From Sorex araneus (taxonomy: Eukaryota > Chordata > Mammalia > Eulipotyphla > Soricidae): a stretch of DNA of 64,000 nt. Under the pieces are notes generated by a model. It did no database searches, was not told where the DNA came from, and was given only the letters and a program-made list of their open reading frames with translations. Location: the NCBI RefSeq assembly GCF_027595985.1, contig NC_073305.1:27572134-27636133 (forward strand), read 5' to 3'. Position numbers and translations under genes: made by a program. Shown here piece after piece: positions 1-64,000 of this stretch (position 1 is the stretch's first letter; each line of letters starts with the position of its first letter).

Positions 1-3000
1 TAGAAATAAAATTTTGGTTATTAACTGAATTTATTTTTTCAGTCTTTGTTTCCAGGTTGTAGTGCTGTTTAGTTTGTACTACTGATATCGTAAGGAGTAA
101 ATAAGGCAAAAAAGAAAGACTGAAAGGAGAAAGTTCTAGTTTTACACTTAACTGCTCTAGAACTCTTAATGAAAAATGTTTTCTCTGGATTCATTTTAAT
201 TTGAGATCAGTTCTGCTTAAATTTTTTAGTAGACGTTTCCTTATGTCTTTTAATTTTAGTTCATTCTTTCATTTTATGGATTTCTTTAGAAGAATCTTGA
301 TTCCCACAAGAGTAAGTTACTTGTTATCAATAGCTGCACTATTATTTTTTTCTTCAGTGTTTAGTGGAGTGGACATCTGTACAGTGTTCTAGAATATAGT
401 TCTGGAAATTGTGTTTATTGTCTGTAGTGTTAGTTCATGTTAATTTTTCTTACCAGTATTATTTTGTCACATAAGGTATTAAAAAATCAATAATTGTATT
501 ATCACCTGGCATATAAATGATGATTTTAAGTCCACACTTTAGGTGCCCCTACCCACGTTTTTCTTCATGGGGGCCTTCTTATCGAAAACTTACTTAAAAT
601 GTAGGCCGCTTTCTATCCTGTGTTCTCCCTTGCTGCTGTCTTTTTTTTTTTTCCTGTAATACTTGTATTATTCTAACATGCACTGTTCTGTTTCTTGTCT
701 GTCTCGTCTTTTGGAGTAAGCTTTGCAGGACTAAAGGTCTCTTTTATTCATTTTATCCAAGCTTTCTTCCAAGTTTAAAATAGGTAATAGACTTTATTTT
801 AAAAAAATGTAACAAACTTGATTTTCCTTTTATCTCAGGGTACTGTTTGAAAATATATTAATTTCAGAGGGATCTTTGAGGATTCTTTAGAATTTTAGCT
901 TTCAGTTTTCTGTATCTGGTAAATGATGTTAAGTGAAACTCATTTTTACAAGACCTATGAATAAATTTTACAATTATTTTTTAAATATTAACTTTATTTG
1001 TAGTATACAGAATTTCTTTCAAATGTGTACGTGTTTAAAATGTGGTTTTCATTTCTTGTCGAAGAAGGAGAGCTTTTAGTAATATGGAAGCAAGTGGTTA
1101 GGTGACAGTTAAAATTGTAACGGAATTAAAGGCAGCCATCATCAGATTCATTCTTCAATCTGAATAAAACCAGGACCAAGTGGGTTAGGAACAGATTGTT
1201 GGAAAACTGAGTTCTTCCTCTCTTCCTCCAGCTGTTCGGAGACTTATCAGGCCAAGAATTATGCATGCATTCACTTAACTAGAATGTGAGAGATAACTCT
1301 CATAAAAAAATACAATGCTGAAGCTCCTTAAGTTCAACTTATTACTATTGTAATAACTTTTGTAACTATGTATTATTTTATATTAAACCAGTAGGAAATA
1401 ACTTCTTTGTATTTGATACATTAAAAATATGATGACTCCCTAGTTTTAAAGTTTGTATGTTTTGAGAGAAGTCTTTTTAGCTTAATGTCAGCGAAGCAGC
1501 TGCTGTTTGAATTTACTTTGTAAAACACTGCATTATTCATTTCCATAAACAAAACTTCCTTAGTAACTATTTAGCATTAATTTATTTCTATTTATTTCAA
1601 TCAACCCTGTTGACATTCTATTTTAAAATTAAAAATATTCTTTGTGGAATCTAACAGGATTCTAAGAGCCTCTTTCTCTGCTTTTCTTCTGCTATGAGAA
1701 AAAATTTCCAATTAAAAATATTTTATTTACATTTGAAATATTTTATAGTACAATGTTCAATATTTTTATTATTTTAATAAAATTCATTAACAATATAGAG
1801 CTAAAGTAAAATTCTTATTAGTGATGTCTTAAAGTAGTGGTGTCTTTATTAAAGACAAACCATGTTTTTGATCTGGTAGATTTTCTCTCAGATGGCTTTT
1901 TGTGTGAATATAATAGTATTGATAGTACATACACAGTTTGTCATCTTGCATTCCAGTAGTATAAAGTTATTAGATATGTTTAAAGTAATTTATCATTTGT
2001 ACTCACAGCTTTTTATAGACTAATAGGACAAACAAAGTAGACATTGTGGTTTCACATGCCTTGAAACTTTTTCATCTTTGAAAATACTGGAATAGTCTTT
2101 GGAATTTTGTGCTTGCCTCTAGCAACTTGTGTGAGCCCTTCACCTTTGTACTCTTATTCATTATATACGCTCCCTTTGAGCAATTAGTCTTTTACTATGC
2201 TGTGTGATATTTGCTGTCATTTTCCTACAACAAATACGGGAGCAAATTGCTGTTTTATTTTGTATTGTTTAATTTTAAGCAGGTCATTACTTTACTTCCC
2301 ATTGGAAACCTCTTGGGCTTTTTAGCTTACTAACTAGTTATTTAATAGAGGAGAGAAGCAAACTTTTATTAAGTAACATTTATTTAAAAGAAACTTTCTT
2401 CTTACTAGTGCCTCATAGAGCATACATTTAGAGAATAGTAGTGTCTTATATAGTGCATTGGGTATGGGTTAAAAAAAATTTGAAATATCTGGATGGAAAT
2501 AAACATATCTCTTGTGATTGAGGCATGTAGGACTGTGGAAAAGATGAAGCCTGTGGAATTAGAAACTCTGGAGTTAGAGAAGAAACTCCTTGTGTCTAAA
2601 AACGATAGTGCTATTTGAAATAATTCTGAGAGAAGTCGTTTTTGAAGGGAAACTAACTCTAGCATAATTATTCTAGAGCCCAAATCTTTTAATTTGACAC
2701 AGACTTTCACCTTGAGCCATAATGCAGACACTTTTGGTCTTTCCTCTTCAGTATTTTAGAAAATGAAACTAGCTCAACTATTAAAATAGATTTTACATAA
2801 AACAAAAAAAATCAAGTTTAAAACAATATAAAGTCCTCAGATCTTATATGTTGTGGTGATTCCATTTCTGCAGTGAACTACACTTTTGAATATAGGGCAT
2901 GTAAACGACATTATTAATAGGCTTTGTATATATTTGCACATATATAGAATGTATAAGAGAAATATTCTCCAAAAATATTACTTTGTTGTGATTTTCATAA

Positions 3001-3132
3001 GTGAATCAAGCATTGATGTCCACGTCTTAAGGAAAAAGGCGTAGGAGTTTTTCATGAATGAAAAAGGCATAGGAGTTTTAACATGCATATGGTTAGGACT
3101 CAGATTCTAGAAGTCTTTGAGAGTATTATTGC

Positions 3133-3380
3133 TGTCACTGTCACTGTCACCCCATTGCTCATCAGTTTGCTCGAGCGGGCACCAGCAAAGTCTCCATTGT
3201 GAGACTTGTTGTTACTGTTTTTGGCATATCGAATACACCACGGGTCGTTTGTCAGGCTCTGCCATGTGGGCAGGATACTCTCGGTTGCTTGCCGGGCTCT
3301 CTGAGAGGGGCGGAGGAATCAAACCCGGGTTGGCTGCGTGCAAAGCAAACGCCCTACCCGCTGTGCTATGGCTCCAGCCC
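3133..3380 (-). mobile_element. Long-class shrew SINE (RTE-tailed)
   Basis: Read on the - strand it has the tRNA-like head, the body with GGCAAGCTACCGAGAG-type sequence, the RTE-like end and a TGACAG tandem tail. Short direct repeats AGTATTAT at 3122-3129 and 3386-3393 may be its target-site duplication. Confidence 0.85.
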
Positions 3381-3526
3381 AAGAAAGTATTATCAGACCT
3401 TCACAAATTTTAGTTTTCATGCCCTTAATTATGGTCTGTAAGTAAATTCTAGGGCTGTTACTTATAGGATATGAGTTTTTAGAATCTATTTTCAGGACAT
3501 GAGTCATAGCACATATAAAAAGAGTA

Positions 3527-3723
3527 TCACTGTCATCCCGTTGCTCATTGATTTGCTTGAGCGGGCACCAATAATGTCTCCATTGTGAGACTTGTTACTG
3601 TTTTTGGCATAGTGAATACGACATGGGTAGCTTGCTGGGCTCTCCGAGAAGGGTGGAGGAATCAAACCTGGGTTGGCCGAGTGCAAGGTGAATGCCCTAC
3701 CCACTGTGCTATCGCTCCAGCCC
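3527..3723 (-). mobile_element. Long-class shrew SINE
   Basis: Same family and orientation as the copy at 3133, with a shorter body. It is flanked by ATAAAAAGAGTA at 3515-3526 and 3724-3735. Confidence 0.85.
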
Positions 3724-3739
3724 ATAAAAAGAGTAGTAG

Positions 3740-3911
3740 TTTGGGGCTGGAGCAATAGCACATCGGGTAGGACATTTGCCTTGCACACTGCCGACCCAGG
3801 TTCGATTCCCAGCATCCCATATGGTCCCCTGAGCACCACCAGGGATGATTCCTGAGTGCAGAGCCAGGAGTAACCCTTGTGCATCGCCAGGTGTGACCCA
3901 AAAAAAAAAAG
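3740..3911 (+). mobile_element. Short-class shrew SINE followed by a transduced segment
   Basis: A full copy runs from GGGGCTGGAGCAATAGCAC to GTGTGACCCA and an A-run. It contains the pol III B-box-like GGTTCGATTCC. The right-hand target-site copy is not next to this A-run but about 280 bases further on; see 3912-4188. Confidence 0.9.
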
Positions 3912-4188
3912 AAAATGGACCATCACTGACTTTATTTCCAATACCTGCACTTCCCTGGGTGAAAAAGAGGGGGCAAGACTTTTCCAGAATGCAGGCCCCA
4001 AAACTGGCCCGGCCAGCCAGGGACAGCCACCCCTTGTTGCAGTCATCCCCAGCACCAGGCACAGCCGTCCAGTAAATCCTGGCACCTGCGGAGTGACTTG
4101 AGGGCAAGCCCGCGGGCAGCTGTGAGTGGCCAACCCGGAAGCCGGCCCTGCCAAAAAAAAAAAAAAAAGAAATAATAATAAAAAAAAA
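3912..4188 (+). mobile_element. Probable SINE 3'-transduced sequence with its own A-tail
   Basis: About 240 bases of fairly GC-rich non-SINE DNA end in a new A-rich tail (4153-4188). AAAAAGAGTAGTAG before the SINE (3726-3739) is repeated exactly after this tail (4184-4197), so SINE and extra sequence appear to have been inserted as one transcript. Confidence 0.6.
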
Positions 4189-7100
4189 GAGTAGTAGCAC
4201 TGAACTATTTAGTACAAAATTATAATCTACTTTTTAAAAGTTTTAAAATAATAGATATAATAAAATAATATAGTATATTACAAAGTGTATTATCTCACAA
4301 ACTATGCCTTTAAAGATGGGGAAAATGCGCCTTTATAGTTCTGTGTTTTACATGTATACAATAAATGTACTTCTCAGAATTGTCTTTACAGATCTGTATA
4401 GTACATTTAGTTGTGATTTGTTCTTTTATTATTTCAAATTCAAAAGTTTTCTATCATTTTCATGTAAACTGTTGAAGTAAAATAATAGTTTTTGTTCAAT
4501 TATTCCAGCAAATAATTCAGCTATACTTTCCTGCATGTTGAATGTAAAGGAATATAGAGTCTCCAGGATAATGTCTTCAGGAGTATACAGGAGGAAAATT
4601 TTTTTCATATTATTTTCAGTTGAAAAAGTTACAAATAACAAGCATTTTTTTGGGATTGCTCATTTCTTTGCCCAGCAAAAATGGATTAGTATATTTTATT
4701 TTTTCAGAAAATTGATACAGAAATTATATGATGTTTTATAAGTGTGTGCTTTTTGGTGGTGGTGGTAGTAGTAAAATAATGATGGTCTAACCAGAACTAT
4801 TTGCCCACCTTATAAATATCTGTATCTGAAACAAGACTTTTCTGAGAGCAATCAATCTTTAATAAAACTGTATTCCTAACTACTTGAGCTGATAAATAGG
4901 TTTGTTTTAAAGAAGTCAAGTTCATTTTGTCAATTTTCTATTTGCCCTGTATAAGATGTATTTAATTACTTTATTCCATCTATGTGTTCAAATTAATCAG
5001 ATTCTGCTACATATTGGTGCTCAAATTAGAATAATTCTTTAATCAACTGTGTTATCCATGCCATGGTAGGCAAGAATAGAAAAGCTACTCTTGGCATATT
5101 GAAGATGCGTACGTTTTATTTTCTATTGTAATTTAAAAGTAAAATCAGAAATATTGATTTCTACTTGACTGGAGAGATGATTTAGTTTGAATATCAGTCT
5201 GATCTTAATCAGGTGAGAATTAATTGAGTTGGAGGTATTAGATATTCAGTGATGTTAACTGAACCGTGATCAATCTAGAGAAGCTTTCTTTTGTACTATG
5301 TTAGAATTATCAAATAGCTCATACGCTGCAATGTAAAATAATCTTTTCATGTTCATCCTTCTACCTTCTTGTCTCATTAGATGCACCACTAAATTCATTC
5401 CATATACAGACTAATCTTTAAAGTAGCAAGCTAATAAACCACAATTTAATAGAAAATTAAAAGCATAATAATTTTGTCATAAAATGCTGTTGTCAGAATT
5501 TTATCATGCTGTATTTTCTAGTGCTTAGTTTTAAAACAAACTGATTTAAAGCTCTGCTTTTCACAAATATCTGAGATGTAAGAAAAAAAATCTTGGTTTC
5601 ACATATTTTATGTTTGACATTACAAGATTTAAGTGAGCAATACAGAATCATTTTATATCCAGAAATAAAAATAGAGTCAGTAGCATTCTGTTGGTCTGAA
5701 ATGTGGCATGGGCTTTTCATTTATTTTAAGAGTGTGATAACAATATCATAAGTGTTGTGAAAATATAAATGGTGAGATAACACCTCCATAGGACTTGTTC
5801 TTAAGTAGTAAAATTGTAAAGTCTTTAAATAAATCACAGCAAATCTGAAAGGATCGATTTGCCTTGTTAACTAGGGATACTACACTTATTAAATGTCTAA
5901 TTAAATTTAGTTTAACATATCTTTTTTCTTTCTTTTTTCTCTTTACAACCTAGCAATTGAACCTACTTATTAGCAAGGTTCTGCATGTTATGATTGTTGG
6001 AGTCTTCATTTTGGCAGTTGATGTGACAGTGTTAAATTAAAAGAAAGTCAGTAGTGTGATTTTTGATGGTGTCATTTTACCTTGGAAGGATGCTTTTCAC
6101 TTGGTAGGGGTAAAATGGGAATAGTAAGATTTATGTGGCTGTTTGCTTTGTGAAAAGGCATGTTGAAATTGGGCTTGAGAAGAACTGGCATTTAATGAAA
6201 CTAAGGTATCTGTGCAGAAATAGCCTTCGGAGTGTGAGGAACGGGATCTTCTTAATGAGATTTAGCAGGGGTTCCCCACCCAGTTGTTGCTATAAGTAGC
6301 AGTGCCCAGAATGAGTTTGTTTTGGGGTTTGGATGGTGGGTGCGGGTAGATTAGAGGTGACTTTTTCACTGTGCACATCAAATTCAGTTCTCTTAACTGG
6401 ATCCCTACTCTCTCTGTCACAACCATTTCTTCCGTTTAAATTTTTTGTAAATTAGATGCTTTGTAAAGTTGAAACCTGTGCAGAGTACCAAAGCACAGTA
6501 AAAACTTGTTTCTTCAGTTCTTATCTCTCAGATCACCCATTTTGCTCCTAACCACCGTGTCACTGTTCTTGTGTCAGATGGTCACCAGCCTGTCTGCAGT
6601 GACCCAAGGGTCCTCTAGGTGCATTCTGGGCTGATCACCATCCTCCCCTCCCCCCCATCCTGGCTGCCCGACAGCAACAGATGAATGAAGGAGGGGATGG
6701 GGGCCACTAGGCTGGTTGGAATCAGTGACAGTTTATTTAAGTCTTACAGTATTAGCTCTAGAGAAAGTCATGAAGGATTGGGGATAGCAATTACACATAG
6801 ATGCGGTTGAACATTATCATAAACAATGAACAGGTATAAAACCCTTCCTTCAGGGGAAGTTCTTCTAGGAGGTGCCAGTATATATCATAAGAATGTGTGT
6901 GTGTACATACACAGATTTGTCAATAGTCTTGAAACCACGTCAGCAAGTGGGAAGGAGAGAGTATTTATATTTATACTGACTTTGAACCAGGAGAAGGAAA
7001 AAAGAGGATACTGATTTCCTCTTTAAAAAAAAAAAAAGTTACAGTTTTAGAGTTTTCTAAAAAAAAAAAACCAAACATATTTTTTGCTTTATAAATTCTA

Positions 7101-8221
7101 CATGTTATATAATACAAACACAGTTAACACACACTAGAGGAATTGACTACCTTGTAAAGTATATTTTCTGTTACCATTTCAAGTATTTAAACATTGAGAT
7201 GGTTTGAGAACAACTTCCTTGATTAAGATTTTAGATTGTGAGCTCTAAATTTTTTTCAACTCTAACCATTTAGAGCCAGGGCCTTTACTGAACCCTTCAT
7301 GACTGGTGATTAATAATCAGGGTTGGCCCATTCTGGCTATCCCCATAGTGGACTGTAAAACTGCTTGCAAGAAAAAAAAAGTATAGTAGGCTAGTTAATT
7401 CCAAGTATTATTTGCACCATTGAATGTATCATCTTACTCTTGTGTAATGCTACTTCTTATTAGGAGAATGGGAGAGGTTCAAGTACTGAGATGTAAAAAA
7501 TGCTTAGAGGGCTCCATGTTTAGAAATTTGCCTTTTTTTGTTGCTGGTTGTTTCATCATTACCTATTTATATAACGACCTTAGGTAGGTAGAGGAGCAAA
7601 GAAGGCATATAAGAAAAACATATAGTGGAAGTCAGATTCATTCACTTACATTTCTTTTACATTTCATAGCCTTTTTTCCAACTCTATTAGTAACATTTAT
7701 GTATTCTTATATTTAGAAAAACCTCAAAATAGTCTTTTGAAAAAGATGGGTGCTGCTTTCCTCAGACATATTTGCCAGTGCTCATGTCCTACCTTTCTAA
7801 AGCAGATAGCACTTAAAATCTGAACGTGGCAATTCAACATTTTTCTCAGTTCTGTTTGGAGAAATCACTAAGCAGTATATAGAATACTTATTTAAATGTA
7901 TTTTGCAGAAATTCTGGAAAGTGGGGTGGGGAATTTAATTGAGGTATTTGATGTTATTTTTGATCACTGCAAAACTAACGTTCAGTGTAAAATAGAGCAG
8001 TCAGCTCCAATTAATTTTTTTTCCTGTAGTGATATGATATGGTGAGCCATCACCGCTCACTTCCAAGATTCTACATGTAGCATACTATCTATCTCATAAC
8101 TGGCCCAGGTTAAAACAGTTCTGTGGACATAGACAGTTCTGCTGTGTTCTTCCTCTGTTCTTACTGTGGAAAGGAGTAAATGGAATTTAACAGTAATTAC
8201 AAACATTTTTCCTGGAATTAG

Positions 8222-8395
8222 AAAAACCTGGTTTTAGGCCAGTCTGTGCAATGAATATTTATTACACTTAAAGAATTTCTTCACCTGGAAAATGAAGATT
8301 ATAAAAATGCTTATCTGATAGTGTTTTTTTAAATAAAATTCAATAATCTAATAAAGGTAAAGTGCCTGATACTTTATAAGTATCTCTTTGACATT
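8222..8395 (+). repeat. Probable MIR relic
   Basis: Worn resemblance to the MIR core, including a TTCTTCACCTGGAAAATGAA stretch. Confidence 0.4.
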
Positions 8396-8525
8396 ATCTT
8401 GTTCCTATTGCTGTATTGCTGACATCTTTAAATACTTTTTCAAAAACTATTGTGATGTTAAATAGGAAAAAAAGGAAGAATAAAAAGACTGTCTGAAATA
8501 AGAGTATCTTCTTTTTTTAATTTTT

Positions 8526-8685
8526 GTTTGGGGTCCACAGCCAGCAGTGCTCAGGGCTTACTCCTGGCTCTGTACTCAGGAATCATTCCTGGCAATACTC
8601 GGGGGTCCATGTGGCGTGCCCGGAACTGAACCTGGGTTGACTGTATGCAAGGCAAGCCCTACCCATTGTAATTATTTCTCTGACC
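8526..8685 (-). mobile_element. Short-class shrew SINE
   Basis: Complement of the short class; GGCTTACTCCTGGCTCTG and AACCTGGGTTGAC are recognisable. Confidence 0.8.
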
Positions 8686-8974
8686 AAATAGAATCTTTTA
8701 ATGAAAAATCAGTTTGGAACCATTTAATGTATTGCTCTTTTTGGATATAAACAGAATCATCCCCATTCTAGGTGCTATATACTCAGTGCTCCTTGTTGAA
8801 ATCATGTTTTAGTCTTACTAAATTTACATTCTAGTAAATGGAGATAGTGACTCTAAGTATCTCAGTAAAAATTCTATTTTAAATTTTAAATATCTATTAA
8901 AGTTTCATTTTTTAAAAAATAAATTTTGGATACAGCCATAACCCAAGAGTGCAGAGCAGCCTCAAAAATTATTT

Positions 8975-9150
8975 CTGGTGAGAGTGTAAGGTAAGGCACG
9001 GCACTTAGGTTACAAGAAGCTGACCCAGGTTTGATTCCTGGTACTACATATGGTCTCTGAGTGTCTCCAGGAGTGATCCCGTGAACCCTGAGCACATAGC
9101 AGGAGTAAGCCCAGAACACAGCTTGGCATGGCCCTAAACCTGCCCCTGCC
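8975..9150 (+). mobile_element. Short-class shrew SINE, diverged
   Basis: Recognisable by GACCCAGGTTTGATTCCTGG and GGAGTAAGCCCAG; ends in a CCTAAACC-rich tail. Confidence 0.7.
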
Positions 9151-9557
9151 ATTGCAGTATATAAAATAATTCTTCTGTTTGAAGAATATAGATAATTGCT
9201 TATGCCATGGGAGAGATGAACAAATATCATGTCTGTAAATATAAGGGTGAGTTTAATTGAATTAAATGCCATAGAAAATCAGAATTTTAAATTGACATTC
9301 ATTTGATTTATTTATTCATCTGCTTAATACCAATCAAGCAAATATATTTTATTGAATGACAACTTATACTTAGCTTCTATTCCTAGGATAATACATAGAG
9401 TTAAATGTTTCAAAATTCAGAAGAAATAAGATTATTAACAATGTTAATAATCTTAGCATTGTGCAGCCATCTAGCAAACCCAAATGATAATTGCAAAATA
9501 GGAAGAATTTCACTGTATCCAAATAAAGTCAGTTTAATTTTGGGGAAATTCATTTGT

Positions 9558-9696
9558 GGGGAAGGGACACATCCAGTGATGCTCAGAGCTTACTCCTGGT
9601 TGTGTGCTCAGGGAACACTTTTGATATGCTTGGAGGATCATATGGGTGCCAGGGATCAAACCCAAGATGGCCACATGTGTGACAAGCACCTTGCCT
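9558..9696 (-). mobile_element. Short-class shrew SINE, diverged
   Basis: Complement with GCTTACTCCTGGTTGTGTGC and GGATCAAACCCAAGATGG. Confidence 0.7.
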
Positions 9697-10323
9697 GCCT
9701 GAAACTCATTTAAAAAAGAATAAAAGTCATGTTATGTTCTTACAAAAGTTTGAACTGTTCACAGAAGAGATACAAAATTAAAACTGAAATTGGTTCTGAG
9801 CAACCCATATTACTTACTGAGGGTCAGACAATTGGATTTTTTTGACTTCCATAATGGTGCACAATCCACTGTCTTTTATCTCTTCTTTCTATGAAGATCC
9901 TTAAATACTGGTATTCCTCAGTGATTGCATTTTACTGTAATGCAGTCAGGACAGTTCTTCTGAGTGTTGCACAGACCTGTAGCTGAACATCGCTTAAACA
10001 TGTCTTTATCCCTTCTCCTTCCCTCAGTCCCCAAAGAGAAAGACACCAGTCATATACTGTTCCTTTTCAGACCCACAGTCTGCCACCATGCAGTCAGGCA
10101 GAGATTGAGGATTTACACTTGACTCCCCCTGTTATTCTCAAAACTAGTTGTATTCCTAGTCCCGTCAAGTTTCATCTTCTCCATTCCCCATTCTTCTGAC
10201 TTCATTTCTTGCCATCTCTTGTTGGGATAATTAATGTCTTCTTAACCAATTTTATTGTTATTGCCTACCTCCCCCGCCCGACCTAGTTCTCTGAAGAAGA
10301 TCTGATTTTGCCATCAATTGTTT

Positions 10324-10760
10324 CAAAATCCTTGAGGGGGGAAGAGGGAGCAGAGGGTGGAGGAATAATAGGTGGACTGTGGTGGAAGGTCATTTCACTT
10401 GGGTGGTGGGTGACGTGTGACAGAACATGCATTTGAAGAGGTGTGAAGCTGTACTTAAAATATATCTAGTGTAAACCGACATTACCACAAAGCTGAATAA
10501 AATTAAGACCTTCATGCGGATCTCCATTATCTTTAGGACAAAGACTAAACATCTTAGTATTGTTAGCTGCTTATAATTGATACATGACTCTTGTTTGTTT
10601 TGGAGCCACACCTGGGAATTCTCATGACTTACTCTTGACTTTGCATTTCACTCCTTTGGGCTTAGGGAACTGTAAGGGATGCCGCGAATCAAACCGGGGT
10701 TGGCCCTGTGCAAGCAAGTGCCCTATCTGTAATACCATTGCTCTGACCCCGATTTCTTTC
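10324..10760. repeat. Duplicated segment, copy 1
   Basis: About 440 bases closely resemble 12170-12625 in the same orientation. Both contain an L1-3'UTR-like stretch ending near AATAAAATTAA, the same following unique sequence, and a - strand SINE (10585-10750 here) at the same junction. Confidence 0.65.
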
Positions 10761-11048
10761 TTCCTCAAACTTTCCTTTGTCAGATGTATGCACAAGTATG
10801 GGCATACATATGCATGAGTGCTGAGACCTTCAGATGTCGTGCTGCTCAGGCCCTGTGGTGCTGGTGACCATCCGGGCCACCTCAGTGGTTCTCTGGGGAC
10901 CTGCTTGGGAGGTCATGGGAACTGGCATGGGCACATGCCTTTGATTGTCTAAACCTGGAATGAGCACATGTCTTTCATAAGCCTTCTCCCTTGTGTTATA
11001 TCTCCATGACTCACAACTCTTATTTTCTCTCTTCCTCATGGACTATCC

Positions 11049-11152
11049 TTAGCTCCCAGAGGACAGGAATCCTGTTTTATTCATGGAAACCTCAGAACCC
11101 ATCACAGTGCTAGGCACATAGTAAACAGTTTGAAAATGTTTGTTGAATGACT
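11049..11152 (+). repeat. L2 LINE 3' end
   Basis: GAGGACAGGAATCCTGTTTT, CAGTGCTAGGCACATAGTAA and TTTGTTGAATGA follow the order typical of the mammalian L2 end. Confidence 0.55.
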
Positions 11153-11239
11153 TAATGATATTTTATGAGCCTGTGGATAGGTTCCAAAAGAATATATGGG
11201 GAAAATGTTACCGAGTCAGCACCATTGAAGCTTGAATAA

Positions 11240-11295
11240 CGTGCTGGGCAGTGCCAGGTACATAGTAAGCACAACAGACACTTAACTAGTATTAC
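11240..11295 (+). repeat. L2/MIR-like fragment
   Basis: Short match to the GTGCCAGGTACATAGTAAGC type of end. Confidence 0.35.
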
Positions 11296-12169
11296 TTTTG
11301 CTCCTGTAATGAAAACAGGAACATGAGTGATTTTTTTCCCCCATCTTTTTTCCTACTTTAATAATTTCAGGAAAAAATCAATGAGTTATTTACAGTTAGA
11401 TCCAGCGCTTCGATACATTAAGGTGATGATAAGATTTGATGGTTTTCTATCTCTAGTACTGTGCATTTAACTTTGAAATAAAAAACATTTTTAAAGGTGT
11501 GTGTATAATGGAGAAGCCACTTGTTCAAAAGATGTACCTCATCAAAGATGCTAAAGTGTCAGAATGTTTTGTGTTTTCCATTGGGGTATTGATTTTAAAG
11601 ATGTCTTGGGCAAATATCTGTGGAATCTCTGGTCTTATTGTTTTGTTAAAATGTTTGCTGGTAAATGCTTGCTCAAAAATATTTACTTTTCACAAACTGA
11701 ATGTTTCCTAAATATATTCTCATCCACTCTTTTCCTCCATACTACTGTTGATAATATTTGGCTCTGTGTGTAGGTCGAATTAGGTCAATTTTTTTTTTAA
11801 GAGTTAGCCAAATAGGATCATTGACTCAGAGGTTGCAAAGAGACTCAAGTTTCTTTACTAAATTTCCTAAGTGAATGTAGACGTTTATGCTGTTGGTTAT
11901 ATAGAATAATGTGTCTGTATCCTTGTGATTTTGGTTTCCTTCAGTGTAGAAGTTCTTCGTAAAGAAAGAGTACAGACTACTATCTTTATTGTCTGTGCTT
12001 TGAACCTTTGCTGCTTTTGAAACTGGAGAGCTCGGAACAGGAGGGTGACCTCTTGTTGTCTTTGGGCACTTTTTACTTTACACCTTCCAGAAGAGATGAT
12101 GATTACTGAGAGCAGCCCAGCACTCGGACATTGTCTCCAAGGACCCAGCACTAGACTGCACTGCCCTGC

Positions 12170-12625
12170 CGCTGTTTAAAAATCCTTCTGAGAGGGGAAG
12201 AGGGAGCTCAGAGTGGAGGGGTCACAGGTGGACTTGTACTGGAAGGTCATTTTACTTGGGTGGTGGGTGTGGTGTGATAGAGCATACATTTGAAGAGGTG
12301 TGAACCTATACTCAAAATATATGTAGTGTAACCCAGCATTACCACAAAACTGAAATAAAATTAAAACCCTCTTGTGGAGCTCCATTACCTTTAAGACAAA
12401 GCTTGAACATCTTAATACCACCATCTAGTTATAATTGATACATGCCTTTTTTGTTGCGGTTGTTTTGGATTACACCCTACGATGCTCAGGTTTTAACTTT
12501 TGGCTTTGCACTCAGAAATCACCTCAGCAGATTGGGGTGGTACCAAATAGGATGCCAGGGGTCGAACCCAGGTTGGTCCTGTGCAAGGGACATGCCCTAC
12601 CCATTGTTCTATTTTTATCTCTAAG
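12170..12625. repeat. Duplicated segment, copy 2
   Basis: Partner of 10324-10760, with its own diverged SINE at about 12437-12620. The copies differ at many positions, so the duplication is not recent. Confidence 0.65.
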
Positions 12626-12706
12626 GAAATTTATTTTTGTGGTTAATAAGATATTAAAATATATTCAAAATTATATCAAATAATATCAGTTTTCATTTCC
12701 TTTTTG

Positions 12707-12864
12707 TTTGTTTTCGGTCACACCTGGCTGTGCGTAAGTCTTACTCCTGTCTCTCTGCCCAGGGATAACTCCTAGTGGGACTCTGGAACCATATGGGATT
12801 TCAGGAATCAAACCTGGTCAGCTACATGCAAGGCAACAGCCGCTCGACCTACTCTGGCCCCAAA
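12707..12864 (-). mobile_element. Short-class shrew SINE
   Basis: Complement with GTCACACCTGGCTGTG and ACCATATGGGATTTCAGG. Confidence 0.8.
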
Positions 12865-14165
12865 TTCATTATTTCTCTTAATGATTTTATCTTGAGACTC
12901 TTCAAAAGTTTTTCCTATGTAGACTTGAAATTATATAAACAGCTTATACTTAATTAGATTTTTTTGTTCATTTTCTACCTTATACTAAATTTAGACTTTA
13001 TGCTTCCTAAATGTACTTTATTTAAATGTTATTATGCCCTCAGAATATTTTTACCAGAGGTTCGTATTTTTCTTCCCAGAGAAAATTTCATCAGAGTTAA
13101 TTTTGTCTTTCAGCACATTTCTTCAAATTTTGGAATAACTTAACCACATAGACTCACTGTGTTTGAATTCATTTGCATTACCTTAATGAATAAAAAATAC
13201 TTTACATCTTATAATAATTAAAACTACTTATAGGAAAAAGCAGGTGTATAAATTCTGAAACATTTAACATAATGTGGAAGTTATTTAAAAATGGCTTTGT
13301 TTTCATTTTAGAAGTAATTTGGCAGTATTAGCAACATCACTATTATATGAATGTATGCTAATGTTGTATGAAAGAAAAAGCCTCATTAAAATCTTGTTGC
13401 TAAACAAGTGACAAAAACCTTACAAACAGCTTGACGCTTGAGGCCAGTCAGTGACTCCTGAAGAGATTTGGACAAGTGTGAAAATACATAGACTGTGGCT
13501 TTACTGTGATCATAACACATAAATGCTATTCAACATTAATTCCCTACTCAGACATTTTTACTCACAGCAGGGAAGTCAGATCTTATTGTAATGCCAAAAC
13601 ATTCTGTTGTGAAATTTTTCTGATAGAAAAGTAATTGGCTTGTTAAATTCAGAAAGTGGACTTTTGATGATTACCATTGGTTTTGAAGTCACATTGAAGA
13701 TGCTAATGATGTCTTTTGTAGATACTATCTGAATGAACTAGTCTGGTGTAGGTCTAGCAAGGCTACAGAGAATAAGCCCATGCCATGCTCTCTTAAAGAA
13801 GCCTTCAGCCAGATTTTGTCACTCTGGATTAACTTTATATATGGATCAGAATAAAAATTCTTGCTTCTACAAAGGTAGATTTTAATTATCAGACTATATT
13901 TGGAAAATCAACTTTCCAGTACTTTTCAGAGTTAGAGTCTGATCACTTTTTGATAGCTATCTGCCCATGCACTCAGAATCTCCACAGATAAATAGCTAGC
14001 TTTAATGTAAGGCATCCTCAGTCAAAAGATAGAAAGGAAATTTCATCAGTCTTATGTGGCCCATGTGCCCTCATTGTCAGCACATAAGGAAACATTTAAA
14101 GGATAAAAATACCCAGTTAGATAAAGAATCAGTCAGCAAATTCTGGGACTGTTGATACTGGGGAA

Positions 14166-14325
14166 TGAGATGCTAGAGGACTGGTTCTGAACCAGTGCAT
14201 TGGTATGGAGATCATCTGTACTTGCCTTGCATGTGGAGACCCTAACAGGGAGCCACCTCAAAGCAGTGTGCCTGGAGCAGTTCCTCAACACTAAGCACTT
14301 CTGGGTGTGGCCACAAAACAATATA
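14166..14325 (+). mobile_element. Short-class shrew SINE, strongly diverged
   Basis: Only CTTGCCTTGCATG and CTGGGTGTGGCCACAAAA are still clear. Confidence 0.45.
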
Positions 14326-14551
14326 ACAAATTTTTTTTTGTTACACATTAAGCATGTATCTCCCAGACGCTGTTTTTGCTTTAAGATATTTCTAAAGTAT
14401 ATTTCTGAGTAACTTTCCAGTTACTAAGTAACAGATCGCTTAGTAAAAGAGGAAAATCTAGTAGTTTCATATTAAAGGAATTTTATAAGATGCTCAGAAA
14501 ATATTAGAACTTCTTTTTGAGGACTATATAATTTGAAATACTACATGGAAA

Positions 14552-14645
14552 TCAGTAACAATAAGTCTCTCAATGAGAGACGTTACTGGTGCCTGCAGGA
14601 ACAAATTTATGAGCAACAGGATGACAGTGACAGTGACATGGAAAA
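14552..14645 (+). mobile_element. Long-class SINE 3' end
   Basis: 5'-truncated. The frame reading ERRYWCLQEQIYEQQDDSDSD shows its RTE-ORF ancestry and TGACAGTGACAG tail. Confidence 0.75.
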
Positions 14646-15332
14646 AAATGTTGCTGTTATATGCAGCATATTGGAGCTGGCAGAGCCTGGAATCAGAACA
14701 GACAGCATCAGGAGGAAGGATGAATAGTCAGGAGAGTGGTGTGCCAAGGGTAGGAGCAGTGCTCACTGTTCTGTGTGAGGGATGATGTAAAACCAAGTCT
14801 GACTGAACAGGAATACAATTCAGACTAGCAAGTGACCCAGCTTTTCTAGCGGTGGTTCTGGAAGGCAGGATACCAAAGAAACCAGTCAAGTTGAAAGAAA
14901 ACACCGAATGAAAATTAATCGCAAAGGCCCTTAGGATTTTTTGGGACATCAAGAATTAACTTGGGAAAGTATGGGGGTTTCTGTTTGTAGTTAAGGCATC
15001 ATTGTGAGTTGTCTTAAAGGAAGGGGATGCCTTGATGTCATCAGAAGACATGCAGAGACTTAACACCAGATGCTGAAGTCTGGAAACTACACCACTTTTC
15101 CTCTTACTCATTTCTAATAAAGATACTTGCTTACTTTATTCTGTCTTGTACTTGTACTTGTCTTTTATGGAACATGCCCTGTGTTCCAGAGTAAAATAAA
15201 GGTATTAAATATGTAGTGAGTGAATGATTTAGAACTGTTAAAAGACATATTGATGTTGAGGAAAAAAGAAGCCAAACAAAAACATATTGATGTCATCACA
15301 AAGCATTTTCTCCTTCAATTTTTTTCTTTCAG

Positions 15333-15423
15333 ATTTTACCAAATGTTGCAAGGACTCTGGATTGCTTATGGTAGTAAAATGCCGGAAAGAAAATTCTGCA
15401 TTGAAAGACTGTTTAACTTCTTA
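15333..15423 (+). CDS. CMC1: CMC1 coding exon 3, twin CX9C mitochondrial COX assembly factor
   Basis: The exon enters in phase 1 after a pyrimidine-rich acceptor (tttctttcag) and ends at a strong donor (gtaagt). It encodes residues 37-67 in human numbering: DFTKCC, then KC, nine residues (RKENSALKD), then C, and LTS. It therefore carries the last cysteine of the first CX9C motif and the whole second CX9C motif. CMC1 is a small soluble protein of the mitochondrial intermembrane space, imported through the MIA40/CHCHD4 disulfide relay, and it stabilises COX1 with COA3 and COX14 during complex IV assembly. An apparent 82-codon ORF over this exon starting at 15220 is in another frame and is not the protein. 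Identification rests on near-complete agreement with the remembered human sequence. Confidence 0.93.
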
Positions 15424-15487
15424 GTAAGTAGTCACTTCAGTGTTTTGCATCTGCGTATGGATCTTTAACTTGTGTGTATCAGCAGGT

Positions 15488-15655
15488 CAGGGGCCAGAGA
15501 CATAGCACAACAGGTAAGGGAATTGCTTTTCTTGTGGCTAACCCATTTTCAATCCCTGGTACTCCATATGGTTTGCTGAGCATTACCAGGAGTCTCTGCG
15601 CACAGAGTTAGGAGTAAGCCCTGAACGCTACCAGATGTGGCCCAGAAATCCAAAG
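15488..15655 (+). mobile_element. Short-class shrew SINE
   Basis: GGGGCCAGAGACATAGCAC start and GGAGTAAGCCCTGAACG are recognisable. Confidence 0.8.
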
Positions 15656-15944
15656 GGGTGGGGGGAAAAACCAAATGGTCAGCAAAAATATATATTTCAT
15701 ATTATTTAACAACTCCCTTTTCATGAACAGGTGTACTGTGATTTTTATAAAGTGAGGTAATTTAACTGTTGGGTATAAGTCCAATGAAGGAAAAAGATAA
15801 ATTTAGATTATTTTGCCAGTCCAGATTATAAAAATAATTTAAAATGTTATGTTCATTGATATTTCATTGTATATTCACAAATCTCATTTTTTAGGAGAAG
15901 GGGGAGGCACTGGGATTATAACTTAGTGTGTTTAGGAGACAGAT

Positions 15945-16028
15945 GTGTTACCAGAGGTCAAGTGCAGGGCCTGGTTCATGCAAGGCCATGCAAGGCTTGT
16001 GCTCGATCATTTGGGCCACAGTCCAGTC
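15945..16028 (-). mobile_element. Worn short-class SINE fragment
   Basis: Only the head half is suggested, by the CATGCAAGGC stretch and the WGGGCCACAG end. Confidence 0.3.
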
Positions 16029-18017
16029 CTAATTCTTTAATTTTTAAGTTTTAAAGTAAAAGTATGCAAAGGCTGTAAATGTTTTCCTTTTTTAATCATC
16101 CCATGTTTTATAACATATTATTGATTAAAAAGTACTGTGGAATACCTGTAGTATAACCTTTCTAAATCATAAGTCATACAGCCAACTGTGTGTCCCACGG
16201 TATTCTGAGGGACTTAACTTGTTAAATTCAGTCTTAATTATTATCTCTCCTTTGAGCACTGGAGGTAGGATGAACCCTAAAGAGGGCAGCTTGGGCTCAG
16301 CTTCTGGACACATCAGAACTTAACTAACCATGTGCCCTTAACCGGATTCCTCACTAGAAGCAATTTCATTATTAAATCATTTTTGCATGTAGTAAGTACA
16401 TAATAGTAAGTTCATAATAAAGCCTGGCCGCATAGGAAGAACACTGTATTAGCTTTTATAAAAAAATGTTAGGTGGTGGGAAACTTGTTTGCTATCTGTT
16501 GATAAGTCATCTAATTATCTTTCCATAACCTAGTAGGAAGAGAAAACAGATTCTGTCTTGGTGGGGAATAACTGGTAATGGTAGGAATTTGTAAAACTGC
16601 TTGTTTTGTTTAGAAGAAGTAAGCAGTGAAAACAGAACTCGGTATTTGTTGAAAATAAGCTATTTCTTTACAGAAAGATTTTTACTTGACGTTAAATCTC
16701 AACATCCTCTGGTATATTTCTCATCTTTACCTAAGAAAGTATTCTTTTATTCTTGCCATTCTATTGAGTGAATTTAGCCACTGCATCTTTTTAACTTACC
16801 TCATATCTTTTAGAGTGACATTTTGAAACCCTAATGGTTTGTGCTTTTATTTCTGCCTATATCACCATCATTTCTCAGCAAACTACAATCTGATTTCTTC
16901 CCTCATTCCACTAAAACTATTTTCTTAAAGATTCTGGGTAGCCAAATTCAGTGTCTTTTAGTTTTCTTATTTGATCTCATGGAAAGCCTTTAAAATCCCT
17001 CTTTTTGGGCTTTCTCTTGCAATGCTCTTGGCCCACTTCCCGAGCATCCTAACTTCTTAGCCTTTTCTTCCCGGTTACTTCTCATTGTTAAACTTGGAAA
17101 CCTTTGTTGGTGCTCTTGGATTCATTTACTTCATGTAGGTCGTGACATTTCTTACTTCTCTCCTTAGGTCCCAGATTGAATCATCTCCTGCATTGTCTAG
17201 AATCTACCATGTCTCCTAAAGTTTATTACTTCCAACTGATCGTTTTCTAAATCTCTGCAGATCCAGGTCCTCCCTTTTCATCATAAGTGCTCCTCCTTGG
17301 CATAACTATTCATCATTTCTTTTCTGGATTATTGTAATTGTTTATTCCACTCTTTGCCCTATCTTGGCTGTATCTTTTAGCCTGCTACATACTGTTAGCT
17401 TCATTATATTAGACTCTAAGACATAACTGATAATAGGTTCTATTAATAGTACCCATCATCCTCAGGATAGACAGTCTTGATAGGGTATAAATGGCTCATA
17501 CTGGTTTTGCCCTTCCCCTTCTTAGTTATTTTCGGTCTGTATCATAAATGTGTAATTTTCTCTGATGGTACTAATCTACTTGCAGGTCTTTATGCATCAG
17601 CTTTTCCTTATCTTTGTGCCTTTCCACATGATCCTATGTATTTCTGTTGATTCTTCAGAACACAATAGATTCTTCCTTTCGTCACTTTTTCGCTGTAAAA
17701 TATGGTAGTGGACCTTAGTGTTTTTCATAGCACTTTGTATGCTGAATGGTAATGCAGGTTTAATTTGCTTGCCCTGCACCAACTAAGAGCACCTTGAGGA
17801 TAGGAGCTGTGCTTCTTAGTGTTCTCAACTGGGGCAGTGCTTTTCAAAAAAGAACATGTTTGTTTTCTGTCTTTTGAGTTGGTAGCTTAATGCTTATAGT
17901 CAATTTGCCCATAACTGAAGGTCTGCTTCTAATGATGGATATATGAATATTATTAAAATAGATACTAAATACTTATAGAATAATTTACTTTGAGATTTTA
18001 ATTTCCTTTTTTTGTAG

Positions 18018-18138
18018 CTATAAAGATCCAGCGTTTTATGAAGAATGCAAAATCGAATACCTGAAGGAAAGGGAAGAGTTCAGAAAAACTGGAATTCCTA
18101 CAAAGAAAAGGCTACAGAAGCTTCCAACAAGCATGTAG
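18018..18138 (+). CDS. CMC1: CMC1 terminal coding exon 4
   Basis: The first base completes a TAC codon split across the intron, giving YYKDPAFYEECK. The frame then runs through EYLKEREEFRKTG and ends in KKRLQKLPTSM before a TAG at 18136-18138. This is the conserved lysine-rich C-terminal tail of CMC1. It contributes 39 full codons, and with exon 3 gives the last 70 residues of an expected 106. No frameshift or internal stop is present, so the gene looks intact here. Confidence 0.95.
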
Positions 18139-18257
18139 GCAAATAGTAAAATACTCAGAACTCTAATGCTGGTGGAAATCACAGACACCGGAAAGGATGG
18201 ACTCATGGAAGAGTGTTCACTTTACCCTAAATTATGAAAATACTAAATTTTATTTGA

Positions 18258-18263
18258 AATAAA
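18258..18263 (+). terminator. CMC1: CMC1 polyadenylation signal
   Basis: A canonical AATAAA lies 120 bases after the CMC1 stop codon, followed by T-rich sequence. This predicts a short 3' UTR of about 140 bases. Longer 3' UTR forms cannot be excluded. Confidence 0.65.
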
Positions 18264-18404
18264 GTTAATTGTAAAGTTTTATTATTAAATGGGATGGGGT
18301 AAACTATAAAATGGTATATAATTATCGTATGTATTTTTCATAAAATTGTCTACAACTTTAGTTCTATAGCAGTGGTTATTTTGGGGATTGGGGGGATGTG
18401 AGGG

Positions 18405-18552
18405 AGCTTTGGGTCATATGTGGTAATGCTTAGGGGATATTCCTGGCTCTCTGCTCAGGAGTGATCCCTAACAGTGCAAGAGAACTTTGTGGTGCTGGGG
18501 TTTCCAGTTGGGACCAGTATGATGCAAGGCAGTTGCCTTAAATCTCTAGCCT
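18405..18552 (-). mobile_element. Short-class shrew SINE
   Basis: ATTCCTGGCTCTCTGCTCAG and GATGCAAGGCAGTTGCC; lies just beyond the CMC1 polyadenylation signal. Confidence 0.7.
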
Positions 18553-19262
18553 AGCAATACTGATTTTTAAGGTCTTCTTCCATTACTTTCTTCCAGCATA
18601 TGGACTAATGGTTTATCACGAGGGCCAGGAAAGCAGAATGGGAAACCTTCAAAGGTATTAGTAGTAATTAGTTATTATAGCAGAATAGTCTATGAATCAA
18701 AATCATTCCTATAGGAATTAAGAATCATTACTGTGAAGATTCAGTAAGTATTGCAGTAGGATTTGTGGGACAGTGCTTCAGACATGTTAACTGTTAAATG
18801 GATATTACTAAGAGCATGTTTAGAATATAGGACATAAATACTATAAATTTACTTCCATCTTTGGTGGATTATTTCTTAAAATGTCTTCTGTTCTTTGACC
18901 TATTGGTTACTGAAAATATTTTAATCATTTTTAAAGTTATTTTTGTAAGTATAAATTAACATCTGTAACATAGTTTCAGATATCCTATCTCAGTATAACA
19001 ATTTGATTCTAGGTTGAGTTTTTATATAAGAAGTTGCTGTTTTTGTTTTGTGAACTGTTAGTAGCCTCACTGTAACCACTGTGTGTTTAAATTACATACA
19101 AGTAGAATTTACTACCTCTACTAGGTAAGACCTCATTCAGTACTGATTCCATGACATAGATTACTTAAGAACCCAAAGCAAATAAAACCGTGACTAACCA
19201 ATGGGATGTTCAAGTCCGCACTTTACTGAAATGAATTACTCAAGGGACTATTTATCGGATCT

Positions 19263-19375
19263 TTGTTTTGGGGACACACCTGGCAGTGCCTGGGACATTA
19301 GGCAGTGCTTGTTGCTCAGGGGACCATATGATGCCAATGACTCCTGCATGCAAAATGCTCCAGCCCTTTGAGCCA
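19263..19375 (-). mobile_element. Short-class shrew SINE fragment
   Basis: ACACACCTGGCAGTGCCTGG and GCTCAGGGGACCATATGATG remain. Confidence 0.65.
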
Positions 19376-20623
19376 TCCTCCAGGTTCCCTGTTTCATACT
19401 CAAAACAGTCAGATTTTCCCAGACTGCAGATTATGGATGATTACTAGAGTAGAAAAATGTAAAATAGAGACCTGGAGACCATATAGCAGCAGGGCAAATG
19501 GGTCTATATTCCTGTTAAACTTTCAGTATTAGTGTACTTTAGTTAGAATAGAAGCATCTTAATTCTTGTTTCTATTGACTCAAAGAAAAGGCGAGTTACT
19601 TTTAGTGAAATATGTGATATGTGGATGATGTAACTTTGATACCAAGGAAATATAGGTATCAGTTTCCTTATAGTGCTAGACAGAGTAGGTTAGTTTATGG
19701 TTGAAAATGTTTATTGTTCCTTATTATCTCAAAAGCTAAACTGTTCATCGAACATTCTGGATATCCATGCCTATCCATACTCAAGTCTACTTGACTGGTA
19801 TATCTATCTACCTCAGATATGTCTTGCTCATTTGTACCTCTGCTGATACTGTGGTAAGTCACAATTCACACATTATCTACCCCTTAAAGGTTTACCTTCA
19901 AGTAACCTTTTTGGGTACTTTTTTCCCTTGTGCTTATACTTCAGTCCTTTGGAAGTAACAATTTCCCTAGTTCATTTTGGTTTTCTGATGTTTTACATGG
20001 CTTATGTCCTTGACTCTTATAAATTCCATCAGTTTCTTTTCAGAAGAGATACAAATTTTAGCTAGTAAGAGATTGCAGAACAAGTGGCTTTTCTGATACA
20101 TGTTGTGTTCTTTTCTGTGATTTGATGGATTTGCTGAATTATGTGAGTAGAAATATAGATGAAAGAAATTTTCAAGAGAAACCATTTGTAACAAGTTTCA
20201 GTTAGCATTAAAAGTCACCATATAGTTCGTATGTATAGTTTGTATTTCATATAAGTGATAAGCTACAGGTGGGCTGTTGTCTTCCTTTTGAATCTTTCCG
20301 GTACAAGAAATGATCACAAAGCATACTAAAAATTTCTAGCGTGGTAAAGAAATTTGGGTTAACTTTTATGTAATAGTCATGTACTTCATTTATTTTACAC
20401 TGTGAATGGTCAAGAATATAACCACTGCCTTTTTTTTTTTTTTGATGGTTAAGATCATCCTACTATATAAAAGGAAAGCTTTTCATTCCAAAAGAGCTTG
20501 GTCTAGTAAGAAAAATGTCAGTTATATGAATCAAAAAATCCCCAAAACGTAGTACTTGACCTTGGGACATACAAAGGTAAGGCAAGGACATTTCACATGT
20601 ACTTAAATTTCAAACAAAAATAA

Positions 20624-20629
20624 TTTATT
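20624..20629 (-). terminator. AZI2: Candidate distal AZI2 polyadenylation signal
   Basis: TTTATT on the + strand reads AATAAA on the AZI2 strand, about 1.8 kb past the stop codon. Nearer candidates are at 22229-22234 and 22122-22127. Sequence alone does not say which are used. A long 3' UTR would use this one. Confidence 0.35.
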
Positions 20630-21765
20630 TTAACAGTTTCTTGTTATTATGCAAAACATTAATTAAGCCATTATCCCATATGACTTAACTTTCTTTACAA
20701 AGGAAAAATTCCAACCTTAGTTTTAAAAGGCAACCAGTAAGGTACATTAGATTAGATATAACACACAGCCTATGCAGCCACATGAGAAATAGTTTTTGCT
20801 GCTTTGTTATTACACAGGTAGTTGCTTCCTTCAGCTAAAGCCTGGAGTCTTGTATTTGTTTTATGCATATTGGGTTTGTTCCATTACTTGGCAGGAGATT
20901 GTACTCCCTTGAGTCAGCTGTGTTCATTGGTCAGAATAAATTCCAGCATCTGACACCAATTCCATTAATCAGAGACAAGCTTGAATAAGTGAGTAAGATA
21001 ATAGGAAGACAAAAATATCTGGTGAACAGTGAACATTATGTATGTATGCTATTCAGTTAATATAGAAGAGATCTGAGATACTCTTGAGTTCAATATATTT
21101 GAAACTGTCTATCAAAAGGGATAAAGGCCTCCTACAAAGAACTCTATCTTAGGCAAAAGATGTATGAGTCAAGTAATATATTAATAATATTCTTAATATT
21201 ACCACCCTGAAAGAATATGGATACTTTCCATGTGACATCATTCTTACTATTTCATCACTTGTTTATAAATAAGCCACTGAAATCAATGAGCTAGGGACAG
21301 TTCATGATTGTATCATATCAATACAGCACAACATTTCATTTGGTTTCTAGAACTAAAGTCCTTAATTGAAAGTAACTTTTTCAATGAGTATGTTACATTT
21401 CCTGATGAAGTTAATAGTTACAAGCTGCTTTACATAGAAAGCTGCTGCAAAACCTTTGAAGAAATTTATGTAATTATATGTATTTTTAGATTTTTCATTA
21501 AGGACCACTAAAGGAATAGACCTCTGACTTCTGTGACACACTTTCTACTTTAATTGGGTGACTTATAGAATTCTAATAGTTTACTCACACTTCAGTTTTA
21601 AACTGTGCAACATGTTTTCTAGTTAGGATCTGAAGGATGACTGGCACAAGGTTTGCTTCAGTGACCAGGTTATTTCAGACTTTAAATTTCAAAATTGAAA
21701 TTCCAAATTAGTAATTTAATGCTGCCAATCAACCTTGTGAATTTAGAAAAAACAAATAAACCTTA

Positions 21766-21807
21766 AGAGTGCCCACCTAGCTCAGTTAGTAGAGCATGAG
21801 ACTCAAT
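21766..21807 (+). pseudogene. Half tRNA-Lys tailless retropseudogene
   Basis: GCCCACCTAGCTCAGTTAGT followed by AGAGCATGAGACTC (21771-21804) matches the 5' half of tRNA-Lys and stops at the anticodon loop. TAAACCTTA flanks it at 21757-21765 and 21808-21816. There is no A-tail. Confidence 0.7.
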
Positions 21808-21817
21808 TAAACCTTAG

Positions 21818-21985
21818 GTTCCAGAGAGATAGTATGTTTAATAGGGTGCTTGCCTTACATGCAGCCAATTCAGGCTCCCCCTCACCCCAACCAGATCCTA
21901 TACGGTTCCCTGAGCCTAAGTGCAGAGCCAGGAGTAAACCCTGAGCTTTGCCAGGTGTACGCTCCCACCCATCCCCGTCCCCCAA
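21818..21985 (+). mobile_element. Short-class shrew SINE
   Basis: GAGCCAGGAGTAAACCCTGA and CTTTGCCAGGTGTACG identify it. It abuts the half-tRNA copy. Confidence 0.75.
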
Positions 21986-22228
21986 TTAAACATTTAAACA
22001 CAGTAACGCTGAATAACGTAATCATTTTTCTTATCTTTATGCATTGTAAATTCAATAAAAATAAAATCTATTCACATTTTTCTCCTTTATGCAACTTGCA
22101 GTTTTTTCTGATATTAATGACTTTATTTTCAAAAGCAAAAACCGTATCAGAAAACTTCAAATCTCATTTTTTGTGAGGCAGAAATTTATATTATCAAAGG
22201 TAGAACTGTCCTTTTGAAACACCATTAG

Positions 22229-22234
22229 TTTATT
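22229..22234 (-). terminator. AZI2: Candidate proximal AZI2 polyadenylation signal
   Basis: TTTATT on the + strand reads AATAAA on the AZI2 strand, 217 bases after the stop codon. Use is not established. Confidence 0.35.
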
Positions 22235-22450
22235 AACATATTAATAACACATATTTGATGATTAGCCACAATATAGAGCTGGATGGCAATCTTTCATACT
22301 GGTAATCAACTACATAATATGGTCTAGCATGTGCAAATGTATGTGCTGAACAACTCTGCAAAATTTAATCAAAACCCACTTTCAGTTTGTTAAATAATTT
22401 CTTGAGATCCTCTCTGTGCATCCTTGTGACCAAATATGATCTCTTCAGAA

Positions 22451-22860
22451 TTAATTTTTATAAAGACAGTTTTGATTATGCTGATCCAAGTAGTGAATTG
22501 GTGGCAGGTTGGGTAAAGGCAAAGTTTTGTTCTTAGTTTCCCCAAATGCCGTCTCACTTGATTTAGGTGGGCTTGGAAATACCCAAGAATTATCTTCCAG
22601 AGAATTTCTGCCCAAAGAGTTGTGTTCCTGAAAGTTTGTACCATCATGAGTAACAGATCGCTCATTATCCGTCCATGATTGAAGAACTGCTTTTTCTGGT
22701 AAAACCTTCATATCTCCTGGTACAGGGGAAGATGTACTATGACAAGGAGTTTTCCCATTTGGGGAGAGAGGGGAATGTCTTTTATATGTTGCAGTAAAAT
22801 TTGCCAAGTGCAGTTTTGTGCTGTCTTTCCCGAGGTCTTCCATGCATCCTGGGGTATAGG
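22451..22860 (-). CDS. AZI2: AZI2 (NAP1) exon 8: C-terminal region and stop
   Basis: The acceptor is ctttctttatag. The first two bases complete the Ala codon begun by exon 7. The exon encodes residues 256-390, beginning YTPGCMEDLGKDSTKLHL and ending DQHNQNCLYKN before a TAA at 22451-22453. It contains the Ser/Pro/Asn-rich tail of AZI2, including SWVFPSPPKSSETAFGE and LPLPNLPP, with no recognisable folded domain. An internal Met (residue 261) opens a 130-codon frame but is not a start, because the reading frame continues upstream through the splice. The human protein is 392 residues. The difference includes an apparent one-residue deletion just after the exon 7/8 junction. Confidence 0.95.
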
Positions 22861-24449
22861 CTATAAAGAAAGCAAAACTTAAATATCAGTTGTCATGGCT
22901 TTTGTGATTGCAAAATATGTAACACTTCACTAATTTGGTTGCATTCCAGAATTGGAAATAGAAGTTTACATTTTCAAGGGGCATTGCATGTTACAGAGCA
23001 TGATAAATGATCTGAATTTAATTTTACCTTACTGATAATATGACTTTAGGTAACTCATATCTGTCATTTATCTCATGCAAAATAGACATCAAAATCCTAT
23101 CTTATAATTTGATAATATGGCTAAAGAAGGCTGACTGTGTCTGCAAAAAGTAAATTAGTTTCTTAGTATATGTAGAATATTTTGCTATTTTTTCCCCCCC
23201 AAAGATGATGGAGAACTATTTTCAAAAATAGTATTTGTGAATTTGAGCCCTAAATAAAGTTCCAAGATACAGTTAGTAGGCTTTGGTGGATAAAACAATT
23301 TAAATAAAAAACTATAAAAAAATTTGATGACACATGTAATAGGAAATGTAAATATCATATAGTAATATGTCAACTAAGGTAATGTTTAGGTGATTCAAAG
23401 CACCAAAGATATCATTCACCAGCTAAGAAGCTCTGAAACAAGCCATTTCCATATACTATGATAGAACATTTCTCTTTTTACTCTCTGAAACTAAAAAGCA
23501 ACACTTACTCCAAGTTACTCTGAATTATCATTTAAGGTTAAGACTTATTCCTAATTTCAACTTAGATTTAATCTCCACTGTAAGAAAATCTGAAGACAAA
23601 AATGGGCCATATAATTAAGTACTATATTGTTTTGACTGATTCACAAGTCACAATAAAAATGAATCATGAATGTAAATTTTCAATATGCAACATCCCCCAC
23701 TAATAAACACTGAGGGGGAAAATTATTCATTGTAATACGCTTGCTCCCTCTTGAGGAACAATCTGAAGTGCAAATCACAAATCCTTATTCCTTTAAAATG
23801 TTTTAGTGCGCTCACATTTTTATTTTAGAATGTGTCAGATATATAACTATTATTATGTAATAAAAGGTACAACTGCTTTCTCAGGTATAAAAACACTTTG
23901 GCAACATAATCACTCAATAAAATTCAATCAAGGATATTAAATATGAAAGGTAAGCAATGAAAAACTTTTGTTTAGGTTGACAAAAAGTAGGAAGTTATCA
24001 TTTAAGGAATAAAAATTAAGGTCACAAAAATCAAAAATAAAGTTTTGCTTTTGAAGGCATACTAAAATGTTAGACCTTTGGTGTATTTTGTAGCACTGCA
24101 ATAACTTCTTGTTTTGTTTTTTATACACATATATACACTTACATATAAAGTCCTTCTCGTAAAGGTCAACTTAGAGCAAACTTAACACCTCAGCCGTATA
24201 CACATAAGCAACACTTGGTTGAGAAAACAAAGCCACAAGGGGAAAAGAATACAGTACTGGAAAAAAAAAATACTATCACTAACACCTTTATGTGTGAAGT
24301 TGACCAGTCTGAGACTGAAGCCAAAGCAGAGAATGGGTAAGCTGTGAACATTCTCTCAATAACGTTGGCTTAGCAAACTTAATTGATGTGATTTTGTTAT
24401 GATGAAATACCTAGTTGATCTTTGAGCAGTTCTAGTAAACATGACTTGC
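22861..24449 (-). other. AZI2: AZI2 intron 7 (GC-AG type)
   Basis: The intron is 1,589 bases. Its donor reads GCAAGT instead of GTAAGT, and its acceptor is a normal TTTATAG. The sequence is AT-rich and no repeat or other gene was recognised. Confidence 0.8.
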
Positions 24450-24568
24450 CTTTCTTAATTGCAGTTGGAATTTTCAATTTTCTTAGTAGTTCAGCTTGTA
24501 CTTGAGTCACCAGATGTAAATTGGACATCTCTTTCTTCAATTCCCAGTATGCATGTTGCATATTATCA
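24450..24568 (-). CDS. AZI2: AZI2 exon 7: TBK1-binding coiled coil
   Basis: The exon encodes residues 216-254 plus the first base of codon 255. It contains NMQHAYWELKKEMSNLHLV followed by TQVQAELLRKLK. This is the TBK1/IKK-epsilon-binding (TBD) motif shared by AZI2, TANK and TBKBP1, a helix that docks on the C-terminal coiled coil of TBK1. The acceptor is ctgtatttcag. The donor is AAG/GCAAGT, a GC donor with otherwise perfect consensus. Failure to splice would extend the frame into the intron by a short tail, GKSCLLELLKDQLGISS, before a TAA. That could make a short isoform keeping the TBK1-binding helix but lacking the C-terminal region. No evidence for such an RNA exists in the sequence itself. 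Confidence 0.95.
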
Positions 24569-26547
24569 CTGAAATACAGGTTTTATTTTTTTAAGTTAAA
24601 GATCATTATTCTTATGAAAGAAGACACTAACATTAAAATAAAAATAATGCATATCTGCATTTATTTTTGAATCAGGTTTTAATATAAGCAAGTAAAATAA
24701 AACTTCCTTATTAAGTATTAAAAGACTTAAGGGATTATTATAACAAGTGAAAACAATTATTAATAATAAAGTTGACTTAATTTCTAGTAGCCATAATAAG
24801 CAAAAGGGGATTACAAAAAGTTTGTAACCAGTGAGTTTCTTCCCATTCTCAGAACTGAGCTTTTTATATAGCCTCTAATCTGCAGTAGTATATATTAATA
24901 TATTTGAAAGTATGAAATAAGTTCATTTGCAAGTCTAAAGAGGCATTAATGTATAGGTTTTAAGTTTGTATTTATCTTATAATTGATCTGATTTTGTAAG
25001 TTTGAATGCTATGTCAAAAATTTCTCAGTGTACACCCAACTCACATTAAAATGAAATATAGGTTTCATACACTCAGTTCTTTATGTTTGACTGGGCTGTC
25101 TCATATTGTTGGTTCTAAACCAATGTGACATGACAGCATAAGACATGAAGCCTCAAATGACTTCCTGGTAAAGGAAAAGATGCTTTAGAAAAACAATTAT
25201 AGAAAGTATAAAAGAACCAACTCAAAAGTATTTTAATTGTCTAAATCATTTGATATTAGAATCATTATTGATAGCTACTTTTTAAAATTTAAACTTAAAC
25301 ATTCCCACATGGCTATTTATGATTGAGGGGGTCTTAATTCTCAAAATTATATGGAAATATTCAACGTACATTTTTACTGTGGTATACACACACACAATCA
25401 AATTTAAATTCAACTGGGTCTCCTAATGTTCAGCAACCATTCTCCCTTCTTAAAGACAACACTAAGAATGAAATTATGAGAAAAAGTGCTATGTGTTTTA
25501 ATTTTTGTCTATTAAAAATATTCTGATTTATGTATGTCATTCCTGTTTTTAAAGGACTCTGAATTCTTTTAATAGATGTGGCAGAATTATATTTTACTAC
25601 TTTTCAAAATGATCTACTTGTGTTAAATCTGTCATAAATGCTTTTTGTTAACTAGAAGATTAAAACTCACAGTGCTTTTCTCATAATTTTGAACGTGTGA
25701 AACAATTACTCTACAAAAATTAGTTAACCCTTCTGGTGTCACCAGTAAATAGCTAAGATTTAAGTTAAAATGATTGTTTCACATAAGAATCTGTCTTCAT
25801 TATGAAGAGTTTGATTGTTCTATAGCACAATTATGGGCACTCAGTAAGCTTTCTAAATCGTTACTCTAGTTAGCAATCAATGTAAATACTATACCTGTAC
25901 TAATTCACAGTGATGATATGGATAATAAAGTGAAAAATGGTTTATTACCGTCATAAGACAGTAAAGAAGTATCTGATTTGGAAGAAAGAAAAGTGAATAC
26001 TGAAAGTAATTATATCAGTATCATAATATTGATCAAACACATCTACCTATTCGAAATGAGCATGTAAAATTACTATGGAAGTGTTAGTGTGGAATTACAC
26101 ATTTCCCAGCTTTTTTTTTTTTTAAATAAAAGCTTCTTTTATATTAGGTTAAACAAAAAACTAGTCATCAAGTTTAACATACATCTTTTCTCCTCAGTTT
26201 ACTTCAATTGAAAGTGGAGATAAAAATCTGTAATTATTACTAAGTATAAGTTCTCCCTCTTGTGGATAGCCAAGTAATAGCAGTATCACTCATATTGCAG
26301 TTAACATAAAAGTGCTATAATCTTCAAATATTATTAAAAGATACCATGTTTAAGTCATTACTTAGTGCAGTTAGGAACAGTAAATCCCACAAATATTAGG
26401 AGGGTCCTAATAGAACCTATTCTAAACATTTTTGAGATTCTAAATCTCATATATACACTTTGTAAGTTACAAAGAACTTACAAAACTAAATATTAAGATC
26501 CAGCACTTCCAAATCAAAAACATAACAGTAAAGTTAAACTGACGAAA

Positions 26548-26600
26548 TTTGATTGAGCATTTATTATGCCTAGGCACTTATTGTTTGCACTACTAAGGTA
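26548..26600 (+). repeat. MIR/L2-like fragment
   Basis: GAGCATTTATTATGCCTAGG resembles the common MIR/L2 end motif; short and uncertain. Confidence 0.3.
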
Positions 26601-26969
26601 CAGGATAGGTATTGGATAAAATTACTCTTTTAATACATACTACTCAAAACTATTTTTTAATTATCCAGCTACTAACTGATCTCTGTCCTTATAGGGCTAA
26701 GACTATCCACTTACCAAATATATATGACAATGCCAACACAACTTTTTAATCCCTAGCTTAAAAATTCTTAACTTTAAATGAAAGGAAATCTGCTTATATA
26801 CATCGTTGAGATGGGGTACATGTTCTACTTCACAAAACAGGAAAAGCCAAGTTTTCTTAATTGACATTAAATATTCAAATTTTACTAATAAAATGAATAG
26901 TATACAAGAAAAATCTAGTTTGTTTTTACACTACTTGTTTTTTTTCCCTTTGGCTTTGTTCTTTTGTTC

Positions 26970-27085
26970 TGTTTTTGGGTCATAATCAGCATAAATAACT
27001 CCCAAGCCATGCATGGGGGTCATGTGTTGCCTGACTGAAATCAAGACCTGTCCTGTATATCCACACACTCAGCCTGTAAAGCTAT
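26970..27085 (-). mobile_element. Possible worn short-class SINE
   Basis: TTTTGGGTCATAATCAGC start and later GGGGTCATGTG suggest a decayed copy. Confidence 0.3.
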
Positions 27086-28198
27086 CTCATTCAAGTATCA
27101 CTTGAACGTTTATTAAACTATACCCCCAGGTACTTACAATGAAGTTATGATACGATCTTAAACCAACTTTTTAAAAAGAGCTTAGAGCAGCCATACTGAG
27201 CCCTCTGTTGTACTTCAGATTATTATTTAATTCACAAGATTTTGTGATCGCTAAGAAAACAGCAAATTGAAAAATGCCATGCTACTCCTTATTACCTAAG
27301 ATACACATTTTAAGAAATTCCAAAATACAAGTTCACCTTGATTATATTGGCAGGAAAATGGCAGAGTTGTTGAGTGATCATGTATACAGTAAATGACATA
27401 TAAAAGCACTTTACTGATTAAAATATCTTGAAAATCACCATAATATTCAGAGGACACTGCCAAGATGATAGTAAGTGCTCCTTGTTTTTACGCAGCAAGA
27501 GTAACGACAAACAAACAGAAACTGGACATTGAGAGAATCACACAGAACAGTGGTTAAACTGAAAGACCTTCACAACTCAGCCGACAATGAGAAGACAAGA
27601 TTCTCAATTCAATGATGTAATGGAAGGTGGGATTTAGAGCGACACACAAGGGGCACTGTGTATAAATGCGCGGGATGGGTAAAGATGGCTAGGCAACCAG
27701 ATCAGCCACAAACAGGCCCTGCAGAGGAGAGAGCTCAGGGTATGGTAGAACACAGTTCTGCCCCAGGCAACATTTTATAATACATCAGTGTTCCAAATGG
27801 CCATCATGAAGAAACTCAAAAAGATAAAACTCAGAAAAGTAATTCAATGAACAATTGAATAAAACTAAGAGAAACAGCTTTAAATAAAAAACAAGATTTC
27901 AGATGTATTGAAACTCAACAAAGGAGCTACAAAAAGTTATGGAAATAGATCAAAAATATGAGAAATCATTGAGTTCAATGGCTAAAACCTAGAAATATAA
28001 AAAATCCGTTGCATGTCTACATGCATGTGCCAGGCAGAAATAAAATAAAATCACATTTAAAAGGATTAAAAACCTTGAATTTACCCAACAGGTGGAAAAT
28101 CTGTGCTCTGAAAACCATTAAGATACTGTTAAATAGAAGACAAAAAGATATGGAAAAGTATTTTGTATTCATGAATTAGAATGGTTATCATTTACAGT

Positions 28199-28362
28199 AA
28201 CAATAACAGGTCTCATTCCCCTGACCCTGAAAGAAGCCTCCAATCCTTGGATTTAGCAGCTGAGTAAGGAGCTGCTGCTAAAATCTCAGGGCTGGGATGA
28301 ATGGAGACGTTACTGGTGCTTGAGTAAATCGATGAACAACGGATGACAGTGATACAATGATA
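28199..28362 (+). mobile_element. Long-class SINE, variant with CCTGACCCTGAAAG insert
   Basis: 5'-truncated copy of the variant also present at 42457 and 53899. It contains CATTCCCCTGACCCTGAAAG and AAAATCTCAGGGCTGGGATG before the RTE-like end and a GATACA tail. Confidence 0.75.
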
Positions 28363-28447
28363 CAGTGAATATCATTAATATGGTTATATAAAATTACAAA
28401 AACCAATGGAATCTCAAAATTTCAATGGAAAACAATTCAAAAAAATC

Positions 28448-28610
28448 AGGGTAAGAGAAATGGTTCAGCAGATAGGTGCTTGCCTTGCCCAAAGCCAGTT
28501 TTGATCCCTAGTAGTCCACATGGTCCACAGAGCACCACAAGGAGTAATCTCTGAGTGCAGAGCCAGAAAGCAGCCCTGAGCACCACTGGGCTTACTGCAA
28601 GCACCCCAAC
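28448..28610 (+). mobile_element. Short-class shrew SINE
   Basis: GTGCTTGCCTTGCCCAAAGC and CTGAGTGCAGAGCCAGAAAG. Confidence 0.75.
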
Positions 28611-28950
28611 AAGAAAAACAAAAAAACCCCACAAACCCCATAAAATTTATTTAGAACTATAAAAAAGTCCAAGTAACACAATCCTGGGGATGAGGAACAA
28701 CACTTATCATACTTCCTGTTGTCTAAGCCTATTACAGTGCTTAATAATCAGAACAGCATGATCAGAGATCACAAATAGAAATGAGAGAATAGAAAAAGTC
28801 CAACACATAGACAACTTATAAAAAAGGAGTTGAAAAATACACTTGATAATAGAAATCGTCAGTAAATGGTGTGGGGAAAAGTGGAAAGCAGCATACATAC
28901 AAAAGAAACTAGAGCACTGATACTGCACATAAAATTCATTCTATATGACT

Positions 28951-29125
28951 TACTTTTATTTTTTTGCTTTTTCGGTCATACCTGGCATTGCACAAGGGTT
29001 ATTCCTGGCTCTATACTCAGGAATCACCCCTGCTCAGGGGACCATATGGGATGCTGGGAATCAAACCCGGGTCATCCGAGTGCAAGGCAAATGCCCTACC
29101 CACTGTGCTATTGCTCCAGCCCCTG
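28951..29125 (-). mobile_element. Short-class shrew SINE, young
   Basis: Near-consensus complement. TCATTCTATATGACT at 28936-28950 and 29126-29140 is a perfect 15-bp target-site duplication. Confidence 0.92.
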
Positions 29126-29528
29126 TCATTCTATATGACTACATGACTACATTTACTGTACAAAAACAGTTCTTTTAAAATTCACATTATACAAAAGACT
29201 AATAAGGTTATCCAAATTCGCTCTTAAGGCAAAGGGATATTTCCGTAGGTGGAAATGTAAAATTCTTTACATATAAACATATTATTACAGAATCTAAAAT
29301 ATTTCTTCAGTTTAATAGTTTTGTCTAAGGTATTACATTCGTTTCAGTCCTATACTAAGGAATACTTAAAGTGTTTTCAACAAATTTACTGTAATCAGGG
29401 ATTATTTCCAACTATCCAAAGAGTATCTACTTGTTTTTAAAAGTTCAATCATAATAGAAATCTAGTAATTACTAATACAATCTGGCCTGAGGGAAAAATT
29501 ATTTTTGGATTCTAAAGAATGTTCATAC

Positions 29529-29587
29529 CTTGTAATGCTTAATCTTTGAAGATCTCTGCTCTTTAGATTTTCTTCCTGAGGTGAATC
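29529..29587 (-). CDS. AZI2: AZI2 exon 6, short linker exon
   Basis: This 59-base exon is too short to show as a long frame. It lies between ataactgacag and a gtatga donor and encodes DSPQEENLKSRDLQRLSIT plus two bases of a Ser codon (residues 196-215). Human AZI2 has DPYQEDNLKSRDLQKLSIS here. Phase matches on both sides, so the join from exon 5 to exon 7 is seamless. Confidence 0.93.
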
Positions 29588-29876
29588 CTGTCAGTTATTT
29601 AAAAAAGAAAAGTTGAAAATATTACATTTTATTCTGGCACTTTATAATAAGATGTTTCCAGTTTTACACAGCACATCTAAGGCTATACAGCATAAAATTA
29701 GATTTAATTTTAATAAAATGCCACCAATGCATTCCAGGTATTTGTAAGTCAACTCCAATTACTTTAAAATTATGTGTTCAAAAGAAAACAATCTAAGTAT
29801 ACAAAAAATGACAATACTTTCTACATAGAGTAAAGTTGAATTCCGTAAAGAAAGGAAATTTATTGAATATTGACTT

Positions 29877-30036
29877 TTTGGGGGGTGGGATACTTTGGGG
29901 TCACACCTGGTGAAGCTCAGGGGTTACTCTGGCTCGCTCTATACTCAGGATCATATGGGATGCCAGGGATTGAATTCAGGTCCGCTGCATGCAGGGCAAA
30001 AACATCCTATCCACTGTACTACCACTCTGGTTCCGG
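29877..30036 (-). mobile_element. Short-class shrew SINE
   Basis: GGTCACACCTGGTGAAGC and GGATCATATGGGATGCCAGG. Confidence 0.75.
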
Positions 30037-30056
30037 TATTTTATATTTAAAAAGTT

Positions 30057-30188
30057 GGGGCTGCAGCAGCAATATTACAGTGGGTAGGTTGCTTGCATCA
30101 CACATACCTGTGGCCAGCGTGAATTATTCCCAGCACCCTATATGGTCCCTTGAGCATGACCAGGAGGATCCCTGAGCACTACGAGGTA
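30057..30188 (+). mobile_element. Short-class shrew SINE
   Basis: GGGGCTGCAGCAGCAATATT start, CCCTATATGGTCCCTTGAGC body. Forms an inverted pair with the copy 20 bases to the left. Confidence 0.75.
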
Positions 30189-30539
30189 ATGAAAAGTACC
30201 AAAAATTTAACTGGTTATTGTTTGAAAATATAAATTTTTTCCTTCCATAAGTATAATAATCAGATAAAGATTTTATGAAGTCCTTATAAAAGTATATTTA
30301 AAAGTTTATTAACTTTTAATAGCTTAGATATTAGATATGACAACATTAGACACTTAAATGTGAACTTAGTATGTTTGACAGCTCTAACATATTTGCAATG
30401 CAGTCTGTCAAGAATCTATAACATGAAAAAGAATTTTCATTTCACAGTATTATTACAGATTCTATTGACAGAAGTGACCAGTAAAAAACAAAATATTTAA
30501 TTTTATGAGTTCTTATCTGTGTAATTAAAATATATTCTT

Positions 30540-30736
30540 TTTTTTTTTTTCAATGGGGGAAGAAGCTTTGGGCTGTACCGAGATTCCCATACAGAGCTGT
30601 GAACAAGGCTTACTCCTGGTTCTGTGCTCAAGGATCATTCCTGGCAGTGTCAGGGGCCATTTCCTGGCAATGAACCTGGGTCAGCAGTGTGCAAGGCAAG
30701 TTCCTTACCTGCTTTCTGTACTATCTCTCCCTCCAA
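30540..30736 (-). mobile_element. Short-class shrew SINE
   Basis: GGCTTACTCCTGGTTCTGTG and AACCTGGGTCAGCAGTGTGC. Confidence 0.75.
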
Positions 30737-30763
30737 ACCTTAAATCATATTTAATGTTTTGGG

Positions 30764-30919
30764 TTTTTTTGCTTTGTTTATGAGCCATGCCCTGAGATGC
30801 TCAGGGGCTACTCCTATCAGTGCTCAGGGGCTGGAGGTAGGGGAGACAGGGCCATATGGAATGTTGGAGATTAAAATGGGTTGGCTATGTGCAAGGTAAA
30901 GACTCTGCTGTTCCGGCCC
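30764..30919 (-). mobile_element. Short-class shrew SINE
   Basis: GATGCTCAGGGGCTACTCCT and GGTTGGCTATGTGCAAGG. Confidence 0.7.
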
Positions 30920-31051
30920 TTCTTCAATTTTATTTTAAAGTAGGACATTAAGAAGCTGCACCAGGACTTCATGAGTAAAATATGAAAAATGTTTGTCATT
31001 ATAAGATTTAATATACTTCTTGATCTTGGTTCAGAAAATATCAACTAAAAT

Positions 31052-31206
31052 AATCAGTTTTGTTTTGAGGGACACAATGCAGCAGTGCTCAGGGCTTACT
31101 CTTGGCATTGCTTTCAGGGATTCTTCTGTCACTGTTGATGGGACCAAACTGGAGTCTATAGCATGCAAGGTAGGTGTTTTAACCAACTGCTATACTTTCA
31201 CTTGGC
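31052..31206 (-). mobile_element. Short-class shrew SINE
   Basis: GTGCTCAGGGCTTACTCTTG and GCATGCAAGGTAGG. Confidence 0.65.
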
Positions 31207-31234
31207 CTAACCAACTAAAACACCGCCTTTCAAG

Positions 31235-31442
31235 TGGCCGACCCTAATTCAATTCCTCCATTCCTTTGCCCCTCTTGGAGAACCCGGAACGCTACCGAGA
31301 GTATCAAGCCCGCACGGCAGAGCCTGGCAAGCTACCCGTGCGTATTGGATATGCTAAAAACAGTAACAATAAGTCTCTCAATGAGAGATGTTACTGGTGC
31401 CTGCTCGAACAAATCGAGCAATGGGATGACAATGACAGTGGC
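31235..31442 (+). mobile_element. Long-class SINE
   Basis: CTTGGAGAACCCGGAACGCT, GCACGGCAGAGCCTGGCAAG and the RTE-like end. One frame reads RCYWCLLEQIEQWDDNDS. Confidence 0.85.
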
Positions 31443-31624
31443 CCTCAGTAGATGTAAGGAAAATTATTAATGTGAACATAAATAGAGTCTGTTGTTTCAT
31501 TCCCATGTCCATGGGGAATCGGATCTAACACCTTTAATCAAGATTTCAAATTACAAATACCCCAAAAATCAAGATTTCAAATTGGAACTCTTGATAAATT
31601 GATAGAAGGGATTTTTACTCTTTC

Positions 31625-31744
31625 TGGTTTTCTTTGTATTAGTTGTGGACATTGGGCAGAGGGAGAGGAAGGAGCCTCGGGATCCATAGGTTGCCAATGT
31701 ACAAAGCAAGTACCCTACCTGCTGTCCTATATCTCTCTGGCCCC
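31625..31744 (-). mobile_element. Worn short-class SINE
   Basis: Head half only: ACAAAGCAAGTACCCTACC and TATCTCTCTGGCCCC. Confidence 0.5.
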
Positions 31745-32418
31745 GATTCTGAGTATTTCTTAACCTCCCCCCTTCCCCCTCTCTCTGCACTTATCTACAA
31801 AATCCAATACTTCTGGTGGTAGAGACTATCCTGTCTGGGAAAAAAAAAATCTACACTTATTGTACTTTCAGCTTTTAAAGCTTCTTAGTTTCCCAGACCC
31901 TTTTATTAGTAAAAGAAAAGTTGTTTCCAGAGTTTGCTGAAACCATAAAAGTCTATTTCTATGATTTATGGCAGATGAATTAAACTAAGAGAAAAATCTA
32001 TTCCTTAGCACCATCTAGTGGAATAGAGTAAGGTTAGAAATGAAAATATGTGTATAAACAACGTACATACCTTAGGAACACTGCTTCTCTGGACTGCCCT
32101 AGTTTATGTTTTTTTGAACAACAATCACTTACTAAATTGATTTTGTGCTGGGTACTATTTGTCTATCTTCATGAAAAGAAAGAAGTTCAATGCCAATGTA
32201 GCAGAAAACAAGTTCAGAAGTTAAATAATTTAATTTTACGTTATTGCTAAATAACAACATAATTATAAGCCAAATTTTTATTATTTCAAAGTAACTGCTT
32301 CCTCTACTCTAAGGGACTAACAATTATGTGCAAAAGCTATAGCACTTTTTCAAATATAAGTACAGTGACTAGTAGAATTCAGAGCTTCAAGGAAGACATG
32401 GACATCTATTTATTATTG

Positions 32419-32525
32419 CTTCGTTTTGGGCCGCACCAGTTGGTGGCTCCAGGGTTTACTCCCAGTTTGGTGCTTGAGGATCGCTGGTGTTGTGCTCAGA
32501 GGACGATGTGGTTTTAGTGATGGAA
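32419..32525 (-). mobile_element. Worn short-class SINE
   Basis: GTTTTGGGCCGCACCAG start and a decayed body. Confidence 0.45.
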
Positions 32526-32584
32526 CCCTGCCTTACCCATAAGCAATTTTCTTTACCATCACCTGTCTTCCCCGTCCCCCACCA

Positions 32585-32722
32585 CCACATCAGGTGGACG
32601 TTAAGGAATTACTCCTGGTTCTGCCAGCAGCCCAGGGGACCATATCGGTGCACCGGGGAATCAAGCCTTGGTTGGCAACGTGCAAGACAAGCACTCTACC
32701 TCTTGTACTACTGCTCTGGCCA
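32585..32722 (-). mobile_element. Short-class shrew SINE
   Basis: ATTACTCCTGGTTCTGCC and AGGGGACCATATCGGTGC. Confidence 0.65.
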
Positions 32723-33302
32723 CCCCATCAGCCCTTTTTTTACTCTGTGAGACAGGGTGCTGGAAGCCTTTGAGGGAACTGTGATAAGTGGTTATAAGGT
32801 TCAAAGCTATAAATAATCAAATTCAGCTACCAAGTAGGGGAAAAAAGAAAACCAAACATTTAGAATCTGTGTTGAATAGGCGTTGAGTAATTTTTGTAGT
32901 ATTTCCTCCTTTTGAGGCTTGAGGACCAAAGCAAGATCATTAAATTCAGAGGTATTAGTTTGATCAAGGCAGAATCTTTGTTGCTAATATATCTCATTCT
33001 TAATGATCAATGATCATCACTGATAATGACTACTTTATGTGGGGCAAAAAAAAGTATCAGTTCTATGGACACTTGGGACTCACGGACACTTGGATAGACG
33101 CTTGGAAGTATGGGAAAGATCCTGGGTAGATGTCACAGCTCAATATTTTTAAAAGCTCTGAAGGGTAAAATGGTTGAGAAGTAATACTGAACTGCTTCCC
33201 ATAGCTTCAAATACATGAGTGCATATAATGTACATAATTTCAATTTGGCTTCAATCTAATAAGCTTTTAAATTTCTTGAAAGAGCTATTTTAAACTTTAC
33301 AT

Positions 33303-33466
33303 TTGGAGCCAGAGGGACAGTTGGAGAGAATGCTTTGCAAGTAGGAGGCCAGGTTTACTTGCTGGCTAACTAAATGGTTCCTGAGCACCGCCAGGTGACC
33401 TCCTGCCCAACACAGCTGAGAGTAGGGCCTGAGCAGTTTTAGGCATGCTTCCCCCATTACCCCAAA
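33303..33466 (+). mobile_element. Short-class shrew SINE, diverged
   Basis: TGGTTCCTGAGCACCGCCAG is clear; the head is worn. Confidence 0.55.
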
Positions 33467-33651
33467 CAGAACTTTCCACTTGTTCATTATCTTTACATTC
33501 CCTATTCTCAATTTCTTTTTATGCATGACATTTGAAAACACATTTCCAAGTTTATCAGAACCGAAAGTAAAGCATTTGTAAAGTACTCTGGTTTAGACTC
33601 TGAAACAACTTGTGTTTTAGTGACTGACTAGAGGAACTACATTTTGACAAG

Positions 33652-33880
33652 CTAGATGGTGCGGTGCGTAGGGTGTTCGCCTTGCACATCGCTGACCTGG
33701 GTTCGATTCCTCCGCCCCTCTTGGAGAGCCCGGCAAGCTACCGAGAGTATCCTGCCCGCACGGCAGAGCCTGGCAAGCTACCCGTGTCGTATTCGATATG
33801 CCAAAAACAGTAACAACAAATCTCATGGAGACATTACTGGTGCCCGCTCAAGCAAATCGATGAGCAATGGGATGACAGTA
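33652..33880 (+). mobile_element. Long-class SINE, near full
   Basis: Head GTTCGCCTTGCACATCGCTG, B-box-like GGGTTCGATTCC, body GAGAGCCCGGCAAGCTACCG and RTE-like end CAAGCAAATCGATGAGCAAT. Confidence 0.88.
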
Positions 33881-33919
33881 TGTATGTCAATGTTAGAAAA
33901 TGTTTGTTTTGCCTCCCAC

Positions 33920-34017
33920 ATACGATCTTTCCTTGCACATGGCTGATCCCTGACCTCCTTTGCCAGCAGTAAGCCTAAACAATGATAGGGGTGGCTCCAA
34001 AACCAAAAGAAAAAAAA
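33920..34017 (+). mobile_element. Short-class SINE tail fragment
   Basis: GCACATGGCTGATCCCTGAC to GGTGGCTCCAAAACC, leading into the purine repeat. Confidence 0.45.
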
Positions 34018-34136
34018 GAGAAAGAAAAAAAAAAGAGGGAGGGAGGGGAGAGGAGGAAGGAAGGAAGGAAGGAAGGAAGGAAGGAAGGAAGGAAGGAAGG
34101 AAGGAAGGAAGGAAGGAAGGAAGGAAGGAAGGAAGG
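34018..34136 (+). repeat. A-rich tract and (GGAA)n microsatellite
   Basis: About 20 units of GGAA follow an A-rich SINE tail, which probably seeded the repeat. Long frames over it (GRKE / PSFL) are artefacts. Confidence 0.95.
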
Positions 34137-34384
34137 GTTAAAGAAAAGTTTACTTTTGTGGTATATATAAATCAACCAAATGATTAAAGTAGAAAAGGTT
34201 AAACTTGAGTTCACTTTAAACCTTATAGGAAAAAATAAGGAAAATTATAAAGGTAAAGATAAGATCAAGTTAAGTTTTTTAGAGAATGAAAGTAGTCACA
34301 ATCCATTTAACTCTATGATTTAATAGTTTGAAATCCTCATATGATACAGATACTGAATTAATCAATTTACTAATTCTGCAGTAC

Positions 34385-34533
34385 CGTTTGTTTGGTTTTT
34401 TGTAGCTCGATTTTGAGATCGCTACATTCTTTTCTCATCAGTTCCAGTTCCTGTTCCAAACCATGGATCTTCAGGTCACAGCTCAACTTTTCTACCTCCC
34501 AGTTTGATGAAGGTGGATTTAAATTCCTTATCA
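34385..34533 (-). CDS. AZI2: AZI2 exon 5: central coiled coil
   Basis: The exon completes Val146 and encodes residues 147-195, from IRNLNPPSSNWEVEKLSCDL to a heptad-rich stretch (LEQELELMRKECSDLKIELQ) ending KTKQT. The acceptor is catttttgtag and the donor is gtactg. This donor is weak after the GT, but the next exon confirms the boundary. The segment links the N-terminal dimerising coiled coil to the TBK1-binding helix. Confidence 0.94.
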
Positions 34534-35679
34534 CTACAAAAATGATGGACATGAAAATAGTTATTTTTGCCCTTCACATAGCTGACAAGTAAAAAAAAAA
34601 GGTTTTAGTGGTAAACTGTAAATAAAAACATATATAAAACATATTTTTGAGTACTAGTTTTTAGAAACATAAATATTCCTAGCCTTTTAAAGGAAGTTTG
34701 GAATGTAAAAAGATGCGACACTAAATCAAGCGTGTACTAAACTATAGACACATCAATATTATATAAGATTTAATTAAGACAATGCTAAAATACACAGTCA
34801 CAGGCTCACTCAAGCTAATCATTCCACTTGGTCCTTTCAGAATATAAAATGTGACACTAGCAAGACTAGAACATGAGATCAAAAGAATTATACTCAAAAG
34901 TATTCTATATAGAAATGATATACAAATGGATATGGACTTATACTTGAATTAGTGCTTTTTCTAGCTAGGAAAAAAAAAAGTCCTAAACAGTTACCATAAG
35001 GTATTTCATTTCAGGCCCTACGTACCACTCTGGGGCAGCCTGGGTAATCAATCCCCAGTTTTGCAGGGCCCTCACAGAACTTCACCCATCGAACCTCTGA
35101 CCTGGTTGGCCAAGAATTGCCAAAAGTGGCTGGTATTCTCTGACAACTGCTTGAAAAGTACCCCCAATCAGCCCCACCTTCTGAAAACATCTCAACCTCT
35201 ATCAAAACATCTGTTGCATGCCAGCTGTTTCGTTTTTCTCATCAGAATGCATGGGAACTAAATACATATGCTCTCCCAGAACAAATGTTTCATCTCAACA
35301 TCTCATCTCTTAACAATCTTCAAAAGAAAATGATGATTGTAACTTCATAACACTATGTCTGACAATGGACACAAAGTTCAACTGGAAGTGAAACGCCAAA
35401 ACATACCAGTCAGCAAGGGACTTTAACAAGACAGGTTTCTACTGTTCTTTTCATCTACTTCATCACAAACTAGTGTTGAGTAAAACTTTAAATTTTAATT
35501 TAAATCTAAAGGAAAGTTAAAGGAATGGATACTACGTGAAAGCAGAAGAGAAATTAATACAAGCCTAAACTATGTTAAGATCTTAACACTGAGATACAGA
35601 AAATGGATCAAGGTTATGATACATGAATGGAAGAGTGAATTAATTCCATTAGAATATTTATAACATGTAAGCAGCATAC
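34534..35679 (-). other. AZI2: AZI2 intron 4
   Basis: Mostly AT-rich. A less AT-rich patch at about 35.0-35.26 kb has short open frames on both strands but matches nothing I recognise. Confidence 0.7.
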
Positions 35680-35779
35680 CCTGCTGAGTTTCCACCTCTG
35701 TCCTTAGCTGGAGGAGTTCTACTTCTTTAGACTGTAGTTGTTCATTCAATATTTTCAAAGATTCAGAGTTGTCTTTATT
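35680..35779 (-). CDS. AZI2: AZI2 exon 4: coiled coil
   Basis: The exon encodes residues 113-145 plus one base: NKDNSESLKILNEQLQSKEV followed by ELLQLRTEVETQQ. The heptad pattern is clear. It differs from human in only one of these 33 residues (Ile for Val at position 122). Borders are cttaattcag and ggtatgc, with the exon ending in G before GTATGC. That G plus TG of exon 5 makes Val146. Confidence 0.95.
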
Positions 35780-36496
35780 CTGAATTAAGAAGGAAAATGC
35801 CAAATTAAATTCAATAAAATCTGCAGGCTGGTATTATATATTATTTTCAAGCATATGTTGAAAAATCTCTTGTAAGACTTTTAAGAAAAGAACATGAAAT
35901 AAACTCAATTTCTTGCTAATTTCTGCTCTTTTTCTAACTTAATGTTATTCACTGGCTTTTTAGTTTTTAAACACAGTGACAATTTCTACCAAATTGCAGT
36001 GTTTCAAAGTAAGTTAGTGGTGTTAGATGTACTTAAATCCTAAAGGCCATTACTTATTTATGTTGTATAAAAATAAATTATAAATATCACCATTAAAATG
36101 TGGCTTTAACCTTGACTAAATATTCAAGTTTGTGTCATAAATATAAATACTTCATTTCTAATCTGAACGGATTAGAGCAATAGCACAGTGGGTACAGCGT
36201 TTGCCTTGCACGGAGTTGACCCGAGTTCGATTCCTTGTCCCTCTTGGAGAACCTGGCAAGCTACTGAGAGTATCCTGCCCGAACAGCAGAGTCTGGCAAG
36301 CTATCCGTGGCGTATTCGATATGCCAAAATATGCCAAAAATAGTAACAACAAGTCTCACAATGGAGATGTTACTGGTGCCCGCTAGAGCAAAATCAATGA
36401 ACAACAAGGACGACAGTGCTACCGTGCTAATCTGAACACTCTGGGAGAAAATGCATTTGTAAAAATATAGATAACATTCTTTACAAACCAACTTAC
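35780..36496 (-). other. AZI2: AZI2 intron 3
   Basis: A short intron containing one long-class SINE (36169-36426) with its tail 60 bases from exon 3. Nothing else was seen. Confidence 0.85.
36169..36426 (+). mobile_element. Long-class SINE with target-site duplication
   Basis: Complete copy. CTAATCTGAAC at 36158-36168 and 36427-36437 flanks it. The tail reads GACGACAGTGCTACCGTG. Confidence 0.9.
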
Positions 36497-36622
36497 CATT
36501 TTGTCCAATTTGTTCTTCAAATTATCTCTATCAATGCAAACTTCTCGATATGCATGATAGGCCTTATTTACTTGTTCTCGTCCCACAGAACTTGTTTCTT
36601 CTTCAATTCGAGCTCCTATAAG
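36497..36622 (-). CDS. AZI2: AZI2 exon 3
   Basis: The exon has exactly 42 codons in phase 0: LIGARIEEETSSVGREQ, then VNKAYHAYREVCIDRD and NLKNKLDKM (residues 71-112). The donor is gtaagt and the acceptor is ataccaatag. This is the most conserved part of the N-terminal half. Human has LIARFEEE at the start, so LIGARIEEE is a small local change at the exon 2/3 junction. Confidence 0.95.
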
Positions 36623-37220
36623 CTATTGGTATAACATCAGAAGAGAGTTTAAGGAAATATTTTATATTAAAAAAAGGGTTGATGGGTTCACAGCTTAATC
36701 ACTAAATTGTAGGAATAAAGCCTGAACTCAACTAAATGAACTCTGCCACACAAGGAGTTTTATTAATTAATCAAGCACAAAGGTATAATAAGTCATTTAT
36801 GCTTTCAGTATTTTATACATTGTGCTGTTTTATATCAATTCATCATACTCAAACACAGTACATAATTTGTGTTTTGTAAGCCACTTATATTTATTTCCAT
36901 TACCAGTAAAAATAAAATGTTGTTCCTTGACTTATTAAGGATTCAATGTACCAGTTTAATAAGTCTTACATTATTCTAGAATAGTAATTCAAAGGGTTGT
37001 TAGTCAGAAAATATTTAACTATTAACTATCCCAGATTGCATATTTACTGAACTTAGCTTCAAATAAACATAGCTCCAAGCTTCAAGTATTTAGCTTTTTT
37101 ATTCTAGCATATCAAAATTTAATTACAAAAATAAAATCCATGTGAATACAAATTATTTTTATAAGTGATTTCCCTTTCCTTCCTCCAAATGAAACAAACT
37201 TTACCAAGCACCATCATTTA

Positions 37221-37274
37221 GTTTTTTGTAATAGGGTGATTTCCTTAGTTTTTTGTAATAGGGTGATTTCCTTA
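37221..37274. repeat. Perfect 27-bp tandem duplication
   Basis: The unit starting GTTTTTTGTAATAGGGTG occurs at 37221-37247 and again at 37248-37274 without any difference. Confidence 0.95.
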
Positions 37275-37549
37275 ACTGCAAATCTATTCTTCCCACTACG
37301 AGCAAACTGCTTGTAAAATATGAATACATTAATTTAACACTTGAAATAAAAGTTTAGAACTTAAAAAAAATAGATATGTGAAGACATCACAAAGCTAAGA
37401 GATTTGGTGATTTATAAATGATCAGCTACTTTGTTTATTATATATTCTCTAACACTTAGGAATGCCTGGTTTCTACATGAAAAAGATAAACAGAAGACAT
37501 TATTTTATCAGTTAAACACATTATTCTTTTGAGCTAACGTAACAGTATA

Positions 37550-37680
37550 AGGCTTAAGGAACATGCCTTACATGTGTTCAACCCTGGATGAATCCAGGCA
37601 CCACATACATCAAGTACTGCCCTTGATGTACCTTGATGTGCCCCTGAGATCCCCAGGAGACCAGCCCCAGAACTCATAAA
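37550..37680 (+). mobile_element. Worn short-class SINE
   Basis: ATGCCTTACATGTGTTCAAC and CCCCTGAGATCCCCAGGAG. Confidence 0.45.
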
Positions 37681-38029
37681 AAAACCAAAGCATAACTTTG
37701 TTTCCACATTCAAGGACCACAACCACGTATATATGCAATGCATAATCAAAACAAGAATAAAGGGAAGAAGAGGAGAGAATTGAACAATGTCCAGTTTCTA
37801 TGACACTTAAATAGTTAGGAGGATAAGGTACCAAAAAAGGTTAGGAAAAATATTTGAAATATATCTCCTCCAAGTTATGTTCTACATATATTCACCAAGC
37901 CTATGATATGGGAAATACAGTGTACTGTAATGTCTTAGGATTACTGCTGAGTTATGCTTCAAAGTTTATTATAATCTTCCAAGATAAAAAATAATCTTTG
38001 TCATTAAACATAATTAAAGTTGTAATTAC

Positions 38030-38239
38030 CTTTTCTTCCAAAATTCTTATCCTTCTCTTTAAGAAGGAATTTTCTTTCTCTGAATCCTTAAGTCGTTTTT
38101 TGATGTCTTCATATGCAGTGACAAGAGCAAAATGGGAAGCAACAGACTCATCCCCTGAATATATTGAGACTGGAGTATCTCTCCTATGGCCTTTTTCATG
38201 GTTCAAAATGCAGATATCATCTTCTACCAGTGCATCCAT
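38030..38239 (-). CDS. AZI2: AZI2 exon 2: start codon and N-terminal coiled coil
   Basis: AZI2 (NAP1) is a cytoplasmic adaptor that binds TBK1 and IKK-epsilon, promoting IRF3 and NF-kB signalling downstream of nucleic-acid sensors and TLRs, and linking TBK1 to selective autophagy receptors. This exon begins five bases upstream of ATG (38237-38239) at the acceptor tttattctttacatag, and ends at a GTAATT donor. It encodes 70 codons: MDALVEDDICILNHEKG, then DTPVSIYSGDESVASHFAL and the start of the coiled coil (LKDSEKENSFLKRRIRILEE). Summing exons 2-8 gives 1,173 bases, which is 390 codons plus stop, with matching phase at every junction. The start follows the human protein. An in-frame upstream ATG seen in genomic DNA lies in the intron. 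Confidence 0.96.
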
Positions 38240-38345
38240 GACAGCTATGTAAAGAATAAAAATATACAAGGAGTAAATGACCAGAGATTATATACTTAAA
38301 ATAATGTCAATGTTGGAGACATGTTTCATTTAGAAGAAAATATAA

Positions 38346-38505
38346 CACAATAGTTAGCAAGAGCATGGACTCCAAAAACAGACTTCATACATTTGAATCT
38401 ACCCCTGACTATATGGTGTCTGTGTGACTCTGGACAAACTGCCTAACCTTCCTGCTTCAGTTTCCTTATTTGTCAAGTATTCAATACAATGCCAACTTCA
38501 TCACA
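38346..38505 (+). repeat. MIR
   Basis: AGAGCATGGACTCCAAAAAC, CTGTGTGACTCTGGACAAAC and TTCAGTTTCCTTATTTGTC are in the order and spacing of the MIR consensus. Confidence 0.7.
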
Positions 38506-38510
38506 GCCTT

Positions 38511-38639
38511 TTTGTTTTAGGACCATTCCTGGCAGCCTTGGGGCTTACTCCTGACTCTGTGCTCAGGGATCACTTGAGGCGACTATGGGTCGGCCCCTTG
38601 CAAGGCAAGCACTTTGCCTGCCATACTATCCCTCTAGCC
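38511..38639 (-). mobile_element. Short-class shrew SINE
   Basis: GGGCTTACTCCTGACTCTGT and GCAAGGCAAGCACTTTGCC. Confidence 0.75.
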
Positions 38640-38737
38640 ATTCTCATAGAATTCTTAAAAATATGAGATAAGTTGACATAATGCAATTAAAGTTGTAATG
38701 TATGATTAATTTTACTAAAAGTCACTGTCTCATTTGC

Positions 38738-39035
38738 CAAGGCGTCGGAAATCAGATGGGCCAGACACGTAATGTGATTTAGAGATGACCTCTGCACTAG
38801 AGCTGTTACCAACTGGATTCCACGGGATGTCAAAAGACCACCTGGCAGCCCACCTATGAGATGATCTGACTTCTGTCAAAACCCTGAACGAACAGTTTGA
38901 GGCTCTTCGTGTTCCTGGAGCGAGCAGATACCATTGGGCTACACTAGCACGTGACAGGGACAAATGGAGAAATTAGTGGCGCCTGCTCAAGCAAATCGAA
39001 GATCAATGGGATGACAAGTGAGAAGTGAAAGATCA
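38738..39035 (+). mobile_element. RTE-type LINE, 3' end of reverse-transcriptase ORF
   Basis: A decayed coding remnant reads RWARHVM, TRAVTNWIPRDVKRPPG and SPPMR. After a frame slip it reads NEQFEALRVPGASRYHWATL, ARDRDKWRN and WRLLKQIEDQWDDK, ending in TGA at 39019-39021. This is the C-terminal region after the RT domain of RTE elements, closest in my memory to those of parasitic nematodes. It has at least three in-frame stops and a frameshift, so it is dead. Its last 60 bases strongly resemble the end of the long-class SINE. A horizontally acquired RTE in the common shrew has been published (RTE1_Sar, Dunemann and Wasmuth 2019, recalled without lookup). Confidence 0.85.
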
Positions 39036-39311
39036 CTGTCATTAAAGATAAAATACAATTTAAACTTCACCCAGTATTTCATTCTCATCAAAATTTCAAT
39101 TTTAGTCTTCACAGCTTCCCAAATCATACATTTTCAAAAACATTTTTAATGCATTACAACATATTATAGAAGTTTTAATGCATAACCTACAAAATCTTTC
39201 CAAGCCAAATGTTTATTATACATTAGAACCTAGTTTCTTAAACTGTGGTTCGCAACCACATACTTGAATGGGACAAACAAAAAGTTTTTATTTTAAAACT
39301 AATTTGTGATT

Positions 39312-39485
39312 GGGGCTGGAGAGATAGCACAGCGGGTAGGGCGTTTGCCTTGCACGCGGCCGACCCGGGTTCAAATCCCAGCATCCCATATGGTCCCCTG
39401 AGCACGGCCAGGGGTAATTCCTGAGTGCAAAGCCAGGAGTAACCCCTGTGCATCGCCAGGTGTGACCCAAAAAGGAAAAAAAAAA
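39312..39485 (+). mobile_element. Short-class shrew SINE, young near-consensus
   Basis: Complete copy from GGGGCTGGAGAGATAGCAC to GTGTGACCCAAAAAGG plus A-tail. A perfect 17-bp target-site duplication (AAAACTAATTTGTGATT) lies at 39295-39311 and 39486-39502. Confidence 0.95.
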
Positions 39486-39652
39486 AAAACTAATTTGTGA
39501 TTATCAGTAAATTTTTGATTTGTCTCTATTTTATAATTGGGAATCACAAAAAATTGTGTAATTAAGTAGTGAGTAGAACAAGCTTAAGCTCTCCATTAGA
39601 AGACAAAGGAATTAACATTTGATTATACTATGCCCCAAGTACTATGTATACA

Positions 39653-39721
39653 GTAAACTTCTAATATTTACATCATTTAAATTCACTCAAACAATTCAAT
39701 GAGATAGGCATCATCTTCCCT
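39653..39721 (+). repeat. MIR, left part
   Basis: CAATGAGATAGGCATCATC matches the MIR core. The right part continues at 39886 beyond an inserted SINE. Confidence 0.5.
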
Positions 39722-39884
39722 TTGTTATGGGGTCACATCTGGAAGACTAAGAGCCTACTTCTGGCTCAGGGATCACTTCTTGTGGGGCTCAGGGGATCAT
39801 ATGGGTTGTGAAGGATTGAACCTGTGCAGGCGATGTGAAAGGCAAGCACCCTAATCTCTGTACTGTACTATCTATTTCTCCCAC
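39722..39884 (-). mobile_element. Short-class SINE inserted in a MIR
   Basis: GGGGTCACATCTGGAAGAC and GGGGATCATATGGGTTGTG. Confidence 0.7.
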
Positions 39885-39885
39885 C

Positions 39886-40065
39886 TGTTATCATTTAAAT
39901 TTTATAAGACGGGGTTGGAGAGGAAAAGTAATTTGCAAAAGTTAAAAATGGTAATAGAATAGTAGCTCTTGGTTATAGCTGTGTTGAGCATCATTGTGTC
40001 TTCAACTCATCACAGTGTCAAGGGTGCTTAATAAATATTGGCTAGTGAATGAAAAGTTGACAGAG
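39886..40065 (+). repeat. MIR, right part, with L2-like end
   Basis: Continues the MIR split at 39721. TGCTTAATAAATATTGGC near the end resembles an L2 terminus. Confidence 0.4.
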
Positions 40066-40291
40066 TGGCAATCAAGCACAACTCAACCCCCAAACCTAAG
40101 AAGTCAGTTACTTCATTAGCTGGGCGAACAATCTGCTTGCACTTCCATTTACTTGCGGTTAGGTTTGTCATTACTTACCCATGTGAAAGTTGCATTCCTG
40201 GAAAACACTTATAGAAGAAACTGAGGGAGAATTTTTTTAGACTGTGTAGGGAAAACAGGGTAAGAGGGTTTGCAAGTTCCAATTAAAAAAA

Positions 40292-40410
40292 GGATAGAAG
40301 TCAAGGTGCTTGCCTTGCATGCAGCTGACCCCAGTTCCATACTTGGAACAGCATATAGACCCCAGTCACTGCCAGGAATGGAGCACCCAGACCTTCCACG
40401 CCCAAAATAA
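40292..40410 (+). mobile_element. Short-class SINE, diverged
   Basis: GTGCTTGCCTTGCATGCAGC head and a shortened body. Confidence 0.65.
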
Positions 40411-41509
40411 GTTCTTAAAACACTACAAATAGCATTCCAGAGACTATGAGTGGAATTTTATGTATAATAAATTAGTAATTAATAACTATAAAAATGCTTA
40501 TAATTGTTTTCTACTAAAATCAGTATTTTGTGATGTTCTTAAAATTGTAATCAGTACTTACAATTATAGGTGAGCAAAAATATGTGTATATTACCAATCT
40601 GTATAGATAAAACCTACCTTTCAGTCTTTACCAACTCCAATCAAAATTTTTCTAACCATATAGGACAGTTTCTTTCAACTTAAAATATTTCCCAATTTAT
40701 GAAGAAAACACAAAATGAATAAATTATGTATATAGTATCCACACAAAGTGGCAGCTCCTCATAACCACAAAAACTCTTGATGTTTCTGGTACAAGTGGTA
40801 CATTCTACTAATAATGGAAAAAGAGTTTAAATTTTCTTTCTTTAGTGGGTTTGCTTTTTTCTCTTTGGTTTCAGTGTGATTCCAAAATTATAACAAACAT
40901 TCCACTCATGCTGCTGCTAGTTGAAAACTGATTTCATTTACAAAAGGAAAATATGAATTACTCCCCTACTGTAAACTGCCAGCATGCATATAAATCTCCA
41001 CAGAAAAATTTTTCACACACATTATCTTAACAGTAAAAGGATAATACAAGAAGATGACTAGAAAAGAGTTATGATAAAAGTCTAGTTTAAGGAGAAGTAA
41101 AATTGTGCCCATCTTAGCTGATTTATAGCACCTTCATACCTAATCAGATGAACGGAATTTTTTCAAGTGGAATCATTACCTACATATACTGAAAAACAAA
41201 AGAGAAGCAAAAACTTCTATATGGGCAATCCTGAGGTGCCACAGTTTATGCACTTGAGGTTCAGTCTTCTTATGTACTTTTCTTTTTAACTAATTCAGCT
41301 GTGATTTCCTGTTCCTTTTTATCTGAAGGATTTTTTTACTAAGGAAGGAAAACCAAAGTGGGAGACAACTATAAAGTAATAGCAATTAAAAATTCCCACA
41401 GGCCTGGACATAATTCAAGATTGTCAAGAATACTAATAAATTCATACAGTATATTCACAACCAAAAGAATCTCAAGTGTCTTACAGATAGTATGCTATTT
41501 AATTCATAC

Positions 41510-41640
41510 CATTGCTTTTAGTTAGGAAATCTTTATTACACCTCTTTCATGGATGTGAAAACTAGGATCTAGAAATGTCATTAAGCTTAGCCAATACTAG
41601 ATACTGAGTATATGTAGCACAGTACTTGGATTACAAAGTC
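41510..41640 (+). repeat. MIR-like relic
   Basis: GGATGTGAAAACTAGGATCT and following sequence resemble the MIR core. Confidence 0.4.
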
Positions 41641-41747
41641 TGAGTTATTAGTATTCTTTTCCTCCCAATTAATTTTTTATACACTTAACTCAAGAACTAT
41701 GAAACTAGAAACACCTTGGCAGTTTATGAGTACCCCAGATGGAAGGG

Positions 41748-41977
41748 GGTCACAGTCACTGTCATACTGTTGCTCATCGATTTGCTCAAGTGAGCACCAG
41801 TAATGTCTCCATTGTGAGACTCGTTACTGTTGTTGGCTTATCGAATACCTCACGGGTAGCCTGACAGGCTCTGCCGTGTGGGTGGGATACTCTCGGTAGC
41901 TTGCGGGGCTCTCCCAGAGGGACGAGAATCGAACCCGGGTCGGTAAGGCAAACACCCTACCCTCTGTGCTATTGGTC
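41748..41977 (-). mobile_element. Long-class SINE
   Basis: CAGTCACTGTCATACTGTTG tail, GAGACTCGTTACTGTTGTTG, and ATCGAACCCGGGTCGG head. Confidence 0.85.
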
Positions 41978-42456
41978 CACAATGTCACATTTTACATATC
42001 TATTAATTTTGAGGGCAAAATGAATAGTCAGGTTGACTTATATTTTTATATAGGTTGCCTATTTCATTCATGAACTCATCAAAAAGTTGCCCATGATGGT
42101 TTCTAAATATACTGAATCATAATCTGTATATTATTAACATGGCTTGTAATACACTATAAAGCATGAAAATTGTCCTAAAATCTATAATAGACATATTACT
42201 TGAAACATAATTTCTCGGGCTTAATGGCTCCGGGGTGAAATACAACTATCTGCTCACACTTTCCTGTAAGGAAATTTTGAGGCTAATTTTTAGTGGATTA
42301 TTCATAACAAGCAATACAAAATAAATTATTTAGGTCCTCCAAAAAAGGGTTTGGAAGTCAAGGTGGAAACATTTGAAATATGGTGGTGAGTAGGTGTAAG
42401 GGTGGTGGGCTTGGTGTTGGAATATTAAATTGTGACAAATTATTGTGAACAACTTT

Positions 42457-43181
42457 CATCATCATCATCATCATCATCCCGTTGATCGTCGAATTTCTTG
42501 AGCGGTCTCAGTAACATCTCCATTCGTCCTAGCCCTGAGATTTGAGGAGCCTCTCTTTACTCGTCCTCCCCAAGGATACCGCATTGGAGGCTCTTTCAGG
42601 GTCAGGGGAAAGAGACCCAGCATTGTTACTGGTTTTGGTATATGAATACACCATGGGGAGTTTGCAAGGCTCTCCCATGTGGGCAGGAAACTCTCTCGGC
42701 AGCTTGCCAGGCTCTCCCAGAGAGAGAACTAGGCAGTAAGATGTCATTTTTGGGAGCCTGGTTTTAAGTCTCTGGATGCTGGCCATTGGTGGGATTACAT
42801 GGCGCCAGGTGCAGTCCCTGGGTGTGATCGCCTAGCTACTGGAAAATGGGAAATCTGGGCAGAAGAGGCCCAGTCCAGATTGAAGCAGGTTTGGAGGTCT
42901 GAGCCCCGGGTCCACACACCTGGGTTCCTCTGCCGGTACCTTCATGCATGAGGCTCCTCCAAATATGTGGAGAGGGGCCTTGAGCATGGCTGTGGCTAGA
43001 CTCCATAGGTCTCCGGCCGCAGGAGCTCTGCTCGGGGCAGGGAGGGAAGCTGAAATCCACCCCCTTCAAGGGGCCCCGGGAAAGACACCCAGAAGCAAGG
43101 GTAAGAGACTCTCTGAGTCGCTCTCTCCCGGGAGCTTGGTTTTAAGTCTCTGGACTTAAAAGTTCACTCGCTTAAAACCAA
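42457..43181 (-). mobile_element. 725-bp composite retroposon with (CAT)n tail
   Basis: GTGAACAACTTT flanks it at 42445-42456 and 43182-43193. Read on the - strand, the 3' part (42457-42728) is the long-class SINE body of the variant with the CCTGACCCTGAAAG insert, ending in GAT repeats. The 5' part (42729-43181) is GC-rich, lacks the tRNA-like head and carries two copies of an AGAGACTTAAAACCA motif. It contains no convincing ORF. A non-autonomous relative of the RTE is the best guess. Confidence 0.65.
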
Positions 43182-43467
43182 GTGAACAACTTTATAAAAA
43201 TAAAATAAAATTTAAAAATATTATTGTTTTTATCATCTATTGTAAAAAACAACTTCTGTTCTTTAAAAACAAACATGAACTGACTTAAGTATTAGAAATA
43301 CCATTTGTTGTGTTAGTCTATACAAACTATGTTTCTAGAGATTAAAACCTGAAGGGCAAGGAAAAATGAGGATCTTAGTCACCTAATTATATAATAACTA
43401 GGTATCTAATTATATAAGGGAGATATTCCATTTTACCTATCAAGATACTAAGAGAAAACTGCCATCG

Positions 43468-43519
43468 AAGAAAAACAAAATAGGCTATGTGTTTTTACAT
43501 AGCCTATTTTGTTTTTCTT
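43468..43519. repeat. Perfect 23-bp inverted repeat with 6-base loop
   Basis: Left arm 43468-43490 is the exact reverse complement of right arm 43497-43519, around GTTTTT. An AZI2 intron 1 transcript would fold it into a fully paired stem. Confidence 0.97.
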
Positions 43520-43779
43520 ATTGTTTCTAGAGAAATGTAAAGGAAGCTGTAGTAGTCATTACAGTAAATTTAAATTGTTTTATTCTTTTATTGTGGTAAA
43601 ATGTCTCTTTTAGTAATATTCAAAGTACCTGGCCCAGAAAGTTTCAGTTTCTGGATAAATGATAAATGCCTATCTGACTTTTATACTTAACAAAAGTACA
43701 TCATGCTTGAATATACAACATTTGGGAAACCTTATTTTATACTGTGTATACTATTTTTACTATAATTTGAATTATCTTT

Positions 43780-43946
43780 TTTTTTTTTTTGAGTCTTATC
43801 ATCCGGAGGTGCTCAAGATAGACTTGTGATTCTGTGCTCAGGGATCACTCCTGGTGGGCCTGGAGGCCCATATGTAGTGCCAGGGACTGAATGCAGGTCA
43901 CTCATGTCGAAGACAAGCGGCCTACACAATTACCAGCACTCTGGCC
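43780..43946 (-). mobile_element. Short-class shrew SINE
   Basis: GTGCTCAGGGATCACTCCTG and CCATATGTAGTGCCAGGGAC. Confidence 0.75.
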
Positions 43947-44402
43947 CAACTTCAAGTATCTTAACATAACAAACTCAAGTTTTAATGTATGCATTGGCAA
44001 AATATTATCAAAGGCTAGAATTATCAAAATAATTGATATTTGTAAAAACCCAGCCAATTTTTTTTAAAAGTTAACATATTTCAAACATATTAACCAAAGA
44101 CAAGTAGCTTCTTTCCATTAAGACAATGAAGCTACTAGAACATGCAACAAATATTTTCTTCTTCAAAATAATTTAAGAAACTGGAATTAATGGCTTATTT
44201 CATAGTGCAGTCTGTAATTCAACCCATAACATCTCTGAGTAATGCTGTACTAAAGTTATTATGGAAAATCTTAAGTTTCAGTCTTCAGTATAATCAACAC
44301 TGACATTGTTGAGATATATACAATGGGATGTCAGATACTAGAAAACACAGAAATATCTTCTGACCCAGATTAATCTTTAAAAAAAAAAAAAAAAGACATG
44401 AA

Positions 44403-44530
44403 GGCCAGAGCAATAGTACAGTGGGTGGGGTGCTTGCTGATTTGGGTTTGATCCAAATCCAACACCATATAGTCCCCCACCAGGGTATTCCTGAGTGCAG
44501 AGCCAAAGCATTGCCAAGTGTAGTGCAAAC
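44403..44530 (+). mobile_element. Short-class SINE with internal deletion
   Basis: GGCCAGAGCAATAGTACAGT head and TCCTGAGTGCAGAGCCAAAG body. Confidence 0.7.
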
Positions 44531-44847
44531 CTCTTTTCAAAAATTAGCCTGTAAAAATTCTTCATACATATCTTTATTGATCACTTATCACATGCCAGGC
44601 TCCACATGCATTTTCCTAATTCTTAAGCAACTGTTATTCAATTAAATCTAGATAAAAATATCTTCAAAAATATCTTATATACACCTACACAAATACTCAT
44701 TGGCACAGTTTGAATCAGAACTCAGATAATTTGTGTTAAAATTTATGCACTTACTAATGTATTTTGCAGTTAACAGAACATTATTCCAAAATGTATTTGG
44801 GAAAGGCAGAACTCAATAGTGGAACAATAACCTGGTAGTCAGAAACT

Positions 44848-44948
44848 TAGATTCTGTCTACAACCCACTGCTTTAAAACTGATTAGTTTCCCTTTCTGGA
44901 TCTAAAATTTCTCATCAATAAAATAAGAACATTGGGTTGCAGCAATAT
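44848..44948 (+). repeat. MIR relic
   Basis: AGTTTCCCTTTCTGGATC and TCATCAATAAAATAAGAAC in MIR order. Confidence 0.45.
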
Positions 44949-45077
44949 GATGCTACCTATTTAAGTAATAAAAGGTAGAATTTATACACAGAATACTAAA
45001 AGGGGAATTCATATTTCAGCCTTTGATTCAGAGACAGAGTGCATATATTACCTCTTGTGCACAGTTGACAAGAAAAG

Positions 45078-45185
45078 TATTATCAAAATCACAGATGAGG
45101 TAACTGAGCTCACAGAAGCAAAATAATCTGCCTATAATTACACTGGGATTATGTAACAGATTTAGGATTTGAATCAAAGACTACT
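45078..45185 (+). repeat. MIR core
   Basis: CAGATGAGGTAACTGAGCTC followed by AGATTTAGGATTTGAATC is a clear MIR core match. Confidence 0.65.
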
Positions 45186-45259
45186 TAGTAGTCTTTTCAT
45201 TTTGTATTGTTTAAAACAAATCTTATTTAGAATTCCCATGATCTTTGGGGGGGAGGGCA

Positions 45260-45360
45260 AGAAGGTTGAGCAGGGGTGACAGTATAGACCTAGCAGTGCT
45301 CAGGGTATAATATGTAGTGCCAGGGATCAAACCCAGATCCATCACTGTACTAATTCTTGG
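45260..45360 (-). mobile_element. Worn short-class SINE
   Basis: AGTGCCAGGGATCAAACCC and AGCAGTGCTCAGGG remain. Confidence 0.5.
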
Positions 45361-47168
45361 AATCTCCTACCATCTTTCTTACTCCCGGTATCCACTTCAA
45401 ACAGTCAAGATATGTGTAGAATTAAGTCTTATCCTCTTTCACTGTTTTCAAATACAAAATAAGAGATAAAATGTCCTCACTAGTTAAAATGATAAAAACA
45501 AGTTAAAACTCAACCTCGCATGTATTTTTCCCAAGATACTGCCACATTAGGAATCCTTATAATTTGGTGAATGCCCCCACACTTGGAATTAGCATTAGAT
45601 ACACGGTACACATTTTAATTTTATTTACATTGTTGAGTTAGCTCAGGAAAGACAACCCAGGAATCAGTTTGTATGGTTAGGGAATCGAAGGTCAAAGTTT
45701 CTTGCAGGTTAGCACAGATATGAAGAGCTCTTTGCCTCATGTCATTCCTTTTATGAATACACTTCAGTGCACCTACTATAAACACAATGTTACACAACGT
45801 TACCTATATTACCGTGTTAAGGTCAGCATACCCAATCCAGATTCTAAGAACAGGAATTTTTTAAAGTTACATTTGTCCATAACTTCAATGATTACCAAAA
45901 TTTTCGTCACATTTTAGTAAGTGTTTTGTGCTCTGACAAGCGTTCAGTATGCTTTCGTTTTTCGGGCAACTATCTCATCTGCTCTTTATGATTCATTAAA
46001 TCTGTAGCAAAACTGTAACATAGGCAAGAATTTCCTGTTATCAGGGGGTGCCAGTAAAGAAAATCTGCCAGTTGCCTCTAGTCTTTAGTTCCTCGGAGTA
46101 AGCATTACCCATCTTAGAGATGTGGAAAAGGAAGAAGTATTTCTTTAGCCTCCTAACCCCTCTGTATTGATTTTATGGGAAACTCAGCGTTCGGATGGCA
46201 AGTGGATGTTCTTACTTGCTCTTGAGTGCACTTCCCCGCTGACTCAGTATTAAAGCTTTTCATTCCTATGCAACTTTCCATTTCTCAACACTGCAAGTAA
46301 AATTTTCTAAGGACCTTAGAAATTTCCCAACTGTGCGGTCCTTAGCATTTTCCCAACTCACAGACGACAGAGGAAGTGATCCTAAGAGGTTGGGCAGCTA
46401 CGGTGCATGTCGAGAACTGGCGTTTAAAGTACGCCGGGAGGGAGCTCTTACTCAATACAATCTAAGATTCCAACCAATAATAAAGGGGGAAAAGGTGTCT
46501 CACAAAGACGAAGGGGCAAGGGCCAGTTTCGGTCCACGATATTGGCGTCCTTGACCAGTCCCAACACCACAGCGGGTCATTTCGAATCCCACTTTCCACG
46601 CATTTCCTCACTTTTGAAGCACCCGAGTTCTCCGTAAGGGACGCGGGTGGGCGTGCGCCTACGTGGGAGAAGCCACTCAACCCAAGACCACAAGCCCCTC
46701 CAAACACACAGGTTCGACCCGAAAAAAAAAAAAAAAAGACGCTCGCGGACAGTTAGCCCCGGACTGCGTTGGGGGGCAGCGGCCCACGCCCACCACGCTG
46801 ATCGTGCCGGGCGGGGTGGGCACAGCCAGCCACTCGCCCTTCCTTCCCTTCCCACACGGACGCCGCCTCAATGAATGAGACGCGAAGACCCGTGGAAGCG
46901 CCCCCAGGCCCCGGCCCCCCGAAACTCGGACGCGGAAAGGGAAGTAGCACTAGGGAAAGGGACGGATCTGGAAGCATCTGGCATCCGGGCTGCTGGAATG
47001 GGCACTAATCAAAAAAGAATGGGGAGTGGGAGGGGACGGCCTTGAGACGGCAAGTGACACATGACGTGGATCCTCACAGCAGCAGCAGCAGCCGTTGCGG
47101 GGAAGGGGCCCCCCGCCCCTGCCAGCAACGCCCCCCCGCCCCCCCTGCCAAAGCGAAAAGCGACTCAC

Positions 47169-47450
47169 CCCGCCGGACAGGTTAAGGACGGCCGCCCCCA
47201 AGGGCCGCCGAGTTTCGATTTCCCCAGTGCACGGAAACAGACCGAAAACAAACCGGGTCGCCTGGGGGTCACCACGGGCTTCCGGTTTCCTCGAAGACGC
47301 CGCCGCTCCCCCGGCGAAGGCAGCCGCTCCGGGAACGCCGCGGAGGGATTCCCATTTCTTCAGCCGCCGCCGCACCAGCAGCGACGCGGCCCCGTCAGTC
47401 AGCGGAGACCGCGAGGGTTCCGGAATGAGGCGGCCCCCGGGAGCCGGGCC
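47169..47450 (-). other. AZI2: Probable AZI2 non-coding exon 1
   Basis: A good donor (GGGGTGAGTC on the AZI2 strand) ends at 47169 inside the CpG island, facing the acceptor of exon 2. Human AZI2 likewise starts with a short non-coding exon in a CpG island. The 5' boundary given is only an estimate because no TATA box or initiator fixes the start site. Confidence 0.45.
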
Positions 47451-47643
47451 CGGACGCGCAAGCCCCCGGGGAGGGCCCGTTACCCGGCAACGACCGCGCG
47501 CGAGGCGCCGGCCTGCAGGCCCCGTCCGCGGCGGGCTGCGGCGGCGCGCGGCGAAGGCGAAGCCCCGCGGCGAGGGGCCCCGAGGAAGAACCTGCGGCGC
47601 GCCCCCGGCACAGAGGCTTCCGCGGCCAGGGCTGCGCGAGCAA

Positions 47644-47652
47644 ACCGGAAGT
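47644..47652 (+). promoter_or_regulatory. ETS/GABP-type site
   Basis: ACCGGAAGT is the consensus for GABPA and related ETS factors, commonly found in TATA-less divergent promoters. It lies between the two candidate first exons. Confidence 0.45.
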
Positions 47653-47805
47653 CAGCCCCGGGAGGTGGGCGGGCGTTCGGGTGGCCGGTGCCTGGGAAAG
47701 GCGGCAGCGGGAGGAGACCCGGGGCCGAGGGGTGGCGCGCGACGTACTACATGTCCCGCGAGTCCCCGCGGCGACTGGCGGAGGCGGAGGCCGAGCCCGA
47801 ATTGG
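47653..47805 (+). other. ZCWPW2: Possible first exon of the rightward gene (ZCWPW2 by synteny)
   Basis: A strong + strand donor, GG/GTAAGAG, begins at 47806 in the CpG island. The upstream limit is arbitrary. No CW zinc finger or PWWP domain is visible downstream in this window, so naming rests only on gene order known in mammals. Confidence 0.4.
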
Positions 47806-48071
47806 GTAAGAGTGTGAATCCCCGCCCGGCCGGCGCCCCAAGGCTTCCCGCAGGGTGACTGTCACGCGTGTCCTTTTCCTAGTGAGGGGGCCTCCAGCTC
47901 GTGTGGTGGGTGCGGGCGCTGCTTTGGAGCGCCCCGGCCGGTTATGCAGCGCTGTCGCCTCGCGGTCGTCCCGGACCCGGACAGCGTGACGTTGAGCGCT
48001 GGGCGGGGAGGTGGGAGTGCTTCTTGACACACAAGCACCACAGACACACCGTGTCTGACACACACGCCGCG

Positions 48072-48086
48072 ACACACACACACACA

Positions 48087-48121
<35 letters not shown>
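48072..48121. repeat. (CA)n microsatellite
   Basis: An almost pure CA run just right of the CpG island. Confidence 0.97.
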
Positions 48122-48122
<1 letters not shown>

Positions 48123-48236
48123 GCGTCTCTCCGCACTGCTGTGAACCCTGGGAACGCAGAGATTTGGGGTTTGGAGATTGTGTCCGGTTGTCTCCAACCT
48201 GTTACCGCTTTGCCTAACTGGTGGATTTCCTTATTT

Positions 48237-48259
48237 GGGTGGGTGGGTGGGGGGGGGGG
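48237..48259 (+). repeat. G-quadruplex-type G tract
   Basis: Three GGGT units followed by eleven G bases, within the first intron of the rightward transcript. Confidence 0.85.
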
Positions 48260-48599
48260 CGGTCGGGGCGCGCAACCGGACAGGACCCCCTCAAGTTCAA
48301 GATCAAATTTTGCGTAGATGAATAAATGAGAGAATGGCAGTTCAAGGGAATTTATCCTCATGAACCAACCACCTACTGTCGGCAGATGCCTCCCAGCCCT
48401 TTTCGGAGTGTATTCTAAGCCACCGAGGGCTTTAATACTGTTAAGTAAGTGGTCCTGTGGGAAGATGGTTTTACACGCCCCTTTTAAATTTCACCTTTCC
48501 AACCGGCTGTACCCGCGGACAGGTTTGTGTCAGTTTCCAAAGAAGTTTCTACTGACGGCTTTATTAGTGCACGCTGTACTTGATCTAATGAAAACTCCA

Positions 48600-48730
48600 C
48601 CACCAGGGCCAGGGATGTGACTCAAAGAAATCCTTATTTGTGGGAAGCCCAAGGTTCTGCCCAAGGCACCCTATGTGACCCCTAAGACCCCTGCGTGCTG
48701 CACTGCTGGGTGTGGCCCTCATGGGATTGA
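48600..48730 (+). mobile_element. Very worn short-class SINE
   Basis: CCCTATGTGACCCCTAAG and CTGGGTGTGGCCCTCATG hint at the family. Confidence 0.35.
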
Positions 48731-48830
48731 GGTCTAATAAAGCAGACTGGGCTAGAAGATAATAGAATCTTTAGAAATAGGGTGTTCTAAGGTAATTTGG
48801 AGGGGGTGGGGAGAGTGTCACGAGAAGGTA

Positions 48831-48957
48831 TTTTGGCCACACGCATCAGTGCTCAGGGATTACTTACTCCTGGCTCTGTGCTCAGGGATCACTCCTGGCG
48901 ATGCTGGGTAGGTGGCGTTCAAGGCAAGCGCTTCAATCTTTGTACAATCTCCGGCTC
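48831..48957 (-). mobile_element. Short-class shrew SINE
   Basis: TACTCCTGGCTCTGTGCTC and GGGATCACTCCTGGCGATGC. Confidence 0.75.
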
Positions 48958-48975
48958 CTAAGGTAGATTCTTCTA

Positions 48976-49112
48976 TTTGGGAGCCACACCTGGCGCTACT
49001 CAGGACTTATTTCTGACTCTGTGCTCAGGATCACTCCTCTCAGTGCTGAAGCAACCGAGGTTGAATTCTGGTTGCAGCCCTATGCTAGGCAAGCGCTGGA
49101 CCTCAATACACT
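48976..49112 (-). mobile_element. Short-class shrew SINE
   Basis: GAGCCACACCTGGCGCTACT and ATGCTAGGCAAGCGCTGGAC. Confidence 0.7.
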
Positions 49113-49650
49113 CTTGGAAGCTGTGTGGCTCATTAAGGCAGTGAAAGAGTTGGTGCCAAAACTCATCAGTTAAAATAACTGTTTTCTCATACTAATAAAT
49201 AACTTTAGTACCAGTTCTTCATCATATTTCAAAACCTTTTCTCTTTTCCCATGTCTGGGTTATGAGTTTTAGGATAAAGGAATGGTTTTAGTGTAGAGAT
49301 AAAGAGCAAATTCAAAATAATGCCCAAGCCAAAATAAGCTGGTATCTGCAGTCAATTTTCCCCTTTTCTGCTCATGTCTCATCTCACACAAACATACCAG
49401 TAACTAAGAAAACATATGCAAAAGATTGTAAACTACTGAATCTTCTTTTGTTACTATATCCAAGCATGAGTGCTAAATTTTAAAGCAGCGATCTGTAAAC
49501 TTGAGAATGCATATCCAATAGAAAGGGCAGACCATTGGTCTACTGTCTTGGTTATAACTTCCTGATCTGTATCCTGGTATTCAGTGCAATTGCTAGTTCT
49601 TGGTTTTGAAGGAGTTAGCGAAACCTTATACAAATCATAAAAATAAAAAT

Positions 49651-49768
49651 AGGATCCTGAGAGATAGTACAGTGGGTGTGACATGTGCCTTGTACACAGA
49701 AGACCCAGATTTGACTCTTGGCAACTTTTTGGTCCCCCAGTCCCTCCAGGTGTGATCCCTGATGAGTA
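49651..49768 (+). mobile_element. Short-class SINE, shortened
   Basis: GAGATAGTACAGTGGGTGTG and TCCAGGTGTGATCCCTGATG. Confidence 0.65.
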
Positions 49769-50155
49769 AATCATGAAACTCATAGAAACAACCCTATTTC
49801 TAGCAAGAAACAATATACAGTAAATACATAGCCTAACTGGGAATTATGGGAAGGCAGTATCCATTTTTTATGAAATATATTTCACAAAAGGTTGACATCT
49901 GAAATTTCATAATAATTTATAATATATTTGATTAGTAGTGTTCTAGTAATCTAATATTACAACAATAAAAAGTTTTGGGATTTATCTTTTTGGGCACTTT
50001 GTTCATTTTTATTGCTGCAGAATAAATGGATAATATGTTCAATTTAAAATATTTTCAAGCACAAAGCATGTTGTTCAAGGAAAAAAGTAGTACTAAGTTT
50101 CTGACTCTGAAAAGAGCACTAATTCATGTGGTTTTCAAGTGAATGCATATAAACA

Positions 50156-50305
50156 CCCAGCCTCACTCATGGTTTACTCCTGACTCTGTGCTCAGGACAT
50201 ACCCTTGGCTATGTGCATACTCTAGGGCCCTTCTGTGGTAGTAGGAATCGAACTCAGGTCAGCTGTATTCAAGGAAAGTACCTTACCATTTGTACTAGTT
50301 CTTCA
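50156..50305 (-). mobile_element. Short-class shrew SINE
   Basis: TTTACTCCTGACTCTGTGCT and GGAATCGAACTCAGGTCAGC. Confidence 0.7.
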
Positions 50306-50739
50306 ATCCAAAACCTTGATACTTTTCCACAAAGATAACATAAAAAACAAAGATATTTCTTACTATTCCTTTCCAACGTTACTAAAACAACTCAATATTG
50401 CAATGTACAAAGGAATTAAAAACTATAGATGGAAAAGAAGCAAATTTCTGTTTACAGAATGTGGCATCTGTAGTCTTTTTTCTTTTTAAAAAGCAACAGA
50501 AATTAATTGAATTAATAAGAGAATATTTCAGGTTTAGAAGTACAAAATTTATAAAAAATCCACCACTTCCCCTCAAACTAGTAAAGAACAAATGACTTTC
50601 ACATTTCAAGTCAATATCATTTATATTAGTAACCCCCTAGTGGAATACATAATTGTAAATCTAATAGTTATACTTAAAAGCTTTATTTAAAAACTAAAAC
50701 TGACATATAAAACCTGTGAATGCAATATATGGAGACACT

Positions 50740-50816
50740 ATATCACTGTATCACTGTCATCCTGTTGCTCAAGCAGGCACCAGTAGCGTCTCCATTGTGA
50801 GACTTGTTACTGTTTA
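50740..50816 (-). mobile_element. Long-class SINE 3' end, truncated
   Basis: TATCACTGTCATCCTGTTGC to GAGACTTGTTACTGTTT. Only the RTE-like end is left. Confidence 0.75.
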
Positions 50817-51340
50817 TGGAGATGCAGTCCATATTAATGGGCATAAAAACAATATGTTGAAGATGTCAGTCCTTTTTAGTGTAACTTATAGATTAAATTC
50901 AAATAAAGTAAAAATCTCAAAGAAGTTACTTTGAAAATATTGGCAAATAGGGTATATGAAGAAAATCATAGGACCCAAGCTACCCTTTTTTGTGTAGAAT
51001 AGATTTTGTATAGAGGTATACTTTATAGTGAATGAAAGTGACCATAAAGAATGTAATTCTGACCCCAGCAGTGATGTGTGGTCTTCCCACACAATAAAAT
51101 AATTCTGACACCAACTTGGTTACCTGCTGAGGTACCAAGAACATTATACCTAGAGATAGCGTCAGATCCCATAGATGGAAGCTCAATCCTGCAAATTTGC
51201 ACCCCTATCAAATTCATTACAAATTGCCTATTTATTTGATGGCTATAAATCTGAGTACTATGACCTACTCCCTTTATGTTTTAATGAGTCAGCTAAAGCT
51301 GCCAAAAGAGTCATTTTACTTTCTAGATAGTCAATCTACT

Positions 51341-51376
51341 AAAAAAAAAAAAAATATATATATATATATATATACA
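51341..51376. repeat. A-run plus (TA)n
   Basis: Simple sequence; the ORF ending in IYIYIYTI is an artefact. Confidence 0.9.
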
Positions 51377-51394
51377 ATTTAGAAATGATCAGAT

Positions 51395-51540
51395 TATGAC
51401 CAGAGTGGTTAGGGCGTTTTGCATTTGAATGATCCTTGTTCAATCTCTGCCATCCCATAGATCCCCTGAGGCCTGCCAGCAGTGACCCATGAGCTAGAGC
51501 CAAGTGTCAGCCCAGAGCATTGCAGGGTGTGGCCCAAAAA
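51395..51540 (+). mobile_element. Short-class SINE, diverged
   Basis: CATCCCATAGATCCCCTGAG and GCAGGGTGTGGCCCAAAAAC. Confidence 0.65.
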
Positions 51541-51632
51541 CAAAAGAAAGGAAGGGACTGAAGGAGGGAGAGTGAGGGAAGAAAGAAAAATAAAAAGAAA
51601 GAGATTACATATATATCATATAGAGATACGAG

Positions 51633-51829
51633 TTCAATTCCTCTGCCCCTCTTTGAGAGCCTGGCAAGCTACCGAGAGTATCCTGCCCACATGGCAGAGC
51701 CCAGCAAGCTACCCATGGCATATTTGATATTCCAAAAACAGTAACAACAAGTCTCGCAATGGAGGCATTACTCGTGCCCACCAAGCAAATTGATGAGCAA
51801 CCGGATGACAGTGATACAGTGATACAGTG
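51633..51829 (+). mobile_element. Long-class SINE, 5'-truncated, with target-site duplication
   Basis: Starts at TTCAATTCCTCTGCCCCTC, so the tRNA-like head is missing. ATAGAGATACGAG at 51620-51632 is nearly repeated as ATAGAGATATGAG at 51830-51842. The tail is GATACA units. Confidence 0.85.
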
Positions 51830-51842
51830 ATAGAGATATGAG

Positions 51843-51930
51843 ATATATATGTATATGTGTATATATATGTGTGTGTGTATATGTGTATATACATACACAC
51901 ACACATATATATATACATATATATATCTAC
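51843..51930. repeat. (TA/TG/CA)n microsatellite
   Basis: Mixed TA, TG and CA dinucleotides extending from the SINE target site. Confidence 0.95.
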
Positions 51931-52589
51931 TAGGCATCTAGTGTCCTTACTTTGGTATCTATAAAAATTACTCATTTTCATAACCTGTCTCATCATTTTG
52001 GAAAAATCGAGGAATTCTGTGCCAAAAAGGGAACAAAGACCAATGTGACATCACAAGGAATGATGGGAAATGATTATTAAATATGTGGTTCTTAGACAAC
52101 TGGATATTTAAGGGATATTAAGGAAACTTAATCACTATAGAAATATGAGGTCCAGATAATAGCTGGTTGTGGTAGCTGTGACAAAATTATTTAAACAGAG
52201 TAAAATAACTTCCTGTCTTTAGAGTAAAAGCATTTCATTTTCATAAACAAAATCCACTCTCAGTTTAACACCAAGTATTGATATTCTGAATTTCTTTGAG
52301 AATTTCCACTTGTATCTGTGACATTCCTGTATACAAATAATGAACTAGAAAAAATTAGACTATCCTTTTCAAAATAGCACCCAGAAATGTCAGATACATA
52401 AGAAGTTAACAAGGGAGGTGAACAACTTACAGTGAAAACTAAATCACTGCTTATAGAAATAGGAGACAAGAGAAATGGAAAAACATTCTTTGTTCATAGA
52501 CTGGAAGAATTTACATTGTTAAAATGACTATCCCACCCTAAGTACTATACAGATTCAATTAAATACTCATTAAAATTTCAATGAATTTT

Positions 52590-52748
52590 GGCCAGAGAGA
52601 ATATAGCAGTTAGGGTGCTTGCCTTGCACAGAAACAACATGGGTCTGATTCCCTGGGAACCCATATGATCTCCCCAGCACCATCCGGAGTAATCCCTGAG
52701 TTCAAAACTAAGAGTAAGCTTTCAAAATAGTTGGGTTTGGCTAAAAAA
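52590..52748 (+). mobile_element. Short-class SINE within L1
   Basis: GGGTGCTTGCCTTGCACAG and GGGAACCCATATGATCTCCC. Confidence 0.8.
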
Positions 52749-53898
52749 CAAAATTACAATGACTTTTCTTAAAGACATGGAAAATTCTACTGAAATTTGT
52801 ATGGAACCATAGAACTCCCTTCAAATAGCAAAAGCATTCATAAGGGCCGGAAGGAAAGATGGGAGGTATTGCCTTTCCCGACTTTGAACTATTCTACAAA
52901 GCCGTAGTGATCAAAACTGTATGGTATTGAAATAATGAGAAACATGCAGACTTGAAACAGAATCAAGAGTCCTGAGTTACCCCTAGACTTATGGACAGTT
53001 CATCTATGACAAAGGAGCTAAATGTATGAAGTGGAGCAAAGAAAATCTCTTTAATAAGTCTGGGAAAACTGGATAGCCACATGTGAAAAAAATGAAATTA
53101 GAATGTGCCTCACACCTTTCACAAAACTTAACTCAAAGTGGATTAGAGAGATTAGACCAAAGTCCATAAAATACATTAATGGAAACAATGCAAGAACTAT
53201 TCAGAAAATTGACGGCAGAGGAGTATTCAATGAGATTGACTTTGGTGGAAAAGACAACAAAAATATCTAAAAATAAACAAATGGGACTAAATCAGTTTAG
53301 AAAGCTTTTGCACATCTAAAGAAACCCAAGCTCTAATAAAAAGACACTTTACTGAATGGTATATAATGTTTGTACACACAGTACATCAGACAAAAGGCTG
53401 ATATTCAAAGATCTATCCACCACTCACAAAACTAAAAAAAATCCAACAACCCCATTCACAAATAGGGTGAGGAGATTAAAAGACATTTTTCCAAAGGAAA
53501 TATATGGATAACCAACAGGCATATGAAAATGCTGATTGTCACAATTAGGTTACAAATCAAAACAACGATGAGTTGTCATCATGCCCGATGAATGGCCCAT
53601 ATCAAAAGATTTGGAAATAGTCAGTGTTAGTGGGCTGTTGGGGGAAAGCAACCCTATTCACGTTGTTGGGAGTATCACCTGTTTCAGCCTGTATAGAAAG
53701 CAATGTGGAGATCTGTGCAAAAATAGGATTAGAACTCCCATACAATCCAGTGATACCACTTCATGGCATCTATTCCCTAAACACAAAACCATTCATTTGA
53801 AAGGATATATGCATACCTGTGCTCATCGTCACAGTACAATAGCTAAGATTTGGAAAAAATCCAAATGCCCAACTACAGGTGAATGGATCAAGAATTTA

Positions 53899-54226
53899 TG
53901 GTAAGCTCCCCGTGGCGTATTCGATATACCAAAAACAGTAACAATGATGGGTCTCATTCCCCTGACCCTGAAAGAGCCTCCAATGTGGCACCATTGGGAA
54001 GGATGAGTAAAGAGAGGCTGCTAAAATCTCAGGGCTAGGACGAAAGGAGACGTTACTGGTACTACTGGTGCATGCTCCAGCAAATCCATGAACAACCGGA
54101 ATGACAGTGAAACAGTGATACATAATGTTACTGTTACTGTTTAACAGTAACACATCTCAAAATGGAAACATTACTGGTGCCAGCTGGAGCAAATTGATGA
54201 ACAAGGGATGACTGCTACAGACAGTG
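53899..54226 (+). mobile_element. Long-class SINE variant inserted in L1, plus adjoining second tail
   Basis: Interrupts the L1 frame exactly between TTTATGG and TATATATAATG. 53899-54127 is the variant with CATTCCCCTGACCCTGAAAG. 54128-54226 is a second, shorter RTE-like end, suggesting a tandem or nested insertion. Confidence 0.75.
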
Positions 54227-54539
54227 CTATATATAATGTAATACTATGCAACTTAAAGAAAAATCAAGACCATGCAATATGCAGTAACCTGGATGGAACT
54301 AAAGGATATCATGTTGAGTGAAGTCAATCAGAGGGAAAGGGGTAGGTATAAAATGATCTCTTCCATGTGGGACTTAAAGATTCACTATAAGGAAGCAAAA
54401 AAAATAAAGAAGAAAAAAGGCCCAAAGGAAAAAACATGATAGGAGAATTAGGAGAATTTATCCACAGAATGAGTTGGGGGTGGAGGAAAGGGTTGAAGGG
54501 AGAGACTTTGGGGTCCTTGGAAGTTCACTGGCGATGGGT

Positions 54540-54708
54540 CCATTTTGAGGTCAAAGAGTACTGGAGTTAAAGTGTATGCCATATATGTGTTGACCGTGGT
54601 TCAATTCCTGGCAGCACATATGGTCCCCTAAGGACTGCAAGGAATATTCCCTGCACACAGAGCAAGGGCTAAGCCCTAAACACTATTAGGTGTGACCCAC
54701 CAAAAGTT
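54540..54708 (+). mobile_element. Short-class shrew SINE
   Basis: GTTCAATTCCTGGCAGCAC and GGTGTGACCCACCAAAAG. Confidence 0.8.
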
Positions 54709-54764
54709 TTTTTTAATCTATGTAGTATTATAACTAAAACAAAACATATACCGAAAATTAAAGC

Positions 54765-55010
54765 CAATAGCAATATATGATACACATTCTTTTGAAATGT
54801 ATATGAAAATTTATTAAAAATACATATTAGGTCACAAAATAATTGAACTAATATAAACATTAAACTTTTTGACCACCGTGGAAAGAAACTAGAAATCAGT
54901 AGCCAGAGGAAAACTAGAAAATTAATAGGTCTGTGAAATTTGAACAACACATGCTTGAATGACTAATACTGTGTTAAAAGAAAAATTTTTTAATGTGACA
55001 GATAAAACTT
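54765..55010 (+). mobile_element. Second L1 relic, ORF2 N-terminal part (left piece)
   Basis: ATACACATTCTTTTGAAATG, CATATTAGGTCACAAAATAA and AGAAACTAGAAATCAGTAGC match L1 ORF2 between the endonuclease and RT regions. It continues at 55639-55700 after an inserted L1. This part lies upstream in L1 of the piece at 52300, so it is a different insertion. Confidence 0.65.
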
Positions 55011-55027
55011 TAAAACACAGCCAATCC

Positions 55028-55621
55028 TGGCACAGCCGAGTGGCTGCGGAACGAGCAGGAGCCAGAGCCAGCTATATGACTTGGGGTTCCAGTGAGTGCT
55101 TGCAACCATGTATCCAGACTGTGAACTAAGCTTTTGCTCCATGCTGCTCCAGGAAGGGAAATGATTCAATTTCCAACTTAAATCTCCCTGGACTTAATTA
55201 GTTTTCCACTGATGAGAATGAAGAGATACTGCGGCCGCGCAGTTTACAATTTCTGTATTTTAGTAATTATCAAATATTTCCTTGTCAATAGGGCTGTATT
55301 CTTGGGGGATAAATTCCAACAAAAATAGTGAGTCTGTGTTGAAACTCCAACTACGATAGTGAGTTTTGTGTTGAAATATGGAATGTAATAAAGGTAAAGA
55401 GAAAAGGAAGTGAAATTTATCAGTTACGCGGGGGGGGGGGGGTTGGAGGGTGAGGGGTGGTATGTATACTGTTTTTTTTTTATTATTGGTGGTGGAATAT
55501 GGGCACTGGTGAAGGGACGGGTGTTTGTGCATTGTATAACTGAGACATAGCCTGAGAACTTTGTAACTTTCCACATGGTGATTCAATAAAATAAATTTTA
55601 AAAATAAATAAATAAATAAAA
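55028..55621 (+). mobile_element. 5'-truncated L1 3' end with target-site duplication
   Basis: TAAACACAGCC-type flanks: a perfect 17-bp repeat at 55011-55027 and 55622-55638. The end GGTGATTCAATAAAATAAAT is the same L1 3' UTR as the copy at 61741. A run of about 13 G lies at 55430-55442. Confidence 0.85.
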
Positions 55622-55710
55622 TAAAACACAGCCAATCCAAACCATTGGAATGTAGTGAAAGCAGTACTTAGAAGGAAGTTCAGAACAGTAAACTGTTTTA
55701 GAAAAAATAT

Positions 55711-55795
55711 TGTTTTTCTGGTTTTTGCGCCATACCCGGCCGTGTTCAGGGCTTACTCTTGGCACTGCACTTAGGCATTATTTTTAGTGGAACAA
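55711..55795 (-). mobile_element. Short-class SINE fragment
   Basis: GCCATACCCGGCCGTGTTC and GGCTTACTCTTGGCACTGC. Confidence 0.6.
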
Positions 55796-57125
55796 TGATT
55801 ACTTTGGGGAAAGAAGACACAAAAGATTTGTAAGAGATTGTTTATGCTTTATTATTTGAAATAGTTGCTGATTCTGTGAGTAATATAATTTGTGATAATT
55901 CAACTGCTAATACATAATTTATATACTTTATGTTTTTAAAATAGTCACAAAGTTGGTTATAAATGTCTTAAATGTAAAACAGTCATAACAATTGAACTTT
56001 GAATTTCTCAGATTAGTGCTTATAAATATACATATTTATGTAATGAACTGTGTAAGATTTGCTACTTCAATTATTAGATATCAGTATCTTAGCTTGATTT
56101 TATTATAATATGTTTTAAGAAAAGTTGTACTGACACTTGTTAAAATGGTAAGAAAAATTTAATTCAAGACATTATGAAAGGTGTTATATAGTCTGTGGAG
56201 ATATCCTTTTAAAATTATAAGTCGAATGTTTTGAAATAAAAAAAATTTCCAATGTCAAAGTGATTTATACCGATAATTACTCGAAGTCACACCATGGTTT
56301 TGTTTAGTCCATAACTAAATAGTAACTTTGATGTATTTGATTTTTGTTTCATTGAAGTTTTGCCTCACATGTTTTTGACATAAGAAAGAAGCATACTTTA
56401 TTATTTTATTACTTAAAGTTTTCTAATTTCTGTTACATTAATGGAATATATTATATTTTCTTAAATTATTTTCAGGGCCCTATTTTTAGTTTGATCATTA
56501 TATTCTTAAACTTTTGCCATGCTGGCATTATTATTTTATTTCACTGGGCTTTGTATAACTTACATTGTAAATTTATATTATAATCAAGGATCTTGTGTGT
56601 TTCATTCATGACTCTGTGCTCTGTGCCTAGAAACAAAAGTTAATGATTTGTTGCGAGACAAAATCAGTCACTCTAGCTATATAACTCTAGATAGATGATG
56701 AATTATTTTTGCTATTTATGTATTTGCCCTTTGGGCCTCCCACTTACAACGGAAAACTGGGTCAATTTTTTTCTGCTCATGGCTTTGCTCCTGGCTTATT
56801 CACTTATCTTTGTTTATTTTAATTATCTCGGAGTAAATGACCTGGAAGCTTAAGAAGTCTTTTCCTTTGTTTTATCAAAATAAAGACAAAGAGCCATTAT
56901 TTTTTCCAGTTACATCTTTTAAAAAGTTCTTTGGAAAGACTTTTCTCATTTTGCAGGGAGAGAGGGACGGAGTTTGGGGGCCTGGTAAGAAACTCTGGAC
57001 TGCCTCTTTCTGAGTGATAAAGATCTTCTGGAAGATTCACTTCTGGAAGATTCACTTATCTCTACTCTGGAATTTTCTTTAGATAGTCAATGTTGATGCT
57101 TTTAGGGTTCTATTTCCTGTGACTA

Positions 57126-57160
57126 TATATATATATTATACACACACACACACACATATA

Positions 57161-57191
<31 letters not shown>

Positions 57192-57192
57192 C
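57126..57192. repeat. (TA/CA/TG)n microsatellite
   Basis: TA runs around a CA block and a short TGTG block. Confidence 0.95.
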
Positions 57193-58704
57193 CAGTTTCT
57201 CTCTCAATACTTATTGAAATCATCTATGCCTGGTAATGACTCGTCAACCCATTCTTTTTATCTGCATTTATATTTCTCTTCAGACTTTAACGTCAATTTT
57301 CTTTAAAAAAAGAAAAAATAAGATAAATAAGTCTGTAGTCTTGAACAGAATTGAAGTTTCCCATATAATTACATGTATAATCTAAGCATTTTAGTTTTGA
57401 GACTCAAAATAAATTTATATCTTAACTATCTATTTTGACAGCTTGATGAAGTTAACAGTAATTATCACAATATTTTTTCAATACTGAAATCGCTAAAGAT
57501 ATTTTTGTGTTTTATTTGAGATTGTTTTAGATAATTTGATTTATTTCTTTGCATTAAGAATCTAACTTATTTCTGTTCTCAGTGTGACATTTCATCTACA
57601 AATTTAGAAGTGTATGTTGAAGCATTTCTACATTTTGCATTATGCAATTTAAAATTACCACCATTTACATTCTCATTTTAATACTCTTTAGAAAGATTGA
57701 TTTGTCTTAATATTTGTGTAATGATTCATAAAACAGTAATTTTGTAATTACTAGATCCAGAGTAAGAAAGTTATCACTCTTTATTAGAATTAGGGCATTC
57801 ATTTCTATAATGAGGGAAAATGTCATATAAATCATTTTGACTGACAAGTTGAAATGCTATAATTAGGTTAACTTGTGGTTTTCCCTCCCCACCCCTCCCT
57901 GCAAATATGTTTTTATGTTTCGTGGTTTAAAGAATGTGACCAACTTAAATAAAGACTGTTTTGAAGAGAAAGATTGCCTGAAAGCAAATCAACTGTGTGA
58001 CTTTTATGACCATATAGCTTAGGTGTCAATTGAAAATGAGAACATAAAGGATGTTTTAAATAACTGAGAGGATTTAAAATATAGTGCTCTCTATATTTAT
58101 TTTGTGAATATAATTCTGCATTTATGACACCATCATTTCATAAATTGTATTAAGAACTTAATTATTTTTGTTGGAACTGTTTTAATCCTACAAATATCAA
58201 TATACTGAAACTGGGATATTCATAACAACCCAATTAGACCTAAAGCACATAGATCAGTTACTAAAGTTTAAAGTGATTATTTAGCCCAAATTTATTAACT
58301 TTTAGTTATCCACATTTCCCTTAAAAAAACTTAAAATTACTTAAATACAGTTTCTTAAAAGATACCAGCCTTTACACATGCCAGTGATCTCTAACTTATT
58401 AGATTACTGGCATGTAATCTATCAGTTAGATTATCAGTTATCCTTATTACTAGAGAAAGGAAAATAATAAGCATTTTGGAACTGAACTAAAAGCTTTCCA
58501 GCAGTATTTTTGTAAACAAAAAAGTCTCTGAATTATAAATATAGCCCCTTTTCGTAGGTAACAGATTCTTAATAAATTTCTGTTGAATAATTAAGTATAA
58601 TTTGAGATCGACATATAGACATAGTTTGTTAACTAGATTAATGGATGAACAGTAAGTGAAATTTGCATAATGGAGAAATTAAGAATAAATGAACTTTAAA
58701 AAAA

Positions 58705-58889
58705 GATTATTTTGGTTTGGGTGGGGGGCACACCTGAGAGTACTCAGGGGCTACTACTGGCTCTGTGTTTAGGGTGGGGGGAAGATTTACTCACTGTGGT
58801 ACTCAGGGGTCATGTGGGTCTTAACGGATAGAGCCAAGGCCTTCTCTAGCAAATCTTGCACTCTTACATGTTCAACTAATTCTCTGACC
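58705..58889 (-). mobile_element. Short-class shrew SINE
   Basis: GGGCACACCTGAGAGTACTC and CTACTGGCTCTGTGTTTAG; contains a small internal repeat of the CTCAGGGG segment. Confidence 0.7.
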
Positions 58890-60001
58890 TAGATAAATCT
58901 TTTTAAAATTTAGAAGCAAATTAAACCATTGTTTATTAACTTTTAAACAAATAATTATCTGTTCATTATTTGTTGATTTGAAAATAATCATGAAGGAGAG
59001 ACAAAATAATTAAAGTCTTCTCATTTTGTATTCTGCACATTTTCATTTTCTCTTTAACTATAAGTGTAACTCATTTAAAAGTAGAAACTCAAACATTTGT
59101 TATAGTCTGTGTACCAATCCCTGACCAGATATAGGTTTTTTTCACATGCTGTTTCACTTTATCATTAAAACTTTAGTTTTTTTACTGCCATCAACATGTA
59201 TAGAGGATAGAATTATGTTCAGATTATTGAATTTACCTTGTTTCACATTTTCATAGGAAATGATATCAGAATTTTAGCATAGAGTAGGAAATGATGTGTG
59301 TCTGGAATACACTGCCACTATAGTTCTAAAGTTGTGATTATAGTATAGTCAGTTGTTTCTCTTTGGTACATTATTTTAATTGTTAGGGTTATAGTGAGTA
59401 AAAATAGAAAAGAATTTTGCTCTAAGTGAATTTTTCTTGCTTTTTTTGGGACTACATTAAATAAAAAGCAGTTTTCTAAGTAATGTGTAAAGGAAGTAGA
59501 ATTTTATGACATAATTGTTTTCAAGATTTATTGGTTCGTGCCATAGAATTACAGTAATGAAGATTTGCTTCTTTCATTAGATACTGTATTTCTGAAATTA
59601 TTTGTGGTGTGTGTTGGTGGTTTGTTCATTTTTATTACTTTTTGATATTCTATATGGATATATCACTTTCTTTATTGTATTCTGTTCTTGAGTTGTTGAC
59701 AGTTTTTGATTGTAGTTTTGGTTTACAGAGTTTTTTGCTAAAATATTCTGTATATAAATATTGATATAGATAAATATACGTGTTTATTTTATATATTTAC
59801 CTAGAAGCATATTCAAGTTAATTGAAAGCAAATGTACGCCTATCTAAACATTTGGCAACCCAACCTAAAGTAACTGAGAATTAATGTTTGTTAATATCTT
59901 TGCCAAGAGTTGTTATTATTATTCATTTTAACATTGCCTTTGCTGGTGGTTTTGTGTGGCATATTAATGTAGCTTTAATTTGCATTGTTTTGTCATTATA
60001 G

Positions 60002-60079
60002 AAAAAGCCCAGTCCAGTTTGAAGCCTTTAGTTGTCTCAGGAGTACAGATTCTTGACTGCTATAAGAAAGAATTTGAGA
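60002..60079 (+). other. Candidate internal exon, gene unproven
   Basis: This 78-base segment has a convincing acceptor (gcattgttttgtcattatag) and a consensus donor (GAGA/GTAAGT). One frame stays open throughout, reading AQSSLKPLVVSGVQILDCY and KKEFE, and the other two are closed. It contains no ATG in that frame, so it is either an internal coding exon or a 5' non-coding exon. Its strand and place fit ZCWPW2, but I do not recognise the peptide. Confidence 0.4.
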
Positions 60080-60657
60080 GTAAGTCAGAGAAATAAAGCT
60101 TAGACATAGTTTAGTAAAGCTAAATATACACTAAGAATCATAGGGCAAGGTGAACCCTGAGATAGTGGCAGAAGGAAGACACTCTGGTGGATGGTATGGG
60201 ATTGAGATTCTGTATTCATGAGACTTTGTTATTAACAAACAGTATTTTAAATCATGGTAACTAAAATAAATTTTTTAATTAAAAAAAAGAAAATAGGGCA
60301 AATTTAACCTGAAGAGAATATCTTTGTTTCTAAGATAAATTGATTACTAAAAGTAAGAGTGTTCATTCAAAGAATCAGAATGCTAGAGAATGAATAGTAT
60401 TGTTTCTCAGACAGGCTATTTATTAAATGCAAAAGTACACAGTGAAATAGAGGGCAAACACACTCTAGGTCGAGTTGTAACATTTCTACAAATAAAATCT
60501 ACATTATTCATATATATAAATAGGTATATATGATATGGAGAAGAATGCATGGCATATGAGAAGAACTTGGAAAGTGGGCTGGTAATTTTCCAAAGTCAAA
60601 GCACCATTCAGATTCTAACCATAGTTGTTTCCTCTTGGGGTTAATATGGAAGTGGTA

Positions 60658-60849
60658 GGGCTGGAGTGATAGCACAGCAAGTAGGGTGTTTGCCTTGTAC
60701 ACAGCCGACCCAGGTTCGATTCCCAGCATTCCATATGCTCCCCTGAGCACCACCAGAAGTAATTCCTGAATGCATGAGCCAGGAGTAACTCCTGTTCAAC
60801 ATCGGGTGTGACCCAAAAAGTAAAAGAAAGAAAAAAGAAAAAAGAAAAG
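60658..60849 (+). mobile_element. Short-class shrew SINE with (AAAGAA)n tail
   Basis: GGGCTGGAGTGATAGCACAG to GGGTGTGACCCAAAAAG. AATATGGAAG occurs just upstream and again after the tail, a likely target-site duplication. Confidence 0.88.
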
Positions 60850-61740
60850 AAATATGGAAGATGTAAACTGTTACAAAATGGATATGATTTTTATAATGTA
60901 AATGTGTTTTAATGAGCATATGATGAAGTTGGGATTATCTCTCTGTCATTTATTCTTTTCACCTGTCTTTAACTGGTCTTAGACCTTACTGTTTTCATCC
61001 TTTGATGTTGAGCATTTTATCTCATTAACTACTTCCAGACTTTGTATGCAGGCTTGCAAGAAAAACCAGCTCAAACATGGAGACAGATCATAGATTGAAA
61101 GGTGTGGTGATTGATGTTGACATACTGAAATTTCAGGAAGATGTATTATAGTTACTAATACTAGTATAAGCATGTAGATGTTTGTTTAGGGGAAACCAGA
61201 ATATTACAGTTGTTAAGCTGCACAGTCTTCACAAAGTGGTATTTTTTCTAGGAGAGGCAACATTTTTGATGCTCTATCAAGGTCAAATAAATACTGGACA
61301 TACTCCTGTCTTTTACAACTCTTAAGTATGAGAACATTTTCATATTTTTGCTCATTTGAATTGCCTGTTTGTGAAGTACCTCTTTGAGTCTCTTGACAAT
61401 TTTTCCATTGGACTTTTTCATTAGTTTTTGATGGGGAGTACATCTGAACAGGGAGTTCCGTATGCACTTATCATCCATAACATGACCCTCACTTCTGCTT
61501 CTCAAATGGACCTACAGTTTCTCCTTTCCTAGGACCTGTGCAGTCTGTCTTCAATTTTCCGGTTTTAGTTTACATGTCACTTTTCCCTAATGCGTATCTT
61601 GACCATATTTTCCTCCCCAAACATCATGCACATTTTTTTTATCATCTTAGACTGGTTGCCTTTAGCATACATCAACACTAGAAATTATCTTATTTGTTTG
61701 TAATTACTTACCTTTCCCTTCCTTCAAGGAAGTAATTCTT

Positions 61741-62271
<531 letters not shown>

Positions 62272-62538
62272 TCAAGGAAGTAATTCTTGCTTCCTTTTTT
62301 TCACTGTTGTTTCCCTATAACCTGAAATTTTGATAACACATGATAATAAATTAACAGTAAATAAAGATCTGTTGAGAAAATAAATGGGAATGATTTAGTG
62401 CTTAGTTTGAAAATTGTTTATACTGATATGTTTATAAGAGACCAGGTGATATTTTTCTAAAGAACTCTCTTTTTATTGATTAAATGCACTATCCATAGAC
62501 TATACTTAAAGATTTAGTTATTAAATGCAAAAATAGTG

Positions 62539-62695
62539 GTCCTGAGGGATAACTCAAATGTCTGAGGCATGTTTTGCTTGCAGCAGGCTTGGATTCAGTA
62601 CTCCCAATACCACATGATCTCCTAAGCACTGCCAGAAGTGACATCAGAGCACAGAACCAGGAATAGTTCCCAGTATTACAGGGTGAAACCCCAAA
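62539..62695 (+). mobile_element. Short-class SINE, diverged
   Basis: CACATGATCTCCTAAGCAC and GAGCACAGAACCAGGAATAG. Confidence 0.7.
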
Positions 62696-63318
62696 TAAAC
62701 ACAAAACCAACAGCATAAATATTTAAGATTGAGTCTTTTATAGTAAAACTGACTCCTGTGATAAATAAAGTAATAATTCTGAAGTCTTTAAATCTCCTTC
62801 TAGTGAATTATATTAGGGAATTGCAGGGGACGTGTAAAAGTAGGACAAAGCTTCTGTTGTCTCAGTCCTACTGCATTGGGAAATAATGGTTGATATGTTT
62901 TTAAGATGACTGACTGATTATTATTTGTTGCCTCATAATAGATAATAGTGACAAATTTCTAGAGGCATGTGACTTGCCTTTAGAAGTATTTAACATTTTT
63001 GAATTAAGGTTTTACCAAGGTTCTGATGACCTAACCCTTCACTACTAAAATATTAATAAGGACACACTAAGCTTTCTAGAGTAAGTACCTTGTAGGATAA
63101 ATTTATAACTATCCAGTGAAGTAACTTGATTATTTATGTTGCCTCCCTTTATGCTTATTTGATAGTGTTTGAAAATAATGATTTTCCCAAGGTCAAACAA
63201 CTATTCAGTGTTCTTAATCTAGGTCTGCTAGTAGTAAAACTCAGACTAGGCACTGTGGAGTTATATGGTAGAAATTTAAAATAATGAAATTGGGTACCTT
63301 ATTTTAAGTTACATAGAC

Positions 63319-63524
63319 GGGGGCTGGAACAATAGCACAGTGCGCAGGGCATTTGCCTTACATGCGGTTGACCCAGGTTCGATTCCCAGCATCCCATATG
63401 GTCCTCTGAGTACTGTCAGGGATAATTCCTGAGTGTAGAGCCAGGAGTGACCCCTGTGCATCACCTGGTGTGACCCAAAAAGCAAAAAAAAAAAAAAAAA
63501 AGAAGAAAGAAAAAAGAAAAGTCA
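63319..63524 (+). mobile_element. Short-class shrew SINE with long A-tail
   Basis: Near-consensus from GGGGGCTGGAACAATAGCAC to GGTGTGACCCAAAAAGC, then an A-rich tail of about 45 bases. Confidence 0.92.
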
Positions 63525-64000
63525 CATTGACAATGGGAATAATATGTTTTAGTAAGGGGATCATTAAATAAAGTATATAGGATAAACTTGATGTCATTAG
63601 TTGGAAAATTAATTTGAGAATAGAGAGAAAGTAGACTAACAGATTTGTAGGCTATAATTGAAGTCTGAGTGAACTAATGAGAAAATGAACTAATTTTGTA
63701 GCAATAGAATAGGATAGCAGTTGGAATAGAGGTAAAAACCTTAAATTCTTTTTAAGTTAAAATACTATGGCAATTTTTGAAACAAATAAATGAGAAAGTA
63801 GGCAGTTTCAAAGTTGATCTAAATAAAATTTAAGTCCGGTAGCAGTAATTGGGAGAGAAACTCTTTGAAGGAAAATTAAAATTAATTTGGTAAAAGTTCA
63901 GGGAGCTTGAGGGACATCCAGTAGGCTTTCAAAATTATGTTAAGGTGAGACTTGAAACAGATATTTCCAGGAGAGAAACTGGCAAAGCTACTTTAGTGAA

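Follow-up and report, generated by a model that had tools for sequence, protein, structure and literature searches.

Long-class SINEs of the common shrew appear to combine a tRNA-like head with segments from either end of an RTE retrotransposon

The 64-kb window analysed here, taken from the 2.406-Gb genome of Sorex araneus (65 contigs), contains a fragment of an RTE-type LINE and several SINE copies of a long class that end in a similar sequence. This raises the question whether these SINEs are mobilised by the LINE, and which parts of it they have taken up. We examined the window together with twenty 10-kb stretches distributed over contig C1; these 264 kb are called the sample below. The preliminary description had proposed that the two elements are a partner LINE and SINE. 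This relation is supported by the consensus sequences, the tail repeats and the insertion-site signature of the SINE, and it goes beyond what had been proposed, because the SINE body also appears to come from the 5'UTR of the RTE. Judging from sequence comparison, we consider it highly probable (about 0.9) that the long-class SINE is a tripartite RTE-parasitic element made of the head of a short SINE, a piece of the RTE 5'UTR and the RTE 3' end.

The RTE copy in the window is the following:

38723..39032, plus strand: RTE copy, 5'-truncated (from blastn to RTE copies, translation and a 31-copy 3' alignment)

This copy starts about 15 bases upstream of the position given previously (38738), and its blastn match to RTE copy L034 covers 38,723-39,021. 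It contains C-terminal ORF codons, a stop inside the tail repeat and a degenerate (worn) CAAGTGA-like tail; it is 5'-truncated and dead. The peptide reported for it, ...ARDRDKWRN*WRLLKQIEDQWDDK*, was found in the third frame of 38,738-39,036. Most of the 31 RTE 3' ends that we aligned finish in GATGACAAGTGA with TACAAGTGA or CAAGTGA units after it, and the tail is a tandem repeat of ACAAGTGAT. The ORF ends at a stop codon within this tail repeat, so the RTE has almost no 3'UTR.

Alignment of the consensus 3' ends of the long SINE and the RTE showed significant identity, well above that of shuffled sequences. Over the last 53 nt, the SINE was identical to the raw majority RTE consensus at 46/53 positions (score 71); CpG correction of that consensus raised this to 49/53 (score 86). 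The best of 5,000 Markov shuffles with the CpG-corrected consensus scored 28. The short SINE, used as a control, reached a score of 10 with the RTE 3' end and of 20 with the 5'UTR. The common 3' end of the long SINE and the RTE fragment, previously put at about 60 bases, is borne out with a length of 53 bases. The long-SINE consensus (21 copies) ends with ...AATGGAGACGTTACTGGTGCCCGCTTGAGCAAATCGATGAGCAACGGGATGAC and continues with ACAGTGAT repeats that keep the register of the RTE tail. The tandem tail in place of poly-A, also part of the original claim, is exemplified by 3.1 units of ACAGTGAT at 51,808-51,832. A blastn search of the window with the RTE fragment found eight other 3' ends (E 1.8e-14 to 3.1e-5). 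One of them, at 42,529, is part of an ORF-less RTE derivative; the remaining seven, including that at 3,584, lie in long-SINE-like copies.

The RTE-like peptides noticed previously in SINE copies are present as well, ERRYWCLQEQIYEQQDDSDSD in 14,540-14,650 and ERCYWCLLEQIEQWDDNDS in 31,370-31,460. In this reading they are a by-product of DNA homology, because the difference between an 8-nt and a 9-nt tail unit abolishes the RTE stop frame. Conservation of the peptides was not taken as a sign of coding, the DNA homology being enough to explain it. A search for an RNA fold or hairpin common to the tails gave no support (z -1.6, 0.1 and 1.3). The ORF ending was of the IEDQ type (GAAGATCAA) in 24 of the 31 sampled RTE 3' ends and a variant or unclassed in six; the IDEQ ending (GACGAACAA) was seen only in L034, this type being under-sampled because 29 of the 31 ends entered the set as the closest matches to the window copy. 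The window copy itself ends in IEDQ, and the long SINE reads GATGAGCAA (IDEQ); its tail is thus nearer to an IDEQ-type RTE than to the RTE copy of the window.

Comparison of the SINE body (nt 66-176) with an RTE 5'UTR consensus, built from five 5'UTRs of which one is partial, gave 103/111 identical positions and a score of 182, against 31 at most in 2,000 shuffles. The alignment shows the body to be, at the level of sequence, an internal piece of the RTE 5'UTR; this larger part had been overlooked in the preliminary description. Both segments are held by a single RTE copy, L034, which matched SINE nt 66-176 at 95/111 positions and the SINE tail at 43/54. When the SINE consensus was used as a BLAST query, 15 matches fell on the SINE middle only, without the head. 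The layout of the long SINE is therefore a tRNA-like head (nt 1-66), the 5'UTR piece (66-176), the last 53 nt of the RTE ORF region (184-236) and the repeat tail. The heads of the long and short SINE consensuses are identical at 65/66 positions. ARAGORN called a tRNA in two window copies of the short SINE and in no long copy. The copies in the window are these:

36175..36429, plus strand: long SINE, head-body-tail, candidate target duplication CTAATCTGAA
33668..33879, plus strand: long SINE, head-body-tail, head from consensus nt 25
3135..3380, minus strand: long SINE, head-body-tail, candidate target duplication ATAATACT
3524..3723, minus strand: long SINE, diverged, head-body-tail, candidate target duplication TACTCTTTTTA
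41756..41979, minus strand: long SINE, head-body-tail
31225..31440, plus strand: long SINE, 5' truncated (the copy previously placed at 31.38 kb)
51629..51832, plus strand: long SINE, 5' truncated, ACAGTGAT tandem tail
14549..14636, plus strand: long SINE, 3' part (the copy previously placed at 14.57 kb)
50736..50819, minus strand: long SINE, 3' part
54143..54220, plus strand: long SINE, 3' part
39309..39490, plus strand: short SINE, A-tail, head matching the long-SINE head, duplication AAAACTAATTTGTGATT

The primers and probe of a published shrew SINE, labelled SA_Ba-325L16 (PMC8608897), were identical to the short-SINE consensus at 19/20, 17/17 and 18/20 positions, one 18-base primer contributing only its 17 unambiguous bases. 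The short SINE is probably Sor, which a passage of PMC11240701 describes as a T-minus SINE. If this assignment is right, the likeness of the Sor family of shrews to the long SINE lies in the head; the short class differs from the long SINE by its A-tail and L1-like duplications.

In copy L034 (5899..1665, minus strand) the body-type match is followed by the ORF start (MTVCTFNTHTLA...), endonuclease-like and reverse transcriptase frames and, 4.2 kb away, the RTE 3' end. It is longer than expected and probably has an insert inside. A 401-nt query from its 5' region gave 40 listed genome matches, itself included, all with at least 85% identity; the matches listed cover at least 388 nt in 39 of 40 cases and 363 nt in one. 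Since all 40 span the body and the ORF start, body, spacer and ORF start travel together. One 5' match, C2:327005916, has a 3' end on the same strand at C2:327008588-327009051, which makes an RTE element of about 3.1 kb. The idea of the RTE as a uniform 459-nt element was dropped, as the common start merely mirrored the truncated 5' end of L009, the copy used as query. The frame of L020 matched the Pfam reverse transcriptase domain RVT_1 (E 1.1e-27), that of L034 stayed just under the cut-off (E 3.3e-6), and ten PDB sequences (R2, L1 ORF2, RT-like) matched with E values from 4.2e-17 to 4.3e-10. By these matches, the RTE encodes a real reverse transcriptase of the non-LTR type. The endonuclease match, to Exo_endo_phos, was weak (E 0.0077, under the gathering score) and came from one broken copy, L034. 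A scan of viral contigs for relatives of the RTE found none. The element is apparently RTE1_Sar, going by host and clade.

The same DNA contains elements that have both RTE ends and no ORF. Three were found in the window:

42474..42799, minus strand: ORF-less RTE derivative with 5'UTR body, spacer, RTE 3' end and (GAT)n tail, without tRNA head
53899..54122, plus strand: ORF-less RTE derivative with body, spacer and 3' end
28195..28368, plus strand: ORF-less RTE derivative, 5' truncated, with spacer and 3' end

A census of chained part matches in the sample counted 18 head-body-tail and 3 body-tail SINE chains. The ORF-less chains comprised 4 with RSX5 (our name for the 5' segment that these elements carry in place of that of the RTE), body, spacer and tail, 4 with body, spacer and tail, and 1 with spacer and tail. 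There were further 5 partial chains with RSX5 or spacer and without tail, 11 tail-only matches, which include the 3' ends of the window RTE and of L034, 1 chain of the PRE-BODY-SPACER type, which is L034 itself, and 3 other partial chains. The head was absent from 13/13 spacer chains and the spacer from 18/18 head-body-tail chains in the sample. Three elements, L041, L039 and L047, combine all or part of the spacer with a ACAGTGAT tail, and in L032 (8615-8810) a SINE-type body is joined directly to about 120 nt of the RTE 3' end with a ACAGTGAT tail, at a junction unlike that of the SINE. These four look like intermediates, each being a single copy. L047 also shows tandem bodies (5923-6344): the first is of the ORF-less type, and the second resembles the SINE but has a spacer and a ACAGTGAT tail.

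The tripartite SINE would have arisen in a few steps. An RTE RNA may have lost its ORF, giving ORF-less elements of the type 5'UTR-spacer-3' end, and a further deletion would have taken out the spacer. A short-SINE head with its predicted pol III promoter would then have been joined upstream, perhaps via template switching. The RTE protein would recognise the common 3' end and tail repeat and copy the SINE RNA by target-primed reverse transcription. We give even odds to the full history in which a horizontally shared RTE, once settled in shrews, left ORF-less copies, one of which was shortened and captured the head of an L1-type SINE, so that a pol III promoter moved from L1 to a foreign LINE, with about 190,000 SINE copies as the outcome and intermediates that can still be read. 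The copy number was obtained by scaling 21 head-body-tail or body-tail chains per 264 kb to 2.4 Gb.

It is quite possible, if somewhat short of an even chance, that the SINE descends not directly from a full-length RTE but by way of an older family of ORF-less RTE elements, made of body, spacer and 3' end and often tailed with GAT; its RTE source may then differ from RTE1_Sar. The tail-bearing chains (4 + 4 + 1) and the further partial ones in the 264-kb sample show that such elements share the same DNA, L041, L039 and L047 join all or part of the spacer to the SINE-type tail, and two ORF-less bodies are as near to the SINE consensus as the RTE is (L047 with 91%, and window 53,899 with 93% over 46 nt). 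Most ORF-less bodies, however, are only 77-82% identical to the SINE consensus, whereas the individual RTE copies L034 and L019 reach 86% and 88%. In L033, L046 and window 42474-42799, the 5' segment upstream of the body is unlike the RTE 5'UTR, and the tail of ORF-less elements is often GAT. The unlike 5' segment and the frequent GAT tail suggest that the ORF-less elements stem from an older RTE lineage.

A transfer of the body in the opposite direction, from the SINE into the 5'UTR of the RTE, with the tail alone passing from RTE to SINE, seems very improbable. LINEs can exchange 5'UTRs, and the segment upstream of the body does differ between the RTE and the ORF-less elements. Body and spacer, however, are common to the full-length RTE and the ORF-less elements and the SINE is without spacer, so that a single deletion is enough to account for the SINE. 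In the RTE the tail is part of the coding sequence, and its transfer was therefore most likely from RTE to SINE.

The insertion sites of the two SINE classes were compared by means of target duplications, with a threshold score of 8 for both and again with a score of 10, the control being a shuffled downstream flank. At score 8, duplications were found in 12/20 long SINEs (shuffled 0/20) and 47/76 short SINEs (shuffled 12/76); at score 10, in 8/20 long (shuffled 0) and 43/76 short SINEs (shuffled 2). At score 8, the duplication started with AA in 0/12 long and 33/47 short SINEs (p 9e-6; 2e-4 at score 10), the short-SINE count being possibly helped by matches that extend into the A-tail. The long SINE started with AT in 6/12 and TA in 3/12 cases. 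The median duplication length was 10.5 nt for the long and 15 nt for the short SINE (p 1e-5 and 6e-5 at scores 8 and 10). TTT was found at -15..-7 in 8/12 long and 6/47 short SINEs (p 4e-4 and 8e-3) and the T content at -14 to -8 was 57% and 28%, respectively (p 4e-4 and 7e-3), in intervals that were picked post hoc, after the profile and PMC13295347 had been seen, and with only 12 long-SINE duplications. The T content of a control interval, -22 to -16, was not significantly different (p 0.10 and 0.11). An insertion signature of a T stretch plus TA has been described for RTE-clade LINEs and their SINEs in the part of PMC13295347 available to us. The long SINE has insertion sites unlike those of the short SINE; in this small sample they resemble the published RTE-type (Tn-TA) signature and point to the RTE machinery. 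That the long SINE is instead mobilised by L1 like the short SINE, with the RTE-like tail as a passenger, is hardly credible: the two share their head (65/66), but the long SINE has no poly-A and differs in duplication start, duplication length and T-rich flank, so that even the small set of duplications disfavours L1.

The duplications of the RTE itself were weakly resolved: of 25 tested copies whose 5' end lay within the locus, five exceeded their shuffles. In six further candidates the 5' end fell beyond the locus, and a few 5' ends are mis-chained. The duplications of the five copies (L007, L009, L010, L015 and L020) start with C, C, A, T and A, respectively, and TTT was seen by eye about ten bases upstream in 3/5. 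With so few RTE duplications resolved, it is mainly PMC13295347 that supports the signature on the LINE side.

The preliminary description had also suggested comparing insertion ages. This was done; the ranges of SINE and RTE overlap and do not give their order. In local alignments, where loss of the diverged ends biases the values downwards, non-CpG divergence was 0.030-0.086 (mean 0.062, n=22) for the long SINE, 0.014-0.056 for RTE 3' ends (n=31, biased young, 29 being best matches to the window copy), 0.026, 0.056 and 0.116 for three RTE copies in the window and C1 sample, and 0.022-0.332 (n=75) for the short SINE. In full alignments with CG/TG/CA masked, it was 0.037-0.148 (mean 0.092, n=20) for the long SINE and 0.034-0.151 (n=8) for the ORF-less elements, and had a mean of 0.062 for the RTE (n=31; inflated by truncated copies aligned with foreign flank, with values up to 0.328). 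These copy-to-consensus ages do not establish that the RTE preceded the SINE. The short SINE has both older and younger copies than the long SINE, and the narrower age span of the latter fits a dependence on a limited period of RTE activity.

The parallel with Bov-tA and BovB drawn at the outset is apt. The accessible part of PMC3747384 includes Bov-tA and Bov-A2 among the RTE-type SINE/LINE pairs of its Table 1; like the shrew long SINE, these ruminant elements unite a tRNA head with sequence of an RTE-clade LINE, BovB. Bov-A2 is also listed there with the BovB 5' end, comparable, by the table description, to the shrew body derived from the RTE 5'UTR. The shrew element differs in its LINE, in its tRNA head, here common with the short SINE, and in its tail repeat. 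RTESINE1, MAR4 and RTE1-N1_LA, as described in the same part of that paper, are non-autonomous and combine an RTE 5' end with an RTE tail, like the ORF-less elements of the shrew; the entry for their 5' part names an RTE 5' end and no tRNA. AfroSINE, SINE2-1_EC, Sauria SINE and Ped-1/Ped-2 have a 3' end in common with an RTE-clade LINE, as has the shrew SINE; the entries in that part give tRNA or 5S heads and LINE tails for them and mention no 5'UTR-derived body (PMC3747384). The T-stretch plus TA insertion signature was described for a horse SINE family and Sauria SINEs (PMC13295347, in part). The architecture of the shrew SINE parallels that of Bov-tA/Bov-A2/BovB, being made from both RTE ends, and an unusually full set of related forms is present in one genome.

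An RTE shared between the common shrew and parasitic nematodes has been reported, with the direction of transfer left open; the word SINE does not occur in the available text of that report (PMC6542046), nor do shrew or Sorex in PMC3747384. In the literature searched we found no report of an RTE-derived shrew SINE, which may be deposited in Repbase, Dfam or SINEBase. BovB is described as horizontally transferred in the portion of PMC6036668 at hand. Host short elements of the shrew seem to ride on a foreign retrotransposon, and if this is true, they add a further mammalian case, beside BovB in ruminants, of a reportedly horizontally acquired RTE exploited by host SINEs, with what look like intermediate forms kept in the shrew genome. 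The common head makes the two SINEs a natural pair for studying the role of the 3' end, since one promoter region is combined with two LINE machineries and two insertion signatures. Dating by presence or absence of the SINE across shrew genera would bound the date of the RTE transfer.

The window RTE copy lies just upstream of an open exon, MDALVEDDICILNHEKGHRRDTPVSIYSGDESVASHFALVTAYEDIKKRLKDSEKENSFLKRRIRILEEK, at window 38029-38239 (minus strand). A Pfam search with this exon gave no match; we take it to be the start of AZI2 (NAP1). A perfect AGGA microsatellite of 20.8 copies occupies window 34054-34136.
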